Positions 1 through 64,000 of a DNA stretch of 64,000 nt are shown here, piece after piece. The notes under the pieces were generated by a model. It searched no databases. It saw only the letters and a list, made by a program, of their open reading frames with translations, and was not told the origin of the DNA. The DNA is from Mycolicibacterium holsaticum DSM 44478 = JCM 12374 (GTDB lineage Bacteria > Actinomycetota > Actinomycetes > Mycobacteriales > Mycobacteriaceae). The DNA is taken from positions 3,596,001-3,660,000 of the forward strand of contig NZ_CP080998.1 of NCBI RefSeq assembly GCF_019645835.1, written 5' to 3'. Numbering within the stretch: the stretch's first letter is position 1; the number at the start of each line of letters is the position of its first letter. The position numbers and the translations under genes are program-made.

Positions 1-11
1 TGACCGTTGAT

Positions 12-1442
12 ATGCCCGCGCAGGCGCTCAACGCGAGCCTTTTGGCCCGCACTCTGGGGAACTGGCGCACATCCAGTCGCAGCGGACCCGCGTACCAGGG
101 GCTCGCCAACGCCATCCGGTTGCTGATCGTCGACGGGCGTCTGCCGGTCGGGGCGCAACTGCCCAGTGAACGTGCGCTCGCCGAGGCGCTGCGGGTGTCA
201 CGCACCACGGTCACCGCCGCCTACGCCGAGCTGCGCGACGACGGCTACCTCAACGCGCGCCGCGGTGCGCGCAGCACGACCGCGCTTCCCGTGACCCCCG
301 ACGTGCGCACCGAGGCCGCGGCGGCGTCGGTGAGCCTGGCCGCGGCGGCGCTGGCCGCACCCGCGGCCGCCGTCGCCGAGGCGTTCGCGGAGGCCACCCA
401 TGACGTGACGCCGTATCTGCACGTACCGGGCCACGAACTCATCGGCGTTCCCGCGCTCCGTCAGGCCATCGCCGAAAGGTATTGCGAACGCGGGCTTCCC
501 ACCGAACCCGACGAGATCATGGTGACCACGGGCGCGCAGCACGCGATCGGCCTGATCCTCACCACCTACGTGCAGGCCGGGGACCGCGTGCTCGTCGAAC
601 AGCCCACCTACCACGGTGCGCTGTTATCGATCACCACCGCAGGGGCGCGACCCGTTCCGGTCGCGATGACCGAGGACGGCTGGGACCTCGACGCGCTGCA
701 GGCGTCCGTGCACCAACTGTCGCCCAACCTGGCCTACCTGATCCCGGACAACCACAACCCCACCGGGCTGACGATGCCTGTGCCGCAGCGGAAACAGGTG
801 GCGGGCATCATCGCCGAGACCCGCACCCGCACCGTCATCGACGAATCGATCATGGACATGTGGCTGGATCAGCCGGTACCCCCTCCGCTGGCGGCCGAAG
901 TGACCTCACGGCGTGACCTGGTGCTGACGATCGGTTCGATGTCCAAGTCGTTCTGGGGCGGGCTTCGGGTGGGCTGGATCCGCGCCGAACGGTCCACCAT
1001 CGCGACCATCGCCTCGTTGCGCCCGTCCATCGACATGGGCACGGCGGTATTCGAACAATGCGCGGCGGCAAGACTTCTCGTCCGCCACCACGAACTGCTG
1101 CCCGAGCGCCGCGAGATCCTGCGCGCCCGGCGGGCGCACCTGCTGATCCTGTTGCACCGTCACCTGCCCGACTGGGAGCCGGGCCACGGCGTCGGCGGCA
1201 TGTCGCTGTGGGTGCGGCTGCCCGCGCCGATGAGCACGGCGTTGGCGGCCGCGGCCTCCCGGCTCGGCCTCGACCTGCCCGCCGGTCCGCGGTTCGGCGT
1301 CAACGGCACACTCGAGCGGTTCGTCCGCGTGCCCTACACCCTGCCCGAGGAACAGCTGGACACCGCCGTCGAACTGCTCGCCCGCGCATGGCACAGCGTG
1401 ACCGGCTCGGCAGCCCCCCAACCCACGACCGTGGTGGTCTAG
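12..1442 (+). CDS. MocR/PdxR-type GntR regulator with aminotransferase-like domain
   Basis: 476 aa. An N-terminal GntR winged helix (about residues 25-95, including LPSERALAEALRVSRTTV) is joined to a fold-type I PLP aminotransferase domain (about 130-465). The expected PLP-site residues are visible: N249-P250 in DNHNPTG, D277 in VIDESI, and the Schiff-base lysine K312 in SMSKSFWGG. Members of this family are transcription factors that sense PLP or an amino-acid derivative rather than true transaminases. In actinobacteria such genes often sit divergent to a membrane gene (yczE type), but the upstream DNA is outside the window. The ATG at 12 is the earliest plausible start; the true start could lie before the window. 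The target is unknown. Confidence 0.88.
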   Translation: MPAQALNASLLARTLGNWRTSSRSGPAYQGLANAIRLLIVDGRLPVGAQLPSERALAEALRVSRTTVTAAYAELRDDGYLNARRGARSTTALPVTPDVRTEAAAASVSLAAAALAAPAAAVAEAFAEATHDVTPYLHVPGHELIGVPALRQAIAERYCERGLPTEPDEIMVTTGAQHAIGLILTTYVQAGDRVLVEQPTYHGALLSITTAGARPVPVAMTEDGWDLDALQASVHQLSPNLAYLIPDNHNPTGLTMPVPQRKQVAGIIAETRTRTVIDESIMDMWLDQPVPPPLAAEVTSRRDLVLTIGSMSKSFWGGLRVGWIRAERSTIATIASLRPSIDMGTAVFEQCAAARLLVRHHELLPERREILRARRAHLLILLHRHLPDWEPGHGVGGMSLWVRLPAPMSTALAAAASRLGLDLPAGPRFGVNGTLERFVRVPYTLPEEQLDTAVELLARAWHSVTGSAAPQPTTVVV

Positions 1443-1472
1443 CTTGTCTTCGGTGCGAGCAGAACCGGGCGG

Positions 1473-4606
<3,134 letters not shown>

Positions 4607-4678
4607 CTACAAACCGTCGTATATGGCTCGCGACGGCGGTTGACCAGCGCGGAACTCCCAGATGTTACCGTCGGCGAC

Positions 4679-5788
4679 GTGCTGATCAGCGGAGCGCGCG
4701 CAGGCGTGCGGGCGGCCCGATCCGCGGCGCCTCTCATCGCGGCCGCCGTGGCGACGACGCTGATCAGCGGGTGCGGTGGGGTCGGCGGGGACGCGCCGGC
4801 GCCCGACGCCGAGTCGGTCATCACCAGCACGACGAAGATTGCTGGTGCGGGCGTGCTCGGAAACCAGCGTCGCCCCGACGAGTCCTGCGCCCCCGAACCC
4901 GCCGCCGTCGACCAGGGCCCGCCGGACCGTCTCGTCCGCCACGCCGCAGGCGAAACGGAGGTGCGCGCAGATCCGCAGCGCATCGTGGTGCTCTCCGGCG
5001 ATCAGCTCGACGCGCTGTGCGCGCTGGGCCTGCAGTCACGCGTGGTGGCCGCGGCCCTGCCGGACGGCTCCCCCGACCAGCCGTCGTACCTCGGCACCGT
5101 TCTCCACGACGTGCCGGGCGTGGGGACGCGCAGCGCCCCCGATCTGGACGGCATCCGGGCCGCCTCGCCCGATTTGATCCTGGGGTCGCAGGCGCTGACG
5201 CCCGAGGCGTTCGGCGCGTTGGCGCAGATCGCGCCGACCGTGTTCACCGGTGCGCCCGGCCCCGCGTGGCAGGACAACCTGCGCACGGTGGGTGCGGCGA
5301 CCGGACGCGTCGATGCCGCCAACGGGCTGATCGAGGGCTTCATGGCGGCCGCGGACAAGACCGGCGCCGACAACGACGCCGCCCATTTTCAGGCTTCGGT
5401 GGTCCAGTTCACCGACACCACCATGCGGGTCTACGGCACGGACAACTTCGCGGGCAGCGTGCTGGCCGACGCGGGTGTGGATCGCCCTGCGGCCCAACGC
5501 TTCACCGACAAGCCCTACATCGAGATCGGCATCACCGACGCCGACCTGTCCGCCTCACCCGATCTGTCGGCCGCCGACGGTGACATCGTCTACATCGCGT
5601 TCGCCTCGGGCGAGGCCAAGGAGCACGCCGAGACCGTGCTGGAAAGTGACGCGTGGAAGAAGTTGTCGGCCAACCGTGACAACCGGGTGTTCGCGGTCAA
5701 CAACGAGGTCTGGCACACCGGCGGGGGCATCGTCGCCGCCCGCGGCGTGCTCGACGACCTGCGCTGGATCAACGCGCCGATCAACTAG
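4679..5788 (+). CDS. fecB: Periplasmic iron/siderophore-binding lipoprotein FecB
   Basis: 369 aa with an N-terminal lipoprotein signal: a basic start, a hydrophobic stretch, then the lipobox LISGC (Cys about residue 32). The mature part is a class III solute-binding protein of the FecB/BtuF fold (IVVLSGDQLDALCALGLQSR and the ASPDLILGSQ stretch). It closely resembles Rv3044 of M. tuberculosis (359 aa), studied as a siderophore/haem-linked lipoprotein. The GTG at 4679 gives a proper signal peptide; an in-frame GTG at 4601 would add 26 residues that spoil it. No permease or ATPase is adjacent. The 147-bp gap to divergent ctaD has no clear IdeR box. Confidence 0.9.
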   Translation: MLISGARAGVRAARSAAPLIAAAVATTLISGCGGVGGDAPAPDAESVITSTTKIAGAGVLGNQRRPDESCAPEPAAVDQGPPDRLVRHAAGETEVRADPQRIVVLSGDQLDALCALGLQSRVVAAALPDGSPDQPSYLGTVLHDVPGVGTRSAPDLDGIRAASPDLILGSQALTPEAFGALAQIAPTVFTGAPGPAWQDNLRTVGAATGRVDAANGLIEGFMAAADKTGADNDAAHFQASVVQFTDTTMRVYGTDNFAGSVLADAGVDRPAAQRFTDKPYIEIGITDADLSASPDLSAADGDIVYIAFASGEAKEHAETVLESDAWKKLSANRDNRVFAVNNEVWHTGGGIVAARGVLDDLRWINAPIN

Positions 5789-5798
5789 TCTCGCGGGC

Positions 5799-6074
5799 GT
5801 GTTCCACGTCCTCAGATCGACGTACCTGCAACCGCCGGACGTCATGAACCAGACCCGTCCCGCCCACCTGGAGTGGCTCGGTGGTGAGGTTGCCGCGGGT
5901 CGAATCGTGCTGGCCGGGCGCCGCGAAGACGAGTCCGGCGCGGTCCTGATCACCGGCGACATCGGCGTCGAGCAGGCACAAGACATCGTCGACCGCGATC
6001 CGTACACGGTGGCCGGTGTCGCCCGCTACGAACGGGAATCGTTCAACGGCGCGTTCCGGGCACCCGGACTCTAG
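5799..6074 (+). CDS. YciI-like small protein
   Basis: 91 aa, starting 10 bp after fecB, so probably co-transcribed with it. It matches the YciI-like fold: a hydrophobic first strand (MFHVLRSTYLQP), a central region with HLEWLGGEVAAGRIVLAGRR, and the AQDIVDRDPYTVAGVARYE ending typical of the family. YciI-like proteins form ferredoxin-like barrels and sometimes act as dehydrochlorinases or muconolactone-isomerase relatives; the activity of this one is unknown. The start is GTG at 5799. The same frame is open further upstream inside fecB but codes nothing recognisable there. Confidence 0.8.
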   Translation: MFHVLRSTYLQPPDVMNQTRPAHLEWLGGEVAAGRIVLAGRREDESGAVLITGDIGVEQAQDIVDRDPYTVAGVARYERESFNGAFRAPGL

Positions 6075-6170
6075 GAGCAACCTCACAGCGTCAGACGGAA
6101 TCATCGGGGCGCGCTCGCTCGTTGTCCCTTCGGGTTCGGCCGCACTGTCGGCGGCGGATTTTCCCATTGT

Positions 6171-6224
6171 CGTTAGAAGCTGAAGAGTCGTTAGAAGTCG
6201 AAGAGTCGTTGGAAGCTGAAGAGG
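6171..6224. repeat. Three tandem 18-bp repeats upstream of adhC
   Basis: Three head-to-tail 18-bp units at 6171-6188, 6189-6206 and 6207-6224, with consensus CGTTRGAAGYYGAAGAGT. They differ from each other at only two to four bases and end 17 bp before the adhC ATG. They may be regulator binding sites or a polymorphic minisatellite. Confidence 0.85.
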
Positions 6225-6240
6225 CCTGAAAAGGATTGTG

Positions 6241-7287
6241 ATGAGCACCGTTACCGCATACGCCGCGCCGTCGGCGACCGAACCGTTGACCAGGACCACC
6301 ATCGCCCGCCGCGACGTCGGCCCGCGTGACGTCGCCTTCGACATCCACTTCTGTGGAATCTGTCACTCCGACATCCACACCGTGCGCGACGAATGGGGTC
6401 GTGCCCGCTATCCGGTGGTGCCCGGGCACGAGATCGCCGGCGTCGTCACCGAGGTCGGTGCCGAGGTCACCAAGTACCGGGTCGGTGATCGCGTCGGCGT
6501 CGGCTGCTTCGTCGATTCCTGTCGGGAGTGCGCGCAGTGCCGCGCCGGCGACGAGCAGTACTGCGCCAAAGGAATGGTCGGCACCTACAACGCGGTAGGC
6601 CGCGACGGTGAGCCGACGCAGGGCGGCTACAGCGGCGCGATCGTGGTCGACGAGAACTACGTGTTACGGATTCCCGACAGCTTGCCGCTGGAGGCTGCGG
6701 CGCCGCTGCTGTGCGCGGGCATCACGCTGTACTCGCCGCTGCGCCACTGGGACGCGGGTCCGGGCACCCGGGTGGCGGTGGTCGGCCTCGGCGGGTTGGG
6801 CCACATGGGAGTCAAGCTCGCCCACGCGATGGGCGCCCACGTGACGGTGTTGAGCCAGTCGCTGAAGAAGATGGAGGACGGCCTGCGTCTGGGCGCCGAC
6901 GAGTACTACGCCACCTCGGACCCCGAGACGTTCACCAAGCTGACGGGATCGTTCGACCTGATCCTCAACACGGTGTCGGCCAACCTCGACATGGGCAGCT
7001 ACCTCGGCCTGCTCGCGCTCGACGGGACGCTCGTCGAACTCGGCATGCCGGAGAACCCGATGGCGGTACCCGCGGGCGCCCTGGTCTTCGGGCGGCGACG
7101 CCTGGCCGGCTCGCTGATCGGTGGCATCGCCGAGACACAGGAGATGCTCGACTTCTGCGCCGAGCACGGCGTGCAACCCGAGATCGAGGTCATCGCGCCC
7201 GAATACATCAACGAGGCCTACGAGCGCGTGCTGGCCAGCGATGTGCGGTACCGGTTCGTGATCGACGCCGCGTCGCTGCGGAGCTGA
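6241..7287 (+). CDS. adhC: Zinc-dependent NADP alcohol dehydrogenase AdhC
   Basis: 348 aa, medium-chain zinc dehydrogenase of the cinnamyl-alcohol-dehydrogenase branch. Catalytic zinc ligands are in [10 protein letters not shown] and GHEIAG. The structural-zinc cysteine cluster is [15 protein letters not shown]. The nucleotide-binding loop is [13 protein letters not shown]. It is the counterpart of Rv3045 (AdhC), an NADPH-linked aldehyde reductase/alcohol dehydrogenase. The ATG at 6241 is preferred over the adjacent GTG at 6238 because AAGGA (6231-6235) is then 5 bp away. The promoter region contains the 18-bp repeats. The stop directly abuts the stop of the convergent next gene. Confidence 0.92.
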
Positions 7288-7731
7288 TCAGAAGCCGCGG
7301 ATATCGGCCGGGGTGACGAAGATTCCGTGGCCGGAGGCGTCGTAGGTGAGCCGGGTGCGCAGCCCCTCCGGTTGAACGGTCCAACCGTTGACCTTGTACG
7401 CCCCACCGTCGACGGACACCGGCGCCGACGCCGGATCGGGCAGCGCGCCTCGGTCCCAGTAGAACTGGCCGGTGCCCAGCACCACGGCGAGGTTCAGGCG
7501 CTGGTTCCACTTGGATGTCTCGAAGGGCGCTGTGCCCCACGGCTGTCCGTTGGTCAGCGCACAAACCGCCACCGGCCCGCCGCCGAACGAGTAGTTATCC
7601 GCGCTCAGCTCGCACCGCACCGCACCGGAATTCAGCAGCACCTGCTGCCCCGAGGCGGCCGCCGCCGGCGGCGCCAGCACCAGCGCACCCAGAATGGCCG
7701 TCGCCGAAGCGGTCACTGCCTGCCGAATCAT
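7288..7731 (-). CDS. Secreted protein of unknown function
   Basis: 147 aa. A Sec signal peptide is clear (MIRQAVTASATAILGALVLA, cleavage probably after the AAA near residue 26). The mature part, about 120 aa, has two cysteines (in VRCELS and AVCALTNG) that could pair, and no transmembrane segment. I do not recognise the family. ATG 7731 is chosen because it begins the signal peptide; the frame is open 20 codons further upstream. It is convergent with adhC with no bases between the stops, and is probably monocistronic. Confidence 0.7.
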   Translation of the reverse strand: MIRQAVTASATAILGALVLAPPAAAASGQQVLLNSGAVRCELSADNYSFGGGPVAVCALTNGQPWGTAPFETSKWNQRLNLAVVLGTGQFYWDRGALPDPASAPVSVDGGAYKVNGWTVQPEGLRTRLTYDASGHGIFVTPADIRGF

Positions 7732-7827
7732 GTCGTCTCCGTCCGCGCCATCACCTTGCGCCGGAAATGGTCTCACGGCGCTGATCGTCACAGGCCGGTT
7801 TCCCCTGAACTCGGCCGATCGAGGTCG

Positions 7828-9054
7828 CTAAGCGGGTTGCTTCTGCAGGCGCGGCGGGAAGCCGGCGCCGTCGGTGATCGCCTCGCGGTAGTCCTTCACC
7901 CGATCCGCGACGGTGCCCAGGACCGCTATCGTTCGGCCGTCCTTCCCGTACGCGGCAACGAACTCCCCCTGGCGCATATCCCCCTCGACGACCGTCACGG
8001 TGTCGTATCCTGTTGGCACACCGACTAATTGGAGTTTGACGTCGTATTGGTCGGACCAGAAGTACGGCACCGCGTCATACTGCTGGGCGTCCTCGGGTCC
8101 AGCCAGCAGGTTCCGTGCCGCGGTGATCCCCTGTCGGGATGCGTGATCCCAGTGCTCGATCCGCAGATTTTCCCGGTAGAGGGGATGCCACCAGCGCGCG
8201 ACGTCGCCTGCGGCCACGACGCCCGTCGTGCCCTCCGCGGCACCGGTGGCGTCGCACACCACACCCTTGTCGCGCTGGTCCACCTTGATCCCGGAGCCCC
8301 ACAGCCAGTCGGTGACCGGCTCGACCCCGAGCCCGATGAGCACCAGGTCGGCCTTCACCTTCGAATTGTCGCTCAGCCGAACGGCCTTCACGTGACCGTC
8401 GCCGACGAACCCCGCGACGTCGACGCCGACCCGCACGTCCACCCCGTGGCTGCGGTGCAGATCGGTCCAGAAGTTACCCATCTCCGCACCGACTGCGCCC
8501 TGCAGCAGCGCATCGGCCCGCGAAATCAGCGTCACCTTGAGGCCCAACGAACGTAGGCTCGCGGCGACCTCGGTGCCGATGAAGCCGCCGCCGATCACGA
8601 CGACGCGACTGCGTCGGCCGAGCCTGGACCGGATAGCCAGGCAGTCGTCGACCGTGCGAAGCGTCAGGACACCGTCGGGCACCGGTCCGCCGGACCAGCG
8701 GCGTACGTCAGCGCCGCTGGCGATCACGAGGCCGTCGAACTCGAAGGCCCGCTCGCGGTCACCGTCGCGCACCCCGACGGTGCGCGACGCCATGTCGATG
8801 CCGATGGCACGGGCGCCTCGAAGCACCCGCGCGTCGAACTCGTTCTGCGGCGCCATGTCGATGCCTGCCCGGTGCACCTCACCGGTGAGCAGCTTCTTGG
8901 ACAGGGCCGGCCGGTGGTAGGGGGCGCACCGTTCGGCGCCGACCCACGTCAACTCCCCGTCGTACCCCTCGGCGCGTAGCGTCTGCGCGGCCATGGCACC
9001 CGCCACCCCGCCCCCAACGACGACCACCTTGTTCAGCCCAGCATCCGGCGGCAT
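7828..9054 (-). CDS. NAD(P)H-ferredoxin reductase, FAD-dependent
   Basis: 408 aa, the length of bacterial-type ferredoxin/putidaredoxin reductases. The FAD dinucleotide motif is VVVVGGGVAGAMAA near the N terminus, the NAD(P)H motif is VVVIGGGFIGTEVA near residue 155, and the second FAD motif is VVAAGDVARW. It should pass electrons from NAD(P)H to the ferredoxin encoded 3 bp upstream. The gene order hydrolase-ferredoxin-reductase, all on the minus strand, suggests one operon serving a ferredoxin-dependent oxygenase. No P450 is in this operon; the window's P450s are at 42.8 and 55.9 kb. Confidence 0.9.
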   Translation of the reverse strand: MPPDAGLNKVVVVGGGVAGAMAAQTLRAEGYDGELTWVGAERCAPYHRPALSKKLLTGEVHRAGIDMAPQNEFDARVLRGARAIGIDMASRTVGVRDGDRERAFEFDGLVIASGADVRRWSGGPVPDGVLTLRTVDDCLAIRSRLGRRSRVVVIGGGFIGTEVAASLRSLGLKVTLISRADALLQGAVGAEMGNFWTDLHRSHGVDVRVGVDVAGFVGDGHVKAVRLSDNSKVKADLVLIGLGVEPVTDWLWGSGIKVDQRDKGVVCDATGAAEGTTGVVAAGDVARWWHPLYRENLRIEHWDHASRQGITAARNLLAGPEDAQQYDAVPYFWSDQYDVKLQLVGVPTGYDTVTVVEGDMRQGEFVAAYGKDGRTIAVLGTVADRVKDYREAITDGAGFPPRLQKQPA

Positions 9055-9057
9055 GGC

Positions 9058-9246
9058 TCAGTCCTTCACGGTGATCGCGCCGGTGGGGCAGGACACCTGC
9101 GCACCAACCAGTTTGGTGCGCAGTTCCTCGCCTGGCTGCTCCTGAAGGAGGTGCAGGCCGTCTTCTCGTACGTCGAACACCTCGCGGCAAATGCTCATGC
9201 AGACGCCGTTGCCGTCGCAGGTGTCGAGATCCACCAGAACCTTCAT
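9058..9246 (-). CDS. Small ferredoxin, probably 3Fe-4S
   Basis: 62 aa. The cluster motif is CDGNGVCMSIC plus a distal SCPTG. The position that is the second cysteine in 4Fe-4S ferredoxins is asparagine (N13), so C10, C16 and C53 would hold a 3Fe-4S cluster, with C20 spare. Mycobacterial P450-associated ferredoxins are known for variation at exactly this residue. A good AGGAG precedes ATG 9246, and the reductase starts 3 bp after its stop. Confidence 0.88.
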   Translation of the reverse strand: MKVLVDLDTCDGNGVCMSICREVFDVREDGLHLLQEQPGEELRTKLVGAQVSCPTGAITVKD

Positions 9247-9284
9247 CGCCGCTCCTACTGCCGTGGCCGCTTGTCGTATCCCAA

Positions 9285-10214
9285 CTAGCTGTGGGCCGCC
9301 TGTACGACGGCTGACCGTTCGTGTGCTGCGGCGCGCTCACGGGCGTCGCGGGCCGCCGGCGAATACGCCAGGTAGTCCAGCGCCATCTGGGTGTCCGCCT
9401 CGGGGCCGGGGTGGTGGCTGGGGCGCATGTATCTCAGCGGAACCGTCACCAAGAAGTTCCACGGGTCGGGCAACAGATCCTGGCGGGCGGCCCGACGCCA
9501 GTCTCGCCAGCGCCATTTCGTATCGATCGATGCGTCGTGGTCCATCAGGTAGCGCGCACCGGCGATCCACCACGCGACAAACAGCGGCGCGGTCATCAAC
9601 ATCGAAAACGCTCTGATCCAGTAACTTCCGCATACGTTTTGGTAGACGTCGAACACCAGCGAGCGGTGCTCGACCTCCTCGGCGCCGTGCCAGCGCAGCA
9701 GATCGAGCATCTCCGGGTGCGCACCGGCGCGTTCGAGCCCCTTGTTCTGCAGCACCCACTGGCCCAACACGGCGGTGAAGTGTTCCAGGGATGCCACGTC
9801 GGCCAAGCGGCGATACAGCCACCAGCGCTTCAACGGTGCCGGGAAGTATCTCGGCGGGTCCCCCAGCGTCAGCGACAACGTTCGGCCCAGCCGTTCGGTG
9901 TAGGCAGCGGTGTCGATGCCCTGCTCGGCCAACCGGTCCAATACGACCTGGTGCGCCCATGCATGCCAGGACTCCTGTTGGATGAACGGCTTGATGGCCG
10001 CCTCCAGTTCCGGATCGTCGACCAGTGAGGAGGCCTCCAGCACCGCTTTGATGAAATGGCGTTCACCCTCGGGCAGCAGCAGGTGCAGCACATTGATCAT
10101 GTGGGTGCAGAACGGGTTGCCCGGCACCCAGTGCACCGGCAGGTTGGTCCAGTCGAAACGCACCTGGCGCCGAAACGCCGGGTGTCCGTCGTGATGCAGT
10201 TCCACTTCAGGCAT
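9285..10214 (-). CDS. Predicted metal-dependent hydrolase (COG3687/PF10118 type)
   Basis: 309 aa. It resembles the predicted metal-dependent hydrolase family, mostly helical and ferritin-like: paired acidic/histidine motifs ESWHAWAHQ and EEVEHRSLVFDVY could bind a di-metal centre. The biochemical role of this family is poorly defined. The ATG at 10214 is chosen over upstream in-frame codons because homology begins there. It is first in a minus-strand operon with ferredoxin (38 bp downstream) and ferredoxin reductase, so it may be a di-iron oxygenase fed by them; that is inference. A palindrome at 10320-10337 lies in its promoter region. Confidence 0.78.
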   Translation of the reverse strand: MPEVELHHDGHPAFRRQVRFDWTNLPVHWVPGNPFCTHMINVLHLLLPEGERHFIKAVLEASSLVDDPELEAAIKPFIQQESWHAWAHQVVLDRLAEQGIDTAAYTERLGRTLSLTLGDPPRYFPAPLKRWWLYRRLADVASLEHFTAVLGQWVLQNKGLERAGAHPEMLDLLRWHGAEEVEHRSLVFDVYQNVCGSYWIRAFSMLMTAPLFVAWWIAGARYLMDHDASIDTKWRWRDWRRAARQDLLPDPWNFLVTVPLRYMRPSHHPGPEADTQMALDYLAYSPAARDARERAAAHERSAVVQAAHS

Positions 10215-10319
10215 CGCCACACTCCCGCCTCGTACATCGGGCGCCCCGGGTGGACCACGGGGGAACACCGCGCGTTCTGGTTTCCTTGTTCGACACGACC
10301 GCGCCCATGCATCATCTGT

Positions 10320-10337
10320 AGACAGACCGCTCTGTCT
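10320..10337. promoter_or_regulatory. Candidate TetR operator in divergent promoter
   Basis: Near-perfect palindrome AGACAGACCGCTCTGTCT in the 165-bp gap between the hydrolase/ferredoxin operon and the divergent tetR. The outer 7-bp arms are exact. The layout is typical of TetR autoregulation. It shares its core with the palindrome at 18686. Confidence 0.7.
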
Positions 10338-10379
10338 CTAAACCCCCGAGCCCAGCCGGTGCTGAGAAAGTGAGCCGAC

Positions 10380-10976
10380 ATGGCGAACAATGACGGACCC
10401 AGCGCCCGCGAGCGGCTCATCAGCACCAGCTACGAACTGTTCACCCGCCGCGGGATCGGCGACGTCGGTGTCGACGAGGTCGTGGCCACGGCGGGCGTCG
10501 CGAAAGCCACCCTCTACCGCCACTTCCCCTCCAAAGACGATCTGGTGCTGGCCTTCCTGGAGCGGCGGGCCGAGATGTGGACGGGCGAACTCATCGATCG
10601 AAAACCCCGCGAGCGCACCGACGATCCGAAGGAGCAACTGCTGGCGGTGTTCGACGGTCTCGACGAATGGTTCCACCGCCGCTCGGACTACGAAGCCTGC
10701 TCCTTTGTCAAAGTCCTGTTCGAGGTCGGCGCCCAGGGTCGGGTCGGAAAGGCCTGCATCGGCCACCTCGACGCGATCCGGGACATCCTTCGGGACCGCG
10801 CCGAACAGGCCGGCCTGCGCGACCCCAAGGATCTGGCCTGGTCCCTGAACATTCTGCTGAAGGGAAGCATCGTCGGCGCTGCCGAGGGCGACGTCGACTC
10901 CGCTCGGCGGGCCAAACGCATCGCGGCCCGCCTCATCGAGGAACACACCGTCGACGGACGGGGCCGCAGCGCCTGA
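10380..10976 (+). CDS. TetR-family regulator
   Basis: 198 aa. The TetR_N helix-turn-helix lies at about residues 10-58 (VDEVVATAGVAKATLYRHF, then PSKDDLV). The C-terminal ligand domain contains EACSFVKVLFEVGAQGR. It is divergent from the hydrolase/ferredoxin/reductase operon and has a palindrome 42 bp upstream of its ATG, so local repression is likely. The ligand is unknown. The downstream neighbour is convergent. Confidence 0.9.
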   Translation: MANNDGPSARERLISTSYELFTRRGIGDVGVDEVVATAGVAKATLYRHFPSKDDLVLAFLERRAEMWTGELIDRKPRERTDDPKEQLLAVFDGLDEWFHRRSDYEACSFVKVLFEVGAQGRVGKACIGHLDAIRDILRDRAEQAGLRDPKDLAWSLNILLKGSIVGAAEGDVDSARRAKRIAARLIEEHTVDGRGRSA

Positions 10977-10999
10977 GCGCGCCTCGGCGATGGATCCGG

Positions 11000-11446
11000 T
11001 CATCTGGTCCCCACCGGATAAGGCAGTGCGCGACAGAACCACTCGGCGACCCGGTCCCGCGTGAGCAGCAACGTGTTCGCACTGGCGGGACCGGAGCGAT
11101 CCGCGCGAAACCGCTGCGCGGCCAGCGCATCCGCCCCGACGAAGACCGCTGCCGCCGCCACGTTGAGCGCCGCGGCGCGACGGGTGCTCGCGTGATCCGT
11201 CACGGCGGCGACGACCATCATCGTTCCGGCGTGGATCACATCGACCACCGCCTCCATTCGCAGCAGGCACCTGGAGGGTTCGACGCCGCACACCGCCGCC
11301 TCGAACAGTTGCCGTGCCCCGAGAACGCGCATCGACCGCCTGGTGGCGGTGGTCAGCCGCTCGATGTCGGGCCGCCCGTGAAACGCTTCCGGAGCGGTCA
11401 GCAGCGCCACCCCGTAGGCCGCACGCACCATCGCCATCTGGGTCAT
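11000..11446 (-). CDS. Small protein of unknown function, probably membrane
   Basis: 148 aa. The N terminus is hydrophobic (MTQMAMVRAAYGVALLTAPE), and two further hydrophobic stretches follow (VVDVIHAGTMMVVAAVTD and AAALNVAAAAVFVGADALAA), suggesting a small integral membrane protein. The first base of its ATG (11446) lies just inside the stop codon of the upstream SDR gene (ATGA overlap), which indicates translational coupling. I do not recognise the family. The C terminus ends 23 bp from the convergent tetR. Confidence 0.7.
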   Translation of the reverse strand: MTQMAMVRAAYGVALLTAPEAFHGRPDIERLTTATRRSMRVLGARQLFEAAVCGVEPSRCLLRMEAVVDVIHAGTMMVVAAVTDHASTRRAAALNVAAAAVFVGADALAAQRFRADRSGPASANTLLLTRDRVAEWFCRALPYPVGTR

Positions 11447-12471
11447 CGCTCGCGCGCTCCGCGCCGGTCCCGCAGGGTGCGGCCGGCGGCCGCCCCGACG
11501 GAGCCCGCGACCGCCGCCGCCGCCAGCGGGCGCGCGTGGCTTCGCAGCCACCACTCCGGGCTGTGGGCGTGCGCTTTGGCGTCGAACACGCCGTGGGCCC
11601 CATGATCGGTGCCGGTTTCGCCGTCGAGTGGTTCGAACAGGTTGCCCGGGCGACCGTCGATCGTGTCGTCGGTCTGCTGCGAGGAGAAGCCGGTGCGGGC
11701 CAGGTACCGGTCGAGCAGCGCGGGCACCATCCGCTGGCCGATCAGCGTCAGCACCGTGCTGGTACCCACCCAATATTGCTTGTGCTTGGGGTGTTTGGCG
11801 GCGTACACCACCGCCCTGGCCGGGATCTCCGGCTGGTACACCGGCGCCACCGGCTGCGGGTGTCCCGACAGTTTCGACCGCACCCAGGAGAACTGCGGGG
11901 TGTTGACTCCCGGCATCTGCACGACGGTGACGTTGACCTTGCTGTGGTCGTGCATCAACTCGGTGCGCAACGATTCGGTGAACCCGTTGATCGCGTGTTT
12001 GGCGCCGCAGTACGCCGACTGTAACGGGATCGACCGCATTCCCAGCGCGGAGCCGACCTGGATGATGGTGCCGCGGTTGCGGGGTTTCATCCGCTTGAGC
12101 GCGGCCATCGTGCCGTACACGAAACCGAGATAGGTCACGTCGGTGGCCCGTCGGAACTCCTCCGGCGTGATCTGGTCGAACGGCGCGAAAATCGTGGCGA
12201 ATGCGCCGTTCACCCACACGTCGATGGGACCGAACGTGTCCTCGATCCGGTCCGCGGCGGCATCCAGTTCGTTGGCGTCGGCCACATCGACCGGCACGGC
12301 CAGCGCGACGCCGCCCGCTTTCTGGACGTCGGCGGCCGCCGCCTCCAGCCCGGCACGCCCCCGTGCGATCAGCGCGACGCGCGCTCCGGTGGCTCCGAAG
12401 GCCCTCGCGACGGCCCGGCCGATGCCCGCGCTCGCGCCCGTCACCACCACAGTCGAGCTCGCGTTCGTCAT
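11443..12471 (-). CDS. Short-chain dehydrogenase with C-terminal membrane-like tail
   Basis: 342 aa. A classical SDR domain occupies residues about 7-250: nucleotide loop TGASAGIGRAVARA, active-site SAYCGAKHAIN (YxxxK), and the proline-containing MPGVNTPQF after it. The extra C-terminal 90 residues end with SHARPLAAAAVAGSVGAAAG, a probable membrane helix. The substrate is unknown. ATG 12471 has AGGAG at a good distance. It is translationally coupled to the 148-aa gene and divergent, across 273 bp, from the TPP-enzyme operon. Confidence 0.88.
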   Translation of the reverse strand: MTNASSTVVVTGASAGIGRAVARAFGATGARVALIARGRAGLEAAAADVQKAGGVALAVPVDVADANELDAAADRIEDTFGPIDVWVNGAFATIFAPFDQITPEEFRRATDVTYLGFVYGTMAALKRMKPRNRGTIIQVGSALGMRSIPLQSAYCGAKHAINGFTESLRTELMHDHSKVNVTVVQMPGVNTPQFSWVRSKLSGHPQPVAPVYQPEIPARAVVYAAKHPKHKQYWVGTSTVLTLIGQRMVPALLDRYLARTGFSSQQTDDTIDGRPGNLFEPLDGETGTDHGAHGVFDAKAHAHSPEWWLRSHARPLAAAAVAGSVGAAAGRTLRDRRGARER

Positions 12472-12744
12472 GTCGAAACTCCTGTGTTCCCTCGATGGTT
12501 CGTTCTCCACGACTACCCAGCGAGGGCGCTGTGATACGTGGAAGACAGCCGCTGTTGCCCGTCCCCCGAGTGAGCGTCGACTCCCAGCCAATGCACAGGG
12601 ATCGTCACGTATGAGCGCGCGGTGAACGGGTACGACGCTCGGGTAGGCCGCGTACCCGCCGCGCTCGTATACCGCCACCCGGGTTCGCGAGGTTGTCGCG
12701 GGCACCGGCCGATGCGACATGCCGCGAATCGAAGGGAGACTTTC

Positions 12745-14538
12745 ATGTCCAGCCAGAACGTCGCCGATTTCCTGCTCGAACGGCTGCGGGCGTGGGACGT
12801 CGAGCATGTCTTCGGATACCCCGGTGACGGGATCAACGGAATCCTGGCAGCGTTCGGCCGCGCCGACAACAAACCGCAGTTCATCCAGTCCAGGCATGAG
12901 GAGATGAGCGCGTTCGAAGCCGTCGGGTACGCGAAGTTCGGTGACAAGGTGGGGGTCTGTATGGCGACGTCGGGCCCGGGTGCCATCCACCTGCTCAACG
13001 GGTTGTACGACGCGAAGCTCGACCATGTCCCGGTGGTGGCGATCGTCGGCCAGACCAACCGCAGCGCGATGGGCGGCTCCTACCAGCAGGAAGTCGACCT
13101 GCTCAGCCTCTACAAGGACGTCGCCAGCGAGTACGTCCAGATGGTGACGGTGCCCGAACAGCTGCCCAACGTGCTCGACCGCGCCATCCGCGTCGCGCTC
13201 AGCGAACGTGCCCCCACCGCGGTGATCATCCCGTCCGACGTTCAAGAGCTCGAGTACTCACCGCCCCAGCACGCGTTCAAGATGGTGCCGTCGAGCCTCG
13301 GAATCGACTGGCCGACACCTGCGCCCGACGACGCGGCGATCGCGCGCGCGGCCGAGGTGCTCAACGCGGGCGAGAAGGTGGCGATTCTCGTCGGCGCCGG
13401 TGCGCGCGGAGCGCACGAAGAGCTCGCCGAGGTCGCCGACCTGCTGGGCGCGGGCGCGGCGAAAGCGCTGCTGGGTAAGGATGTGCTCTCCGACGAATTA
13501 CCTTGGGTCACCGGTTCGATCGGGCTGCTGGGCACACGGCCGTCGTACGAGTTGATGCGCGACTGCGACACGCTGCTGACCGTCGGCTCGAGCTTCCCCT
13601 ACACGCAGTTCCTACCGCAGTTCGACCAGGCCCGCGCCGTCCAGATCGACATCAACCCGAAGATGATCGGCATGCGCTACCCCTATGAGGTCAACGTGGT
13701 GGCCGACGCCAAAGTCGCGTTGCGCGCGCTGATTCCGCATCTGCAGCGCAAACAGGACCGGTCCTGGCGGGAAACGATCGAGTCGACGGTGGCGCGGTGG
13801 TGGGAGACCATGCACATGGAGGCCATGGTGTCGGCCCACCCGATCAACCCGTTGCGGCTCTTCGCCGAGCTGTCCCCGCAGCTGCCGGGTAATGCGATCG
13901 TGGCCGCCGATTCCGGCTCCGCGGCCAACTGGTATGCCCGGCAGCTGCGTTTCCGTGATGACATCCGCGGGTCGCTGTCGGGCACGCTCGCGACGATGGG
14001 GCCCGGGGTGCCCTACGGCATCGGCGCCAAGTTCGCCGCCCCCGGCCGCCCCGTGATCGTGTTCGAGGGCGACGGCGCCATGCAGATGAACGGCCTGGCC
14101 GAACTGATCACCGTCAAACGGTTCTGGCACGAGTGGAGCGACCCGCGACTGATCATCGCGATCCTTCACAACAACGACCTGAACCAGGTGACGTGGGAGA
14201 TGCGCGCGATGGCCGGCGCACCGAAGTTCGTGGAGTCCCAGTCACTTCCGGATGTGGACTACGCGGCGTTTGCCGCCGGGCTGGGTTTGAACGCGATGGC
14301 GATAAAGGATCCCGAGGAGCTGCACGATGCGTGGCGCGATGCGCTGTCCGCGGACCGTCCGACCGTTCTCGACGTGTTCACCGACCCGGACATGCCGCCG
14401 ATTCCGCCGCACGCGGAGTGGGATCAGGCCAAGGCCGCAGCGGCGGCGGTGCTGAAGGGCGACGAGAATCGCTGGGGTTTCATCGTCGAGGGTGTCAAGA
14501 CCAAGGCGCAAGAGTTCTTGCCGCACAAGAACAGCTGA
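12745..14538 (+). CDS. TPP-dependent enzyme of the pyruvate oxidase/acetolactate synthase group
   Basis: 597 aa with the three-domain TPP fold. The N-terminal domain holds the catalytic glutamate in SRHEEMSAFEAVGYAKF and the ATSGPGAIHLLNGLYDAK stretch. The C-terminal TPP/Mg motif is GDGAMQMNG followed by NNDLNQ. The N-terminal signature resembles PoxB-like quinone-dependent pyruvate dehydrogenases more than decarboxylases of the benzoylformate type. ATG 12745 follows GAAGGGAG. The next gene starts 5 bp after its stop, so it leads a three-gene operon with an enolase-superfamily enzyme and an FAD/Fe-S dehydrogenase. Its 2-keto-acid substrate is not proven. Confidence 0.88.
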   Translation: MSSQNVADFLLERLRAWDVEHVFGYPGDGINGILAAFGRADNKPQFIQSRHEEMSAFEAVGYAKFGDKVGVCMATSGPGAIHLLNGLYDAKLDHVPVVAIVGQTNRSAMGGSYQQEVDLLSLYKDVASEYVQMVTVPEQLPNVLDRAIRVALSERAPTAVIIPSDVQELEYSPPQHAFKMVPSSLGIDWPTPAPDDAAIARAAEVLNAGEKVAILVGAGARGAHEELAEVADLLGAGAAKALLGKDVLSDELPWVTGSIGLLGTRPSYELMRDCDTLLTVGSSFPYTQFLPQFDQARAVQIDINPKMIGMRYPYEVNVVADAKVALRALIPHLQRKQDRSWRETIESTVARWWETMHMEAMVSAHPINPLRLFAELSPQLPGNAIVAADSGSAANWYARQLRFRDDIRGSLSGTLATMGPGVPYGIGAKFAAPGRPVIVFEGDGAMQMNGLAELITVKRFWHEWSDPRLIIAILHNNDLNQVTWEMRAMAGAPKFVESQSLPDVDYAAFAAGLGLNAMAIKDPEELHDAWRDALSADRPTVLDVFTDPDMPPIPPHAEWDQAKAAAAAVLKGDENRWGFIVEGVKTKAQEFLPHKNS

Positions 14539-14543
14539 CGTCG

Positions 14544-15671
14544 ATGCCGATGACCGCGGACCGGGCGAGCGTCGAGGGCGCCCCGGTGGAGTCGGTGAGC
14601 GCGGCGGCCTACACCATTCCCACCGACACGCCGGAGGCGGATGGCACCCTGAGTTGGGACTCGACCACGTTGATCCTCGTCGAGGCCAGGGCCGGCGGCT
14701 GCTGCGGTATCGGCTGGACCTACGGTGCCAGCGTGGTGGCCGACTTGGTCACGCGCAAGCTCGCCGACATCGTGGTCGGGCGCCCGGCACTCGACATCGG
14801 GTCGTGCTTCACCGCGATGGTCGCGGCGATCCGCAATATCGGCCGGGACGGCGTTGCCGGGCAGGCGATCTCGGCGGTCGACGTCGCGTTGTGGGACCTC
14901 AAGGCGCGGATGCTGCGGGTACCGCTGTACCGCCTGCTCGGCGCGGTACGCGACGAGGTGGCCGTCTACGGCAGCGGCGGCTTCACCAGCTACGACGACG
15001 AGCAACTGCGTGCTCAGCTCACGCGGTGGACCCGGCTCGGCATACCCCGCGTAAAAATCAAGATCGGCGAATCGTGGGGCAGGCGCACGGAACGGGACCT
15101 GGCCCGGATGGGCATGGCGCGCGAGACGGTGGGCGATGCCACAGAACTCTACGTCGACGCCAACGGCGGATACGGACGTAAACAGGCCGTCCGGGTGATG
15201 CGTGCGGCCGCGGAGTTCGACGTGCGCTGGTTTGAGGAGCCGGTGTCCTCCGACGACCTCGACGGTTTGCGCGCCGTGCGCGACGCCGTCGATGCGGATG
15301 TGGCCGCCGGCGAGTACGGCTACGACCTGTATTACTTCCGTCGCATGTGCGAGGCGCGGGCGGTGGACTGCCTGCAGATCGACGCGACGCGGTGCGGTGG
15401 GCTGACCGAATGGCTGCGGGCCGCCGCGGTGGCGGCGGCGTACGGGCTCGAAGTGTCCGGACATTGCGCCCCGTATCTGCACATGCACGTTGCCGCGGCC
15501 ACGCCGAACCTTCGTCATCTGGAATGGTTTCACGACCACGTCCGGATCGAACAAATGATCTTCGACGGAGCGCGCGATCCCGTCGGCGGCGCGTTACGCC
15601 CCGACACCGAGGCGCCAGGACACGGCCTCGAGCTCCGTGTCCCCGCCGTCGAGCAGTTCCGAACCCACTGA
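14544..15671 (+). CDS. Mandelate racemase/muconate lactonizing enzyme family protein
   Basis: 375 aa, enolase superfamily. The catalytic residues of the mandelate-racemase subgroup are visible: the KxK lysine in VKIKIG, metal ligands in YVDANGGY, WFEEPVS and AGEYGYD, the Asp of the His-Asp dyad in QIDATRCGG, the His in VSGHCAPYLH, and a following Glu in LRHLEWFHD. It should therefore abstract the alpha proton of a carboxylate, as a racemase or an acid-sugar dehydratase; the sequence alone cannot decide which. It lies 5 bp after the TPP enzyme and 17 bp before the FAD/Fe-S dehydrogenase. Confidence 0.87.
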   Translation: MPMTADRASVEGAPVESVSAAAYTIPTDTPEADGTLSWDSTTLILVEARAGGCCGIGWTYGASVVADLVTRKLADIVVGRPALDIGSCFTAMVAAIRNIGRDGVAGQAISAVDVALWDLKARMLRVPLYRLLGAVRDEVAVYGSGGFTSYDDEQLRAQLTRWTRLGIPRVKIKIGESWGRRTERDLARMGMARETVGDATELYVDANGGYGRKQAVRVMRAAAEFDVRWFEEPVSSDDLDGLRAVRDAVDADVAAGEYGYDLYYFRRMCEARAVDCLQIDATRCGGLTEWLRAAAVAAAYGLEVSGHCAPYLHMHVAAATPNLRHLEWFHDHVRIEQMIFDGARDPVGGALRPDTEAPGHGLELRVPAVEQFRTH

Positions 15672-15688
15672 TTGCCAAAGGAATTCAG

Positions 15689-18589
15689 GTGACTTCACTG
15701 CAACGGCCGCACGGCCACACACCGACCCTGTTCGAGTCGTTGTCCAACGACCTGGCGAAGCGGGTGTGCGGAGAGGTGCGGTTCGACCCCGGTTCACGCG
15801 CCGCGTATTCAACCGATGCGTCCAACTACCGTCAGATCCCGATCGGCGTGGTGGTGCCCGCCACACCGGAGGGCGCCGAGGAAGCCGTCGCGGTGTGTCG
15901 CGAGTACGACGTTCCCGTGCTGTCCCGCGGTGGCGGAACCAGCCTGGCCGGCCAGTGCTGCAATGCCGCGGTCGTTCTCGACTGGAGCAAGTACTGCACG
16001 CGGATCGTCTCGGTCGACACCGAGGCGGCCACCGCGATCGTCGAACCGGGCATCAAGCTAGACCAGATGAACGGCCAGTTGAAGCCGCACGGCCTGATGG
16101 TGGGCCCGAAACCCTCGACCCATGTCAGCTGCACGATCGGCGGGATGATCGGCAACAACTCATGTGGATCGACGGCGCAGGCCTACGGGAAAATGGTCGA
16201 TTCCATCCGGCGACTGGAGATCCTCACCTACGACGGTCTGCGTCTGTGGGTCGGTGCGGCCGACGACGCCGAACTGGGCCGGATCGAGTCCGAGGGCGGC
16301 CGACGGGCCGCGATCTACCGCGGCCTGCGCGACATCGTCGCCCGCTACGCAGACGACATCCGCACCAACTACCCGCACATTCCCCGCCGGGTGTCCGGAT
16401 ACAACTTGGATTCGCTGTTGCCGGAGAACGGTTTTCATCTCGCCAAGGCGTTGGTGGGCAGCGAGAGCACCCTTGTGACCGTGCTTCGCGCCGAAGTGGA
16501 TCTGGTACCCGTTCCCGCCGCGAGCACCCTTGCGATTCTGGGCTTCGATGACATCGCCGCCGCGGCCGACGCGGTGCCCGCCGTGCTCGAACACCAACCG
16601 GCGGCCCTCGAGGGCATCGATGACCGGCTGATCTCGCTCGAACACAGCCGCCGGCTCGCCGAGAAGGCGCTACGCGATCTCCCTGAAGGTAACGCGTGGT
16701 TGATGATCCAGATCAACGGCGACGACCAGGACGATGCCGACCGCAAAGCCCAGGAGATGATCCGGCATCTGGAGAAGACCGCGTCGATCTCTTCCAAAGT
16801 GTTCGACGACCCGGTCCGCAAGAACGAGGTCTGGGCCGCCCGCGAAGCCGGTCTCGGCGCCACCGCGTATCCGCCGGATGGCCCGGACACCCACGAAGGG
16901 TGGGAGGACGCCGCCGTACCACCGGATCGGCTCGGCGACTATCTGCGTGACTTCCACAAGCTGCTGGAACATTACGGCTACGGTTCCGCGTCGCTGTACG
17001 GCCACTTCGGCCAGGGCTGTGTGCATACCCGCATTCCGTTCGACCTGCGCACCGCCGAGGGCATCGACCGCTATCGGCACTTCGTCGAGGACGCCGCGCG
17101 ACTCGTGGTCGACTACGGCGGGTCACTGTCCGGTGAGCACGGCGACGGCCAGTCTCGGGCGGAGTTTCTTCCGATCATGTTCGGCGAGAGGGTGGTTCGC
17201 GCCTTCGAGGAGACCAAGGCGTTGTTCGACCCCGGCAACCGGATGAATCCGGGCAAGGTGGTCCACCCGTTCCGAGTCACCGACAATCTCCGCCTCGGCA
17301 CGTCGTATCTGCCGTTGGAGCCCAGGACCGCGTTTTCCTACCCCGAGGAGAACCACCGGTTCAGCAAGGCGGCCAATCGTTGTGTCGGCGTTGGGAAGTG
17401 CCGGGGCGAGGAGGACGGGGTCATGTGTCCCAGCTACCGCGCCACCGGTGAGGAGGAGCACTCCACGCGCGGCCGGTCCCGCTTGTTGTTCGAAATGCTG
17501 CAAGGCGAGGTCATCACCGACGGCTGGCGATCCACCGAGGTACGGGACGCGTTGGATCTGTGCCTGGCCTGCAAGGGCTGTCTGAGCGATTGCCCCGTCA
17601 ACGTGGACATGGCCACCTATAAAGCCGAGTTCCTGCACCATCACTACCGGCACCGGCTGCGGCCGATGGCGCACTACTCGATGGGCTGGCTGCCGTTGTT
17701 GGCGCGCGTGGCCGCGGTGATGCCAGGGCCGCTGAACGCCGCGGCGCACACCGCGGGGGTTTCCACGCTGCTGAAGAAAGTGGGCGGGATCGCCGAGCAG
17801 CGCGACATCCCGACGTTGGCGTCCCAGCGGTTCTCGTCCGAGTTCCACAGCAGCCAACCGAAGTCGACGTCGGCGCGGCGGGGAAAGGTCGTGCTGTGGC
17901 CCGACACCTTCACCAACAATTTCGACACCCACATCGCCCGTGACGCAGTAACCGTGCTGGCGGCCGCGGGCTTCGAGGTCGAGGTGCCCAAACCTGCGGT
18001 GTGCTGTGGCCTGACGTGGATCTCGACCGGCCAGCTCGGTGTCGCCAAGAAGGTGCTGCACCGGACGCTGAGGATCCTGCGCCCTGCGCTGCGGTCGGGC
18101 ACCCCGGTGGTTGTGCTGGAGCCCAGCTGTGCCGCGGTGTTCCGTTCGGACCTGACCAACCTGCTGTACGGGGACGAGGATGCCCACCGGCTGGCCCACC
18201 AGACCTACACGATCGGTGAGGCGTTGGCCAAGCTGGCACCGGAGTGGTCACCGCCGCAGCATCCGGCGGAGGCCATCGTTCAGCCGCACTGCCATCAGCA
18301 CGCGGTCCTGCATTTCACCGACGAGAAAGACCTGCTGGAGTCCGCCGGGGTGTCCGCGCGGGTGCTCGACGCCGGATGTTGCGGGCTAGCCGGAAATTTC
18401 GGGTTCGAACGCGGCCATTACGACGTGTCCGTCGCCTGCGCCGAATACAAACTGCTGCCCGCCGTGCGGGGCGCCGGCGCGGACACCCTCGTACTGGCCG
18501 ACGGGTTCAGTTGCCGTACGCAGATCGCTCAGTTGTCCGGCCGCCGGGCCGTCCATACAGTGCAGGCGCTGGCGGCCGCGCTGCGTTAG
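15689..18589 (+). CDS. FAD-linked oxidase / Fe-S dehydrogenase (D-lactate dehydrogenase-like)
   Basis: 966 aa. Domains in order: a PCMH FAD-binding domain (about 45-270, with SRGGGTSLAGQCC and GGMIGNNSCGS), FAD-oxidase C-terminal domain (about 280-540, with GHFGQGCVHTRIPF and LSGEHGDGQ), a ferredoxin-like pair (CVGVGKCRG and CLACKGCLSDCPVNVD), and CCG domains (VCCGLTWISTGQ and GCCGLAGNFGFE). This architecture is found in membrane-linked D-lactate/2-hydroxyglutarate-type dehydrogenases. GTG 15689 is preceded by AAAGGA at 6 bp. As the third gene of the operon it could make the 2-keto acid used by the TPP enzyme. Confidence 0.9.
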   Translation: MTSLQRPHGHTPTLFESLSNDLAKRVCGEVRFDPGSRAAYSTDASNYRQIPIGVVVPATPEGAEEAVAVCREYDVPVLSRGGGTSLAGQCCNAAVVLDWSKYCTRIVSVDTEAATAIVEPGIKLDQMNGQLKPHGLMVGPKPSTHVSCTIGGMIGNNSCGSTAQAYGKMVDSIRRLEILTYDGLRLWVGAADDAELGRIESEGGRRAAIYRGLRDIVARYADDIRTNYPHIPRRVSGYNLDSLLPENGFHLAKALVGSESTLVTVLRAEVDLVPVPAASTLAILGFDDIAAAADAVPAVLEHQPAALEGIDDRLISLEHSRRLAEKALRDLPEGNAWLMIQINGDDQDDADRKAQEMIRHLEKTASISSKVFDDPVRKNEVWAAREAGLGATAYPPDGPDTHEGWEDAAVPPDRLGDYLRDFHKLLEHYGYGSASLYGHFGQGCVHTRIPFDLRTAEGIDRYRHFVEDAARLVVDYGGSLSGEHGDGQSRAEFLPIMFGERVVRAFEETKALFDPGNRMNPGKVVHPFRVTDNLRLGTSYLPLEPRTAFSYPEENHRFSKAANRCVGVGKCRGEEDGVMCPSYRATGEEEHSTRGRSRLLFEMLQGEVITDGWRSTEVRDALDLCLACKGCLSDCPVNVDMATYKAEFLHHHYRHRLRPMAHYSMGWLPLLARVAAVMPGPLNAAAHTAGVSTLLKKVGGIAEQRDIPTLASQRFSSEFHSSQPKSTSARRGKVVLWPDTFTNNFDTHIARDAVTVLAAAGFEVEVPKPAVCCGLTWISTGQLGVAKKVLHRTLRILRPALRSGTPVVVLEPSCAAVFRSDLTNLLYGDEDAHRLAHQTYTIGEALAKLAPEWSPPQHPAEAIVQPHCHQHAVLHFTDEKDLLESAGVSARVLDAGCCGLAGNFGFERGHYDVSVACAEYKLLPAVRGAGADTLVLADGFSCRTQIAQLSGRRAVHTVQALAAALR

Positions 18590-18685
18590 CGTCCGCCGTC
18601 GCCTCGAATATCGCTCGCGCCGGGCGGAACCATCAGCAAGTTCTTGGGTTGTATCGGTTTGGACGCCCGCTGTCCGGCTAACCAC

Positions 18686-18705
18686 GGTACAGACCGGTCT
18701 GTACC
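18686..18705. promoter_or_regulatory. Perfect 20-bp palindrome upstream of sigma factor
   Basis: GGTACAGACCGGTCTGTACC is an exact 20-bp palindrome in the 200-bp gap before the sigma-factor gene. Its ACAGACCGGTCTGT core is of TetR-operator type and resembles the site at 10320-10337. Confidence 0.75.
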
Positions 18706-18789
18706 GCCCTGTTCGGGCCGGACAAGAGCGATGTGAGGATACGAAGTGAATCGACTTATGAGCCTCCCGGCCGGGAGGTTGTCGGCCTC

Positions 18790-19641
18790 ATGACCACGAT
18801 CGAGTCATCCGTTGGCCACGCTGCCGCCCCGCCCGACGAGACCGATGACTACATCGAGGTCGAGGGGTTGTACGCGCATCTGGAAGAGGCGCAGACCGAA
18901 GACGACAGGAGCTACTGGCGCCGAAAGATCATCGAGAAGGCCCTGCCACTGGCAGACCACATCGCCTACCGGTTCGTCAACCGCGGCGAATCCCGGGAGG
19001 ATCTGCTTCAAGTGGCGCGGCTGGCGCTGGTGAAGGCCGTTCACCGGTACGACCGCAACAAGGGCCGCTTCGTATCCTTCGCGGTGCCCACAGTGCTCGG
19101 GGAGATCCGCAGACACTTCCGCGACAACACCTGGGGTGTGCATGTGCCACGCCGCTACCAGGAGTCGACGCTTGCCGTCCGTGCAGCCGTCGATGATCTG
19201 GCGCAGCGCAACGGTCGCATGCCGACCGTGCAGGACCTGGCCAGTGAACTCGGTGTCACACCCGACGAGATCCGCCAAAGCGAGGAAGCGCGGCGGGCCT
19301 ATCGACCACTGTCCATCAACGAGGACCTGCCCACCGAGGACGGCCGCCCCCGGCTGCGAAGCTCGGTTCAGGGTGTCGAAGATGCCGGCTTCGCTCGCGT
19401 CGAAGACCTCACGGTCCTGGCCGAGCTGTTGCGCGAGCTTCCCGATCGAGAGCGTGCCGTTCTGCGGATGCGGTTCTACGACTGCCTCAAGCAGCGCGAC
19501 ATCGCCCAGTGCCTTGGCGTCTCACAGGTGCACGTATCACGGTTGCTGAGGTCGACGATCGAGCAGCTGCGGATCCGGATGTGCACCGACGGTGTGGCGA
19601 TCATCGCGGCGGCGTCATTGGCCGCGTGTCACGTCCGGTGA
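18790..19641 (+). CDS. SigF-group RNA polymerase sigma factor
   Basis: 283 aa, group III (SigB/F/G) sigma factor. Region 2 includes LPLADHIAYRF and SREDLLQVARLALVKAVHRYD, then FVSFAVPTVLGEIRRHFRD. Region 3 carries VPRRYQESTLAVRAAVDDLA. Region 4 carries LPDRERAVLRMRFYDCLKQR and LGVSQVHVSRLL. It looks like a paralogue of mycobacterial SigF, without an anti-sigma or anti-anti-sigma gene beside it. ATG 18790 is chosen (GGGAGG 10 bp upstream); an in-frame GTG at 18733 is possible. The C-terminal IIAAASLAACHVR is unusual for the family. Regulation may involve the palindrome at 18686. Confidence 0.9.
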   Translation: MTTIESSVGHAAAPPDETDDYIEVEGLYAHLEEAQTEDDRSYWRRKIIEKALPLADHIAYRFVNRGESREDLLQVARLALVKAVHRYDRNKGRFVSFAVPTVLGEIRRHFRDNTWGVHVPRRYQESTLAVRAAVDDLAQRNGRMPTVQDLASELGVTPDEIRQSEEARRAYRPLSINEDLPTEDGRPRLRSSVQGVEDAGFARVEDLTVLAELLRELPDRERAVLRMRFYDCLKQRDIAQCLGVSQVHVSRLLRSTIEQLRIRMCTDGVAIIAAASLAACHVR

Positions 19642-19689
19642 CCGTCCGAAGGTCCACGCTACGAAGCGGTCTCGGCGCGCACGCTGAGG

Positions 19690-20748
<1,059 letters not shown>

Positions 20749-22350
20749 TGGCGTGTCGCGCGGGCGGTCCAAAAACCGGTACTCCGACGGGTCGAACCGG
20801 CGGGTGGCCAGCCAGTACTGCCACGTCATCCCACTCCACAATGTCCGGTTGACGCCGTGCTCGTCCAGATACCAGCTCCGGCAGCCACCGGTGCTCCACA
20901 CGGTGCCCGCCAGCTTGTCCTGCAACTCGTCGTTGTAGCGGTCCTGGGCCTCGCGCGTCGGCGCCAACGCCTGCACACCGGCCCGGTCGACCGCGGCGAT
21001 GGCCTCGGCGGCGTACCGGATCTGCGACTCGATCATGAATACGACCGAGTTGTGCCCGAGCGCGGTGTTCGGCCCGAGCAGGAAGAACAGGTTGGGCATA
21101 TCGGCGACCGTGATGCCGCGCAGCGCCGCGATGCCCTCCCGGCTCCACCGGTCCACCAGGTCTTCGCCGCGAGGACCCTTGATGTGCACGTAGGTGTAGG
21201 AGTCGGTCACGTGAAAGCCGGTGCCGAATACGACGACGTCGACGTCGCGCTCGGTACCGTCGGCGGTGACGATGCCCCGCGGGGTGAACCGCGCAATGCC
21301 GTCGGTGATCACCTCGGTCTTGGGGTTGGCGATACCGCGGTAATAGGTGTCAGAGTTGAGGATCCGCTTGCACCCGGCCCGGTAGTCCGGGGTCAGCTTG
21401 CGGCGCAACTCGGGGTCTTTGATCGATCGGTTGATGTTCCACTTGCCCAGCAGCTCACCGATTTTCAGCAGTCGGGGCTGGCGCGTCATCGCGAAGCCGA
21501 CGGCTTCGTGACCCCAGTAGATGGCCGCACGCAGCAGTTGGCGGGTACCGGGCACATAGGTGAACGTCCGCTGCATCCACTCCGGGATGGGGTTGTTCGG
21601 GCGCGGCATCACCCATGCCGGGGTGCGCTGGTAAAGCTGCAGCGCACCAACATCTTTGACGATCTCCGGCACGATCTGGATCGCGCTGGCACCGGTTCCG
21701 ATCACCGCAACCCGTTTGCCGGTGAGGTCCACACTGTGGTCCCACTGCGCGGAATGGAAAGCGGCGCCCTGGTATTCGTCGAGCCCCTCGAAGTCGGGGA
21801 TCAGCGGTATGTGCAGCCCGCCGGCGCCGGATACCACGAACTGCGCGACGAACTCGCGGCCGTCCTTGGTGAACACATGCCAGCGCATCTCGTCTTCGTC
21901 CCAGTGCGCGCGGTCGACGTGGGAGTTGAACCGGACATACCGGCGCAGTCCGTACTTGTCGGCCACCCCCTTGAGGTAGTCGAAGATCTCCGGCTGGAAG
22001 GACCACATGTGCTTCCAGTCCGGCTTGGGCTCAAAGGAGAACGAGTACATGTGCGACGGGATGTCGCATGCACACCCCGGGTAGGTGTTGTCGCGCCAGG
22101 TGCCGCCGATCTCGTCGGCCTTCTCCAGGATCAGGAACTCGACACCGCGCTTCTGCAGCGCGATGCCCATCCCGAGACCGGAAAATCCGGTACCGATGAT
22201 CAATGTGCGGGTGTGCACAGGTTTGGCGGCCGTCGTATGGGCCGCCTGCTCGGCCACCGTCATCATGGGCCTCTTTCCTGGGAACGCCGGTACCGGGTAC
22301 TTACTCCAGTCTCCGGGCCACGGCCGCGGGTGTCAACGTGCGTCAGCTCT

Positions 22351-22408
22351 CGAGTGTGGCCTTATGACACAGTCCGGCGCCTCGAAGCGTGTCAAAACCC
22401 CACACTCG
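22351..22408. repeat. Intergenic inverted repeat, GAGTGTGG type
   Basis: Outer arms CGAGTGTGG (22351-22359) and CCACACTCG (22400-22408) pair exactly. Inner arms TGACAC (22365-22370) and GTGTCA (22389-22394) pair again. It lies between tetR and the monooxygenase, both on the minus strand. A related hairpin lies at 34252-34305. It could be a terminator or a dispersed repeat. Confidence 0.7.
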
Positions 22409-22425
22409 GCGGTGAGCAATCAGCG

Positions 22426-23163
22426 TCAGGCGACGGGCTGCTGGCGCACCGCGGTATGCAGCGGCTCGTTGACGTCGATCTTGACGCCGAGCAGCTCAGC
22501 GGTGCCGTTGATGGCGCCCATCATGATCGTGGTCATGTGCGCGATGAATGCCTCGGCGGGCATGCGGCGCGGGCTGTCGTCGTCGGCGCCCAACCACCAG
22601 TCGGTCGCCGAAGCCGCCGTCCCGAAGATCGCGAACGCCGCCAACTCGAATGCAGCCGGGTCCAGGGCCATGTCCTCGAGTTCGCTGCTGATGATGTCGG
22701 CGACGGCCAGCGTGATGTCGCGACCTTTGTTGACCGTGGTCATCGCGGCTGCGGACTGATCGGCGAACCGGCCCTGCAACAGGAACCGCACGACGTTGGG
22801 GTGCTGGTCGACCAGATCGACGTAATGCTGCACGCCGCGTCCGACGATCTCGCGCGCGGAGTCGGTCTCCACGTTGATTGACGGAATGATTGCCGCCCAC
22901 AGCATGTCCCGCATCCGTTCACCGATCTGGGCGAACATGTCGGACTTGTCGACGAAGTGGCGGTAGATCTTGGGCTTGGCCGTGCCTGCTTCCTCGGCGA
23001 TCTCCCGCACGCTCACGTTGGGCCCGAGGCGGTCGATCGCCCGGAACGCGGCATCGACGATCTCGGCCCGCACCTTCTTGCGGTGTTCGCGCCAGCGTTC
23101 GCTGCGGGCGTCCACCTTCACACCCGCTTCGCCCGCCGGGCGCGGCCTTGCCCCTCGTCGCAC
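22426..23163 (-). CDS. TetR-family regulator (Rv3050c-like)
   Basis: 245 aa. The helix-turn-helix is at about residues 40-80 (VSVREIAEEAGTAKPKIYRHF). The ligand domain includes a hydrophobic segment FELAAFAIFGTAASATDWW. The position between the monooxygenase and nrdE matches Rv3050c. GTG 23163 is the longest start; GTG 23121 would drop a basic 14-residue leader and cannot be excluded. It is divergent from a geranylgeranyl-reductase-like gene, and a spaced inverted repeat lies in the shared promoter. Likely targets are the monooxygenase downstream and/or the divergent gene. Confidence 0.9.
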   Translation of the reverse strand: MRRGARPRPAGEAGVKVDARSERWREHRKKVRAEIVDAAFRAIDRLGPNVSVREIAEEAGTAKPKIYRHFVDKSDMFAQIGERMRDMLWAAIIPSINVETDSAREIVGRGVQHYVDLVDQHPNVVRFLLQGRFADQSAAAMTTVNKGRDITLAVADIISSELEDMALDPAAFELAAFAIFGTAASATDWWLGADDDSPRRMPAEAFIAHMTTIMMGAINGTAELLGVKIDVNEPLHTAVRQQPVA

Positions 23164-23233
23164 CCGATCACTGTACCGCGCACCCGCTGACCTGCTCAGA
23201 CCCCGCCGCAGACGGCGTGGCCCGGCGTCGTCG

Positions 23234-23283
23234 CGCGATATTCCTCCGACGAGAAGGACCGCGCCGGCGCGGGTAATATCGCG
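23234..23283. promoter_or_regulatory. Spaced inverted repeat in divergent promoter
   Basis: CGCGATATT (23234-23242) and AATATCGCG (23275-23283) are exact inverted 9-bp arms with centres 41 bp apart, about four helical turns. The right arm overlaps a TAATAT (23274-23279) suited as -10 for the rightward gene. It could be an operator pair shared by the tetR and reductase promoters. Confidence 0.55.
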
Positions 23284-23310
23284 TCGACACCCGATCGACG
23301 AGACGAGATT

Positions 23311-24492
23311 ATGACGCAGCGATACGACCTGGTCATTGCCGGTGGTGGGCCCTCGGGCTCAGCCGCGGCGTGGCAGGCCGCGCAGACCGGCGCGAAGGTA
23401 GTGGTCCTGGACAAAGCCGAGTTCCCGCGCGACAAGCCGTGTGGTGACGGCCTGACCGCGCGCGCGGTCAGCTACCTGCAGAAGATGGGGTTGGCCGACG
23501 AGGTCGCCAAGTTCCACCGGGTCGACCGCGTCACGGTGTTCAGCCCCAGCCAGTGGGAGTTGTCCTTCCCCCGTCGTCCCGGCATGCCCGATCACGGCCA
23601 CACCGTCAGCCGCACCCAACTCGACACGCTGCTGCTCAAGCACGCCGAGTCCGCGGGCGCCGAGGTGCGCCAGTCCGCGGAGGTGTCCGCGCCGATCGTG
23701 GAGAACGGCCGCGTGGTCGGCGTGACGCTCAAGAGCGGCGAGAAGGTGTATGGCGACGCGGTGATCGCGGCCGACGGCGCCTACTCCCCCATCAAGCGGG
23801 CGCTGAAGATCGATTCGGAGTACAACGGCTACTCGGCGATCGCGATCCGCTCGGAGATGTATGCCAACCGGCCCGACTCCGACAGCCTGGACATCTACCT
23901 CAAGCTCGTGTTCAACGGCGACCAGCTGCCCGGTTACGGCTGGGTGTTCCCGATGGGCAGCGGCCGGTTCAACATCGGGCTGGGTTATGTCAACAGCTAC
24001 AAGAACTGGCAGTCCATCAACGCCACCCAGTTCCTCGGCGAGTTCCTGCGCACGCTGCCGCCGGAGTGGGAGCTGCCGCCGATCGAGGAGCTGAAGAAGA
24101 ACAAAAGCGTGCGCGCGTGGCGGCTGCCGATGGGCTTCACTGCCTGGCCGCCGTGGCGCCCGGGTGTGCTGTTCGCAGGCGATTCGCTGGGCGCGGGCAA
24201 GCCCGCGTCGGGGGCGGGTATCTCCAAGGCGCTCGAATCCGGTTTGGCTGCAGGCGAATGCGCAATGGCGGCGTTGACCAACGGCGGGCCCGACGACTTC
24301 ACCAACTACGCGCAGCGGATGGAGGCGGCGTGGGGCAGGGAGTACCGCCGCGGGCGCTACTTCCACAAGATGCTCGGGTATCCCAAGGTCGCCAACGCCG
24401 GCGTCAAGCTCATCGACAACGCCCAGTTCCGCGACCGGATGCTCAAGGCGCTCTACAAGAAGGCCCAAGGCCCACAACACACGGTCAAGTAG
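23311..24492 (+). CDS. Geranylgeranyl-reductase-family FAD oxidoreductase
   Basis: 393 aa. The FAD motif is VIAGGGPSGSAAAWQAA, followed by the family signature DKPCGDGLTARAV. The core GYGWVFPMGSGRFNIGLGYV matches isoprenoid reductases such as MenJ (Rv0561c), which saturates a menaquinone isoprene unit. The later FAD motif, usually a GDAAG form ending in GEG, reads GDSLGAGKPASGAG here, so substrate or FAD handling may differ from MenJ. A leaderless or weakly led ATG at 23311 follows the TAATAT box. Reduction of a polyprenyl chain is inferred from the family; the lipid is unknown. Confidence 0.85.
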   Translation: MTQRYDLVIAGGGPSGSAAAWQAAQTGAKVVVLDKAEFPRDKPCGDGLTARAVSYLQKMGLADEVAKFHRVDRVTVFSPSQWELSFPRRPGMPDHGHTVSRTQLDTLLLKHAESAGAEVRQSAEVSAPIVENGRVVGVTLKSGEKVYGDAVIAADGAYSPIKRALKIDSEYNGYSAIAIRSEMYANRPDSDSLDIYLKLVFNGDQLPGYGWVFPMGSGRFNIGLGYVNSYKNWQSINATQFLGEFLRTLPPEWELPPIEELKKNKSVRAWRLPMGFTAWPPWRPGVLFAGDSLGAGKPASGAGISKALESGLAAGECAMAALTNGGPDDFTNYAQRMEAAWGREYRRGRYFHKMLGYPKVANAGVKLIDNAQFRDRMLKALYKKAQGPQHTVK

Positions 24493-24531
24493 CGCCTCGA
24501 CGTGTCACCGGGCGCGCGTAACGTGCTCGGC

Positions 24532-24969
24532 GTGGAACAACGAATCAGCTTGATCACGCTCGGCGTCGACGACGTGGCGCGGGCCCGCGCCTTCTATGAA
24601 CGGGGCCTGGGCTGGACGCCCACCCAGTCAGCCGAGGGTGTGGTCTTCTACCAGTTGCCCGGTGTCGCGCTTGCCCTGTTCGGCCGCGACGACCTTGCCG
24701 AAGACGCCCGTCATCGCATCGACGGCCGGTTCAGCGGCATCACGATCGCGATCAACCAGCGCACCGAGGCCGACGTCGACGCGGTGCTCGCCCAGGCGCA
24801 GGCCGCGGGCGCCGCCATCCTCAAACCCGCCGAAAAGGTGTTCTGGGGCGGGTATTCCGGCTATTTCGCCGACCTCGACGGCCATGTCTGGGAGGTCGCC
24901 GTCAACCCGCACTGGACGATCAACGACGACGGCACGTTGACGATCACCCCGGCCGAAGCACCAGGCTGA
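24532..24969 (+). CDS. VOC (glyoxalase/bleomycin-resistance) family protein
   Basis: 145 aa with two VOC beta-alpha-beta-beta-beta modules: SLITLGVDDVARARAFYERG at the start and GYSGYFADLDGHVWEVAVNP near the end, where Asp/His/Glu are typical metal ligands. VOC members include glyoxalases, epimerases and antibiotic-binding proteins; this one cannot be assigned. GTG 24532 is favoured because the domain starts right there; GTG 24502 would add ten residues. It follows the FAD reductase by 39 bp, probably in the same transcript. Its 3' end overlaps the convergent regulator by 26 bp. Confidence 0.82.
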   Translation: MEQRISLITLGVDDVARARAFYERGLGWTPTQSAEGVVFYQLPGVALALFGRDDLAEDARHRIDGRFSGITIAINQRTEADVDAVLAQAQAAGAAILKPAEKVFWGGYSGYFADLDGHVWEVAVNPHWTINDDGTLTITPAEAPG

Positions 24970-25615
24970 TCTCGCAGGAACCCGCGTGAGGATCCGGGGT
25001 GACCGACGCGTGGTAACGCTTACCGATCACCTCGGCGTTGCGCTCGATGACCTCCTGGATCAGGCCCTGTTGAATGCCGCGTACCACCTCTGGTGCGGTC
25101 GCGGCGACCTGGGCCAGCGGGCAGGTACAGATCTGCACCGTCACCTCGCCGAACGAGTTGAGCACCGAACGTACCTGAAACCCCAACTCCCCCAGCGTCG
25201 CAACCACCAGGTCGGCCACCGTCGTCTCCTCACGCCTGCGCGCCACCTGCACCCGGTGCGCCAGGTCCGCACCGATCCGTAGCGCCCGTCGTTCGCGTTC
25301 CTCGGCCGTGCCGCCGAGGTGGGCGGCGAACAGCGAGACGATGTCGGCGTAGTCGAGCTTGGGCGCCAACTCGTAGGTGAGCCGGGGCCGTCCGGCGCGG
25401 CCGGCTTTGATCCCGCCGCCGCGCCGGATCACCCCCTGGGCTTCCAGCGCGGTCAGGTGAAACCGCGCCGTGGTGACGTGAATGCACAGTTCGTCGGCGA
25501 CGTGGCGGGCATCGACGGGCCCGTCCGCAGTCCGCAGCAGGCCCAGAACCCGCTGACGCTGCTGACCGGCCGGCCGCTGCGACGGCGCACCGACTCGGTG
25601 GTGCTGCACTGACAT
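24944..25615 (-). CDS. ArsR/SufR-like HTH regulator with C-terminal cysteines
   Basis: 223 aa. A winged helix lies at about 18-85 (PVDARHVADELCIHVTTARF, then HLTALEAQGVIRR, then GRAGRPRLTYELAP), as in the COG2345 group that includes SufR. The C-terminal half has C-x-C in QICTCPLAQ and a further cysteine in HAGSCEISLVL, so an Fe-S or metal cluster is possible; three ligands would be visible. ATG 25615 begins MSVQHHRV. It is convergent with the VOC gene (26-bp overlap). It starts just downstream of the methyltransferase end, on the same strand, but probably has its own promoter. Confidence 0.78.
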   Translation of the reverse strand: MSVQHHRVGAPSQRPAGQQRQRVLGLLRTADGPVDARHVADELCIHVTTARFHLTALEAQGVIRRGGGIKAGRAGRPRLTYELAPKLDYADIVSLFAAHLGGTAEERERRALRIGADLAHRVQVARRREETTVADLVVATLGELGFQVRSVLNSFGEVTVQICTCPLAQVAATAPEVVRGIQQGLIQEVIERNAEVIGKRYHASVTPDPHAGSCEISLVLRPG

Positions 25616-25627
25616 CCCTTCAGTGTG

Positions 25628-26431
25628 TCACTGCGAGGGCACGACACCGACGGCCGCGACGGCGGTCAGCGAACGCCGGTAACGGTGGAAGGTACGACGC
25701 ATGCCGACGACGCGGCGCCGGGCGGCAGGGCGACGGATCAGGTTGCCGACGATCCGCAGCGCTCCGCCCAGTCCTTCGTCGGCCAGCACCCGCGCCGGGT
25801 TCAGCAGCGCCATCGGGGCGTAGTCGATGGTGACGTCGGTGAAGCCGACCTCGGTGAGCAGTTGCGCCCACTCGGCCGCGGTGAGCGGGCGGGCGTTGAC
25901 CTTGATCGAGCGCGCCAGGTCCTTGCGGATGTCGTCCTTGGTCTCCTGCGGGATCGTGTCGGGTTTGAGCCCCAGTTCGTGGATCGCGTACCGGCCGCCC
26001 GGGCGCAGGACGCGGAAGGCCTCGGCGGCGATCGCCCGCTTGGCCTTGTCGCTCTGCATGGTCAGCATCGCCTCCCCGATCACGACATCGGCGCTGTCGG
26101 TTGGCAACCCGGTCTCGGACGCGTCGGCGACCACGACGGTTCCGGCGACCGGTTCAACGATAGCCCGCACGGCCTCGGTCGCCGGGGCGGTGTCGTCGAC
26201 GCCGACGTACGAGCGCGGCGCGAGGGCGACGATGTCGCGCGCGGTGCGGCCCAGCCCCGGACCGAGCTCGACGACGTCGGCGCCGCCGACGCGCGCTGCG
26301 GCCAGCAGCCGGGTGGTCAACTGCAGGCCGCCGGGACGCAACACCCGCTTGCCCAGACGAGCCAGCAGCCAGTGGCCCGGCAGGTCGGCGTCTGAGCGCT
26401 CGGCGAGCGGAAGGCTCTGTCGTGTGGTCAT
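25628..26431 (-). CDS. Class I SAM-dependent methyltransferase
   Basis: 267 aa. SAM motif I is VVELGPGLGRTARDI, motif II VVVADASETGLP, and the post-motif region is FRVLRPGGRYAIHELGL, as in small-molecule (UbiE/Methyltransf_11) methyltransferases. Its ATG (26431) overlaps the permease stop as ATGA, so it is the fourth gene of a coupled operon: secreted protein, ABC ATPase, permease, methyltransferase. That arrangement suggests the methyl acceptor is the transported compound or a precursor of it; that is inference. Confidence 0.85.
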   Translation of the reverse strand: MTTRQSLPLAERSDADLPGHWLLARLGKRVLRPGGLQLTTRLLAAARVGGADVVELGPGLGRTARDIVALAPRSYVGVDDTAPATEAVRAIVEPVAGTVVVADASETGLPTDSADVVIGEAMLTMQSDKAKRAIAAEAFRVLRPGGRYAIHELGLKPDTIPQETKDDIRKDLARSIKVNARPLTAAEWAQLLTEVGFTDVTIDYAPMALLNPARVLADEGLGGALRIVGNLIRRPAARRRVVGMRRTFHRYRRSLTAVAAVGVVPSQ

Positions 26432-27213
26432 TTCCGTATTGTCCTTTCGACGGCGGCGATCGTGAAGATCGTCGTGAACAGAGCGCATGCGTAGAGCAGC
26501 GCGATATTTTGACTCCATGGTGGGATGAGGACGCTGTCTTGTCCCGTCGCGTACACCGCGTTGAGCAGCGGCATGAAGCGTTGCAGCGACGCCCCACTGG
26601 GCAGGTATCCGGCCGCGGATTCGACGGCGTAGGCCCACAGCAGGATGGCGCCCACCGCGCCGATCGGTGAGCGGATGAGCGCACCGACGCCGACCCCGGC
26701 GCCGGCCGCGAAGAAGGCGAGCAGCGGCACGGTCCACAGCAGTCGCAGGCCGACCGGATCCGTCAGCGACACCGTGCCGTACACTAGCGGTGAGATGACC
26801 GGAAGCAAAAGCAGCACCACGACGAGGGTGGCCGCTGCGACCGCCGCGGCCACCGCACCGTAGAACAGCCAGCGGCCGGCCAGCACCGGCCAGGCTCGGC
26901 GTATCGCGAGCCGAACGTATTGTCCTGCACGATAACGGGTTTCGCTGGCCTGACCGTCGGCACCGGCGACGGCGCCGAAGACGACGGTGATGATGATCAC
27001 CCAGTAGGCGGCGTTGGACGTTGACACGCCCAGCACCGAGATCTGCCCGGGGATGCGGGCGAAGGACTCGGCGACGGCCGCGATGCCGAAGGTGATCACC
27101 ATCGGTATCGCCGCGGCCGCCGGCATCACGACGGTCCACAGCCGGCTGCGGCCCCCAGTGCGGATGTACTCCGCCCGCAGGCTGCGCCCGACGTACGTGG
27201 GCGCGGTGCTCAT
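26428..27213 (-). CDS. ABC transporter permease
   Basis: 261 aa with about six hydrophobic helices, e.g. YWVIIITVVFGAVAG, AAVAAATLVVVLLLLPVISP and GLRLLWTVPLLAFFAAGAGV. The layout is that of ABC-2/Nat-type export permeases, which have no fused ATPase. ATG 27213 overlaps the ATPase stop (ATGA). An in-frame codon at 27243 lies inside the ATPase and is less likely. Together with the ATPase it would form a small exporter at the inner membrane. The cargo is unknown. Confidence 0.82.
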   Translation of the reverse strand: MSTAPTYVGRSLRAEYIRTGGRSRLWTVVMPAAAAIPMVITFGIAAVAESFARIPGQISVLGVSTSNAAYWVIIITVVFGAVAGADGQASETRYRAGQYVRLAIRRAWPVLAGRWLFYGAVAAAVAAATLVVVLLLLPVISPLVYGTVSLTDPVGLRLLWTVPLLAFFAAGAGVGVGALIRSPIGAVGAILLWAYAVESAAGYLPSGASLQRFMPLLNAVYATGQDSVLIPPWSQNIALLYACALFTTIFTIAAVERTIRK

Positions 27214-27902
27214 GCGCACTCCAGCAGGGTCGTCTCCAGCCATTCCCGGGTGTCGGCGCCGGTGGGAGCCAGCTGGTGCAGCTCCCCCACCGCCCGCAGG
27301 CGGCCGTCGACGAGCAACACGATCCGGTCGGCGGTCAGCGCCACCTCACCGAGCAGGTGCGTGGCGACCACCACGGTGCAGCCCGCGTCGGCGAGTCGGC
27401 GCAGCAGCGTGCGGAACCAGACGATGCCGGGCACGTCGAGGCCGTTGAGGGGTTCGTCGAACAACAACGCCCGCGGTTGGCCGATCAGCGCGGAGCCGAT
27501 CGCCAGCCGTTGGCGCGCCCCCAGCGACAGGCTGCCGATGCGCTCGCGGCGGTGATCCTTCAGGCCCACGTCGACCAGCACCTCCTCGACGTGCGCGTGC
27601 TCGCCCCCGAACAACGCAGCCAGCCAGGACAGATGCCGCAGGACGGAGTGGCGTGGGTCCATGGCCTCGGGGCCGAGGTGGACACCGAGCAGCCGCGGGT
27701 CATCGCGCTGGGGTTGACCGCACACCGTGACGGTGCCATCGTCGGGCCGGTCCAGCCCGGCGATGAGGCGCAGCAGCGTGGTCTTGCCCGCACCGTTGAG
27801 GCCGAGCAGCGCGGTCACGCTACCTTCGGGGAAGTCCACTGTGACATCGTCGATGGCGCGGCGGTCACCGAAAGCCCTTGTCAAACCCCGAGTTTGGATC
27901 AT
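27210..27902 (-). CDS. ABC transporter ATP-binding protein
   Basis: 230 aa, a complete nucleotide-binding domain: Walker A GLNGAGKTTLL, signature LSLGARQRLA (a variant of LSGGQ), Walker B ALLFDEPLNGLD and switch His in VVATHLLGE. It belongs to the ABC-2-type exporter ATPases (CcmA/NatA like). It begins 7 bp after the secreted protein stop and overlaps the permease start, so it is the second gene of the four-gene operon controlled from about 28.4 kb. Confidence 0.9.
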   Translation of the reverse strand: MIQTRGLTRAFGDRRAIDDVTVDFPEGSVTALLGLNGAGKTTLLRLIAGLDRPDDGTVTVCGQPQRDDPRLLGVHLGPEAMDPRHSVLRHLSWLAALFGGEHAHVEEVLVDVGLKDHRRERIGSLSLGARQRLAIGSALIGQPRALLFDEPLNGLDVPGIVWFRTLLRRLADAGCTVVVATHLLGEVALTADRIVLLVDGRLRAVGELHQLAPTGADTREWLETTLLECA

Positions 27903-27909
27903 CGGTGGA

Positions 27910-28383
27910 TCACTGAAAGTTGCACGGAATCGGAAGGCCCAACGTCTTGATGCCGTTGCACAGGGACTTGCTCGCCAGCTTCCACCGGCCGTCGATGCGC
28001 CGCCATTCGGCGGTCACCTGGACCGTCGGGGCGCCCTGCCGGTTGGCGTTGATGACGGCGGTGTGACGGTCGGCCTCGTGTGTCTCCGGGCCGGTCACCA
28101 CGCTCGATCCGCGCGGCGGGCGAAAGAAGCCGATGCGGTAGACCATCTTGGGCACCACCACGGCGCGGTCACCGCCCTCGAGTTGGGCGGCCTTCACCCA
28201 GTCCGGCGCCGGGGTGGCCACCAGCAGCCGGATCTGCGCGTCGAGTTCGGACAGCGACGGCACCTCGGAACTGATCGCAAAATCCTGGTCGAACCCAGGT
28301 TGAGCGTGCGCGACGGGCGCCACCGCTGCCAGGACCGTCACGGCGGCGATCGCCGTCGCCGCTGCGATGCGCAGAACGTTCAA
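27910..28383 (-). CDS. Secreted Mtb12/CFP2-like small protein
   Basis: 157 aa. A Sec signal peptide (hydrophobic core AAATAIAAVTVLAAVAPVAH) is cleaved probably after AHA, near residue 27. The mature domain resembles the low-molecular-weight antigen Mtb12/CFP2 (Rv2376c) family: a helix with LSELDAQIRLLVATP, an LEGG turn, a beta core, and a W-containing motif RRIDGRWKLASKSLC. The two cysteines near the C terminus could form a disulphide. It starts with TTG 28383, the first gene of the operon with the ABC exporter and methyltransferase. A candidate IdeR box lies 59 bp upstream. Confidence 0.72.
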   Translation of the reverse strand: MNVLRIAAATAIAAVTVLAAVAPVAHAQPGFDQDFAISSEVPSLSELDAQIRLLVATPAPDWVKAAQLEGGDRAVVVPKMVYRIGFFRPPRGSSVVTGPETHEADRHTAVINANRQGAPTVQVTAEWRRIDGRWKLASKSLCNGIKTLGLPIPCNFQ

Positions 28384-28420
28384 TCGACCGGCTTTCTATT
28401 TAGAGGAAATCTTTGCGGCT

Positions 28421-28460
28421 AATGTAAGGCGCGCGGTTCGATTAGGCAAGGCTTACCTCT
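28421..28460 (-). promoter_or_regulatory. Promoter with candidate IdeR iron box
   Basis: TTAGGCAAGGCTTACCTCT (28442-28460) matches the mycobacterial iron-box consensus TTAGGTTAGGCTAACCTAA at about 14 of 19 positions. On the minus strand TTGCCT (28444-28449) and TACATT (28421-28426), 17 bp apart, form a plausible -35/-10 pair reading into the 27910-28383 gene. The box covers the -35, as expected for repression by IdeR with iron. Confidence 0.65.
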
Positions 28461-28553
28461 TGAGGAGGCTGCGGGCAGTTCGGCGGATTCTTCAGGCGTT
28501 CGCGGCGCGCTGACGCGACACTTACCGGAAGAACCGGACGGGGGGAGGTCGCA

Positions 28554-30950
28554 TTGCGCAGCACGGTCGGTGTCGCCGCTGTTCGTACCGCGTCGGTGAT
28601 CGCGCTGCTCATGCTCGGCTACCTCGGGGCTTTGGCGTTGGTCCCGCAGCTCAGAGACCGCGCACCGGTGCCGGTGCAGTGGTTCGGGAGCCCCGGGTCT
28701 GCCCGGACGATCGCGATCGTGGTGGCGGTTCTGGTGTTGCTCGGTGCGCTCCTCGTCCGTTCGCAGGGGGTGCGGCGCCCGGGGGCTCCCGTGGGGATCG
28801 TGGCCGGACTGGCGCTGATCAGCGCCGTGCTCGGGCTGGCGTCCTACTGGGACTGCCACGACGACGAGCATCCGCGCTTCTTTCGGCCCCTGATGTTCAC
28901 CGCATCGGTGGTCAAGGGCGGCACGGGCGATCAATCGCTGGGTGGCCAGACATGCCCGTCGCCTACCCCGGTGGCGCTGGAGATCGCGCGGCTCTCGGCG
29001 CTGGCAGCCATCTTCCTGAGTGTCGTCGGCGTGGCGGCAGCGCTGTTCAGGTCGCGATCCGACCGGCTGCGCGGGTATTTCGCCCGGTCGGTCACCGCGG
29101 TGGTGGACGTCGACGATGACACGCTGAGCATGGTCAGCGCGATCGCCCGGACGGTGGACAGGCGCAGCACGCTGGTGCTGATCACCAGCAGCCTCGACCA
29201 TCCCTGTGTGCCCGAGGCGCGCAACCACGGCGCACGGGTCATTGCGGTGGACTTCGACCGGCCGAACACCCTGCGGGCGTTGCCCGTGTGGCGCAAGCTC
29301 GACCGGCTGTACCTGCTCTCGGCAGACCCGTCGAGTAATCTGTTGCGGCTGAAGACCATCGCGGATCGGCTGGCTGAGGTCAGCCGAAAACAGCGTCTGC
29401 CGTTGATCGTTCGCATCGATGACCCGTGGCAGGCCGAGTCCTGGCGGGCAATGCATTTCGGTGGCTCTGACACCCGGTGGGCCGCCGATGCCGTCGGCAA
29501 GTACGAGGTAACCGCTCGTCGGCTGCTGGACCGGATCATCTCGACCGACGGCGCGGGGCGGATCTTGATCAACGGTACCTCTCCGCTCACGCTGGCGTTG
29601 TGCTCGAACATGGCGCAGCGCCAGTTGGAGCGAGACTATTACGCCGCCCAGGACGACAAGCCGTTGCCCCGCCTGGTCCTCATCGCTGACAACGCCGAGG
29701 AATACCAGCAGGATTTCGCGCTGTCGCGGCGACGGTTGGGCTTGTCGGCACGCAGTATGCGGGTCGAGGCGGTGGCCGAGACCGCATCGGTGCCGCTGCT
29801 GGCGTCGTTGCTCGCCGACGACGACGTGGACGGCACCGCAGTGGTTTTCGTGGACCGGGACAGCTCCACCGCCTCGTCGGTCGACTCGACGACCGGCACC
29901 CGGTTGGCCGCCCGGTTTCCCACCACACCGATCTATGCGTGGGACGCGACCGCCCGGGTCACCGAAGACCGGCTTTCGTTGGTCGGCAAGTTACGGACCT
30001 ACCGCCTGAGCATGGATCTGCCGGAAGGTCAGGCACAAGACGCCTGGGAACGCGCCGCTCGGCTGATCCACGACCGCTACGCCGCCGAGGCCGGCCATCA
30101 CAACGCCGCCAGCCGTCCGTGGGCCGAGCTCGACGAGTTCTATCGCGGATCCAATCGCCGTCAGGTCCGCAATGCCCTGTGGATGGTCGAGAAGATCGGC
30201 GGTCACACGTGGAACGCAGGGAACGCCACGGCCGATGACATGGAAACGCCCAACCTTCGCGGGTTACCACCACTTGAGCAGCTGCGGCTGTTGGAGTTTG
30301 AGCGCGACAAGGCGATCGCGATGGCTCGCGCCGAACACGAGGACTGGTGCCGCTTCTACCGTGCCGCGGGCTGGCGCTACGGCCCGCAGCGTGACGATGC
30401 CCACAAAATCCACGACAAACTGGTGGATTGGGCGAGCATCGAAGCGGACCCGGACCTGATGAAGGCGGCGCTCGGCAGCCTCGCGGCCACCCTGTCGAGG
30501 CTTCGGGAGCTGGGTTATCGGTCCCGTCCGGCCCGAAACCAACATGTGTGGCGGCGTTTTCGCCGCACGGGTCACGTCGTGGCCGAACAGCGCGATACCG
30601 CGTGGACCTGGACGACGGGTTCCGGCGAAACCATGCGGGCCGAGGCGGGCGATTGGGCCGTGTGCGACGTCGACGGTGGCGATTGGTGGTCGGTGCGTGA
30701 CGACATCTTCCGCGACACCTATCAGCACATCGAGGGCAACCGTTGGCAGCGCCGCGGCATGGTACGGGCGAGGCCTGCCGAGGCCGGCGAAACGGTCGAC
30801 ACTCTCGAGGGGTCTGCCCGCGCCGCGGACGGTGACTGGGTGGTGCGGGGCGAGCGGGGCGAACAGTGGGTGGTGCCCGGCGAGCAGTTCACCAGGCGAT
30901 ATGACGGACCCCTCACCGAATCACAAGTCGGCGTGGAATTCTCGATCTGA
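28554..30950 (+). CDS. Membrane protein with TrkA_N-like and RyR domains
   Basis: 798 aa. Four hydrophobic helices (about 11-31, 51-68, 78-98, 146-165) are followed by a cytosolic part. Two Rossmann-like segments follow, about 178-300 (TAVVDVDDDTLSMVSAIART) and 334-470 (GRILINGTSPLTLALCSNMA), resembling TrkA_N ligand-binding modules. An RyR repeat lies at about 575-630 (AEHEDWCRFYRAAGWRYG, then HDKLVDW). Near the C terminus two PGDYG-like units read AGDWAVCDVDGGDWWSV and DGDWVVRGERGEQWVV. TTG 28554 follows GGGAGG at 5 bp. RyR modules in bacteria are linked by comparative genomics to nucleotide-signal systems. The function is unknown; it may sense a nucleotide ligand. Confidence 0.8.
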   Translation: MRSTVGVAAVRTASVIALLMLGYLGALALVPQLRDRAPVPVQWFGSPGSARTIAIVVAVLVLLGALLVRSQGVRRPGAPVGIVAGLALISAVLGLASYWDCHDDEHPRFFRPLMFTASVVKGGTGDQSLGGQTCPSPTPVALEIARLSALAAIFLSVVGVAAALFRSRSDRLRGYFARSVTAVVDVDDDTLSMVSAIARTVDRRSTLVLITSSLDHPCVPEARNHGARVIAVDFDRPNTLRALPVWRKLDRLYLLSADPSSNLLRLKTIADRLAEVSRKQRLPLIVRIDDPWQAESWRAMHFGGSDTRWAADAVGKYEVTARRLLDRIISTDGAGRILINGTSPLTLALCSNMAQRQLERDYYAAQDDKPLPRLVLIADNAEEYQQDFALSRRRLGLSARSMRVEAVAETASVPLLASLLADDDVDGTAVVFVDRDSSTASSVDSTTGTRLAARFPTTPIYAWDATARVTEDRLSLVGKLRTYRLSMDLPEGQAQDAWERAARLIHDRYAAEAGHHNAASRPWAELDEFYRGSNRRQVRNALWMVEKIGGHTWNAGNATADDMETPNLRGLPPLEQLRLLEFERDKAIAMARAEHEDWCRFYRAAGWRYGPQRDDAHKIHDKLVDWASIEADPDLMKAALGSLAATLSRLRELGYRSRPARNQHVWRRFRRTGHVVAEQRDTAWTWTTGSGETMRAEAGDWAVCDVDGGDWWSVRDDIFRDTYQHIEGNRWQRRGMVRARPAEAGETVDTLEGSARAADGDWVVRGERGEQWVVPGEQFTRRYDGPLTESQVGVEFSI

Positions 30951-30971
30951 AGACCGACCGAAGGACCGCAC

Positions 30972-31400
30972 ATGACATCGCACCGCCGTACGTACGCAAC
31001 CATAGGAGTCGTTGCCGCCTGCGCACTGCTGGCCGTGCCGGCGCCTGCCGCGCACGCCGACGACCTGATCGGCTTCACGTCGCCGTCGGGCAACATCGGT
31101 TGCATCATGGACTCGACGCAGGTCCGGTGCGATATCCGGGAACGCGACTGGGCGCCACCGCCGCCACCCCCGGACTGCCCCCTCGACTACGGGCAGGGGC
31201 TGACACTCGACGCCGGTGCTTCACCCCTTTTCGTCTGCGCCGGTGACACCGCGCTCGCCGGCGGTGGGCCGTTGGGGTACGGCCAGTCCACCAGTGCCGG
31301 TGTGTTGCGCTGCGACAGTGCGATGTCGGGCATGACCTGCCGCGACGTCGAGACCGGCCAAGGCTTTTCGATCAGCCGTGAGGGCTACCGGTTCTTCTGA
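30972..31400 (+). CDS. Secreted DUF6636-like protein
   Basis: 142 aa. A signal peptide (core TIGVVAACALLAVPAPAAHA) is followed by a cysteine-rich mature domain: FTSPSGNIGCIMDSTQVRCD, a proline run before DCPLDYG, LFVCAGDT, LGYGQSTSAGVLRCDS and GMTCRDVETGQGFSISREGY. This cysteine pattern, with a GxGFxxS ending, fits the DUF6636 family as I remember it. It starts 21 bp after the RyR-protein gene, so it is likely in its transcript. Its stop is one base from that of the convergent TIR gene. Confidence 0.78.
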   Translation: MTSHRRTYATIGVVAACALLAVPAPAAHADDLIGFTSPSGNIGCIMDSTQVRCDIRERDWAPPPPPPDCPLDYGQGLTLDAGASPLFVCAGDTALAGGGPLGYGQSTSAGVLRCDSAMSGMTCRDVETGQGFSISREGYRFF

Positions 31401-31401
31401 T

Positions 31402-34224
31402 TCACTTCGCGCAGATCGGGTTGGCGCCATCGAGGTCGTAGCGGTCCTTTTCGGCGTCGGTCAGATCGCGCCGATGGACCGCACAGCCCTCGGCGATCCA
31501 ATCCGTCGGGTTCAGCGACCAGCGGACCAGGCGGCGGTCCGCCACCGAGGCGGTCACGGCGACATCGCGCGCGAGCGCCAGGCTTGGTGCCAGCGCGAAG
31601 CCCGATCCGGCGCCGCGGTCCACCGCCGTGAGTGGTCGGTCGGACAGCCTGGTCCGACTGGTCAGATCCCAGAAGATGATGCCGCCGTCCTCCGACACGG
31701 TGGCCAGTTCGTCGTTCCCACTGAACACGACGTCGGTCACCCGTTTGGCCACCCGCAGATCATCTCCGGTCGGCTTGCCGGTCTCGGTGTCGAGCAACCG
31801 AACCGGCCCGCTCCACAGGCTGACCGCGATGGTGTTGCCGTCGGGCGCGACCGCCAATGACCGCACCTCATCGTTCTCCAGTTTCACGGTGGTGTTCGCA
31901 CCATCAGTTAGCCGATGGATGACCAGTTCGCCGGATCCGCCGATGACCAGACGCGACCCGTCCGGGGTGAACGCCAAGCCGAATGCCAATGGCGGACCCT
32001 CGATTTGGCCCTGCTCGACGAGTTCGTTGCCGGCCAACCGCCACAGCCGTACAGGCGCAGCCTCGAACGACTGGGAGTCCGTGTTCATCCACCTCGTGGC
32101 CACCGTGACCCCGTCGGGTGAGACCGCCAGCTGACTCGCCGGCTCCCCGGGCGCAACCCGGGTGGCGGTGGCCATTTTTGCGACGGCGTCCCACACCGCG
32201 ACTTCGCCTTCGGTGGTGCCGGCAAGGACCCGGGCGCCGTCGGGAGAGAAGATCACCTGGTCCACCATGCCGTCGATCCTCACCGACGGGCCGTCGGGAT
32301 CGGGATCGGCCACATCGGTCAGCGTCAACTCGGTGGCCAGATGCGGTTGTGCGCTTCCGGATCCCGCGGGTTCGACGGTCGCGCGCACCACGACCAATCG
32401 GTCGGCTGCGGGCGAGATGGCAACTGCCACCGCATCGGTCCAGCCGTCGACGGGTCGGGCCAGGGGGCGGCGCCGGTCTTCGCCGTAGTCCAGAAGTAAA
32501 GCTCCGCCTGCGGTTCCGCCGGTGACGCCTTGGGCGGGATCGGCGGGATCCCATGCCACGGCGGTGGCGGCCTGCTCGTCGACCTTGACCGGCGGCAGCG
32601 GTGGCGAGCCGGTGAGGTGGTTCCAGTAGATGACGAACCCGTCCTCGGACACCGATGCCACCGACCCGGCTTCAGGGCCGTCGCCGGTCGAGGCGAGCCC
32701 GGTCACCGCGTCGGCGTGAAGTCCGTTGAGCCCGGCGGCGGTCGGTCTTCCGTCCGCGCCGTTCCAGAACCCCACCGTTCCGTCACTGCCGCCGGTGACG
32801 ACGGTGCCGTCGTCGACGACGGTAAGTGCGGACACCCAACTCACCGGTTCCCCGTTGGTGGAGTTGGCGACCTCCGACTGCTCCCATACGGGTCGGTCGG
32901 GTCTGGCGATGTCGAACCGTCGAATCGCACCGTCGCGCCCCGCGACGACGAGCCCACCGTCGGGCGTCCACGCGAGCGCGGTGATCGATGACAACTTCCC
33001 GGGAGCGTTCTGCACGACGGGGAACGTCGTTATCGGCGCGGAACTGTCGGCATCCCATACCAGAACGGCACCGGCGACCGTGCCGGCCGCGATCCGGCCC
33101 GTCGACGGTTGCACGGCCAGCGCGGTGACCGCGTTGCCCGGTGTTCGCACCACGGCGGGCCGCAGTGCACTGTCGAGCGTGGTGACGACGCTGCCGTCGG
33201 TGACCACCACAGCGTCGGCGCCCGCCGCGGCGGGGGCCATCGCGACCACCTCGCGGGCGAATTGGCCGTCGGCCCGGCCGATTTCGGCTCCGCTGGTGAA
33301 ACTCTGGGCTAGGACTGTGCCACCTGCCGTGCCGATCCACACTCGGTCGGCGGCATCGGACATGGCGACTGCGGTCACCGGTGCATCAACGGGGATGCGT
33401 TGTTTGAACTCCGGCAGGTTGGCGACGGCGGTGAGCAGGGCCCCCTCGGTCTGCACGCTTTGGTGCAGCCGGTAGCCGTGCGCGGCGAGCAGGAAGGCGA
33501 GGTCGGGTCGCTCGAGTTCGGTCCTGCTCTGCGCCGCCAGCCGCTGCGCTTCGGCCTGGACCCGGCGTTGCTCGGCCTGATTCGCGTTGTAGACCGCGAT
33601 TCCGGCGCCTGCGACCGCGGCGACGGTCAACACGGCCAACGCCGAGACGGCCGACCAGGCGATGCGCTTGGTGCGACGGTGCTGCCGGACGTCCTCACCC
33701 TCGATCTCGTCTTTGGTGCGGCCGTGCAGTGGTGCGGCCACCTCCGCGACCGCATTGCGAAATCGGCTGTTGCGCAGGTCGAGTTGGTCCTCTTCGTGTG
33801 CCCAGCGCAGATCCAGGTGGCGGGGCTCGTCGGTGAACACCCCCCGCAACGCGGGCGGCACCGCGTCGGAGTCTTCGGTGAAGTCGCCCTTCTCCGGATC
33901 CCACTCCCAGTGGCCGTCGGTGACGACAGGCAGGATCCGGTCCACGGATCGATGCGCCTTCCAGTGCTCGATCTCTCGGTTCACCCACACCGATGCGGCG
34001 GCCTGCGGCGACGTGAGCAGTAGAAACCACTCGGCCTCATCCAGCGCCCGAACGATCGCATTCCACAGGTGCGGGTCCACGGCCAGCCCGGTCTCGTCGC
34101 GGAAGACCTCCAGCGACCGGCGCCGGTACCACGGTTTGGCCAGGCGCTGAAGCGCCCGCTGTAACTCCGGCGCCAGCCGACCGTCGGCCGCGTGCGAGTA
34201 GGAGATGAACGCGTCGTAGCGCAT
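31402..34224 (-). CDS. TIR domain protein with transmembrane helix and WD40 propeller
   Basis: 940 aa. An N-terminal TIR domain (about 1-135; RYDAFISYSHAADGRLAPEL at the start, box-2-like EVFRDETGL) carries the conserved glutamate E84 in VWVNREIEHW, the position of the NAD-cleaving residue in catalytic TIRs. A transmembrane helix follows (about 188-211), then a linker with AEAQRLAAQSRTELERPDLA. From about 280 to the end come eleven or so WD40-like blades (e.g. VTALAVQPSTGRIAAGTVAG). The propeller probably faces outside. Bacterial TIR-WD40 proteins are candidate conflict or signalling sensors. The function here is unknown; no second defence gene is recognisable. Confidence 0.85.
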   Translation of the reverse strand: MRYDAFISYSHAADGRLAPELQRALQRLAKPWYRRRSLEVFRDETGLAVDPHLWNAIVRALDEAEWFLLLTSPQAAASVWVNREIEHWKAHRSVDRILPVVTDGHWEWDPEKGDFTEDSDAVPPALRGVFTDEPRHLDLRWAHEEDQLDLRNSRFRNAVAEVAAPLHGRTKDEIEGEDVRQHRRTKRIAWSAVSALAVLTVAAVAGAGIAVYNANQAEQRRVQAEAQRLAAQSRTELERPDLAFLLAAHGYRLHQSVQTEGALLTAVANLPEFKQRIPVDAPVTAVAMSDAADRVWIGTAGGTVLAQSFTSGAEIGRADGQFAREVVAMAPAAAGADAVVVTDGSVVTTLDSALRPAVVRTPGNAVTALAVQPSTGRIAAGTVAGAVLVWDADSSAPITTFPVVQNAPGKLSSITALAWTPDGGLVVAGRDGAIRRFDIARPDRPVWEQSEVANSTNGEPVSWVSALTVVDDGTVVTGGSDGTVGFWNGADGRPTAAGLNGLHADAVTGLASTGDGPEAGSVASVSEDGFVIYWNHLTGSPPLPPVKVDEQAATAVAWDPADPAQGVTGGTAGGALLLDYGEDRRRPLARPVDGWTDAVAVAISPAADRLVVVRATVEPAGSGSAQPHLATELTLTDVADPDPDGPSVRIDGMVDQVIFSPDGARVLAGTTEGEVAVWDAVAKMATATRVAPGEPASQLAVSPDGVTVATRWMNTDSQSFEAAPVRLWRLAGNELVEQGQIEGPPLAFGLAFTPDGSRLVIGGSGELVIHRLTDGANTTVKLENDEVRSLAVAPDGNTIAVSLWSGPVRLLDTETGKPTGDDLRVAKRVTDVVFSGNDELATVSEDGGIIFWDLTSRTRLSDRPLTAVDRGAGSGFALAPSLALARDVAVTASVADRRLVRWSLNPTDWIAEGCAVHRRDLTDAEKDRYDLDGANPICAK

Positions 34225-34251
34225 GTCGCAGTATGCAACGCGTCAGCGCCC

Positions 34252-34305
34252 AGTGTTGGCTTAATGCCCGCTCAACCCGCAAATCGTGTACGACAAGCCC
34301 ACACT
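34252..34305. repeat. Intergenic inverted repeat related to that at 22351
   Basis: AGTGTTGGCTT (34252-34262) pairs with AAGCCCACACT (34295-34305) at 10 of 11 positions. It lies between nrdE and the TIR gene, both minus strand. The left arm continues AATG and resembles the left arm at 22351 (AGTGTGGCCTTATG). Confidence 0.65.
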
Positions 34306-34320
34306 CGCCGCCGAGGCGCG

Positions 34321-36495
34321 TCACAGCATGCAGCTGACGCAGCCCTCAACCTCGGTGCCCTCCAACGCCATCTGGCGCAGCCGGATGTAGTACAGCGTCT
34401 TGATGCCCTTGCGCCAGGCGTAGATCTGCGCCTTGTTGACATCACGTGTGGTGGCGGTGTCCTTGAAGAACAGCGTCAGCGACAGGCCCTGGTCGACGTG
34501 CTGGGTCGCGGCGGCGTAGGTGTCGATGACCTTCTCGTAGCCGATTTCGTAGGCGTCCTGGAAGTACTCCAGGTTGTCGTTGGTCATGTACGGCGCCGGG
34601 TAGTACACCCGCCCGATCTTGCCTTCCTTGCGGATCTCGACCTTGCTGGCGATCGGATGGATCGACGACGTCGAGTGGTTGATGTAGCTGATCGACCCCG
34701 TCGGCGGAACCGCCTGCAGGTTCTGGTTGTAGATGCCGTGCTTCTGCACCGATTCCTTGAGCCGGACCCAATCCTCTTGGGTCGGAATGCGAATGTCGGC
34801 ATCGGCGAACAGCGCACGCACCTTGTCGGTCTTGGGCTCCCACGCCTGCTCGGTGTACTTGTCGAAGAACTCCCCCGACGCGTACTTGGAGCGCTCGAAG
34901 CCCTTGAACGCCGTGCCGCGTTCGATCGCGATGCGGTTCGACGCCCGCAGCGCGTGGTACAGCACGCAGTAGAAGTAGATGTTGGTGAAATCGATGCCCT
35001 CTTCGGAGCCGTAGAAGATCCGCTCGCGCGCCAGGTATCCGTGCAGGTTCATCTGTCCCAGCCCGATCGCGTGGGAGTCGTTGTTGCCCTGCTCGATCGA
35101 CGGCACCGACGTGATGTGGGTCTGATCGGAGACGGCCGTCAACGCCCGAATCGCCACCTCGACAGTCTGCGCGAAGTCCGGTGAGTCCATCGCCTTGGCG
35201 ATGTTCAGCGAACCCAGGTTGCACGAGATGTCCTTGCCCACATGGGCGTAGCTCAGATCCTCGTTGAACAGCGAGGGCGTGGAGACCTGCAGGATCTCCG
35301 AGCACAGATTGGAATGGGTGATCTTGCCGTCGATCGGGTTCGAGCGGTTCACCGTGTCCTCGAACATGATGTATGGATAGCCCGACTCGAACTGCAGCTC
35401 GGCCAGCGTCTGGAAGAACTCGCGCGCTTTGATCTTCGTCTTGCGGATCCGCGCGTCGTCAACCATCTCGTAGTACTTCTCGGTGACGTTAATGTCGGCG
35501 AACGGCAGACCGTAGACCCGCTCGACGTCGTAGGGCGAGAACAGGTACATGTCCTCGTTCTTCTTGGCCAACTCGAACGTGATGTCGGGAATCACCACAC
35601 CGAGGCTCAGCGTCTTGATGCGGATCTTCTCGTCGGCGTTCTCCCGCTTGGTGTCCAGGAAGCGGTAGATGTCGGGATGGTGGGCGTGCAGATACACCGC
35701 ACCTGCGCCTTGGCGCGCGCCCAGCTGGTTGGCGTAGGAGAACGAGTCCTCCAGCAGCTTCATGATCGGAATGACACCCGAGGACTGGTTCTCGATGTTC
35801 TTGATCGGCGCGCCGTGCTCGCGGATGTTGGTCAGCAGCAACGCCACCCCGCCGCCGCGCTTGGACAGCTGCAGCGCGGAGTTGATCGAGCGTCCGATCG
35901 ACTCCATGTTGTCCTCGATGCGCAGCAGAAAGCAGCTCACCGGCTCACCGCGTTGCTTTTTGCCCGAGTTGAGGAACGTCGGGGTGGCCGGCTGGAACCG
36001 GCCGTCCATGATCTCGTCGACCAGCTGTTCGGCCAGCTTGGTGTCGCCGGACGCCAGCGTCAGCGACACCATCACGACGCGATCCTCGAAACGCTCGAGA
36101 TAACGTTTTCCGTCAAACGTTTTCAGCGTGTACGAGGTGTAGTACTTGAACGCGCCGACGAACGTCGGGAACCGGAACTTCTTGGCGTACGCACGGTCCA
36201 GCAGCGTCTTGACGAAGTTGCGCGAGTACTGGTCGAGCACCTCACGCTCGTAGTAGTCCTGCTGGATCAGGTAGTCGAGCTTCTCGTCGATGTCGTGGAA
36301 GAACACCGTGTTCTGGTTGACGTGCTCGCGGAAGAACTGATGCGCAGCTTCGCGGTCCTTGTCGAACTGAATCTTTCCGTCGGCGTCGTAAAGATTCAGC
36401 ATTGCGTTGAGCGCGTGGTAATCCGTCTCCCCGGGCAGCGTATGGCCGCCGCCGGTGGTGGTTACAGGCTCTGCATCTGTGACGGTTGGGGGCAC
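34321..36495 (-). CDS. nrdE: Class Ib ribonucleotide reductase large subunit
   Basis: 724 aa. It carries the active-site and substrate-loop signatures of R1 proteins: [33 protein letters not shown] and [24 protein letters not shown], and the C-terminal redox cysteines in GCVSCML. It reduces NDPs with NrdF, NrdI and NrdH. GTG 36495 ([10 protein letters not shown] start) is favoured and overlaps the 3' end of nrdI by 34 bp; a TTG at 36510 is the other option. nrdH-nrdI-nrdE is one operon with NrdR-like boxes about 200 bp upstream of nrdH. Confidence 0.96.
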
Positions 36496-36905
36496 GTCTG
36501 GTCCTTCCAAAAGTCTTCCAAGCCCGCACGAACGGCTTCCACGTCGTCGGGAGTTCCCATGAGTTCAAAGCGGTAGAGATACGGCACGCCGCACTTGCGT
36601 GACACCACATCGCCCGCGTAGGCGAATTCCGCGCCGAAGTTGTTGTTGCCCGCGGCGATGACGCCGCGCAGCAACGACCGGTTGTGTTCGTTGTTCAAGA
36701 ACGCGATGACCTGTTTGGGGACATAGCCACCGTCGTTGATGTTCGGTGTGGCGCGCCCTCCGCCGTAAGTGGGCAGCACCAGCACATAAGGTTCGTCGAC
36801 CTCGATCCGTCCGTGCAGCGGGATCCGGATGGCGGCTGTGCCCAGCTTCTCGACGAAGCGGTGGGTGTTCTCCGACACGCTGGAGAAGTAGACGAGGTTG
36901 CTCAT
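36462..36905 (-). CDS. nrdI: Flavodoxin-like NrdI
   Basis: 147 aa. The FMN-binding signatures of NrdI are visible: [28 protein letters not shown] and [18 protein letters not shown]. NrdI supplies the oxidant needed to assemble the Mn(III)2-tyrosyl radical in NrdF. A good AGGAG precedes ATG 36905. It starts 64 bp after the nrdH stop and overlaps the nrdE start. Confidence 0.96.
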
Positions 36906-36969
36906 CTCGACTCCTTCCTGCGCCTTTGGATATCCGGATACCTCTATGTCTGTGCCGCGGATGCGGCCG

Positions 36970-37221
36970 CTATGCCGTGACCGCGACCGCGCCTGCCAAC
37001 GCCTTGATGCGGTCGGGCCGGAACCCCGACCAGTGGTCGTTGCCTGCCACGACGACGGGCGCCTGCAGGTAGCCCAGGGCCATGACGTAGTCACGAGCCT
37101 CGCTGTCGAGGCTGATGTCAACCGTCTGGTAGGCGATGCCCTGCTTGTCCAGCGCCTTGTAGGTGGCGTTGCACTGCACGCAAGCGGGCTTGGTGTACAC
37201 GGTGATCGATGGCTGGCTCAT
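36970..37221 (-). CDS. nrdH: NrdH glutaredoxin-like redoxin
   Basis: 83 aa. The redox motif is CVQC in [18 protein letters not shown], and the C-terminal WSGFRPDRI is the NrdH signature that favours thioredoxin reductase over glutathione. It is the electron donor for NrdE and the first gene of the nrdHIE operon. GAGGAG lies 11 bp before ATG 37221, slightly long. Confidence 0.95.
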
Positions 37222-37681
37222 CTTCGGTACGGCTCCTCTACAACTGTCACTGCACTGAGACTGGCAACTCGTCGGGTTTTACACTTCAGCGGCCCGCAGA
37301 CCTCCGAAATTCCTGGCTGACCGGTACTCCCTCTTCGGAGTGTCGGGTACCGACCGTGCCGAATTCGGGGGCTCCGGCTGACCCGGGGCGGTACGCGTAC
37401 CGCGGTGGCCTGTCGGTGCTCGAAACACTACACCTAGTGGCCGACATTGCGAAGGGATACCAGATGTTCTGAATGACATTTCTGAAATTCCCAGGTCGTA
37501 AGCCCCGCCCCACGCCGCCCTCGGCGTGTCGCACATCACATTCCTGCCACCGGCCGCGCACACCTGTCGGTTTACCACCGGGCACCGACACGACACGCCG
37601 CACCGGCCCGTCGCGCACCCCGCTCAGCAAACCGCCGGCCGGTCCAGAAGGAACGGCCGGCGGACGCCTTGTCGAGGTCGG
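37222..37681. other. 460-bp intergenic region: nrdH leader and promoter
   Basis: This is the largest gap in the window. It holds the NrdR-like box pair (37425-37472) and a leader of about 195 nt before nrdH. The leader contains a strong hairpin around 37338-37366 (GGTAC and ACTCC arms with their complements) and the palindrome CCGAATTCGG. The other 200 bp, toward 37681, show nothing I can identify; no convincing small gene is present. Confidence 0.6.
37425..37472 (-). promoter_or_regulatory. Tandem NrdR boxes of nrdHIE
   Basis: ACACTACACCTAGTGG (37425-37440) matches the NrdR consensus at about 12 of 16 positions. ATACCAGATGTTCTGA (37457-37472) is a weaker partner with a 16-bp gap. On the minus strand TAGTGT inside the first box can be a -10, with TTCGCA (37448-37453) 17 bp upstream as -35. 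Confidence 0.65.
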
Positions 37682-38236
37682 TCAATCCACCTCGGCGGCC
37701 AGCTTTCCGACGATGTCGCGCAGGTTGGCGGCCACTTCGGCGTTCTCGCGCGGGTGCTTGCCGTCGAAGGCGGTGGTCTGCACCGACAGCTTCAGATCCT
37801 CGACCACACGCGGGCCAGCGATCCCGAAGGACTTGCGTGTCTCGTCGTGCGCCCACACGCCGCCGTAGCGACCCAGCGCGGCGCCGATCACGGCCAACGG
37901 CTTGTCCTGGAGCGCACCGGCGCCGAACGGCCGCGAGAGCCAGTCGATCGCGTTCTTGAGCACCCCCGGAATGGAGCCGTTGTACTCGGGTGTGACGACC
38001 AAGGCTGCGTCGGCCTCGGCAGCCGCCTGACGCAGCGCCGCAACCGGTTCGGCCACGCCTCCGTGCTCGGCGTCGTTGTCGAGGTCCTCGTTGTAGAACG
38101 GAAGCTCCCCGAGCCGGTCGAAGAGCCGCAGGGTCACCCCTTCCGGTGCGGTTTCGGCCGCCAACCCGGCCAACTGGCGGTTGATGGAACCCGCACGCAG
38201 GCTGCCCAGCAGAACCAGCACGGTGATGTCCGACAT
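37682..38236 (-). CDS. NADPH-dependent FMN reductase
   Basis: 184 aa, flavodoxin fold, Rv3054c counterpart. The phosphate-binding loop is LLGSLRAGSINRQLAG and the flavin-ring region PEYNGSIPGVLKNAIDW with GAALGRYGGVW is diagnostic for the NADPH:FMN/quinone/azo reductase family. ATG 38236 has AAGGAG 8 bp away; an in-frame GTG two codons earlier has poor spacing. It is divergent from a tetR with a palindrome in between, so that TetR probably controls it. Confidence 0.9.
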   Translation of the reverse strand: MSDITVLVLLGSLRAGSINRQLAGLAAETAPEGVTLRLFDRLGELPFYNEDLDNDAEHGGVAEPVAALRQAAAEADAALVVTPEYNGSIPGVLKNAIDWLSRPFGAGALQDKPLAVIGAALGRYGGVWAHDETRKSFGIAGPRVVEDLKLSVQTTAFDGKHPRENAEVAANLRDIVGKLAAEVD

Positions 38237-38280
38237 GGTCACGTCTCCTTCGGTCGGTCCACATCTTCACACGACAGAAC

Positions 38281-38294
38281 CGGACTATAGTCCG
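38281..38294. promoter_or_regulatory. Perfect palindrome between reductase and tetR
   Basis: CGGACTATAGTCCG is an exact 14-bp palindrome centred 45 bp upstream of the reductase start and 30 bp upstream of the tetR ATG. It is the best operator candidate for the adjacent TetR. Confidence 0.75.
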
Positions 38295-38323
38295 ATTAAT
38301 TCCGGCTGGCCTAAACTGGTGCG

Positions 38324-38932
38324 ATGGCCGCTTCTCGTCCCCTCATCGAGCTGCCGGTCACCGACCAAGCGCCGCACGAGCGGGGCGACGCGGCGCGCAA
38401 TCGCATGCTCATCGTCGATGCCGCACGGCGCCTGATCGCCGAACACGGCGCCGACGCGATCAGCACCGACGACATCGCCGCGGCCGCCGGCGTCGGCAAG
38501 GGCACGCTGTTTCGTCGGTTCGGCAGCCGGGCTGGGCTGATGATCGTGCTGCTCGACGAGGACGAGAAGGCCGCCCAGGCGGCCTTCCTGTTCGGCCCGC
38601 CCCCGCTGGGACCCGGCGCACCGCCACTGGACCGGCTGCTGGCCTACGGGCGCAGCCGGCTCGAGTTCGTCCACACCCACCACGCCTTGATGTCGGACGC
38701 CAACCGCGATCCGCAGACGCGGTTCAGCCCGCCGGCCACGCTGCATCACCGCCACGTCAGCGTGCTGCTAGAGAATGCGGACACCTCGGGAGACCTCGAT
38801 GCGCAGGCGGCCGCGCTGCTCGCCCTGCTCGACCCCGACTACGTGCACCACCAACTCACCGAGCGCGGTGCGACGCTGGAAAGCCTCGGTGATGCGTGGG
38901 AGTCGCTGGCACGCAAACTGTGCGGGCAATGA
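38324..38932 (+). CDS. TetR-family regulator (Rv3055-like)
   Basis: 202 aa. The N-terminal helix-turn-helix occupies about 25-70 (ISTDDIAAAAGVGKGTLFRRF). The position between the FMN reductase and dinB2 matches Rv3055. Its stop overlaps the dinB2 ATG (ATGA), so it is translationally coupled to dinB2. That places the polymerase under whatever signal this TetR senses, unless dinB2 has an internal promoter. Confidence 0.9.
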   Translation: MAASRPLIELPVTDQAPHERGDAARNRMLIVDAARRLIAEHGADAISTDDIAAAAGVGKGTLFRRFGSRAGLMIVLLDEDEKAAQAAFLFGPPPLGPGAPPLDRLLAYGRSRLEFVHTHHALMSDANRDPQTRFSPPATLHHRHVSVLLENADTSGDLDAQAAALLALLDPDYVHHQLTERGATLESLGDAWESLARKLCGQ

Positions 38933-39978
38933 AGCGCTGGGTCCTGCACGTCGATCTCGACCAGTTCCAGGCGGCCGTCGAAGTGCGCCGTCGCCCCGAA
39001 CTCGACGGCCTGCCGATCATCGTCGGCGGCAACGGCATTCCCCACGAACCCCGCAAGGTCGTCACGTGCGCCTCGTATCCGGCGCGTAAGTTCGGGGTGC
39101 ACGCGGGCATGCCGCTGCGCACCGCGGCCCGCAAGTGTCCCGATGCGACGTTCTTGCCGCTGGACACCGACGCCTACGACGCGGCCTCCGAGGAGGTCAT
39201 GGGGCTGCTGCGCGACTTCGGCCACCCGGTGGAGGTCTGGGGCTGGGACGAGGCGTACGTCGGGGCCGATCTCGACGACGCTGCCGACGCCGTCGAACTG
39301 GCCGCACGGATCCGCGAGACCGTCGCCGCCGAGACGGGCCTGTCGTGTTCGGTCGGCATCAGCGACAACAAGCAGCGCGCCAAGGTCGCGACCGGTTTCG
39401 GCAAGCCCGCAGGCGTTTTCGTGCTCACCGACGAGAACTGGATGGCGGTGATGGGCGACCGTGAGGTCGACGCGTTGTGGGGCGTCGGCCCCAAGACCAC
39501 CAAAAGGCTTGCCACCATGGGTATCAGCACCGTCGCCGACCTGGCCGCCACCGACGCCACCAGGCTGACCTCGACGTTCGGGCCGACCACCGGGCTGTGG
39601 ATCCTGCTGCTGGCCAAGGGTGGCGGCGATACCGACGTCAGCGCGACACCGTGGGTGCCGCGCTCGCGCAGCCACGTCGTCACCTTTCCCGCCGATCTCA
39701 CCGAGCGCGCCGAAATGAACTCCGCCGTCATCGATCTGGCGCAGCAGACGCTGACCGAGGTCGTCGAGCAGGACCGCGTCGTCACCCGGGTGGCGGTGAC
39801 GGTGCGGACCAAAACCTTCTACACCCGAAGCAAGATCCGAAAGCTGCCCGCTCCGACCGTCGATGCGCAGACCATCACCGCGACCGCACTTGACCTGCTC
39901 GACCAGTTCGAACTGGACCGGCCCGTGCGCCTGCTGGGCGTGCGGCTGGAACTCGCACCGCCGGAAGGTGGGTACTGA
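38929..39978 (+). CDS. dinB2: DinB-type Y-family DNA polymerase IV (DinB2/DinP)
   Basis: 349 aa. Y-family palm and catalytic motifs: WVLHVDLDQFQAAVEVRRRP (first Asp and the steric position), PVEVWGWDEAYVGAD (the Asp-Glu pair, with W-D-E as in DinB2), GLSCSVGISDNKQRAKVATG, and helix-hairpin-helix VDALWGVGPKTTKRLATMG. It matches Rv3056; the C terminus lacks a clear beta-clamp motif, as in mycobacterial DinB2. ATG 38929 overlaps the tetR stop; an AAA ATPase gene starts 3 bp after its end. Confidence 0.93.
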   Translation: MKRWVLHVDLDQFQAAVEVRRRPELDGLPIIVGGNGIPHEPRKVVTCASYPARKFGVHAGMPLRTAARKCPDATFLPLDTDAYDAASEEVMGLLRDFGHPVEVWGWDEAYVGADLDDAADAVELAARIRETVAAETGLSCSVGISDNKQRAKVATGFGKPAGVFVLTDENWMAVMGDREVDALWGVGPKTTKRLATMGISTVADLAATDATRLTSTFGPTTGLWILLLAKGGGDTDVSATPWVPRSRSHVVTFPADLTERAEMNSAVIDLAQQTLTEVVEQDRVVTRVAVTVRTKTFYTRSKIRKLPAPTVDAQTITATALDLLDQFELDRPVRLLGVRLELAPPEGGY

Positions 39979-39981
39979 CAG

Positions 39982-41169
39982 ATGCTGCGCACAGTCGCGA
40001 TCCGCGGCTACCGGTCGCTTCGCGACATCGTGTTGCCGTTGGCCCCGCTCACCGTGGTCACCGGCGCCAACGGCACCGGCAAGTCCTCGCTGTACCGGGC
40101 GCTTCGGCTGCTGGCCGACTGTGGGCGCGGTGAGGTGATCGGATCGCTGGCCCGCGAGGGCGGCCTGGAATCGGTGCTGTGGGCGGGCCCCGAACAGCTC
40201 GGCGGTGCACGGCGGACCGGCCGCGTCGAGGGCACCACCCGCTCCGGCCCCGTCTCGCTGGAGCTCGGCTTCGCCTCCGACGATTTCGGCTACCTGGTCG
40301 ACCTCGGACTGCCCCAGATGGCCGGGCACAATTCGCTTTTCGCGCGTGACCCCGAGATCAAACGCGAGGCGGTGTTCGTCGGCCCGGTGATGCGCACCAG
40401 CTCGACACTCGTGCGCCGCACGCGCGACTACGCCGAGGCGAGCGCGGAATCAGGCCGGGGGTTCGACAAGCTGTCCCAGGCGCTCCCGCCCTACCGCAGC
40501 GTGCTCGCCGAGTACGCCCACCCCGGCACGCATCCAGAACTCGCCGCGGTACGCGATCGCCTTCGCGACTGGCGGTTCTACGACGGTTTTCGGGTGGACG
40601 CAGCCGCGCCGTCACGACAGCGTCAGGTCGGTACCCGCACGCCCGTGCTCTGCGATGACGGCAGGGACCTGGCTGCGGCAATCCAGACGATTATCGAGGC
40701 AGGCTTCGACGATCTGCAGCGCGCTGTCGCGGACGCCTTCGACGGGGCGGCGGTGTCGGTGGCCGTGCACGACGGGCTTTTCGATCTGCAGCTTCACCAG
40801 CCCGGCATGTTGCGGCCCCTGCGCGCAACCGAGTTATCCGATGGCACACTGCGATTCCTGCTGTGGGCCGCCGCGCTGTCGAGCCCGAGGCCACCGTCGC
40901 TCATGGTGCTCAACGAACCGGAGACCTCGCTGCACCCCGAACTGGTGCGCCCGTTGGCGTCGTTGATCCGTGCGGCCGCGACCACCACGCAGGTCGTCGT
41001 CGTCACGCATTCCAAAGCGCTGCTGCAGTTCCTCGATACCGTGGCCGTCGCAGACGCCGACAACGACGCGTCCGCCGTCGAGATCGGCCTGTACAAAGAC
41101 CTCGGCGAGACACGTGTCGACGGGCTGGGCCTGCTCAGCGCCCCGCGCTGGGACTGGGGCCGTCGCTAG
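39982..41169 (+). CDS. RecF/SMC-like AAA ATPase (AAA_21, COG4637 type)
   Basis: 395 aa. Walker A is VVTGANGTGKSSLYRALR near residue 30, the signature region is LSDGTLRFLLWAAAL, Walker B is LMVLNEPETSLHPELV, and VVVVTHSKALLQFL is the switch-His region. No TOPRIM nuclease domain follows, so it is not an OLD nuclease. It resembles stand-alone predicted ATPases of unknown role. It begins 3 bp after dinB2, so it shares the TetR-dinB2 transcript; a DNA-repair link is inferred. Its stop overlaps that of the convergent SDR by 4 bp. It is absent from this place in M. tuberculosis as I recall. Confidence 0.85.
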   Translation: MLRTVAIRGYRSLRDIVLPLAPLTVVTGANGTGKSSLYRALRLLADCGRGEVIGSLAREGGLESVLWAGPEQLGGARRTGRVEGTTRSGPVSLELGFASDDFGYLVDLGLPQMAGHNSLFARDPEIKREAVFVGPVMRTSSTLVRRTRDYAEASAESGRGFDKLSQALPPYRSVLAEYAHPGTHPELAAVRDRLRDWRFYDGFRVDAAAPSRQRQVGTRTPVLCDDGRDLAAAIQTIIEAGFDDLQRAVADAFDGAAVSVAVHDGLFDLQLHQPGMLRPLRATELSDGTLRFLLWAAALSSPRPPSLMVLNEPETSLHPELVRPLASLIRAAATTTQVVVVTHSKALLQFLDTVAVADADNDASAVEIGLYKDLGETRVDGLGLLSAPRWDWGRR

Positions 41170-42029
41170 CGGCGGCGGGCGCCGGGCCGCAGCGCGCGGG
41201 TGAACAAGACGTTGGCCTGTCGCATCGCGACGGTGTAGGGCCACCAGGCCACCCGCTTGAACAGATACAGCGCCCGGATGTCGGCCGAGGTGTAGATCAG
41301 GAACCGGTTGCGGCGCACGCCCTTGACGATCCTGTCCGCGGCGTGTTCCGGTGACACCGCGTGCCCACTGAACCTGTCGGTCCACTTCTTGACGCGGGGA
41401 TCGTCGCGGTCGACGCCGGCGATCTGAACCGTCTGCACCAGAGGGGTTTTCACCGCGCCGGGTACCACGACCGAGACCCCGATGCGGTGCCGGGCGAGGT
41501 CGAACCGCAGTACCTCGGACAGTCCACGAAGCCCGTATTTGCTTGCGCTGTAGGCCGCGTGCCACGGCAACGCCACCAGCCCGGCCGCCGACGACACGTT
41601 GACCAGGTGCCCGCCCTTGCCCGCCGCGACCATCGGCGGAACGAACTCCTCGATGACGTGAATGGGACCCATCAGGTTGATGTCGACCATCGACTTCCAA
41701 TGCTGATGGGTCAGCGTCGACACGGTGCCCCACGCCGACACCCCGGCGATGTTCATCACCACGTCCATCGCGGGGTGCGCGGCGTGGATATCGGCGGCGA
41801 AGGCCGCCACCGCGTCGTAGTCGGAGATGTCCAGGGCCCGGTACTCGGCCACGTGGCCGCCGAGCGCCGTTGCGTCTGCCACCGTCGTCTCCAGGCCGTC
41901 GGCGTCACGGTCGGTGAGGTAGAGCTCGGCGCCCTCGGCGGCCAGTTTCAGCGCGGTCGCACGGCCGATGCCGCTGGCGGCCCCGGTGAGAAAACAACGC
42001 TTCCCGGTGAAACCGCCTCGCTGCGCCAT
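41166..42029 (-). CDS. Short-chain dehydrogenase (Rv3057c-like)
   Basis: 287 aa, the same length as Rv3057c. The nucleotide loop is TGAASGIGRATALKL, the NAG-like motif is NIAGVSAWG, the catalytic site AYSASKYGLRGL with the serine in VNVSSAAG. The C-terminal ALYLFKRVAWWPYTVAMRQA is amphipathic and may associate with the membrane. It is the last gene of a minus-strand pair with the TetR 14 bp upstream; both are divergent from cyp136. Confidence 0.9.
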   Translation of the reverse strand: MAQRGGFTGKRCFLTGAASGIGRATALKLAAEGAELYLTDRDADGLETTVADATALGGHVAEYRALDISDYDAVAAFAADIHAAHPAMDVVMNIAGVSAWGTVSTLTHQHWKSMVDINLMGPIHVIEEFVPPMVAAGKGGHLVNVSSAAGLVALPWHAAYSASKYGLRGLSEVLRFDLARHRIGVSVVVPGAVKTPLVQTVQIAGVDRDDPRVKKWTDRFSGHAVSPEHAADRIVKGVRRNRFLIYTSADIRALYLFKRVAWWPYTVAMRQANVLFTRALRPGARRR

Positions 42030-42043
42030 GGCGGTGAGGATAC

Positions 42044-42685
42044 CTACCGGTCGGGCGAGTCCTCGCGTAGGTGCGAGCCGCCCCACAACCCGTACAGCCA
42101 CAACCGCTCGACGACCTCGATGGCCCGCGCGGGGTCGCGCCCGCGGCCGATGAACGCGCTGTCGTGGGTCAGCGTCATCGTCGTCGTCGCCGCCAGGGTG
42201 CGCACCAGCGCGGGCAGGTCGTCGGAGATCGGGCGGGCGTCGGCGTCCTGCTCCACCAGGCTGACGATCTTGTCGATGATGCCGTCGGCGAAATCGTCCA
42301 TCATTTCCCGGATCTGTGCGTCGGTGTTCCTGGCCACCGCGCACGCATGCATGATCGGGTCGTTGGTCGCATAGACCGCCGCGGCGCTGCCGACCATCCG
42401 CTTGGCGTAATCGGAGAGCGACTCACCGGGTTCCCGGGGCGCGAAGTTGTGGGTGAGCTTGGCGAGTTCTTCGCCGGCATCGGCGAGGATCACCGCGAGC
42501 ACCGCGTACTTGGAGTCGAAATAGAAGTAGAAGCCCGACCGGGCCACCCCGGCGCGCTCGCTGATCGTGCTCACCGACAGGTCGGCGAAGGATCTTTCCT
42601 GAAGCAGTTCTCGTACCGCGCCGACGATCGCATCGCGCTGGCGATCACCGCGACTGCGGCGTGTCTGCCGTACTTCGGCCGTCAT
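42044..42685 (-). CDS. TetR-family regulator (Rv3058c-like)
   Basis: 213 aa. The N-terminal helix-turn-helix is at about 25-70 (LSVSTISERAGVARSGFYFYF). The order SDR-TetR-cyp136 equals Rv3057c-Rv3058c-Rv3059. It is divergent from cyp136 with a palindrome at 42723-42740, a fit for control of both directions. The ligand may be the P450 substrate. Confidence 0.92.
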   Translation of the reverse strand: MTAEVRQTRRSRGDRQRDAIVGAVRELLQERSFADLSVSTISERAGVARSGFYFYFDSKYAVLAVILADAGEELAKLTHNFAPREPGESLSDYAKRMVGSAAAVYATNDPIMHACAVARNTDAQIREMMDDFADGIIDKIVSLVEQDADARPISDDLPALVRTLAATTTMTLTHDSAFIGRGRDPARAIEVVERLWLYGLWGGSHLREDSPDR

Positions 42686-42722
42686 GGTTTAAGACCTTTT
42701 CATCGCGGCGCACCCGCACCAA

Positions 42723-42740
42723 ACTTGACAGGCGTCAAGT
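42723..42740. promoter_or_regulatory. Candidate operator between tetR and cyp136
   Basis: ACTTGACAGGCGTCAAGT has exact 7-bp inverted arms around a 4-bp centre, 38 bp upstream of the tetR ATG and 64 bp upstream of the cyp136 ATG. TTGACA within it could double as a rightward -35. Confidence 0.7.
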
Positions 42741-42803
42741 GACGATACCAGGATGGGGGTCAGGTGACATCCACCACAGCTTGCCTTTTTCAGGAGTATC
42801 CAG

Positions 42804-44282
42804 ATGCCGACCATCAGCACCAAGGACTATCTGCTCGATCAGGCCAAACGACGGTTCACCCCGACGTTGAACAACCTGCCGCTCGGCCCGATCGAGCGCC
42901 GGTTGAACGAGCGGGAGTGGCCGCAGTTCGTGCTGGCGGAGCCGCCGGCGGGTAGCGGGCTCAAACCCGTCATGGGCGATTCCGGACTGCCGGTCCTCGG
43001 GCACATCGTGGAGGCGTTCCGCGGCGGACCCGACTATGTGCTGCAGATTTACCGCAAGTACGGCCCGGTGCACTACTCGCACTCGCCCGCACTGTCGTCG
43101 GTGTCGGCGCTGGGACCCGACGCCACGCAGGCCGTCTTCTCGAACAAGAACAAGGACTACTCGCAGAAGGGCTGGCACCCGGTCATCGGCCCGTTCTTCA
43201 ACCGCGGCCTGATGATGCTCGACTTCGAAGAGCACATGTTCCACCGGCGGATCATGCAGGAGGCGTTCACGCGCACCCGCTTGACCGGCTACGTCGAGCA
43301 CATCGACAAGGTGGCGTCGAAGGTGGTGGCCAACGATTGGGTGGCCAACGACGCGCGGTTCCTACTGCATCCGGCGCTCAAGGAACTCACGCTCGACATC
43401 GCCTCGGTGGTGTTCATGGGCCATGAGCCCGGCACCGACCAGGACCTGGTCACCAAGGTCAACGAGGCGTTCACCATCACCACCCGCGCCGGCGGCGCGA
43501 TCATCCGCACCAGCATTCCGCCGTTCAAGTGGTGGCAGGGGCTGCGGGCCCGCAAGGTGCTCGAGGACTACTTCGAGGAGCGGGTCAAGGAGCGCCGTAG
43601 CTCCGGGGGCACCGACATGCTCTCGGTGCTGTGCCACACCGAGGATGAGGACGGCAACAGCTTCAGCGACGAGGACATCGTCAACCACATGATCTTCTTG
43701 ATGATGGCCGCCCACGACACCTCGACGTCGACGCTGACCACCATGGGCTACCACCTGGCCGCCAACCCGGAGTGGCAGGAGCGGTGCCGCGACGAGTCCG
43801 CGCGGCTCGGGGACGGCCCGCTGGACATCGAGGCGCTGGAGAAGCTGGAGACCCTCGACCTGGTGATCAACGAATCGCTGCGGATGGTCACCCCGCTGCC
43901 GTTCAACGTCCGCCAAGCGGTCCGCGACACCGACCTGCTGGGGTACTACATCCCGGCAGGCACCAACGTCGTGACGTGGCCCGGCATGAACCACCGGCTG
44001 CCGGAGCTGTGGACGAACCCCGAAAAGTTCGATCCCGACCGCTTCGCCGAGCCGCGGGCCGAGCACAAGAAGCACCGGTACGCGTTCGCGCCGTTCGGCG
44101 GCGGTGCGCACAAGTGCATCGGCATGGTGTTCGGCCAGCTGGAGATCAAGACCGTGATGCACCGGCTGCTACGCAAGTACCGCCTCGAGCTGCCCCGGCC
44201 GGGCTACCAGCCGCGCTACGACTACGCCGGCATGCCCGTGCCGATGGACGGCATGCCGATCGTGTTGCGCCCGCTGAACTAG
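42804..44282 (+). CDS. cyp136: Cytochrome P450 CYP136
   Basis: 492 aa, matching Rv3059. I-helix MAAHDTSTST carries the oxygen-activating Asp/Thr region, the K-helix ExxR is INESLRMVTP, and the haem-ligand loop is FAPFGGGAHKCIG with the proximal cysteine. The long N terminus (about 60 residues before the substrate region) is seen in CYP136. The physiological substrate is not known to me. Redox partners are not adjacent; the ferredoxin pair at 7.8-9.2 kb is the nearest. A stem-loop at 44290-44329 separates it from the convergent next gene. Confidence 0.93.
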   Translation: MPTISTKDYLLDQAKRRFTPTLNNLPLGPIERRLNEREWPQFVLAEPPAGSGLKPVMGDSGLPVLGHIVEAFRGGPDYVLQIYRKYGPVHYSHSPALSSVSALGPDATQAVFSNKNKDYSQKGWHPVIGPFFNRGLMMLDFEEHMFHRRIMQEAFTRTRLTGYVEHIDKVASKVVANDWVANDARFLLHPALKELTLDIASVVFMGHEPGTDQDLVTKVNEAFTITTRAGGAIIRTSIPPFKWWQGLRARKVLEDYFEERVKERRSSGGTDMLSVLCHTEDEDGNSFSDEDIVNHMIFLMMAAHDTSTSTLTTMGYHLAANPEWQERCRDESARLGDGPLDIEALEKLETLDLVINESLRMVTPLPFNVRQAVRDTDLLGYYIPAGTNVVTWPGMNHRLPELWTNPEKFDPDRFAEPRAEHKKHRYAFAPFGGGAHKCIGMVFGQLEIKTVMHRLLRKYRLELPRPGYQPRYDYAGMPVPMDGMPIVLRPLN

Positions 44283-44289
44283 TTACGTT

Positions 44290-44329
44290 CCACGCCGCGG
44301 TTCGCACGCCGGAGTCTGTTTCGGCGTGG
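44290..44329. terminator. Candidate bidirectional stem-loop
   Basis: CCACGCCG (44290-44297) pairs with CGGCGTGG (44322-44329) in the 49-bp gap between convergent cyp136 and the LeuA-domain gene. No U-tract follows, as is common in mycobacteria, so it is only a likely terminator. Confidence 0.5.
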
Positions 44330-44331
44330 GG

Positions 44332-44820
44332 TCACGCGGACGTCAGCAGCCGGTTGGCGCACGCGATCACCGCGTCCAGCGCCGACCGTGTCGGGTCATC
44401 CGACAAGCCCATCGCCCACTCTGAGCGGGCGCCGTTGGAGCCCTGGATGAACGTCGCGGTGCGCCCACCCGCGGGGACCTGGTGAAACGCCGTCGTCTCG
44501 ACCGCGATGCCGTGGTCGTAGAGCATCGCCGTCAGTGCCGCAACCGGGCCTGAGGCCGCCGCCGACGACGTGCTGGTCTGGTCGCCGATGGCCAGGGTCG
44601 CCTGGTAGGTGCGCGCCTGGGGGCCGATCCGGGTGGCGCGACGGTTACCGTCCGCGCACGACCAGTTGGCTAGCCGCAGCGGTCCCGCGCTGGGCGAGTA
44701 CTCGGCGAGAAACGACTCGAACGGCATCGCGTCTGCCTCCTCACGTAGGCCGCGGGGCAACGGGCACTGAAAGCGCGCCGCCGCGGTACGGGCAGGTCGT
44801 GTGGTGACTGCGAAGGACAT
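44332..44820 (-). CDS. Stand-alone LeuA C-terminal (allosteric) domain protein
   Basis: 162 aa. About residues 45-160 resemble the C-terminal leucine-binding regulatory domain of 2-isopropylmalate synthase (ASGPVAALTAMLYDHGIAVE, then TATFIQGSNGARSEWAMG, then ALDAVIACANRLL). The catalytic TIM barrel is missing. The preceding PLPRGLREEADAMPFESF is part of the same conserved short protein in mycobacteria, as I recall. It may bind leucine or a related ligand, or modify LeuA; this is inference. The start is ATG 44820. A hairpin lies in its 5' region. Confidence 0.75.
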   Translation of the reverse strand: MSFAVTTRPARTAAARFQCPLPRGLREEADAMPFESFLAEYSPSAGPLRLANWSCADGNRRATRIGPQARTYQATLAIGDQTSTSSAAASGPVAALTAMLYDHGIAVETTAFHQVPAGGRTATFIQGSNGARSEWAMGLSDDPTRSALDAVIACANRLLTSA

Positions 44821-44871
44821 GTGTGCCGGTCTTCTGCTCTGACGAGTGACCGACGTAATAGCTTCGACCCA

Positions 44872-44904
44872 CAGCGAGGGGTCGGTCCAGATCAGACCCC
44901 GCTG
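44872..44904. other. Hairpin in divergent intergenic region
   Basis: CAGCGAGGGGTC (44872-44883) can pair with GACCCCGCTG (44895-44904), with one bulge, in the 224-bp gap between the LeuA-domain gene and the TSUP gene. On the minus strand it would lie about 50 nt before the LeuA-domain start, so an attenuator-like role is possible. The rest of the gap shows nothing I recognise. Confidence 0.4.
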
Positions 44905-45044
44905 CGGGTTGCTACTACGAGTCGCCTTGGCACGGTGCCGATGCTAGACGCTCGGCGAGCCGGAGTGCAATCGCTTTTCCGGTCGCGTGTCGGCGCCCAC
45001 CACGACATGCCCGCCCAGACCGCAGGACGTAACGTGAGCCGCCG

Positions 45045-45800
45045 ATGAACTGGGCGTTGCTATTCGCGGCGGGTGTGGTCGGCGGGCTCACCGGCAGCAT
45101 CGCGGGACTCGCGTCGGTAGCCACCTACCCGGCGCTACTTGTCGCGGGATTGCCCCCGGTGACCGCCAACGTGACCAACACGGTGGCGTTGGTGTTCAAC
45201 GGCGTCGGTTCGGTGCTGGGTTCGCGGCCGGAGTTGCGGGGTCAGGGTCCGTGGCTGATGCGGATCACCCCGGTCGCTGCACTGGCGGGCGCGGTCGGGG
45301 CGGTGCTGTTGTTGTCGACGCCGCCGGAGGGCTTCGAGCGCCTGGTGCCGGTGCTGCTGGGGCTGGCGTCGCTGGCGATCCTGTTGCCGCGCGGCGATAA
45401 GCCCGAACAGAGCAGAGCAGATGGGCGACGTCGCGCGGGCAGGGTGATCCTGGAGGCCGCGGCGATCTTCCTGATCGCCATCTACGGCGGCTATTTCGGC
45501 GCGGCGGCGGGTGTGCTGCTGCTGGCGTTGCTGCTGCGGATCGGCCACGCCAGCCTGGCACGCGCCAACGCCAGCAAGAACTTCCTGCTCGGCGTCGCCA
45601 ACCTCGTCGCGGCCGTGGTGTTCGCGCTCGTCGCGCCCGTGCAGTGGTGGGCGGTCGTACCGCTGGGGCTTGGCTGCCTCATCGGCTCCCGGCTGGGGCC
45701 CGTCGTGGTCCGCCACGCCCCCGCCGGGCCGCTGCGCGTGCTCATCGGCGTGGCCGGTCTGGCGGTGGCCGTCAAGCTGGCCTTCGACACCTACGGCTGA
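45045..45800 (+). CDS. TSUP (TauE/SafE) family membrane transporter
   Basis: 251 aa with about eight hydrophobic helices. The family repeat signatures appear twice: GGLTGSIAGLASVATYPALL near the N terminus and GGYFGAAAGVLLLALLL in the second half, plus the following ANASKNFLLGVANLVAAVVF. TSUP proteins move sulfite, sulfonates, sulfoacetate or related anions; which one is not evident. ATG 45045. It is convergent with the phosphotransferase (10 bp) and divergent from the LeuA-domain gene. Confidence 0.87.
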   Translation: MNWALLFAAGVVGGLTGSIAGLASVATYPALLVAGLPPVTANVTNTVALVFNGVGSVLGSRPELRGQGPWLMRITPVAALAGAVGAVLLLSTPPEGFERLVPVLLGLASLAILLPRGDKPEQSRADGRRRAGRVILEAAAIFLIAIYGGYFGAAAGVLLLALLLRIGHASLARANASKNFLLGVANLVAAVVFALVAPVQWWAVVPLGLGCLIGSRLGPVVVRHAPAGPLRVLIGVAGLAVAVKLAFDTYG

Positions 45801-45810
45801 TGCCGCCGCG

Positions 45811-46875
45811 TCAGACCCCGAACGGACTGTCGCCCTTGGCCACGCGGGTACCGATGTCGATCAGGTTCTGCGCGTTGGCATGCAACCGCTCCCCCGCCTC
45901 CCGGCTGGCCTGCCCGATCAAAAATCGCGACCAGGTGCCTTCGATCACGACGCCGAGTTTGAAGCACGCCATCGCGACATACCAATCCAGCCTTGAGGTT
46001 TCGCGACCCCCGGCGTCGAGATAAGCGTCCAGCAGCTCGCGACGGCTCGCCAGCCCGCCGAGCGCGGCCAGCGCGGCGCCCGCGGTGATCGTATTGGTCT
46101 CCAGCGGCCAGCAGATCAGCATCCACCCGAGGTCCAGCAGCGGGTCGCCGATCGTGCACATCTCCCAGTCGACGAACGCCGCCAGTTCCGGTTTGTCGCG
46201 GCGAAGCAGCACATTGCTCAGATGCGGGTCCCCGTGCAGGATCCCGGGCTGCCCGTCGGGTGGACGGTTGGTCTCCAGCCACTCGGCCAGTTCGCCGACG
46301 GCCAGCGATGCGGGGTCGTACCGGTCGTGCCGATAGCTTTCCAGCAGCCGCAGAAACTGCGGAACCTGGCGCTGCAGGAAGGAACCTGGGCGTTTGAGTT
46401 CGGCCAGCGGGCTGCCCTCCCACGCCACGTTGCCCAGTTGGGCCAGGCTGGCCGCGTAGGAGAGCCCGACCTGGTGGCGCATGTCCGGGTCGCGGACGTA
46501 GGCGTCGTCGACCTCGCTGCCGGGGTTGAAGCCGTCGACCTCCTCCATCAGGTAGAAGACCACCCCGAGCACGTCGAGGTCGTCGCAGCCGGCGATGAAC
46601 CCGGGGTGCGGGACGTTGGTACCTGCCAGCGTGCGAAGCGCGGCGATCTCGCGCAGCATCGTCTTGTCGCTGGTCGGGCGCGGGTGCAGCGGCGGCCGGC
46701 GCAACACCATCGGCCGTCCGTCGACCCGGATGCGTACGACGATGTTCTGGGTGCCGCCGGTCAGCGGTTCGACGTCGGTGACCTTCGCACCCAGGCGCTG
46801 TTGTCGCACCCAGCGTTGCAGCGCCTTCTGGTCGTCGTCGGTCAGGGTGGGTAGCTGTTGTACGGCGTCGGACAT
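45811..46875 (-). CDS. Aminoglycoside phosphotransferase-fold kinase
   Basis: 354 aa. Kinase-like fold: nucleotide loop LTGGTQNIVVRIR, catalytic loop ILHGDPHLSNVLL and metal-binding FVDWEMCTIGDPLLDLGW. This branch (ACAD10/11-like) is common in mycobacterial lipid clusters and may phosphorylate hydroxyacyl compounds rather than antibiotics; that is family knowledge, not seen here. It follows the methyltransferase by 12 bp, in an operon. Confidence 0.86.
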   Translation of the reverse strand: MSDAVQQLPTLTDDDQKALQRWVRQQRLGAKVTDVEPLTGGTQNIVVRIRVDGRPMVLRRPPLHPRPTSDKTMLREIAALRTLAGTNVPHPGFIAGCDDLDVLGVVFYLMEEVDGFNPGSEVDDAYVRDPDMRHQVGLSYAASLAQLGNVAWEGSPLAELKRPGSFLQRQVPQFLRLLESYRHDRYDPASLAVGELAEWLETNRPPDGQPGILHGDPHLSNVLLRRDKPELAAFVDWEMCTIGDPLLDLGWMLICWPLETNTITAGAALAALGGLASRRELLDAYLDAGGRETSRLDWYVAMACFKLGVVIEGTWSRFLIGQASREAGERLHANAQNLIDIGTRVAKGDSPFGV

Positions 46876-46887
46876 ACCGCCATGGTG

Positions 46888-47715
46888 TCAGGCCCTGCGC
46901 GCGGTCAGCAGCAGATACTCCCATTCCATCGTCGAACCGCCGTGCAGGAAGCCGTCACCGATGCGGGCCAGCGCCGCGTCGAGTTCGGCGACCCGGTCCG
47001 GATCGTCCTCGATGTTGCGGTACGCCGCGATCGTCGGCCCGTACGTCGACCGGAAGTAGTCCCGGAACGCCGCGCCGTTCCCGAAGTGTTCGACGGTCAG
47101 GGCGCGTCGCTCGGTGACGACGTCGGTGACGCGGTCGCCGAGCAGCGCGCGCACGTGCTCGTCGTCGCCCCACAGCGGTGGCGGCTGGGCGCCCGGCGGC
47201 GGCGGTGCGACGTAGGGCTTCATCGTGGCGAACAGTTCACCGATCTGGCCTTCGGGTGTCCAGCTCAGCAGCGCGATCCTGCCGCCCGGTTTGCACACCC
47301 GGATCAGCTCGTCGGCGGCGCGTTGGTGAAACGGGGCGAACATCACCCCGATGCATGACATCACCACGTCGAATTCGGCGTCGGCGAAAGGCAATTCGTG
47401 CGCGTTGGCCTCGCGCCATTCGAGGGTGGCGCCGCGTTCGGCGGCCAGCGCAGCGCCGGCTTCCAGGAGTTCGGGAGACAGGTCGCTGGCGACGACGCGC
47501 GCTCCGCGCAGTGCGGCCGGGATCGCCGCGTTGCCGGTACCCGCTGCGACGTCGAGGACACGGTCACCGGGGCCGATTCCGGCCGCATCCACCAGGACCG
47601 GGCCCAGCGGTGTCACGAGCTCGGCCGCGAGTTTCGGATAGTTCCCGGAGGCCCACATGACCCGGTGGGTGGCGGCGATCTGACCGTCGTCGACGGCGGT
47701 GGCAGGGTTGTTCAT
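46888..47715 (-). CDS. Class I SAM-dependent methyltransferase
   Basis: 275 aa. Motif I is VLDVAAGTGNAAIPAA, motif II VVASDLSPELLEAG, motif III FDVVMSCIGVMFAPFHQ, then LIRVCKPGGRIALLSW. It is of the UbiE/Methyltransf_25 small-molecule type. ATG 47715 has GGAAGG upstream; the ATG at 47730 overlaps that Shine-Dalgarno sequence. It is divergent from an HxlR-family regulator, with repeats in between. Confidence 0.87.
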   Translation of the reverse strand: MNNPATAVDDGQIAATHRVMWASGNYPKLAAELVTPLGPVLVDAAGIGPGDRVLDVAAGTGNAAIPAALRGARVVASDLSPELLEAGAALAAERGATLEWREANAHELPFADAEFDVVMSCIGVMFAPFHQRAADELIRVCKPGGRIALLSWTPEGQIGELFATMKPYVAPPPPGAQPPPLWGDDEHVRALLGDRVTDVVTERRALTVEHFGNGAAFRDYFRSTYGPTIAAYRNIEDDPDRVAELDAALARIGDGFLHGGSTMEWEYLLLTARRA

Positions 47716-47780
47716 CGCGGTACCTTCCATGAGCGGTGCACTTAATCGTGACGCGCGCCGATCAGCCAATCCAGTTCCAA

Positions 47781-47811
47781 ATCTGTACCCATCCTGGTTC
47801 GATATCTGTAC
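47781..47811. promoter_or_regulatory. Direct repeat ATCTGTAC in divergent promoter
   Basis: ATCTGTAC occurs at 47781-47788 and 47804-47811, starts 23 bp apart (about two helical turns), in the 125-bp gap between the methyltransferase and the HxlR gene. It is a plausible binding site for the HxlR regulator. Confidence 0.45.
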
Positions 47812-47840
47812 TGCCCGTTGCGGCACCGGAGGTCACCCAC

Positions 47841-48515
47841 ATGCCCGGATATGGCCAGTTCTGTCCCGTCGCCAAGGCGATGGAGCTGCTCGACGAGCGA
47901 TGGACCATGCTCGTCGTGCGCGAGATGCTGCTCGGCAGCAGACACTTCAACGATCTGCGTCGCGGGGTGCCGAAGATGTCGCCGGCACTGCTGTCGAAAC
48001 GGCTGAAGTCGCTGACGCGGGCCGGTGTGGTGGAACGCGCCGACGTCGACGGCCGCACCACCTACACCCTCACCGAATGCGGGCAGGAGCTCGCCGAGGT
48101 CGTGGACGCGCTCGGGGCGTGGGGCCTGCGTTGGATCAGCCAACTCGGCGAGCAGGACCTCGACCCACACCTGCTGATGTGGGACATGCGGCGCACCATC
48201 CCGATCGCCGAATGGCCGCGCCAGCGGACCACTTTGGCATTTCGGCTGACCGGTGTGGCATCGAAGGCCGCACGATGGTGGCTGGTGGTGGCCGACGGGA
48301 AGGCCGACGTGTGCGACTTCGATCCCGGCTACGAGGTGGCCGGCTCGGTCGAGACCAGCCTGCGCACCCTCACCCAGATCTGGCGCGGCGACGTGTCATG
48401 GCAGCAGGCGCTGCTCGACGGCAGCGTCGCGGTGTCCGGGCCGGCCCAGGTGCGCCGCGCCGTCCCGAAGTGGATCGGCCAGTCGCTGCTGTCGGCGGTC
48501 CCGCGACCGGCGTGA
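47841..48515 (+). CDS. HxlR-family regulator with SCP2-like C-terminal domain
   Basis: 224 aa. The HxlR winged helix is at about 5-100 (CPVAKAMELLDERWTMLVVR, then SRHFNDLRRGVPKMSPALL, then RLKSLTRAGVVER). From about 130 to the end a SCP2-like sterol-carrier fold follows (FRLTGVASKAARWWLVVADG). This combination is common in actinobacteria. ATG 47841 follows GGAGG (47828-47832). It is divergent from the methyltransferase/phosphotransferase operon and ends 3 bp before the convergent TPP enzyme. Confidence 0.87.
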   Translation: MPGYGQFCPVAKAMELLDERWTMLVVREMLLGSRHFNDLRRGVPKMSPALLSKRLKSLTRAGVVERADVDGRTTYTLTECGQELAEVVDALGAWGLRWISQLGEQDLDPHLLMWDMRRTIPIAEWPRQRTTLAFRLTGVASKAARWWLVVADGKADVCDFDPGYEVAGSVETSLRTLTQIWRGDVSWQQALLDGSVAVSGPAQVRRAVPKWIGQSLLSAVPRPA

Positions 48516-48518
48516 AAG

Positions 48519-50255
48519 TCAGTCGAGGATGCGCCGGGCCACGTTGGTGGTGACGAGGTCGAGCAGTTCATCGGCGCGCCCGGCCAAGATCGTCCGAATG
48601 GCGTACAGCGAAAAGCCTTTGGCTTGTTCGACGGTGATGGCCGGCGGTATCGACAGTTCCTGACGCGCGGTGACCACGTCGACGACGGCCGGTCCGTCGT
48701 GCGCGAACGCATCGGCGAGCGCCTGCTGCAGATCGGCAGGCCGCTCGACACGGCGGCCGAAGATGCCCATTGCCTGTGCGACGGCGGCGAAGTCGGGGTT
48801 GACGAGGTCGGTGCCGAAATTGACGATGCCCGCGGCTTTCATCTCGAGCTCGACGAAGTTCAGCGACGAGTTGTTGAAGACGATGACCTTCACCGGCAGC
48901 TTGTTCTGGATCAGCGTCACCAGCTCACCGAACAGCATCGTCAGCCCGCCGTCACCGGCCAGCGCGACGATCTGGCGGCCGGGCAGCGCGGACTGCGCAC
49001 CGATCGCATGCGGTAACGCGCACGCCATGGAGCCGTGGTTGAAGGAGCCGATCAGCCGCCGACGTCCGTTCATGGTGAGATATCGCGCGGCCCACACCAC
49101 CGGAGAGCCGACGTCGACGGTGAACACCGCATCCTCGGATGCGAGCTGATTCACCAGGCCCGCAACATATTCCGGGCGGATCGGGGTGCGATCGCGGTCG
49201 TTGACGGCCAGTTCGTCCATCGCCTTGCGGGTCTTGCGGTAGTGGCGCAGCGAGCGGTCGAGGTGTTGGCTGTCGGTCTTCTGCTGCAGCAGCGGCTGCA
49301 GCGCGGCTGCGGTGTCGGCGACGGTGCCCACCAGCCCGAGATCGACCGGGGTGCGACGGCCGAGGTGGCGGCCGCGGACGTCGACCTGGATGACTTTCGC
49401 GCCGTCGGGATAGAACTGCGGATAGGGAAAGTCGGTGCCCAGCATGAGCAACGCGTCGGCCTCCTTGATGGCCTTGTAGCCGGAGGCGAAACCGAGCAGA
49501 CCCGTCATGCCGACGTCGAACGGGTTGTCGTACTCGATGAACTCCTTGCCGCGCAACGCATGCACGACCGGCGCGTTGAGGGTGCCCGCCAAGTCGATCA
49601 GCGCGTCGTGCGCGCCTGCCACCCCGGCACCGCCGAGGATCGTGACCGCCCGCGCGTCGTTGAGGATGGCCGCGGCCTGCCGCAGCGACTCGTCGTCGGG
49701 CCGCACGACCGACCGCGTCGCGGTGATCGGCCGCGTGCTCCAGGCCGACGCGTCGGCGCGCTGCAGAAAGATCTCGCCGGGAATGACCACCACCGCCACC
49801 CCGCTGTCCTCGACGGCGGCCCGCATCGCCATCTCCAGGATCCGCGGCGCCATCTCGGGGGTGCTGACCAGTTCGCAGTAGACGCTGCACTCGCGGAACA
49901 GCTCCTGCGGATGGGTCTCCTGGAAGTAGTCCGAGCCGATCTCGGTGCGCGGGATGTGCGCAGCGATCGCCAGCACGGGCACCCGGCTGCGCTGCGCGTC
50001 GAAAAGACCGTTGATCAGATGCAAGTTGCCGGGACCGCAGCTGCCCGCGCAGACCGCCAGCCCGCCGGTGAGCGCGGCATCGGCCGCTGCCGCGAACGCC
50101 GCGGTCTCTTCGTGGCGGACGTGCTCCCAGCTGATCTCGCCCGATCGGCGGATCGCGTCGGTGAACCCGTTGAGGCTGTCCCCGGGCAGGCCGTAGATCC
50201 GGCGCACACCGCTGACCCGCAATGCTTGGATGAGGTGTTCGGCGACGGTCGCCAC
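48519..50255 (-). CDS. poxB: Pyruvate dehydrogenase (quinone)-like TPP enzyme
   Basis: 578 aa, the length of PoxB. The catalytic glutamate region is VRHEETAAFAAAADAALTGG, then AGSCGPGNLHLINGLFDAQR. The FAD region is followed by ALAGDGGLTMLFGEL and FNNSSLNFVELEM (TPP/Mg motif). It should decarboxylate pyruvate to acetate, passing electrons to a quinone. It starts with GTG 50255. It is a different branch from the TPP enzyme at 12745, which is in a catabolic operon. An SDR gene ends 66 bp upstream on the same strand, with a long hairpin between. Confidence 0.86.
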   Translation of the reverse strand: MATVAEHLIQALRVSGVRRIYGLPGDSLNGFTDAIRRSGEISWEHVRHEETAAFAAAADAALTGGLAVCAGSCGPGNLHLINGLFDAQRSRVPVLAIAAHIPRTEIGSDYFQETHPQELFRECSVYCELVSTPEMAPRILEMAMRAAVEDSGVAVVVIPGEIFLQRADASAWSTRPITATRSVVRPDDESLRQAAAILNDARAVTILGGAGVAGAHDALIDLAGTLNAPVVHALRGKEFIEYDNPFDVGMTGLLGFASGYKAIKEADALLMLGTDFPYPQFYPDGAKVIQVDVRGRHLGRRTPVDLGLVGTVADTAAALQPLLQQKTDSQHLDRSLRHYRKTRKAMDELAVNDRDRTPIRPEYVAGLVNQLASEDAVFTVDVGSPVVWAARYLTMNGRRRLIGSFNHGSMACALPHAIGAQSALPGRQIVALAGDGGLTMLFGELVTLIQNKLPVKVIVFNNSSLNFVELEMKAAGIVNFGTDLVNPDFAAVAQAMGIFGRRVERPADLQQALADAFAHDGPAVVDVVTARQELSIPPAITVEQAKGFSLYAIRTILAGRADELLDLVTTNVARRILD

Positions 50256-50272
50256 GCCGCCAGGGTAGCGAT

Positions 50273-50315
50273 TTGTGTGCGTTTAGGAGCGTTGAGCGCC
50301 CCTAAACGCACACAA
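50273..50315. repeat. Long inverted repeat between SDR and poxB
   Basis: A 19-bp stem with one mismatch and a 5-nt loop: left arm 50273-50291 begins TTGTGTGCGTTTAGG, right arm 50297-50315 ends CCTAAACGCACACAA. It fills nearly all of the 66-bp gap between the SDR stop and the poxB start and has no U-tract. Confidence 0.85.
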
Positions 50316-50321
50316 GCCGCT

Positions 50322-51089
50322 CTATTTGGGGGCGAAGCGCTGGCCGGCGTCCAACCGCAGGCACTGGCCGTTGAGCATCGGGTTCTCGACGATCGCGGTC
50401 ACCAGCTTCGCGTACTCCTCGGGCTTGCCGAGCCGCTTGGGGAACGCCGCGTCCTTGGTCAGCGCCTTGGCGAACTCGTCGGGGATGCCCTCGGTCAGTC
50501 CGGTCGCGAACAGGCTGGGCGCGATCGCGAGCGCACGGATGCCCAGGCTGCCCATGTCGCGCGCCATCGTCAGGCACATCCCGGCGATCGCGGCCTTGGA
50601 CGCGGTGTAGGCCACCTGCCCGATCTGCCCCTCGAACGCGGCGATCGAGGCGGTGTTGATGATGACGCCCCGCTCCTCCTGTTCGTCGTCGACCGGATCC
50701 TGCTTGCTCATCTGCCAGCCCGCCAACCTGCTGATGTTGAAGGTGCCGATGAGGTTGAGGTCGACGCACTTGCGGAAGGTGTCCAGGCTGTGCGGCCCGT
50801 CCTTCTTGACGGTGCGCTCGGCCGCGCCGCCGCCCGCGGTCGTTACGATGATGTGCAGCGCGCCGAGCTGGTCGATCGCCTGCTGCAGCACCTTCTCGGT
50901 GCCCTCGAAATCGGTGACGTCGACTTCGTAGAAGGACCCACCGATCGCGTCGGCGACCTCCTTGCCCTTCGACTGCGGGCGGTCCAGCACCGCCACGCTC
51001 GCGCCGCGCTTGGCCAGCAATTCGGCGGTCGCCTTGCCGAAGCCCGACGCCCCACCGACGATGATGGCCTTCTTGCCCTCGATCTCCAT
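50322..51089 (-). CDS. SDR, 3-hydroxyacyl-CoA dehydrogenase type II-like
   Basis: 255 aa. The nucleotide loop is IIVGGASGFGKATAELLAKR, the active-site VAYTASKAAIAGM, with serine in INTASIAAFEGQ. The acidic/basic insertion QDPVDDEQEERG before the catalytic serine is typical of the human HSD17B10-like SDRs that oxidise 3-hydroxyacyl-CoAs or 17-beta steroids. The substrate is not determined. ATG 51089; divergent from the molybdopterin oxidoreductase across 99 bp. Confidence 0.88.
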   Translation of the reverse strand: MEIEGKKAIIVGGASGFGKATAELLAKRGASVAVLDRPQSKGKEVADAIGGSFYEVDVTDFEGTEKVLQQAIDQLGALHIIVTTAGGGAAERTVKKDGPHSLDTFRKCVDLNLIGTFNISRLAGWQMSKQDPVDDEQEERGVIINTASIAAFEGQIGQVAYTASKAAIAGMCLTMARDMGSLGIRALAIAPSLFATGLTEGIPDEFAKALTKDAAFPKRLGKPEEYAKLVTAIVENPMLNGQCLRLDAGQRFAPK

Positions 51090-51188
51090 CTAGCCGCCTT
51101 TCCAAAAATTCGTCGAATCGTAAAGCAACTTAGCCGACCGCCTCCTGCGTTCAGCGGTTCGGGTCGGTCCTGGCAGTACCTTGGCAAC

Positions 51189-52724
51189 ATGGCCGAACCC
51201 GCTCGCGAAACGCGGATGCTGGCCGGGCTCGCCGCCGCGGCGGTGGCGCTGGGTGTGACCCAACTGCTCGCCGTCGCGTTCGGCCCGGAGTCCGACGCCC
51301 GCACGGCGGTCGGATCGGTGGTCATCGACCTGACGCCGGGCCCGGTCAAGGAATGGGCCATCGCGACGTTCGGCACGGCCGACAAACTCTTCCTTTCCGT
51401 CCTGGTGCTGGGGGTCATCGCGCTCCTCGCCGCGCTGACCGCCGCGCTGGAGACGCGGCGGGTTCCGGTCGGAAGCGCCGCGATCGTGCTGGCCGGGGCG
51501 GCCGGATGTGCGGCGGTGCTGTCGCGCGCGGGTGCGACGCTCGCCGACGTCGTGCCGACGCTGGTCGGTACCGCATGCGGGGTCGCCGTGCTGCGTCTGC
51601 TCGTCTCCGGACGCTTCACCGATCAGCCCTCCGACGACCGGACCGACCCGGGTAGACGGTTGTCGCTGCTAGCCCTCGGGCTACTGGCCGGCGGCGCGGT
51701 CACCGGGGTGGCCGGCGTGGTGCTGTCGCGTCTGACGTCGTCGGTCTCAGCCGATCGCGACGCCTTCGCGCTGCCCCGTGCCGACGTCGCCGCGCCGCCC
51801 GTAGGACCCGCCGTGCAGCCCAAAGGGGTTGCGCTGCCAGCGTTTATCACCGACAACGCCGATTTCTACCGGATCGACACCGCGCTGAGCGTGCCCCAGC
51901 TCAGCCGCGACGACTGGCAGCTCAGGGTGCACGGCATGGTGGACCGCGAAATCACCTACCGCTTCACGGACCTGGAGCGATTCGAGGCCGTCGACAAGCT
52001 CGTGACGCTGACGTGTGTGTCCAACCCGGTCGGCGGCGACCTCATCAGCAACGCCGCGTGGACCGGATATCGAGTGCGGGATCTGTTGGCGCAGGCTGGA
52101 ATTCATTCCGATGCGGACATGGTGCTGTCGATGTCGGTCGACGGGTTCACCGCTGGCACGCCCGTCGAGGCGCTGACCGACGGCCGCGACGCGTTGCTGG
52201 CCGTCGGCATGAACGGTGAGCCGCTGCCCACCGAGCACGGATATCCCGCCCGCCTCGTCGTGCCCGGCCTGTACGGCTACGTGTCGGCCACCAAATGGGT
52301 CGTCGACATGGAGGTCACCCGATTCGACCGCGCCAAGGCGTACTGGACGAAGCTGGGCTGGTCAGCGCGCGGACCCATCAAGACCCAGTCGCGTATCGAC
52401 GTCCCCCGCAGCGGCCAGACCGTCGCACGCGGGCAGGTGACGTTCGGCGGCGTCGCGTGGGCGCAGCCCCGCGGGGTGCGCGGCGTCGAAGTCCGCATCG
52501 ACGGCCCCGGCGGAACCGGCGATTGGCGCCCGGCCGACCTCGCCGCGAGCTACTCCAACGACACCTGGCGGCTGTGGAGCTTTGGCTGGCAAGCCGAACC
52601 CGGTTCGTACACGATCACCGTGCGCGCCATCGACAACACCGGCGCAGTGCAGACCGAAACGGTGGCCGACCCGGTGCCCGATGGCGCCTCCGGCTGGCAC
52701 ACGGTGTCGTTCACCGTGACATGA
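51189..52724 (+). CDS. Membrane-anchored molybdopterin oxidoreductase (sulfite oxidase family)
   Basis: 511 aa. Three to five N-terminal transmembrane helices (about 12-190; e.g. LFLSVLVLGVIALLAALTAA and SLLALGLLAGGAVTGVAGVV) anchor an outside molybdopterin domain (about 225-390) with the Mo-ligand cysteine in VTLTCVSNPVGGDLI and SVDGFTAGTPVEALTDGRD. A C-terminal Mo-co dimerisation Ig-like domain (about 400-510) follows. The electron acceptor and substrate are unknown. Homology begins with the ATG at 51189; the frame is open upstream but antisense to poxB and the SDR, so that part is not coding. Confidence 0.88.
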   Translation: MAEPARETRMLAGLAAAAVALGVTQLLAVAFGPESDARTAVGSVVIDLTPGPVKEWAIATFGTADKLFLSVLVLGVIALLAALTAALETRRVPVGSAAIVLAGAAGCAAVLSRAGATLADVVPTLVGTACGVAVLRLLVSGRFTDQPSDDRTDPGRRLSLLALGLLAGGAVTGVAGVVLSRLTSSVSADRDAFALPRADVAAPPVGPAVQPKGVALPAFITDNADFYRIDTALSVPQLSRDDWQLRVHGMVDREITYRFTDLERFEAVDKLVTLTCVSNPVGGDLISNAAWTGYRVRDLLAQAGIHSDADMVLSMSVDGFTAGTPVEALTDGRDALLAVGMNGEPLPTEHGYPARLVVPGLYGYVSATKWVVDMEVTRFDRAKAYWTKLGWSARGPIKTQSRIDVPRSGQTVARGQVTFGGVAWAQPRGVRGVEVRIDGPGGTGDWRPADLAASYSNDTWRLWSFGWQAEPGSYTITVRAIDNTGAVQTETVADPVPDGASGWHTVSFTVT

Positions 52725-52744
52725 CCGCCCCGAGTTTTCCGGCC

Positions 52745-52820
52745 AGCGTGCGTGTTCCCCGCGCTTCGCGGTGGGCCCAGTGGCCGACACGCCGCCAACT
52801 TCCGAGAGTTCACGCACGCT
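52745..52820. terminator. Stem-loop downstream of the molybdopterin gene
   Basis: AGCGTGCGTG (52745-52754) pairs exactly with CACGCACGCT (52811-52820), and a nested CCGCG-CTT-CGCGG hairpin lies inside at about 52759-52771. It sits in the 130-bp gap before ligB and may terminate the upstream transcript. Confidence 0.5.
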
Positions 52821-52854
52821 CGCGCGGCGGTGCGGGCCGTGACAGGCTGGTCTG

Positions 52855-54426
52855 GTGCTGCTGTCTGACGTCGCCGCCGCGTCGGCCGAGGTGGGCGCCT
52901 CGTCGTCACGGCTGGCCAAGATCGCCTGGATCGCCGAGCTGCTGCGGCTCGCCAGCGCCGACGCACGACTGGTCGCGGTGACGGTGTCGTGGTTGTCGGG
53001 CGAGTTGCCGCAACGCCAGATCGGGGTGGGCTGGGCCGCGCTGCGTTCGGTGCCCGCACCTGCGGCCGAACCGTCGCTGACGGTGCTGGAGGTCGACACG
53101 CGGTTCAGTGAGATCGGGGCCGTGGCGGGTAAAGGGTCACAAGCGCGACGGGCCGGCTTGCTGGCCGATGTGTTCGGCCGCGCCACCGAGGCCGAGCAGA
53201 CTTTCCTGCGTCGGCTGCTCAGCGGTGAACTGCGTCAGGGTGCACTGGTCGGGGTGATGGCCGACGCCGTGGCCAAGGCTGCCGACGTCCCTGCGGCCGC
53301 GGTGCGTCGCGCCGCGATGCTCGGCGGCGCGCTGCCCGCCGTTGCGGCCGCCGCGCTGACCGACGGCGAGGCGGGCCTGCAGCAGTTCACCCTCGAGGTC
53401 GGCAGGCCGGTCGGGCCGATGCTGGCCCAGACCGCCACCGGGGTCGCCCAAGCGCTCGAACGCCTCAGCGGTGCAGCACTTTTCGAGGCCAAGCTCGACG
53501 GCGCCCGCGTTCAGATCCACCGGGCCGGCGACGCGGTGACGATTTACACTCGCAGCCTCGACGACGTCACCGCTCGGCTACCCGAGGTCGTCGACGCCGC
53601 GCTGGCGTGGCCGGTGACCGAGCTGATCGCCGACGCCGAGGCGATCGCGCTGCGCCCGGACAACCGTCCGCACCGGTTTCAGGTCACCGCATCCCGGTTC
53701 GGCAGGTCGGTCGACATCGCGGCCGCCCGCACGGCACAGCCCTTGTCGGTGTTCGTCTTCGACGTGCTGCACCTCGACGGCGTCGACCTGCTGGACCGAC
53801 CGACCAGCGAGCGCATCGCGGCGCTGGACACCATAATTCCCGACGATCAGCGAGTCGACCGGCTGGTCACCGACGACGTCGATGCCGCCCAGGAGTTCCT
53901 CGACGCGACGCTGGCCGCCGGTCACGAAGGCGTCATGGCGAAGTCGCCGACGGCACCGTATGAGGCCGGCCGCCGCGGCGCGGGCTGGCTCAAGGTCAAA
54001 CCCGTGCACACCCTCGACCTGGTGGTGCTCGCCGTGGAATGGGGTTCGGGCCGGCGCACCGGCAAGCTCTCCAACATCCATCTCGGCGCCAGAGACCCCG
54101 AGACCGGCGGGTTCGTCATGCTCGGAAAGACTTTCAAGGGCATGACCGACGCGATGCTGGAATGGCAGACCGCCCGGTTTCTCGAACTGGCCGACGGAGC
54201 CGCGCAGGGGGCGACATCAGAACCAAGCCCGCCGGACGGTTATGTCGTCAAGGTGCGTCCCGAGCAGGTCGTCGAGATCGCCTTCGACGGGGTGCAGACG
54301 TCATCGCGGTATCCGGCCGGGATGGCGCTGCGGTTCGCGCGGGTGCTGCGCTACCGCGACGACAAGAGCCCCGCCGAGGCGGACACCGTCGACACGGTTC
54401 GCGCGCTCCACCAGCGCAGCGAATGA
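52855..54426 (+). CDS. ligB: ATP-dependent DNA ligase LigB
   Basis: 523 aa, the counterpart of Rv3062 (507 aa). An N-terminal DNA-binding domain (about 1-200) is followed by the nucleotidyltransferase domain with catalytic lysine in [14 protein letters not shown] (KLDGxR), motif [20 protein letters not shown], motif [12 protein letters not shown] and motif [19 protein letters not shown], then the OB fold. It is a dispensable ATP-ligase beside the essential NAD-ligase. The GTG at 52855 gives the conserved N terminus. It is convergent with the MHS transporter. Confidence 0.95.
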
Positions 54427-54440
54427 CGGTGGTTCACACC

Positions 54441-55826
54441 TCAGCCGATCAAGCGGTCCGGAGTCAGCGTGTCGACGCCGTCCAAGGAGGTGTCCTTGGT
54501 TTCCCGCATGACCAGGATCGCGATGAAGCTCAGCGACGCCGCGACGAACAGATACAGGCCGACCCAGCCGACGCCGTACTGCGTGACCAACCAGGTCGCG
54601 ATGAACGGCGCCACCGCAGCACCCAGGATGCTGGCCACGTTGTAGGAAACCCCTGAACCGGTGTAGCGCACGTTTGTCGGGAACAGTTCGGGCAGCACCG
54701 CGCTCATCGGCCCGAAGGTGAAGCCCATCAACGTCATTCCGACCACCAGGAAAAGCAGCATCATGCCGGCCGAGGTCTGGCTAGACCCGAGCATCGGGAC
54801 GAACAGCGCGCTGAACACCATGATGCCCGCGGTGACGACCAGCAGGGGCCCGCGGCGGCCGAAGCGGTCGGAGAGCACCCCCGACAGCGGCAGCGTTCCG
54901 GCGAAGAACAACACCGCGATCAGCTGTAGTTCCAGAAAGTCGACATAGGCGAAGCCGAGGCCGCTGCCGTCTGGTGGTCGCTTGCCCGTCCCGTAGCTCA
55001 GCGCCCATGTCGTCATGAGGTAGAACATCGTGTAGGTCGCCAACATCACGAAGGTGCCGATGATCAGCGGACGCCAGCTGGTTCGGAACACCTCGGCCAG
55101 TGGGACTTTCACCTTCTCGCCACGAGCCACTGCGCGGGTGAACACCGGCGTCTCCACAAGGCGCAACCGCACGTAGAGGCCGATGGCCACCATCACCGCG
55201 CTCAGCAGGAACGGGATACGCCAGCCCCAGGTCAAGAACGCTCCGTCGAGGTCGGGCGTGGTGTTGCTGTGTCCGATCCACAGCAGCAGCAGCACGAAGA
55301 CTCCGTTGGCCAGCAGAAAGCCGAACGGTGCCCCGAGTTGTGGCCACATCGCGGCCCAGGCTCGCTTGCCGGGTTTGGCGGTCTCGGTTGCCAGCAGCGC
55401 GGCTCCGCTCCATTCTCCGCCCAGCGCCAAGCCCTGCGCGAAACGCATGGCTGCCAACAACGCGGGCGCGAGGAGGCCCACCTGGTGGTAGGTCGGCAAC
55501 AACCCGATCACGAACGTCGCGATCCCCATCACCAACAGGGAGGCGACCAGGGTGACCTTGCGCCCCACCCGATCACCGAAGTGACCGAACAGGATCGAGC
55601 CGACCGGACGGGCTACGAAGGCCAGTCCGAACGTGGCCAGCGACGCCAGCAGCGCGGTCGTCGAATCGCCTTTCGGGAAGAACAGGTGCGGGAACACCGA
55701 GACCGCCGCGGTGGCGTAGATGTAGAAGTCGTAGAACTCGATGGTGGTGCCCACCATCGACGCGATCACGATGCGACGACGCGGGATACCGCCGACCAGA
55801 TCGGCGTTGGCGGCGTCCTCGCTCAT
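54441..55826 (-). CDS. MHS-family MFS transporter
   Basis: 461 aa with 12 hydrophobic helices. The metabolite:H+ symporter signature is visible: GTTIEFYDFYIYATAAVSVF in helix 1, then RPVGSILFGHFGDRVGRK and AMRFAQGLALGGEWSGAALL. The group includes ProP, ShiA and KgtP; the substrate is probably an organic acid or an amino-acid-like solute. ATG 55826 is favoured because the GGGGG stretch is then about 6 bp away; ATG 55832 is possible. Its promoter has 10-bp repeats. Confidence 0.9.
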   Translation of the reverse strand: MSEDAANADLVGGIPRRRIVIASMVGTTIEFYDFYIYATAAVSVFPHLFFPKGDSTTALLASLATFGLAFVARPVGSILFGHFGDRVGRKVTLVASLLVMGIATFVIGLLPTYHQVGLLAPALLAAMRFAQGLALGGEWSGAALLATETAKPGKRAWAAMWPQLGAPFGFLLANGVFVLLLLWIGHSNTTPDLDGAFLTWGWRIPFLLSAVMVAIGLYVRLRLVETPVFTRAVARGEKVKVPLAEVFRTSWRPLIIGTFVMLATYTMFYLMTTWALSYGTGKRPPDGSGLGFAYVDFLELQLIAVLFFAGTLPLSGVLSDRFGRRGPLLVVTAGIMVFSALFVPMLGSSQTSAGMMLLFLVVGMTLMGFTFGPMSAVLPELFPTNVRYTGSGVSYNVASILGAAVAPFIATWLVTQYGVGWVGLYLFVAASLSFIAILVMRETKDTSLDGVDTLTPDRLIG

Positions 55827-55840
55827 TCCCATCCCCCTGG

Positions 55841-55870
55841 CTGATCTGGCCTAGATCTGCCTAGATCTGG
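55841..55870. repeat. Three 10-bp repeats upstream of MHS transporter
   Basis: Consecutive 10-mers CTGATCTGGC, CTAGATCTGC and CTAGATCTGG (55841-55870) repeat every helical turn, 15 bp upstream of the transporter ATG. They contain AGATCT palindromes and look like a cooperative operator. Confidence 0.65.
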
Positions 55871-55923
55871 CAAGGAGACATGATAGCGACCCCGCTGCTC
55901 GGGGCTTCGAGGCCGGACTGGCA

Positions 55924-57159
55924 CTAGGCCGTCGTGTAGCGAAGCGGCAGGTGCTTGAGCCCGCCGACGAACGTCGTCGCAACGTATTCCGCAGCGCCGG
56001 CGAGTTCGACTGACTGCAGCCGCGGCAGCAGTTCGGTGAAAAAGCTGTTCACTTCCATGCGCGCCAGCGCCGCGCCCAGGCAGAAGTGCACACCGTACCC
56101 GAACGCGACGTGCTTGTTGGGGTCGCGCGTCACGTCGAAGCGGAACGGATCGTCGAACACGTCCTCATCGCGGTTGCCCGAAACGTAGGACAGCAGCACC
56201 GACTCGCCGGCGGCGATCGGCACACCCCGCACCGTGGTGTCCTCAGCTGCGGTGCGCATGAACGCCTTGACCGGGGTGACCCAGCGGATCATCTCTTCGG
56301 TCGCCAGCGGCATGAGGCTCAAATCGGCTCGCAGCTTGGCGTGCTGATCGCGGTTGTCGATGAGCGCGAGCATGCCGCCTGAAATGGTGGCGCTGGTGGT
56401 GTCGTGGCCGGCGGCGGCCACGATCGCGTAATAGGACATGGTGTCGATGTCGGAGAGCGGTTCGCCGTCGATCGTGGCGTTGGCGATCGCGGAGGCCAGA
56501 TCCTCGGTGGGATGCTCGCGACGCGACGCGGTCAGCGCGGTGAAGTACTCGAACATCTCCAGCAGCGCCGACATCTGCTCGGCCTGCTCGGTCCCCCGCT
56601 TGAACTCGTCGTCGTCGCTGCCGAATAGTTCCTGGGTGAGTTTGAGCATGAGCGGGAAGTCCGACTCGGGCACGCCCAGCAGCGACATGATGACGTAGAG
56701 CGGAAAGTTGACCGCGACCTGCTGGACGAAGTCGCACTCGGGGCCGAGCGCCACCATGTTGTCGACATGAATCCTGGCGAGTTCGTCCACGCGAACCTTC
56801 AACGCCCGCATGGCCTTCGGCCGAAACCAGTCCGCGCCGATAGCCCGCATCACCCGGTGCTCGGGGTCGTCGAGGTGGATCAGCGTACGCACACCGATCG
56901 CCGCCTGCTGTTCATCGCCATCCATCGTCACCAGCACCGGGCGCGGCGAGTTGGTGAACAGCTCGTTGGCCCGCTCGATGTCCATGATGTCGGCGTGCTT
57001 GGTGATCGCCCAGAACGGGCGGTAGTTCGGCACGTCGACCCGCGACACCGGCGCATCGGAGCGCAGACGGGCGAGGGCCTCATGAAGTTTCGCCTCGTCG
57101 GTGTAGGCCGTCGGGGTGGCGAACACCCTGGCGGCTTCGTCGGCGACATGCGCATTCAT
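55924..57159 (-). CDS. Cytochrome P450
   Basis: 411 aa, a soluble bacterial P450. I-helix VAAAGHDTTSATISGG carries the acid/Thr pair, the K-helix ExxR is TEEMIRWVTP, and the haem loop is FGYGVHFCLGAALARMEV with the ligand cysteine. The subfamily cannot be named securely. ATG 57159 follows GAGGAG. It is 10 bp downstream of the LLM oxidoreductase in the same operon, suggesting joint oxidation of one substrate. No ferredoxin is adjacent. Confidence 0.92.
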   Translation of the reverse strand: MNAHVADEAARVFATPTAYTDEAKLHEALARLRSDAPVSRVDVPNYRPFWAITKHADIMDIERANELFTNSPRPVLVTMDGDEQQAAIGVRTLIHLDDPEHRVMRAIGADWFRPKAMRALKVRVDELARIHVDNMVALGPECDFVQQVAVNFPLYVIMSLLGVPESDFPLMLKLTQELFGSDDDEFKRGTEQAEQMSALLEMFEYFTALTASRREHPTEDLASAIANATIDGEPLSDIDTMSYYAIVAAAGHDTTSATISGGMLALIDNRDQHAKLRADLSLMPLATEEMIRWVTPVKAFMRTAAEDTTVRGVPIAAGESVLLSYVSGNRDEDVFDDPFRFDVTRDPNKHVAFGYGVHFCLGAALARMEVNSFFTELLPRLQSVELAGAAEYVATTFVGGLKHLPLRYTTA

Positions 57160-57169
57160 GGCAGGCTCC

Positions 57170-58207
57170 TCAATTGCCTGGCTGGCCACGTAACTCCCGC
57201 AGGACCGCGCTGACGGTGTCTTCTCCGATGGTGCGCGGAAACCCGATCAGCACCCGGTCGATCACACCGTCGCAGCGGTCCCGGATCGCCGTCGCCACTT
57301 CGCCGATGGGAGCGACGACCGCGAATGTGTCGAGCACTTCGTCGTCGATCAGTGTGCCCATCGCGTCCCACTGTCCCTGCAAGCTCAGCCGGTGCAGTTC
57401 GGTGTGCAGGTCACCCCAGCCGTGCAGCTCGAGCACCTTGCGGTAGGCCGGCGTCGACCCGTAGAATGCGATCTGCTTGCAGGTGCCCACCGCGTTGGCG
57501 GCCACCTCAGCCTCGTCTTGGCCGGTGACGACGAAAACCGGTGCGCTCACTTGGAAGTCGCGTCGGTTGCGGCCGGAGCGCGCCATCCCGCGCTGCAGCG
57601 CCGGTATGGTCACCTCTTCGAAATAGCGCTTGGTGGTGAACGCGTGGGCCAGCACACCGTCGGCAACCTCACCGCACATCTCGGTCATCGCCTCACCCAC
57701 GGCCGCGACGAAAACCTTTGGGAAGGGATATGACTGGGGCTCGGGGGTGAACATCGGCGTCATCAGCTTGTGGGTATAGAAGTCGCCCTCGAACTGCAGC
57801 CTGGTGCCGTCGCGCCAGCACTCCCAGATCGCGTGCAGCGCCAGCACGAACTCCCTCATGCGTGCCACCGGCCGGCTCCACGGCATGCTGAACCGCTTCT
57901 CGATGTGCGCCTGCACCTGCGAGCCGAGCCCGAGGACGAACCGGCCCTTGGAGTAGTCCTGTAGATCCCAGCCGACGTTGGCCACGGTCATCGGATTACG
58001 CGCGAAGGCCACGGCGATGCTCGTGCCGAGTTCGATCCGGGTGGTGTGCTCGGCCGCCAGCACCAGCGGAAGGAACGGATCATGGTTGACTTCGGCTGTC
58101 CAGCAGCAGTCGTAGCCCCGCCGCTCGAGCTCACCGGCCGCACGCGCGACGTCGGTCAGCTGGCTGGAAATGGCCCCGTCGACCTTGAGGTCGGCGCCAT
58201 CACCCAT
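57170..58207 (-). CDS. F420-dependent LLM-class oxidoreductase
   Basis: 345 aa, luciferase-like TIM barrel. Features: LVLAAEHTTRIELGTSIAVA, NPMTVANVGWDLQDYSKGRF, VLGLGSQVQAHIEKRFSMPW. The group seems that described for an M. smegmatis homologue near MSMEG_2256 (memory, unchecked). F420 is presumed. ATG 58207 begins the conserved region; the frame is open further upstream. It is first in a two-gene operon with the P450 and divergent from the carboxyltransferase. Confidence 0.85.
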   Translation of the reverse strand: MGDGADLKVDGAISSQLTDVARAAGELERRGYDCCWTAEVNHDPFLPLVLAAEHTTRIELGTSIAVAFARNPMTVANVGWDLQDYSKGRFVLGLGSQVQAHIEKRFSMPWSRPVARMREFVLALHAIWECWRDGTRLQFEGDFYTHKLMTPMFTPEPQSYPFPKVFVAAVGEAMTEMCGEVADGVLAHAFTTKRYFEEVTIPALQRGMARSGRNRRDFQVSAPVFVVTGQDEAEVAANAVGTCKQIAFYGSTPAYRKVLELHGWGDLHTELHRLSLQGQWDAMGTLIDDEVLDTFAVVAPIGEVATAIRDRCDGVIDRVLIGFPRTIGEDTVSAVLRELRGQPGN

Positions 58208-58237
58208 GGTCGTAGACGCTACAGTAAGCGATTCAGT

Positions 58238-58254
58238 ATGTTCAACGTGAACAT
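58238..58254. promoter_or_regulatory. Inverted repeat in LLM/carboxyltransferase promoter
   Basis: ATGTTCAACGTGAACAT has exact 7-bp arms (ATGTTCA, TGAACAT) around a 3-bp centre in the 86-bp gap between the divergent LLM and carboxyltransferase genes. It is a good operator candidate; the regulator is not encoded nearby. Confidence 0.7.
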
Positions 58255-58293
58255 GCCGGTGCGACGATCGCCGTGGACGACAGGAGTTGTTGC

Positions 58294-59790
58294 ATGACCA
58301 AGGCGGAGGACTGGGAAGACACGCTCGGCGAACTCTCCCGGCGACGTCAGCACGCACACCAGATGGGCGGCACCGAACGGCTGGCCAAGCACCACGGCAA
58401 GGGCAAGCTCGACGCCCGCGCCCGACTCGAGCATCTGCTCGACAAGGGAACCTTCCGCGAGTTCGGCACGCTGGTCGGTGGTGACATCGCAGCCGACGGC
58501 ATCGTCGCCGGCTCCGGCCTCATCGACGGCAAGCCGGTGATGGTGGGCGCCGAAGACTTCACCACCCTGGCCGGCAGTATCGGCCCGGGCGGCAACGCGA
58601 AGCGGTTTCGGCTGGCGGAGTTGGCATTGCGCGACAAGATCCCGCTGGTGATGCTCTTGGAGGGCGCCGGCTTCCGGCCCTCCGGTGAGCACTACGGCCG
58701 CACCCCCACCGATCTGCTCGCGCAGGCCCAGTGTTCGGGCAAGGTGCCGACCATCGCCGGGCTGCTGGGCCCGTCAGCCGGTCACGGCGCACTCGTCGCC
58801 CCGGTGTGCGACTGGACGATCATGAGCCAGCAGGGCGCGATCTTCACCGCAGGCCCTCCCGTCGTCAAAGAGTCGACGGGCGAGGACATTTCGAAGGAAG
58901 ATCTGGGCGGCCCCGCCGTCGCGCTGGCCAGCGGCGTGATCCACAACCTTGCCGGCGACGACCAGGCGGTGCTCGACGACATCCGCCGCTACCTGTCGTA
59001 CTTCCCCGCCAGCGCGTGGTCGTATCCGGCGGCGCTGCCCGCCGACGAGACCACCGAGGCGCGCACCACACCCGAGCTGCTCGACATCGTGCCCCGCGGT
59101 AACCGTCGGGTCTATGACATCCGCCGCGTTCTCGACGTGGTGTTCGATCGCCCGGACTGGTTCGAGGTGCAACCGAAGTTCGGGCGTGCCATCATCTGCG
59201 CGCTGGCGCATCTGGGCGGTCACCCCGTCGCGGTGGTGGCGAACCAACCACAGGTGCTGGCCGGCTCCATCGATGCCGACGCGGCCGACAAGGCAGCACA
59301 TTTCATCACGGTGGCCGACTCCTTCCACCTGCCCATCGTCTTTCTCGCCGACAACCCGGGAATGCTGCCGGGCAGCCGCTCGGAGAAGAGCGGTGTGCTG
59401 CGCAGCGGCGCGCGGATGTTCGCCGCGCAGACCGCCGCGACGACGATCAAGCTGCACGTCACGTTGCGCAAGGCCTACGGGTTCGGTTCGATGGTGATGT
59501 CGCTGTTGGGATTTGACAACCAGAGCGCGACGTTCGCCTATCCCGGCGCCACCATGGGGGCGATGAGCGCCGCCGCGTTGAGCAAGGCGTCACACGCCGA
59601 CGAAGACGTCGAGGCCCGGCTGCGCCAGATGGAGGTCGAGGCCTCGTTCCGGTCGGCGAGCCACCTGGGGTTCGACGATCTGATCCACCCCGAGGAGACC
59701 CGCAACGCGCTGCTCGCGGCGCTGCAGCGGGGTGTCTACAGCCGTCAGGCCGCCCCGGAGCCGGTGTCCCGCACGGCGATCACCCCCTAG
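58294..59790 (+). CDS. Acyl-CoA carboxylase carboxyltransferase (AccD-like) subunit
   Basis: 498 aa with the two crotonase-like halves of carboxyltransferases: an N-terminal half with GKLDARARLEHLLDKGTFRE and a C-terminal half with FLADNPGMLPGSRSEKSGVL and KAYGFGSMVMSLLGFDN. It should carboxylate an acyl-CoA together with a biotinylated AccA subunit, which is not encoded here. Length and motifs fit the acetyl/propionyl-CoA carboxylase beta family. CAGGAG precedes ATG 58294. The end is followed by a stem-loop shared with the convergent LLM gene. Confidence 0.87.
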   Translation: MTKAEDWEDTLGELSRRRQHAHQMGGTERLAKHHGKGKLDARARLEHLLDKGTFREFGTLVGGDIAADGIVAGSGLIDGKPVMVGAEDFTTLAGSIGPGGNAKRFRLAELALRDKIPLVMLLEGAGFRPSGEHYGRTPTDLLAQAQCSGKVPTIAGLLGPSAGHGALVAPVCDWTIMSQQGAIFTAGPPVVKESTGEDISKEDLGGPAVALASGVIHNLAGDDQAVLDDIRRYLSYFPASAWSYPAALPADETTEARTTPELLDIVPRGNRRVYDIRRVLDVVFDRPDWFEVQPKFGRAIICALAHLGGHPVAVVANQPQVLAGSIDADAADKAAHFITVADSFHLPIVFLADNPGMLPGSRSEKSGVLRSGARMFAAQTAATTIKLHVTLRKAYGFGSMVMSLLGFDNQSATFAYPGATMGAMSAAALSKASHADEDVEARLRQMEVEASFRSASHLGFDDLIHPEETRNALLAALQRGVYSRQAAPEPVSRTAITP

Positions 59791-59799
59791 CCCCAGGGC

Positions 59800-59848
59800 G
59801 ATTTCGGCGTAGTTGGTCACGCTCAGCGTGACGATCTACACCGAAATC
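59800..59848. terminator. Two-stem hairpin between convergent genes
   Basis: Outer arms GATTTCGGCGTAG (59800-59812) and CTACACCGAAATC (59836-59848) pair at 12 of 13 positions; inner arms GTCACGCT (59816-59823) and AGCGTGAC (59825-59832) pair exactly. It follows the carboxyltransferase by 9 bp and its right arm enters the LLM stop codon, so it may end both transcripts. Confidence 0.65.
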
Positions 59849-60893
59849 ATCCGGTTGCGGCGCGATAGGCCGCGACGATCGGTTCGAGTTCGTCGGGGGT
59901 GGCGCCGTGCATGATCAACGCGTCGGCGCCATAGTCGAACTCCTTGCGGATACGGTCCACACACTGCTGTGCCGAACCGGTGGCGGCCGGCTCCAGCCAT
60001 TCGTCGGGGATGAGCGTGGCGATGTGCTCGATCTGTTCGGCGGTGGCCTTGTGGTCGATCCCGCCGGGAATCGACTGCACCACCGAATCGTCGCGGAAAC
60101 GTTGCAGCACCGCACGATCCCAGCCGTTGGTGGACACCAGCAGATCGCCGTAACCCTGCAGATAGGTCGCCAGCCGGGCCACCGTCTTCTTCAGCCGCAG
60201 TTCCTCGGGAAGGTGATCGCCGACCGTCGCGAAGCACGACCAGACCCGCACGGTGTCCGGGTCGCGACCGGCCTGCTCGGCGGCGTCCTTCACGGTCTTC
60301 ACCGCACGCTGCAGCGTCTCGGGGGTGAAGTAGGTGTGCAGGACGACGTCGTCGAACGCGCGGCCGCCCAACGCCAGCGTCTTCGGGCCGAACGCGACGA
60401 TGGCCAGGCGGATGTCCTCGCGGAAATCGGGGTCGAGGAACAGCACCGGGTACTGCCCGATCGGCCCGTCGTGGTTGAAGATCAACTCCCCCTGCCAGAG
60501 CCGACGCATCACCTGCGCGAAGTCCTCCATCTGCGCGGTGGTCACCCCCGGTATCCCGAACGCGCCGTACATCGCCGCCACGCCACGGCCGATGCCCAGG
60601 GTGAACCGGCCGCCGGACAGTCGGTGCATCGTCGTCGCCCACGAACCGGTGATCAATGGATGGCGGGTGTTGTGGTTGGTTGCCGCCGTGGCGATCTGCA
60701 TCCGGTTGGTGACGGCACACGCGGCGCCGACGAGCGAGGACGCCTCCTTGACATTCCACCGTTCGGAGATGAACGCCGTGCCGAAGCCGAGTTCCTCACC
60801 GCGGCGAGCCTCGTCCATCAGCGTGGCCGGACCCTCTCCACCCGCACCCGCAAGTAGGTAGTAGCCCAGCTCGTCCAGCACTCGTTGCGTCAT
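59847..60893 (-). CDS. F420-dependent LLM-class oxidoreductase
   Basis: 348 aa. Barrel motifs: MDEARRGEELGFGTAFISER, ATAATNHNTRHPLITGSWA, FTLGIGRGVAAMYGAFGIPG. It seems to be the family named after an M. smegmatis protein near MSMEG_2249 (memory, unchecked). ATG 60893 overlaps the stop of the NTF2-like gene (ATGA). It is the last gene of a five-gene operon. It is a different subfamily from the LLM at 57170. Confidence 0.86.
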   Translation of the reverse strand: MTQRVLDELGYYLLAGAGGEGPATLMDEARRGEELGFGTAFISERWNVKEASSLVGAACAVTNRMQIATAATNHNTRHPLITGSWATTMHRLSGGRFTLGIGRGVAAMYGAFGIPGVTTAQMEDFAQVMRRLWQGELIFNHDGPIGQYPVLFLDPDFREDIRLAIVAFGPKTLALGGRAFDDVVLHTYFTPETLQRAVKTVKDAAEQAGRDPDTVRVWSCFATVGDHLPEELRLKKTVARLATYLQGYGDLLVSTNGWDRAVLQRFRDDSVVQSIPGGIDHKATAEQIEHIATLIPDEWLEPAATGSAQQCVDRIRKEFDYGADALIMHGATPDELEPIVAAYRAATG

Positions 60894-61264
60894 GCCCAAA
60901 CTCCTTGTTGATAGCCGCAATTCCATACTTCGGTGATCCGGCCGTCGACCACCCGGAAGATCTCCATACTGCCCACCGCGGTCTCGGTGCCGTCCTTGAG
61001 CTTGATCGGGGACTGGTACACGATCGCCACATGCTCCCCGTCGTCGCCCGCGACCACGAGGTTCAGATCGAATCGGATCTCTTCGCACATCTCCCACATG
61101 TCGACGACCCGCGCCACGGCCTGCGCTTGGGTCAGCACCTTGGCCTCACCGACCTCGTGGCGAATCACCGTCTCGCCCAGCAGTTCTTCGGCCAGCGCGA
61201 AATCCGCCTTGTTCCAGGCCACCAGGTTGTACAGCTCCACCACCTCGCGTGCAGTGCGGGTCAT
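60890..61264 (-). CDS. NTF2/SnoaL-like protein
   Basis: 124 aa. A cone-shaped alpha/beta NTF2 fold is indicated by LYNLVAWNKADFALAEELLG, the middle beta strands DLNLVVAGDDGEHVAIVYQS and the ending MEIFRVVDGRITEVWNCGYQ. Such proteins act as isomerases, dehydratases or binding proteins; the role is unknown. Start and stop overlap the neighbours as ATGA on both sides. Confidence 0.82.
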   Translation of the reverse strand: MTRTAREVVELYNLVAWNKADFALAEELLGETVIRHEVGEAKVLTQAQAVARVVDMWEMCEEIRFDLNLVVAGDDGEHVAIVYQSPIKLKDGTETAVGSMEIFRVVDGRITEVWNCGYQQGVWA

Positions 61265-62310
61265 CCGAACACCTCCAGCGCATCGATGTCGTCGATTGTC
61301 GCCACGGCACGGTCGACAAGCGTTCTGCACAACTGCTGTGACCGCTCGGGCAGCGAGTCCCAGCCGATCAGGATGATCACCGGCAACAGCATGAGGTATG
61401 CAACCGCGAACCGGTAGTGCCGCCACGCCTCGTCGAACGTGTAGTCGGTGACGCCGTGCCGAGCCAGGTGCGCGAGATACTCCCGAACCAGTTCCTCGTC
61501 ATGGCCGCGGCGCACCTCGGTGGGCAGGCCCTGGCTGACCAGGTATGCGATGTCGGCGGCACCGACCCCGCGGGCGGTCATCTGAAAGTCGACGATTTTG
61601 ATTTCCTGACCGGCGAAGAACATGTTGTCCGCGCGGATGTCGCCGTGCAGCAACATCGGTCGCTCGGTCAACGCAGCCAGCGCGGCCGGTGCGAGTTCGG
61701 CGAACCGGTCGGCGTACTGCGCCACGGCCGACGGGACGGGCACGGCCGACTTGTCGAGGTACACCTGCCAGCCGGGCCCGAAGGCCGGAATCAACAACTC
61801 CCGCGCGACCGGCGTGTCGAGGCTCGGAAACTCCTCGAGCACAGCATTATTGGCAGGCTCCGCCGACCACGCGTGCAGCGCGGCCAGCTCGGAAATACAC
61901 AGCCGGGTCCGGTCCAACGACAGACCCGCGAGGTGATCGGCGTTGTCCCAGTCGCAAAGATCCTCCAGCACCAGGACGAAGTCGGCGTCGGCCATGCGCG
62001 CCGCGTAGACGTGCGGGGTGCCCGTCGGTGCGCGGCCGGCGACCCGCCGGTAGAACGCGACCTCGCGCCGATAGCCGCCCAGCATCTCCATGGCGCTGCG
62101 TGCCTCGGACTGCGCGGGCAGCTTGACGATGACGCTCGGCGGCAGGCCGTCACCGGTCAGGCGCACCCGGTACAGCAGCGAGGAGAACCCGGTGTCCTGG
62201 GCGATCTGCTCGGCGCGCACATCGGTGACCGTCGCGCCGTCGATCGCGGCCGTCAGCCACTGCGCTGTCACACCGTCGATGTCCGACGGCACGTCAACAC
62301 CTGAGCTCAT
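61261..62310 (-). CDS. Phosphotransferase family protein (APH/ecdysteroid-kinase-like)
   Basis: 349 aa. It carries the kinase-like elements SVIVKLPAQSEARSAMEM (phosphate-binding Lys), LVLEDLCDWDN, the catalytic-loop variant MLLHGDIRADNMFF and KIVDFQMTARGVGAADIAYL. Branches of this fold phosphorylate small hydroxylated molecules or acyl compounds. The ATGA overlaps on both sides place it firmly in the operon. Confidence 0.85.
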   Translation of the reverse strand: MSSGVDVPSDIDGVTAQWLTAAIDGATVTDVRAEQIAQDTGFSSLLYRVRLTGDGLPPSVIVKLPAQSEARSAMEMLGGYRREVAFYRRVAGRAPTGTPHVYAARMADADFVLVLEDLCDWDNADHLAGLSLDRTRLCISELAALHAWSAEPANNAVLEEFPSLDTPVARELLIPAFGPGWQVYLDKSAVPVPSAVAQYADRFAELAPAALAALTERPMLLHGDIRADNMFFAGQEIKIVDFQMTARGVGAADIAYLVSQGLPTEVRRGHDEELVREYLAHLARHGVTDYTFDEAWRHYRFAVAYLMLLPVIILIGWDSLPERSQQLCRTLVDRAVATIDDIDALEVFG

Positions 62311-63413
62311 ACTCGGCCCGCGGACTCGACGAGCGCACTGAGGAAGCGTTCCGACGCCGACTGCACACCACGCGCGAACAGATGTCCCACATGGCTTCCC
62401 GGGTGCCAGTAGAGCTGGCCGCCCCAGCGTTCGTGCAGCGCGAGCGCCGGTTCGCGCCCTGCCATCTGGTCATGCCACGCACCAACGATCAGCCGGCGCT
62501 GCGGTGGCGGGGAGGGTGACACGGTGTGGTAATCCACCGCCGACGTCAGCTTCGCCACGACGTCAGACTGCAGCAGCTCGACGGTGTCCCGCACTGACGG
62601 ACCCCACCGGCCCAGGTGCCCGGCGATCATCGCGTTGAGCCCGAAGATCGGGGTGTACACCGCGACCGCATCGATGTCCTCGAGGTGGCCGACCAGCGCG
62701 GCGACCGGGCTGCCCATCGAAACACCCGACACCGCAACCGCGCTCGCCTGTGGTTGTAGCCAACGCACCAGCGCGCGGACTTCGGACACCACGCGCATCA
62801 TGCCCGCGACGTTGGCCAGCGGATCCATGTTGGGATACGGCGGCCAGGTGCTGCGTCGCGCACCGTGGCCGGGCTGGACCGGCAGCGCGATGTTGAACCC
62901 GAGCTCGTCGCGGATGCGCCGGGCCCGGGAGAACAACAGATCCAGAGGTTGGCCTTGCCCGGCGCCGTGCACCCACACCAGCCACGGCCGGGTGTCGTCG
63001 CCCTGCCGGCACAGGTGCACCACGGCGGTGGCCGGACCGCCCAGCCCCTCGGCGGCCAGTGTCTGCGGTAGCTGCGGATCGTGTCGAAACGTCATCTGGT
63101 CGTAGCACAGCCGGCCGAAGCGGCGACGCCGAAGTGAGCTGACGCGCAGCGGGTTCGGATCACGGTGGGCGCCCCTCACCCCCAGGCCCGACAACTCGTC
63201 TGCGGCGGCCCGGCACGACTCCGTCAAGCGCTCGAGCTTCGGTGGTGGCGCTGTCAGCGTCATACCGGTCAACGCGAGCTCGTCGAGCAGCACCTCCCCC
63301 AGCCGGCCGACGTCGCGCTCCCGGCCTCCTGAGCCGGCGACCGCCCGGTAGGCCCGCGGCAGCACACCCGCGAAATCGCTGCCGATTCGCCAGGCGCGTT
63401 CAGTGGCCTTCAT
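62307..63413 (-). CDS. Alpha/beta-hydrolase
   Basis: 368 aa. The hydrolase domain (about 130-365) has LVWVHGAGQGQPLDLLF (oxyanion-type HGxG), nucleophile elbow VSGVSMGSPVAALVGH (GVSMG), an acid candidate in VGAWHDQM and the catalytic histidine in HPGSHVGHLF. The first 120 residues form a mainly helical domain I do not recognise. ATG 63413 overlaps the monooxygenase stop. Confidence 0.82.
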   Translation of the reverse strand: MKATERAWRIGSDFAGVLPRAYRAVAGSGGRERDVGRLGEVLLDELALTGMTLTAPPPKLERLTESCRAAADELSGLGVRGAHRDPNPLRVSSLRRRRFGRLCYDQMTFRHDPQLPQTLAAEGLGGPATAVVHLCRQGDDTRPWLVWVHGAGQGQPLDLLFSRARRIRDELGFNIALPVQPGHGARRSTWPPYPNMDPLANVAGMMRVVSEVRALVRWLQPQASAVAVSGVSMGSPVAALVGHLEDIDAVAVYTPIFGLNAMIAGHLGRWGPSVRDTVELLQSDVVAKLTSAVDYHTVSPSPPPQRRLIVGAWHDQMAGREPALALHERWGGQLYWHPGSHVGHLFARGVQSASERFLSALVESAGRV

Positions 63414-64000
63414 GTGAGCTTGAACCCGGTGTAGCCGGCGGCTGCGATCTCGTCGCAGCGCCGCCGGTACTCCGGAATGCCCGCCGTGTATCCCATGTAC
63501 ATCCGCTTCTTGCCTGCCACGTTGGCGCCGTTGTACCACGAGTTGCACGTCGGGTGGACCAGCACCGTCGGGGCGACGAGTTCACTGGTGTGCTCGATCC
63601 ATTCGCGTTGCGCCTCGGGCAGCGCCTCGATCGTGCGGTAGCCGTGGTCGCGCAGATGGGCGATGCAGTCGCCGATCCATTCCACGTGTTGTTCCAGCGC
63701 CGCGACGAAGTTGGTGGCCGGCGCGGGACTTCCCGGTGCCTGCACGATGAACAAGTTGGGAAAGCCGGCGACGGCCAGCCCGAGGTAGGTGAACGGCCCT
63801 TCGGAGGCCCAGAACTCTGCCAGCGACATGCCGTCGCGGCCGCGGATGTCGATGCGGGTGAGCGCACCGGTCATCGCGTCGAAGCCGGTGGCGTAGACGA
63901 TGACGTCGAGTTCGTGGTGGGCGTTTTCGGTGCGGATGCCCGTCGGTGTGATCTCGACGATGGGGTTCTTGCGCAAATCGACCAGCGTCACGTTGTCGCG
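63410..64000 (-). CDS. Flavin-containing monooxygenase, C-terminal part (cut by window edge)
   Basis: At least the last 196 residues of a Baeyer-Villiger-type monooxygenase. The reading frame continues upstream past 64000. Seen: DVIVYATGFDAMTG (the late FAD-linked ATGF motif), then FPNLFIVQAPGSPAPATNF and WIEHTSELVAPTVL, ending TSTGF-like GYTGFKLT. It would be first among the five ATGA-overlapped genes visible here, so its true operon start is outside the window. Confidence 0.85.
   Translation of the reverse strand, partial: RDNVTLVDLRKNPIVEITPTGIRTENAHHELDVIVYATGFDAMTGALTRIDIRGRDGMSLAEFWASEGPFTYLGLAVAGFPNLFIVQAPGSPAPATNFVAALEQHVEWIGDCIAHLRDHGYRTIEALPEAQREWIEHTSELVAPTVLVHPTCNSWYNGANVAGKKRMYMGYTAGIPEYRRRCDEIAAAGYTGFKLT

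Follow-up and report, generated by a model that had tools for sequence, protein, structure and literature searches.

Related systems and composition of the locus

In animals, CD38 and SARM1 give rise to cyclic ADP-ribose (cADPR), which signals to the ryanodine receptor. The bacterial Thoeris system consists of a TIR protein with a catalytic glutamate (ThsB) and a separate protein, ThsA, which receives the NAD-derived signal through SIR2-SLOG or Macro domains. Among phage proteins, RyR domains have been shown to bind the TIR signals 2'/3'cADPR or to cleave them (May 2026 preprint, PMC13232231); RyDEP both binds and cleaves them, and of eight phage RyDEP homologues six bind and none cleaves (PMC13232231). 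DUF4062 is described in the Swarozyc preprint as a TIR-like NADase, and proteins that carry it can be plain NADases depleting NAD+ (PMC13174449). The main text of that preprint contains no word starting with RyR or TrkA.

The locus considered here lies in a 64,000-nucleotide stretch of Mycolicibacterium holsaticum DNA (the window) and is probably, judging by its sequence, a two-gene nucleotide-signalling system that resembles Thoeris and employs a new class of receptor. As in Thoeris, a TIR protein with a catalytic-type glutamate is encoded beside another protein, the predicted receptor or effector for a signal derived from NAD. Unlike Thoeris, the putative receptor is a RyR domain on a transmembrane, RCK-like protein rather than SIR2-SLOG or Macro, and the TIR protein is predicted to be membrane-anchored with a sensor-like C-terminal part. 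Neither Pfam nor PADLOC detects SIR2-SLOG, Macro or any other catalogued ThsA receptor in the pair, and Pfam detects no DUF4062 (Swarozyc) domain. Against PADLOC-DB 2.0.0 the RyR protein has no match up to E 1, and the TIR proteins of these loci are matched only weakly, the one in the window hitting ThsB with E 2e-4.

Open reading frames and Pfam matches agree with the first-pass annotation on the three genes present. The RyR membrane protein (798 aa) is encoded on the forward strand at 28554-30950 from a TTG start; the gene caller favoured a GTG at 28596 over the TTG at 28554. It is followed on the same strand by the gene for a secreted cysteine-rich DUF6636 protein (30972-31400, 142 aa; Pfam DUF6636 59.1 bits, cut-off 27) and, convergently on the reverse strand, by the gene for the TIR-TM-WD40 protein (31402-34224, 940 aa). 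NCBIfam matches neither the RyR nor the DUF6636 protein and gives nothing of relevance for the TIR protein, and a promoter and terminator scan of the locus returned 0 and 0 sites, with no excess over shuffled sequences. The cluster of the DUF6636 gene is found in only 4 of 61 RyR-locus neighbourhoods, and on this count DUF6636 was rejected as a third component; its gene looks like an incidental bystander outside the conserved RyR/TIR unit. Two rows of the neighbourhood table, L106 and L112, were dropped for want of a called RyR-family gene; L112 holds remnants only, and L106 has a TIR gene 0.5 kb from its RyR match.

The RyR membrane protein

Hydropathy predicts four transmembrane segments in the N-terminal part of the protein (28587..29048, forward strand; residues 12-30, 50-68, 78-96 and 147-165). 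The loop between the third and fourth segments contains a pair of cysteines, C101 and C134, which is present in all 120 relatives listed, and a stretch reminiscent of a pore helix that lacks a K+ filter. Since a TVGYG-type selectivity filter occurs in none of the 120 relatives, a pore is a guess only.

The membrane part is followed by two putative, divergent TrkA_N/RCK-like Rossmann segments (29061..30083, forward strand; approximately residues 170-325 and 330-510). Profile-profile comparison supports the earlier claim of two such segments: the family of the window protein aligns with TM-TrkA_N-RyR proteins over 526 columns (99.8%, E 8e-29), an alignment that starts at the third transmembrane segment, takes in the two Rossmann segments and reaches the RyR domain. 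However, Pfam finds no direct TrkA_N match in the window protein, and the nucleotide-binding glycine motif has nearly gone, being kept in 1 of 120 window-type relatives for each segment as opposed to 116 of 120 TrkA_N-RyR proteins. The latter are labelled in databases as Kch or NAD-binding protein, and their names include Chloroflexota and Actinomycetota; the window branch differs from them not only in the glycine motifs but also in the cysteine pair and in its terminal PGDYG repeats. When searched against the PDB, the profile of the window family matched RyR structures and no channel structure; RyR structures were likewise retrieved with the TrkA_N-RyR profile, along with a single TrkA-type protein, 2g1u.

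The RyR domain itself (PF02026; 30276..30533, forward strand) scores 31.4 bits against a cut-off of 27.4 and matches the RyR1 chimera 6uhi with E 3e-10. It is followed by two PGDYG units (30546..30914, forward strand; Pfam 32.2 bits, cut-off 27), so that the earlier description of a membrane protein with an RyR repeat and PGDYG-like units is confirmed. With the residue roles taken from PMC13232231, the window protein shares with RyDEP not only the Pfam domain but also the His, Trp and His ligand residues: H595, W598 and H620 are the predicted equivalents of H75, W78 and H100. Counted by alignment column, the three occur in 120, 120 and 118 of the 120 relatives listed and, in a wider alignment, in 72, 72 and 57 of 74. 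The glycosidase dyad of RyDEP, H75 and D117, is in contrast incomplete, because residue 637 at the position of the catalytic D117 is a lysine; an aspartate stands there in 30 of 120 window-type relatives and in 50 of the 71 TrkA_N-RyR relatives (of 120) that a motif search could place. The window protein further differs from RyDEP in being a host protein fused to transmembrane and RCK-like parts, and in being encoded beside the maker of the presumed signal, whereas RyDEP acts against it.

The TIR protein and its architectures

The TIR domain (33775..34224, reverse strand) matches Pfam TIR_2 with 34.7 bits (cut-off 28). Its catalytic-type glutamate is residue 84, encoded at 33973-33975, in agreement with the earlier claim that the protein retains the NADase-type residue. 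Of 131 TIR proteins from the fetched Mycobacterium neighbourhoods, whose two sets overlap, 128 have the corresponding glutamate. A search of solved structures with the window TIR domain gave no useful match, and no TIR relatives were found in phages. Hydropathy places a single transmembrane segment at residues 193-211 (33592..33648, reverse strand), and the remainder contains a WD40 beta-propeller region (31615..33387, reverse strand, approximate boundaries; 75.7 bits, cut-off 27). Lysine and arginine residues flanking the membrane segment number five on the TIR side and two on the opposite side, and the propeller is accordingly predicted to lie on the membrane face opposite the TIR domain.

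A single transmembrane segment follows the TIR domain in 95 of 102 distinct TIR proteins. The sensor-like modules found on TIR proteins are WD40, PknH_C and STAND-WD40. The charge rule points to an internal TIR domain in 9/9 proteins of the TM-WD40 type and 23/24 of the STAND-WD40 type, but in only 54/99 of all partners. The PknH_C type fits the rule poorly (16/59), and the outside placement of its C-terminal part therefore rests on the name of the Pfam family, which according to its description goes back to the extracellular portion of a kinase from mycobacteria.

Linkage of the RyR and TIR genes

Within Mycobacterium, a TIR gene is located no more than three genes from the RyR-membrane gene in 53 of 59 loci, a count made with a TIR profile seeded from those same loci and leaving uncounted L067 and L119, which are seeds without a TIR part; two RyR genes (L062 and L120) are outright without a TIR or DUF4062 neighbour. 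Independently of the seeded profile, 26 of 28 RyR-positive genomes have a PF13676 (TIR_2) match at most 10 kb from the RyR gene; the exceptions are G041 and, with its RyR neighbour truncated by a contig end, G032. Among 78 named loci, a set that shares genomes with the 59 loci and the 28 genomes and drops L216 and L234 for want of a called RyR gene, 66 have a TIR gene within four genes, three more have a STAND-WD40 reading frame at or near a contig end, and nine, two of which begin at a contig end, have no TIR or DUF4062 neighbour. RyR is patchy, being present in 60 of 148 genomes, and TIR_2 occurs in 28/28 RyR-positive genomes as against 9/32 RyR-negative ones (one-sided Fisher 1.2e-9, ignoring phylogeny). 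On the RyR tree, the TIR architecture changes at least eight times, or at least 13 times if orientation is counted; these counts omit rows in which no TIR was called (16) or the TIR is unclassed (four), and 21 of the 86 forks in the tree are unresolved, with several long branches. The two genes are thus strongly linked across genomes in many arrangements, and their pairing is more than a local coincidence. The earlier suggestion of a two-part, NAD-derived signalling pair stands as far as linkage and co-occurrence of these two genes are concerned, but not for the DUF6636 gene. In seven loci a patatin gene either separates the RyR gene from the TIR-STAND-WD40 gene or directly follows the latter, and the patatin checked from one of them is kin to PADLOC phospholipase effectors (E 2e-42).

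Outside Mycobacterium, six of the first 16 loci have neither TIR nor DUF4062 next to the RyR gene. Another 40 loci (L246-L285), drawn from other actinobacterial classes, contributed no seed to the TIR, DUF4062 or RyR profiles; in 29 of them the fetched stretch has a TIR (22) or DUF4062 (7) match, in 24 cases within 1.5 kb of RyR, and of the remaining 11, four sit on a short contig or at the end of one. Left out of this set are G574, G923 and G1026 together with a few second places, while G287, G470, G222, G264 and G317 belong to the earlier set. By construction, the seeds match their own profiles, namely L144, L147, L149, L155, L156, L158 and the Mycobacterium TIRs for the broad TIR profile, and L114, L148, L151, L242 and L244 for the broad DUF4062 profile. 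At L251 an antisense TIR match that overlaps the RyR reading frame was left uncounted, and the match that was counted is weak (4e-4) and situated at a contig end. In another class, TIR is present in at least 24/32 RyR-positive versus 35/260 RyR-negative genomes (Fisher 8.5e-13, ignoring phylogeny), the tallies coming from slightly different draws (RyR from 296 and TIR from 292 genomes) and six of the eight RyR-positive genomes counted as TIR-free standing outside the matches listed. RyR is found in only 1 of 31 genomes of the class of G162. DUF4062 takes the place of TIR beside RyR in several loci, including Rhodococcus and Arcobacter plasmids, and the window differs from these in carrying a canonical TIR.

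A candidate signalling pathway and its alternatives

The most likely reading of the domains is that the TIR protein synthesises a signal of the ADP-ribose type whose membrane receptor or effector is the RyR protein. We infer the chemistry of the signal, its binding, the direction of signalling, the pore and any immune role as follows. The membrane-anchored TIR protein would be triggered through its beta-propeller sensor and convert NAD+ to 2'cADPR, 3'cADPR or a related molecule. This signal would be bound by the RyR domain of the adjacent four-TM, RCK-derived protein, which would then, most simply, open a pore, or otherwise disturb the membrane, so that growth is halted. The natural setting may be phage defence or envelope stress.

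The second setting, in which the same chemistry would serve a mycobacterial envelope-stress or cell-wall pathway with no part in immunity and with PknH_C or WD40 as extracytoplasmic sensors, is possible though doubtful, and its mechanism overlaps that of the preferred reading. It draws on the extracellular namesake of PknH_C, on the membrane segment that so regularly follows the TIR domain, and on the single fixed place with the same neighbours occupied by about half of the window-type mycobacterial loci, an arrangement that recalls a housekeeping system rather than a mobile defence island. However, the patchy presence of RyR, the swapping of partners and the effector-like patatin resemble defence, as does the copy on the Arcobacter plasmid, which adjoins a type I restriction gene and an integrase.

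In type III CRISPR, ring nucleases act as a brake on signalling, and the RyR protein might likewise sequester or destroy the TIR-made signal and so guard the cell against self-poisoning. Phage RyR domains do serve as sponges or glycosidases (PMC13232231), and the aspartate at the D117 position in most placeable TrkA_N-RyR relatives makes hydrolysis possible in that branch; yet this residue is in the minority in the window branch and a lysine in the window protein, and a soluble sponge would have no need of transmembrane segments and an RCK-derived part, which makes a brake unlikely. RCK domains are well known as sensors of nucleotides or ions, and the order of events could in principle be reversed, the RyR/RCK protein sensing NAD, ADPR or ions upstream and the TIR protein killing by depletion of NAD+. 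That DUF4062 proteins can act by plain depletion of NAD+ (PMC13174449) agrees with such an order, but the near loss of the glycine motif from the window-type RCK segments does not, and the TIR proteins' own sensor-like modules suit the upstream role, so that a reversed order is unlikely.

Under the preferred reading, in which the RyR protein receives the signal, a bolder version can be put forward tentatively: a Toll-like circuit in which TIR receptors with an outward propeller or PknH_C domain would make cADPR inside the cell and thereby open an RyR-gated, RCK-derived channel. Like the animal pathway, it would pair a maker of an NAD-derived cyclic nucleotide with an RyR-domain membrane protein; by sequence, however, only the RyR repeat is common to both, and the likeness is one of analogy.

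Implications for a putative mycobacterial TIR signalling pathway

Because the RyR membrane gene adjoins a TIR gene in many species, the data suggest that bacteria own a pathway from a TIR signal to an RyR receptor. If so, bacterial RyR domains would act on the host side as receptors for ADP-ribose signals from TIR proteins, with the output through a membrane protein, a role of which a literature search found no prior description. The pathway would also help to make sense of a mycobacteriophage that encodes an RyR enzyme destroying 2'/3'cADPR. Tools for studying Thoeris in mycobacteria are said to be lacking (PMC13232231), and the RyR/TIR loci provide named mycobacterial TIR systems that are open to experiment. 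The Toll-like circuit, if true, would constitute a class of TIR immunity with an ion-channel receptor. It would also be a prokaryotic counterpart of signalling from cADPR to the ryanodine receptor, either as an analogue or through descent of the RyR domain. It thereby becomes directly testable, on small bacterial proteins, whether the RyR repeat serves as a receptor for cADPR-type molecules.

The RyR-TIR locus in Mycobacterium

The RyR membrane protein is a 798 aa protein encoded on the forward strand of the window (28554-30950), within a genome of 5.62 Mb assembled as a single contig. It contains four hydrophobic segments by hydropathy, and Pfam and profile-profile comparison identify two divergent TrkA_N/RCK-like segments, a RyR domain and PGDYG repeats. 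Among the best 120 of 709 matches its closest named relatives are found in Mycolicibacterium pulveris, M. sp. XJ2546 and M. elephantis (85-88% identity). The gene of a secreted DUF6636 protein begins 21 bases downstream in the same direction and separates the RyR gene from that of the TIR-TM-WD40 protein (31402-34224, reverse strand, 940 aa), which has a catalytic-type glutamate at residue 84. The window also encodes a secreted protein (27910-28383) that matches the WKL family lipoprotein model below the cut-off, and an AAA_21 ATPase (39982-41169) with strong PADLOC matches of the HEC-01A and AriA type. The ATPase gene adjoins a DNA polymerase IV-like gene and is also found in L112 (G068:C20), the locus of the relative with the highest identity, where the TIR and RyR genes are truncated together, to abutting remnants of the first 56 and 283 aa, respectively.

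The RyR protein is present in 60 of 148 genomes of the GTDB genus which, by the names of the relatives, corresponds to Mycobacterium in the wide sense. Sixty neighbourhoods were fetched in addition to the window, and a RyR-membrane gene was called in 59 of these 61 (53 window-type genes and six shorter TM-TrkA_N-RyR genes). A TIR gene lies within three genes of the RyR gene in 53 of the 59 loci, using a TIR profile seeded from the same loci. Among the six exceptions, the TIR gene is seven genes away in L110, a DUF4062-STAND-TPR protein takes its place in L114, the adjoining WD40 ORF runs off the contig in L067, a TIR_2 match occupies a separate frame just upstream of a STAND-WD40 ORF in L119, and L062 and L120 have no TIR in the neighbourhood. 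The Pfam TIR_2 model gives a match no more than 10 kb from the RyR gene in 26 of the 28 RyR-positive genomes. A second collection (80 named loci kept of 109, many from genomes common to the first; RyR gene called in 78) gave a TIR within four genes in 66 loci and a STAND-WD40 ORF at or near a contig end in three more, and no TIR neighbour in nine, two of which begin at a contig end.

The first-pass annotation had asked whether the RyR and TIR genes co-occur across genomes, and this is borne out. TIR_2 is rare, with any match in 37 of 60 Mycobacterium genomes, and it occurs in 28/28 RyR-positive versus 9/32 RyR-negative genomes (one-sided Fisher 1.2e-9, phylogeny ignored). Twelve RyR-positive genomes have exactly one TIR_2 match, which in 11 is located on the same contig at most two genes from the RyR gene; in G032, the twelfth, the contig ends within the RyR neighbour. 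The classed TIR partners beside RyR have TIR-TM-PknH_C, TIR-STAND-TM-WD40 or TIR-TM-WD40 architectures. Across the tree built from 89 RyR proteins, with 20 rows lacking a classed TIR left out and 21 of 86 forks unresolved, the TIR architecture changes at least eight times, and architecture and orientation together at least 13 times. The association is more than chance; Fisher tests ignore phylogeny, and here the RyR tree helps.

Several loci vary in other ways. In the commonest locus type (L068:11235-13191) the pair lies behind the gene of a THAP4-like heme-binding protein and a second gene which we take to be rhodanese-like. In L178 and L232 a short-type RyR-membrane-like gene, typed from its N-terminal sequence and without a TIR neighbour, precedes the window-type gene by one and three genes, respectively. 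Two 3.3-Mb Mycobacterium genomes (G075, G115) have RyR fragments only, several interrupted by stops.

Distribution beyond Mycobacterium

Members of the RyR family PF02026 occur in 20 of 396 actinomycetotal genomes, in 14/299 and 32/296 genomes of two classes, and in none of 14 control genomes. TIR or DUF4062, the latter described as a TIR-like NADase with anti-phage activity (PMC13174449), occurs in ten of the first 16 non-Mycobacterium loci; most of these ten are profile seeds, and nine were also Pfam-scanned or have a Pfam-scanned neighbour type. Forty further loci from the two classes carry TIR (22) or DUF4062 (seven) within the fetched stretch, at most 1.5 kb from the RyR gene in 24 of these 29, while 11, four of which lie on short contigs or at contig ends, carry neither. 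In the class of genome G470, TIR_2 is present in 24/32 RyR-positive versus 35/260 other genomes (Fisher 8.5e-13, phylogeny ignored), and of the eight RyR-positive genomes that lack TIR_2, four encode DUF4062 close to RyR.

Plasmids carry related arrangements. A Rhodococcus plasmid protein is 41% identical to that of the window over 94% of its length, with RyR and PGDYG scoring under the Pfam cut-offs; its gene is flanked on one side by the gene of a DUF4062 protein and on the other by a WD40 gene with a gene whose TIR annotation scores 27.3 bits (cut-off 28). On an Arcobacter plasmid, TrkA_N, RyR and DUF4062-TPR genes follow in succession near a type I restriction gene and an integrase, and on Sinorhizobium plasmids a TrkA_N-RyR-like protein adjoins a DUF7779/TPR protein with a weak NB-ARC match and no TIR.

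Other RyR contexts were also encountered. A second family of RelA/SpoT-TPR-SLOG(LSDAT)-RyR proteins (L157:10159-12918, P0241-P0360) bears names from Actinobacteria, Gemmatimonadota and Planctomycetes among others, and its genes sometimes adjoin TM-TrkA_N-RyR or DUF4062 genes. RyR also ends AAA-type ATPases in L248 (8346-11453, with a weak bpMoxR match) and L249 (5850-9098, directly adjoining a TIR gene), which may link RyR to MoxR-type conflict systems. In L144 (8925-11451) a TIR protein that matches nucleoside phosphorylase (PNP) below the cut-off is followed immediately by a stand-alone 100-aa RyR protein.

A putative channel-like core and a conserved ligand pocket

TrkA_N has no Pfam match in the window protein. 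A profile of 26 window-type relatives nonetheless aligns with that of 30 TM-TrkA_N-RyR proteins (99.8%, E 8e-29, 526 columns) from the third TM segment to the RyR domain. The latter family is large (448 matches), and its database names include NAD-binding protein and voltage-gated potassium channel Kch. A glycine motif is present within the first 220 residues in 116 of the best 120 of these matches, and in either Rossmann segment in one of 120 window-type relatives. These 120 are the best of 709 matches and are therefore fairly close relatives; all have a Cys pair in the loop between the last two TM segments and none has a K+ filter. This region reads as a diverged 2-TM/RCK channel-like core, which may function as a pore.

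RyDEP is a phage RyR-domain protein that matches the window protein with E 2e-6 in a local set. According to a May 2026 preprint, RyDEP binds and cleaves the TIR signals 2'/3'cADPR; six of the eight homologues tested bind these signals and none of the eight cleaves them (PMC13232231). When RyDEP, translated from its phage record, is aligned with host RyR domains, equivalents of the ligand residues H75, W78 and H100 are kept in 72, 72 and 57 of 74 domains. In the window branch (best 120 of 709 relatives) these columns hold His in 120, Trp in 120 and His in 118 of 120, and the position of the catalytic D117 is Asp in only 30 and Lys in the window. By these alignments strong constraint acts on the ligand pocket and not on the catalytic acid, suggesting a RyR domain that binds rather than cleaves its signal.

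The TIR partner

Of 131 TIR proteins in the Mycobacterium neighbourhoods, 128 retain the glutamate, and exactly one hydrophobic segment follows the TIR in 95 of 102 distinct proteins. Charge bias places the TIR inside in 9/9 TM-WD40 and 23/24 STAND-WD40 proteins, and in only 16/59 of the PknH_C type. The C-terminal WD40 and PknH_C parts are therefore probably sensors outside the cytosol, for PknH_C on the basis of the family name. A patatin gene is directly associated with the STAND-type TIR in seven loci, and one patatin tested against PADLOC is related to phospholipase effectors. In L063 (9758-10909) and similar loci the patatin gene lies between the RyR and TIR-STAND-WD40 genes.

Proposed mechanism and relationship to known systems

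The RyR protein has no match in PADLOC 2.0.0 or NCBIfam. A literature search of incomplete coverage, on which priority cannot be claimed, returned no paper joining host RyR proteins with TIR genes. The RyDEP preprint, in its available text, concerns phage RyR proteins and includes bacterial ones only as tree members (PMC13232231), and a term search of the main text of PMC7159879 and PMC9503650 gave no word beginning RyR.

As the most likely mechanism, building on gene linkage and residue conservation, it is proposed that a stimulus on the propeller side, perhaps a phage or envelope event, would cluster the TIR protein, which would convert NAD+ into an ADP-ribose-type signal. The RyR domain would bind this signal and the membrane protein would change, so that the cell is harmed or stopped.

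Three rivals are retained. The RyR protein may be a brake that sequesters or destroys the signal made by TIR. The order may be reversed, with the RyR protein acting upstream and the TIR as the effector. The pair may also serve a non-immune role. In the proposed order, from TIR to RyR, the pair would work like Thoeris. The effector by which Thoeris is recognised is ThsA with SIR2-SLOG, Macro or another catalogued receptor; the RyR-TIR pair has none of these by Pfam and PADLOC and is therefore not filed under Thoeris, although a TIR-made signal would in both be received by a partner protein.
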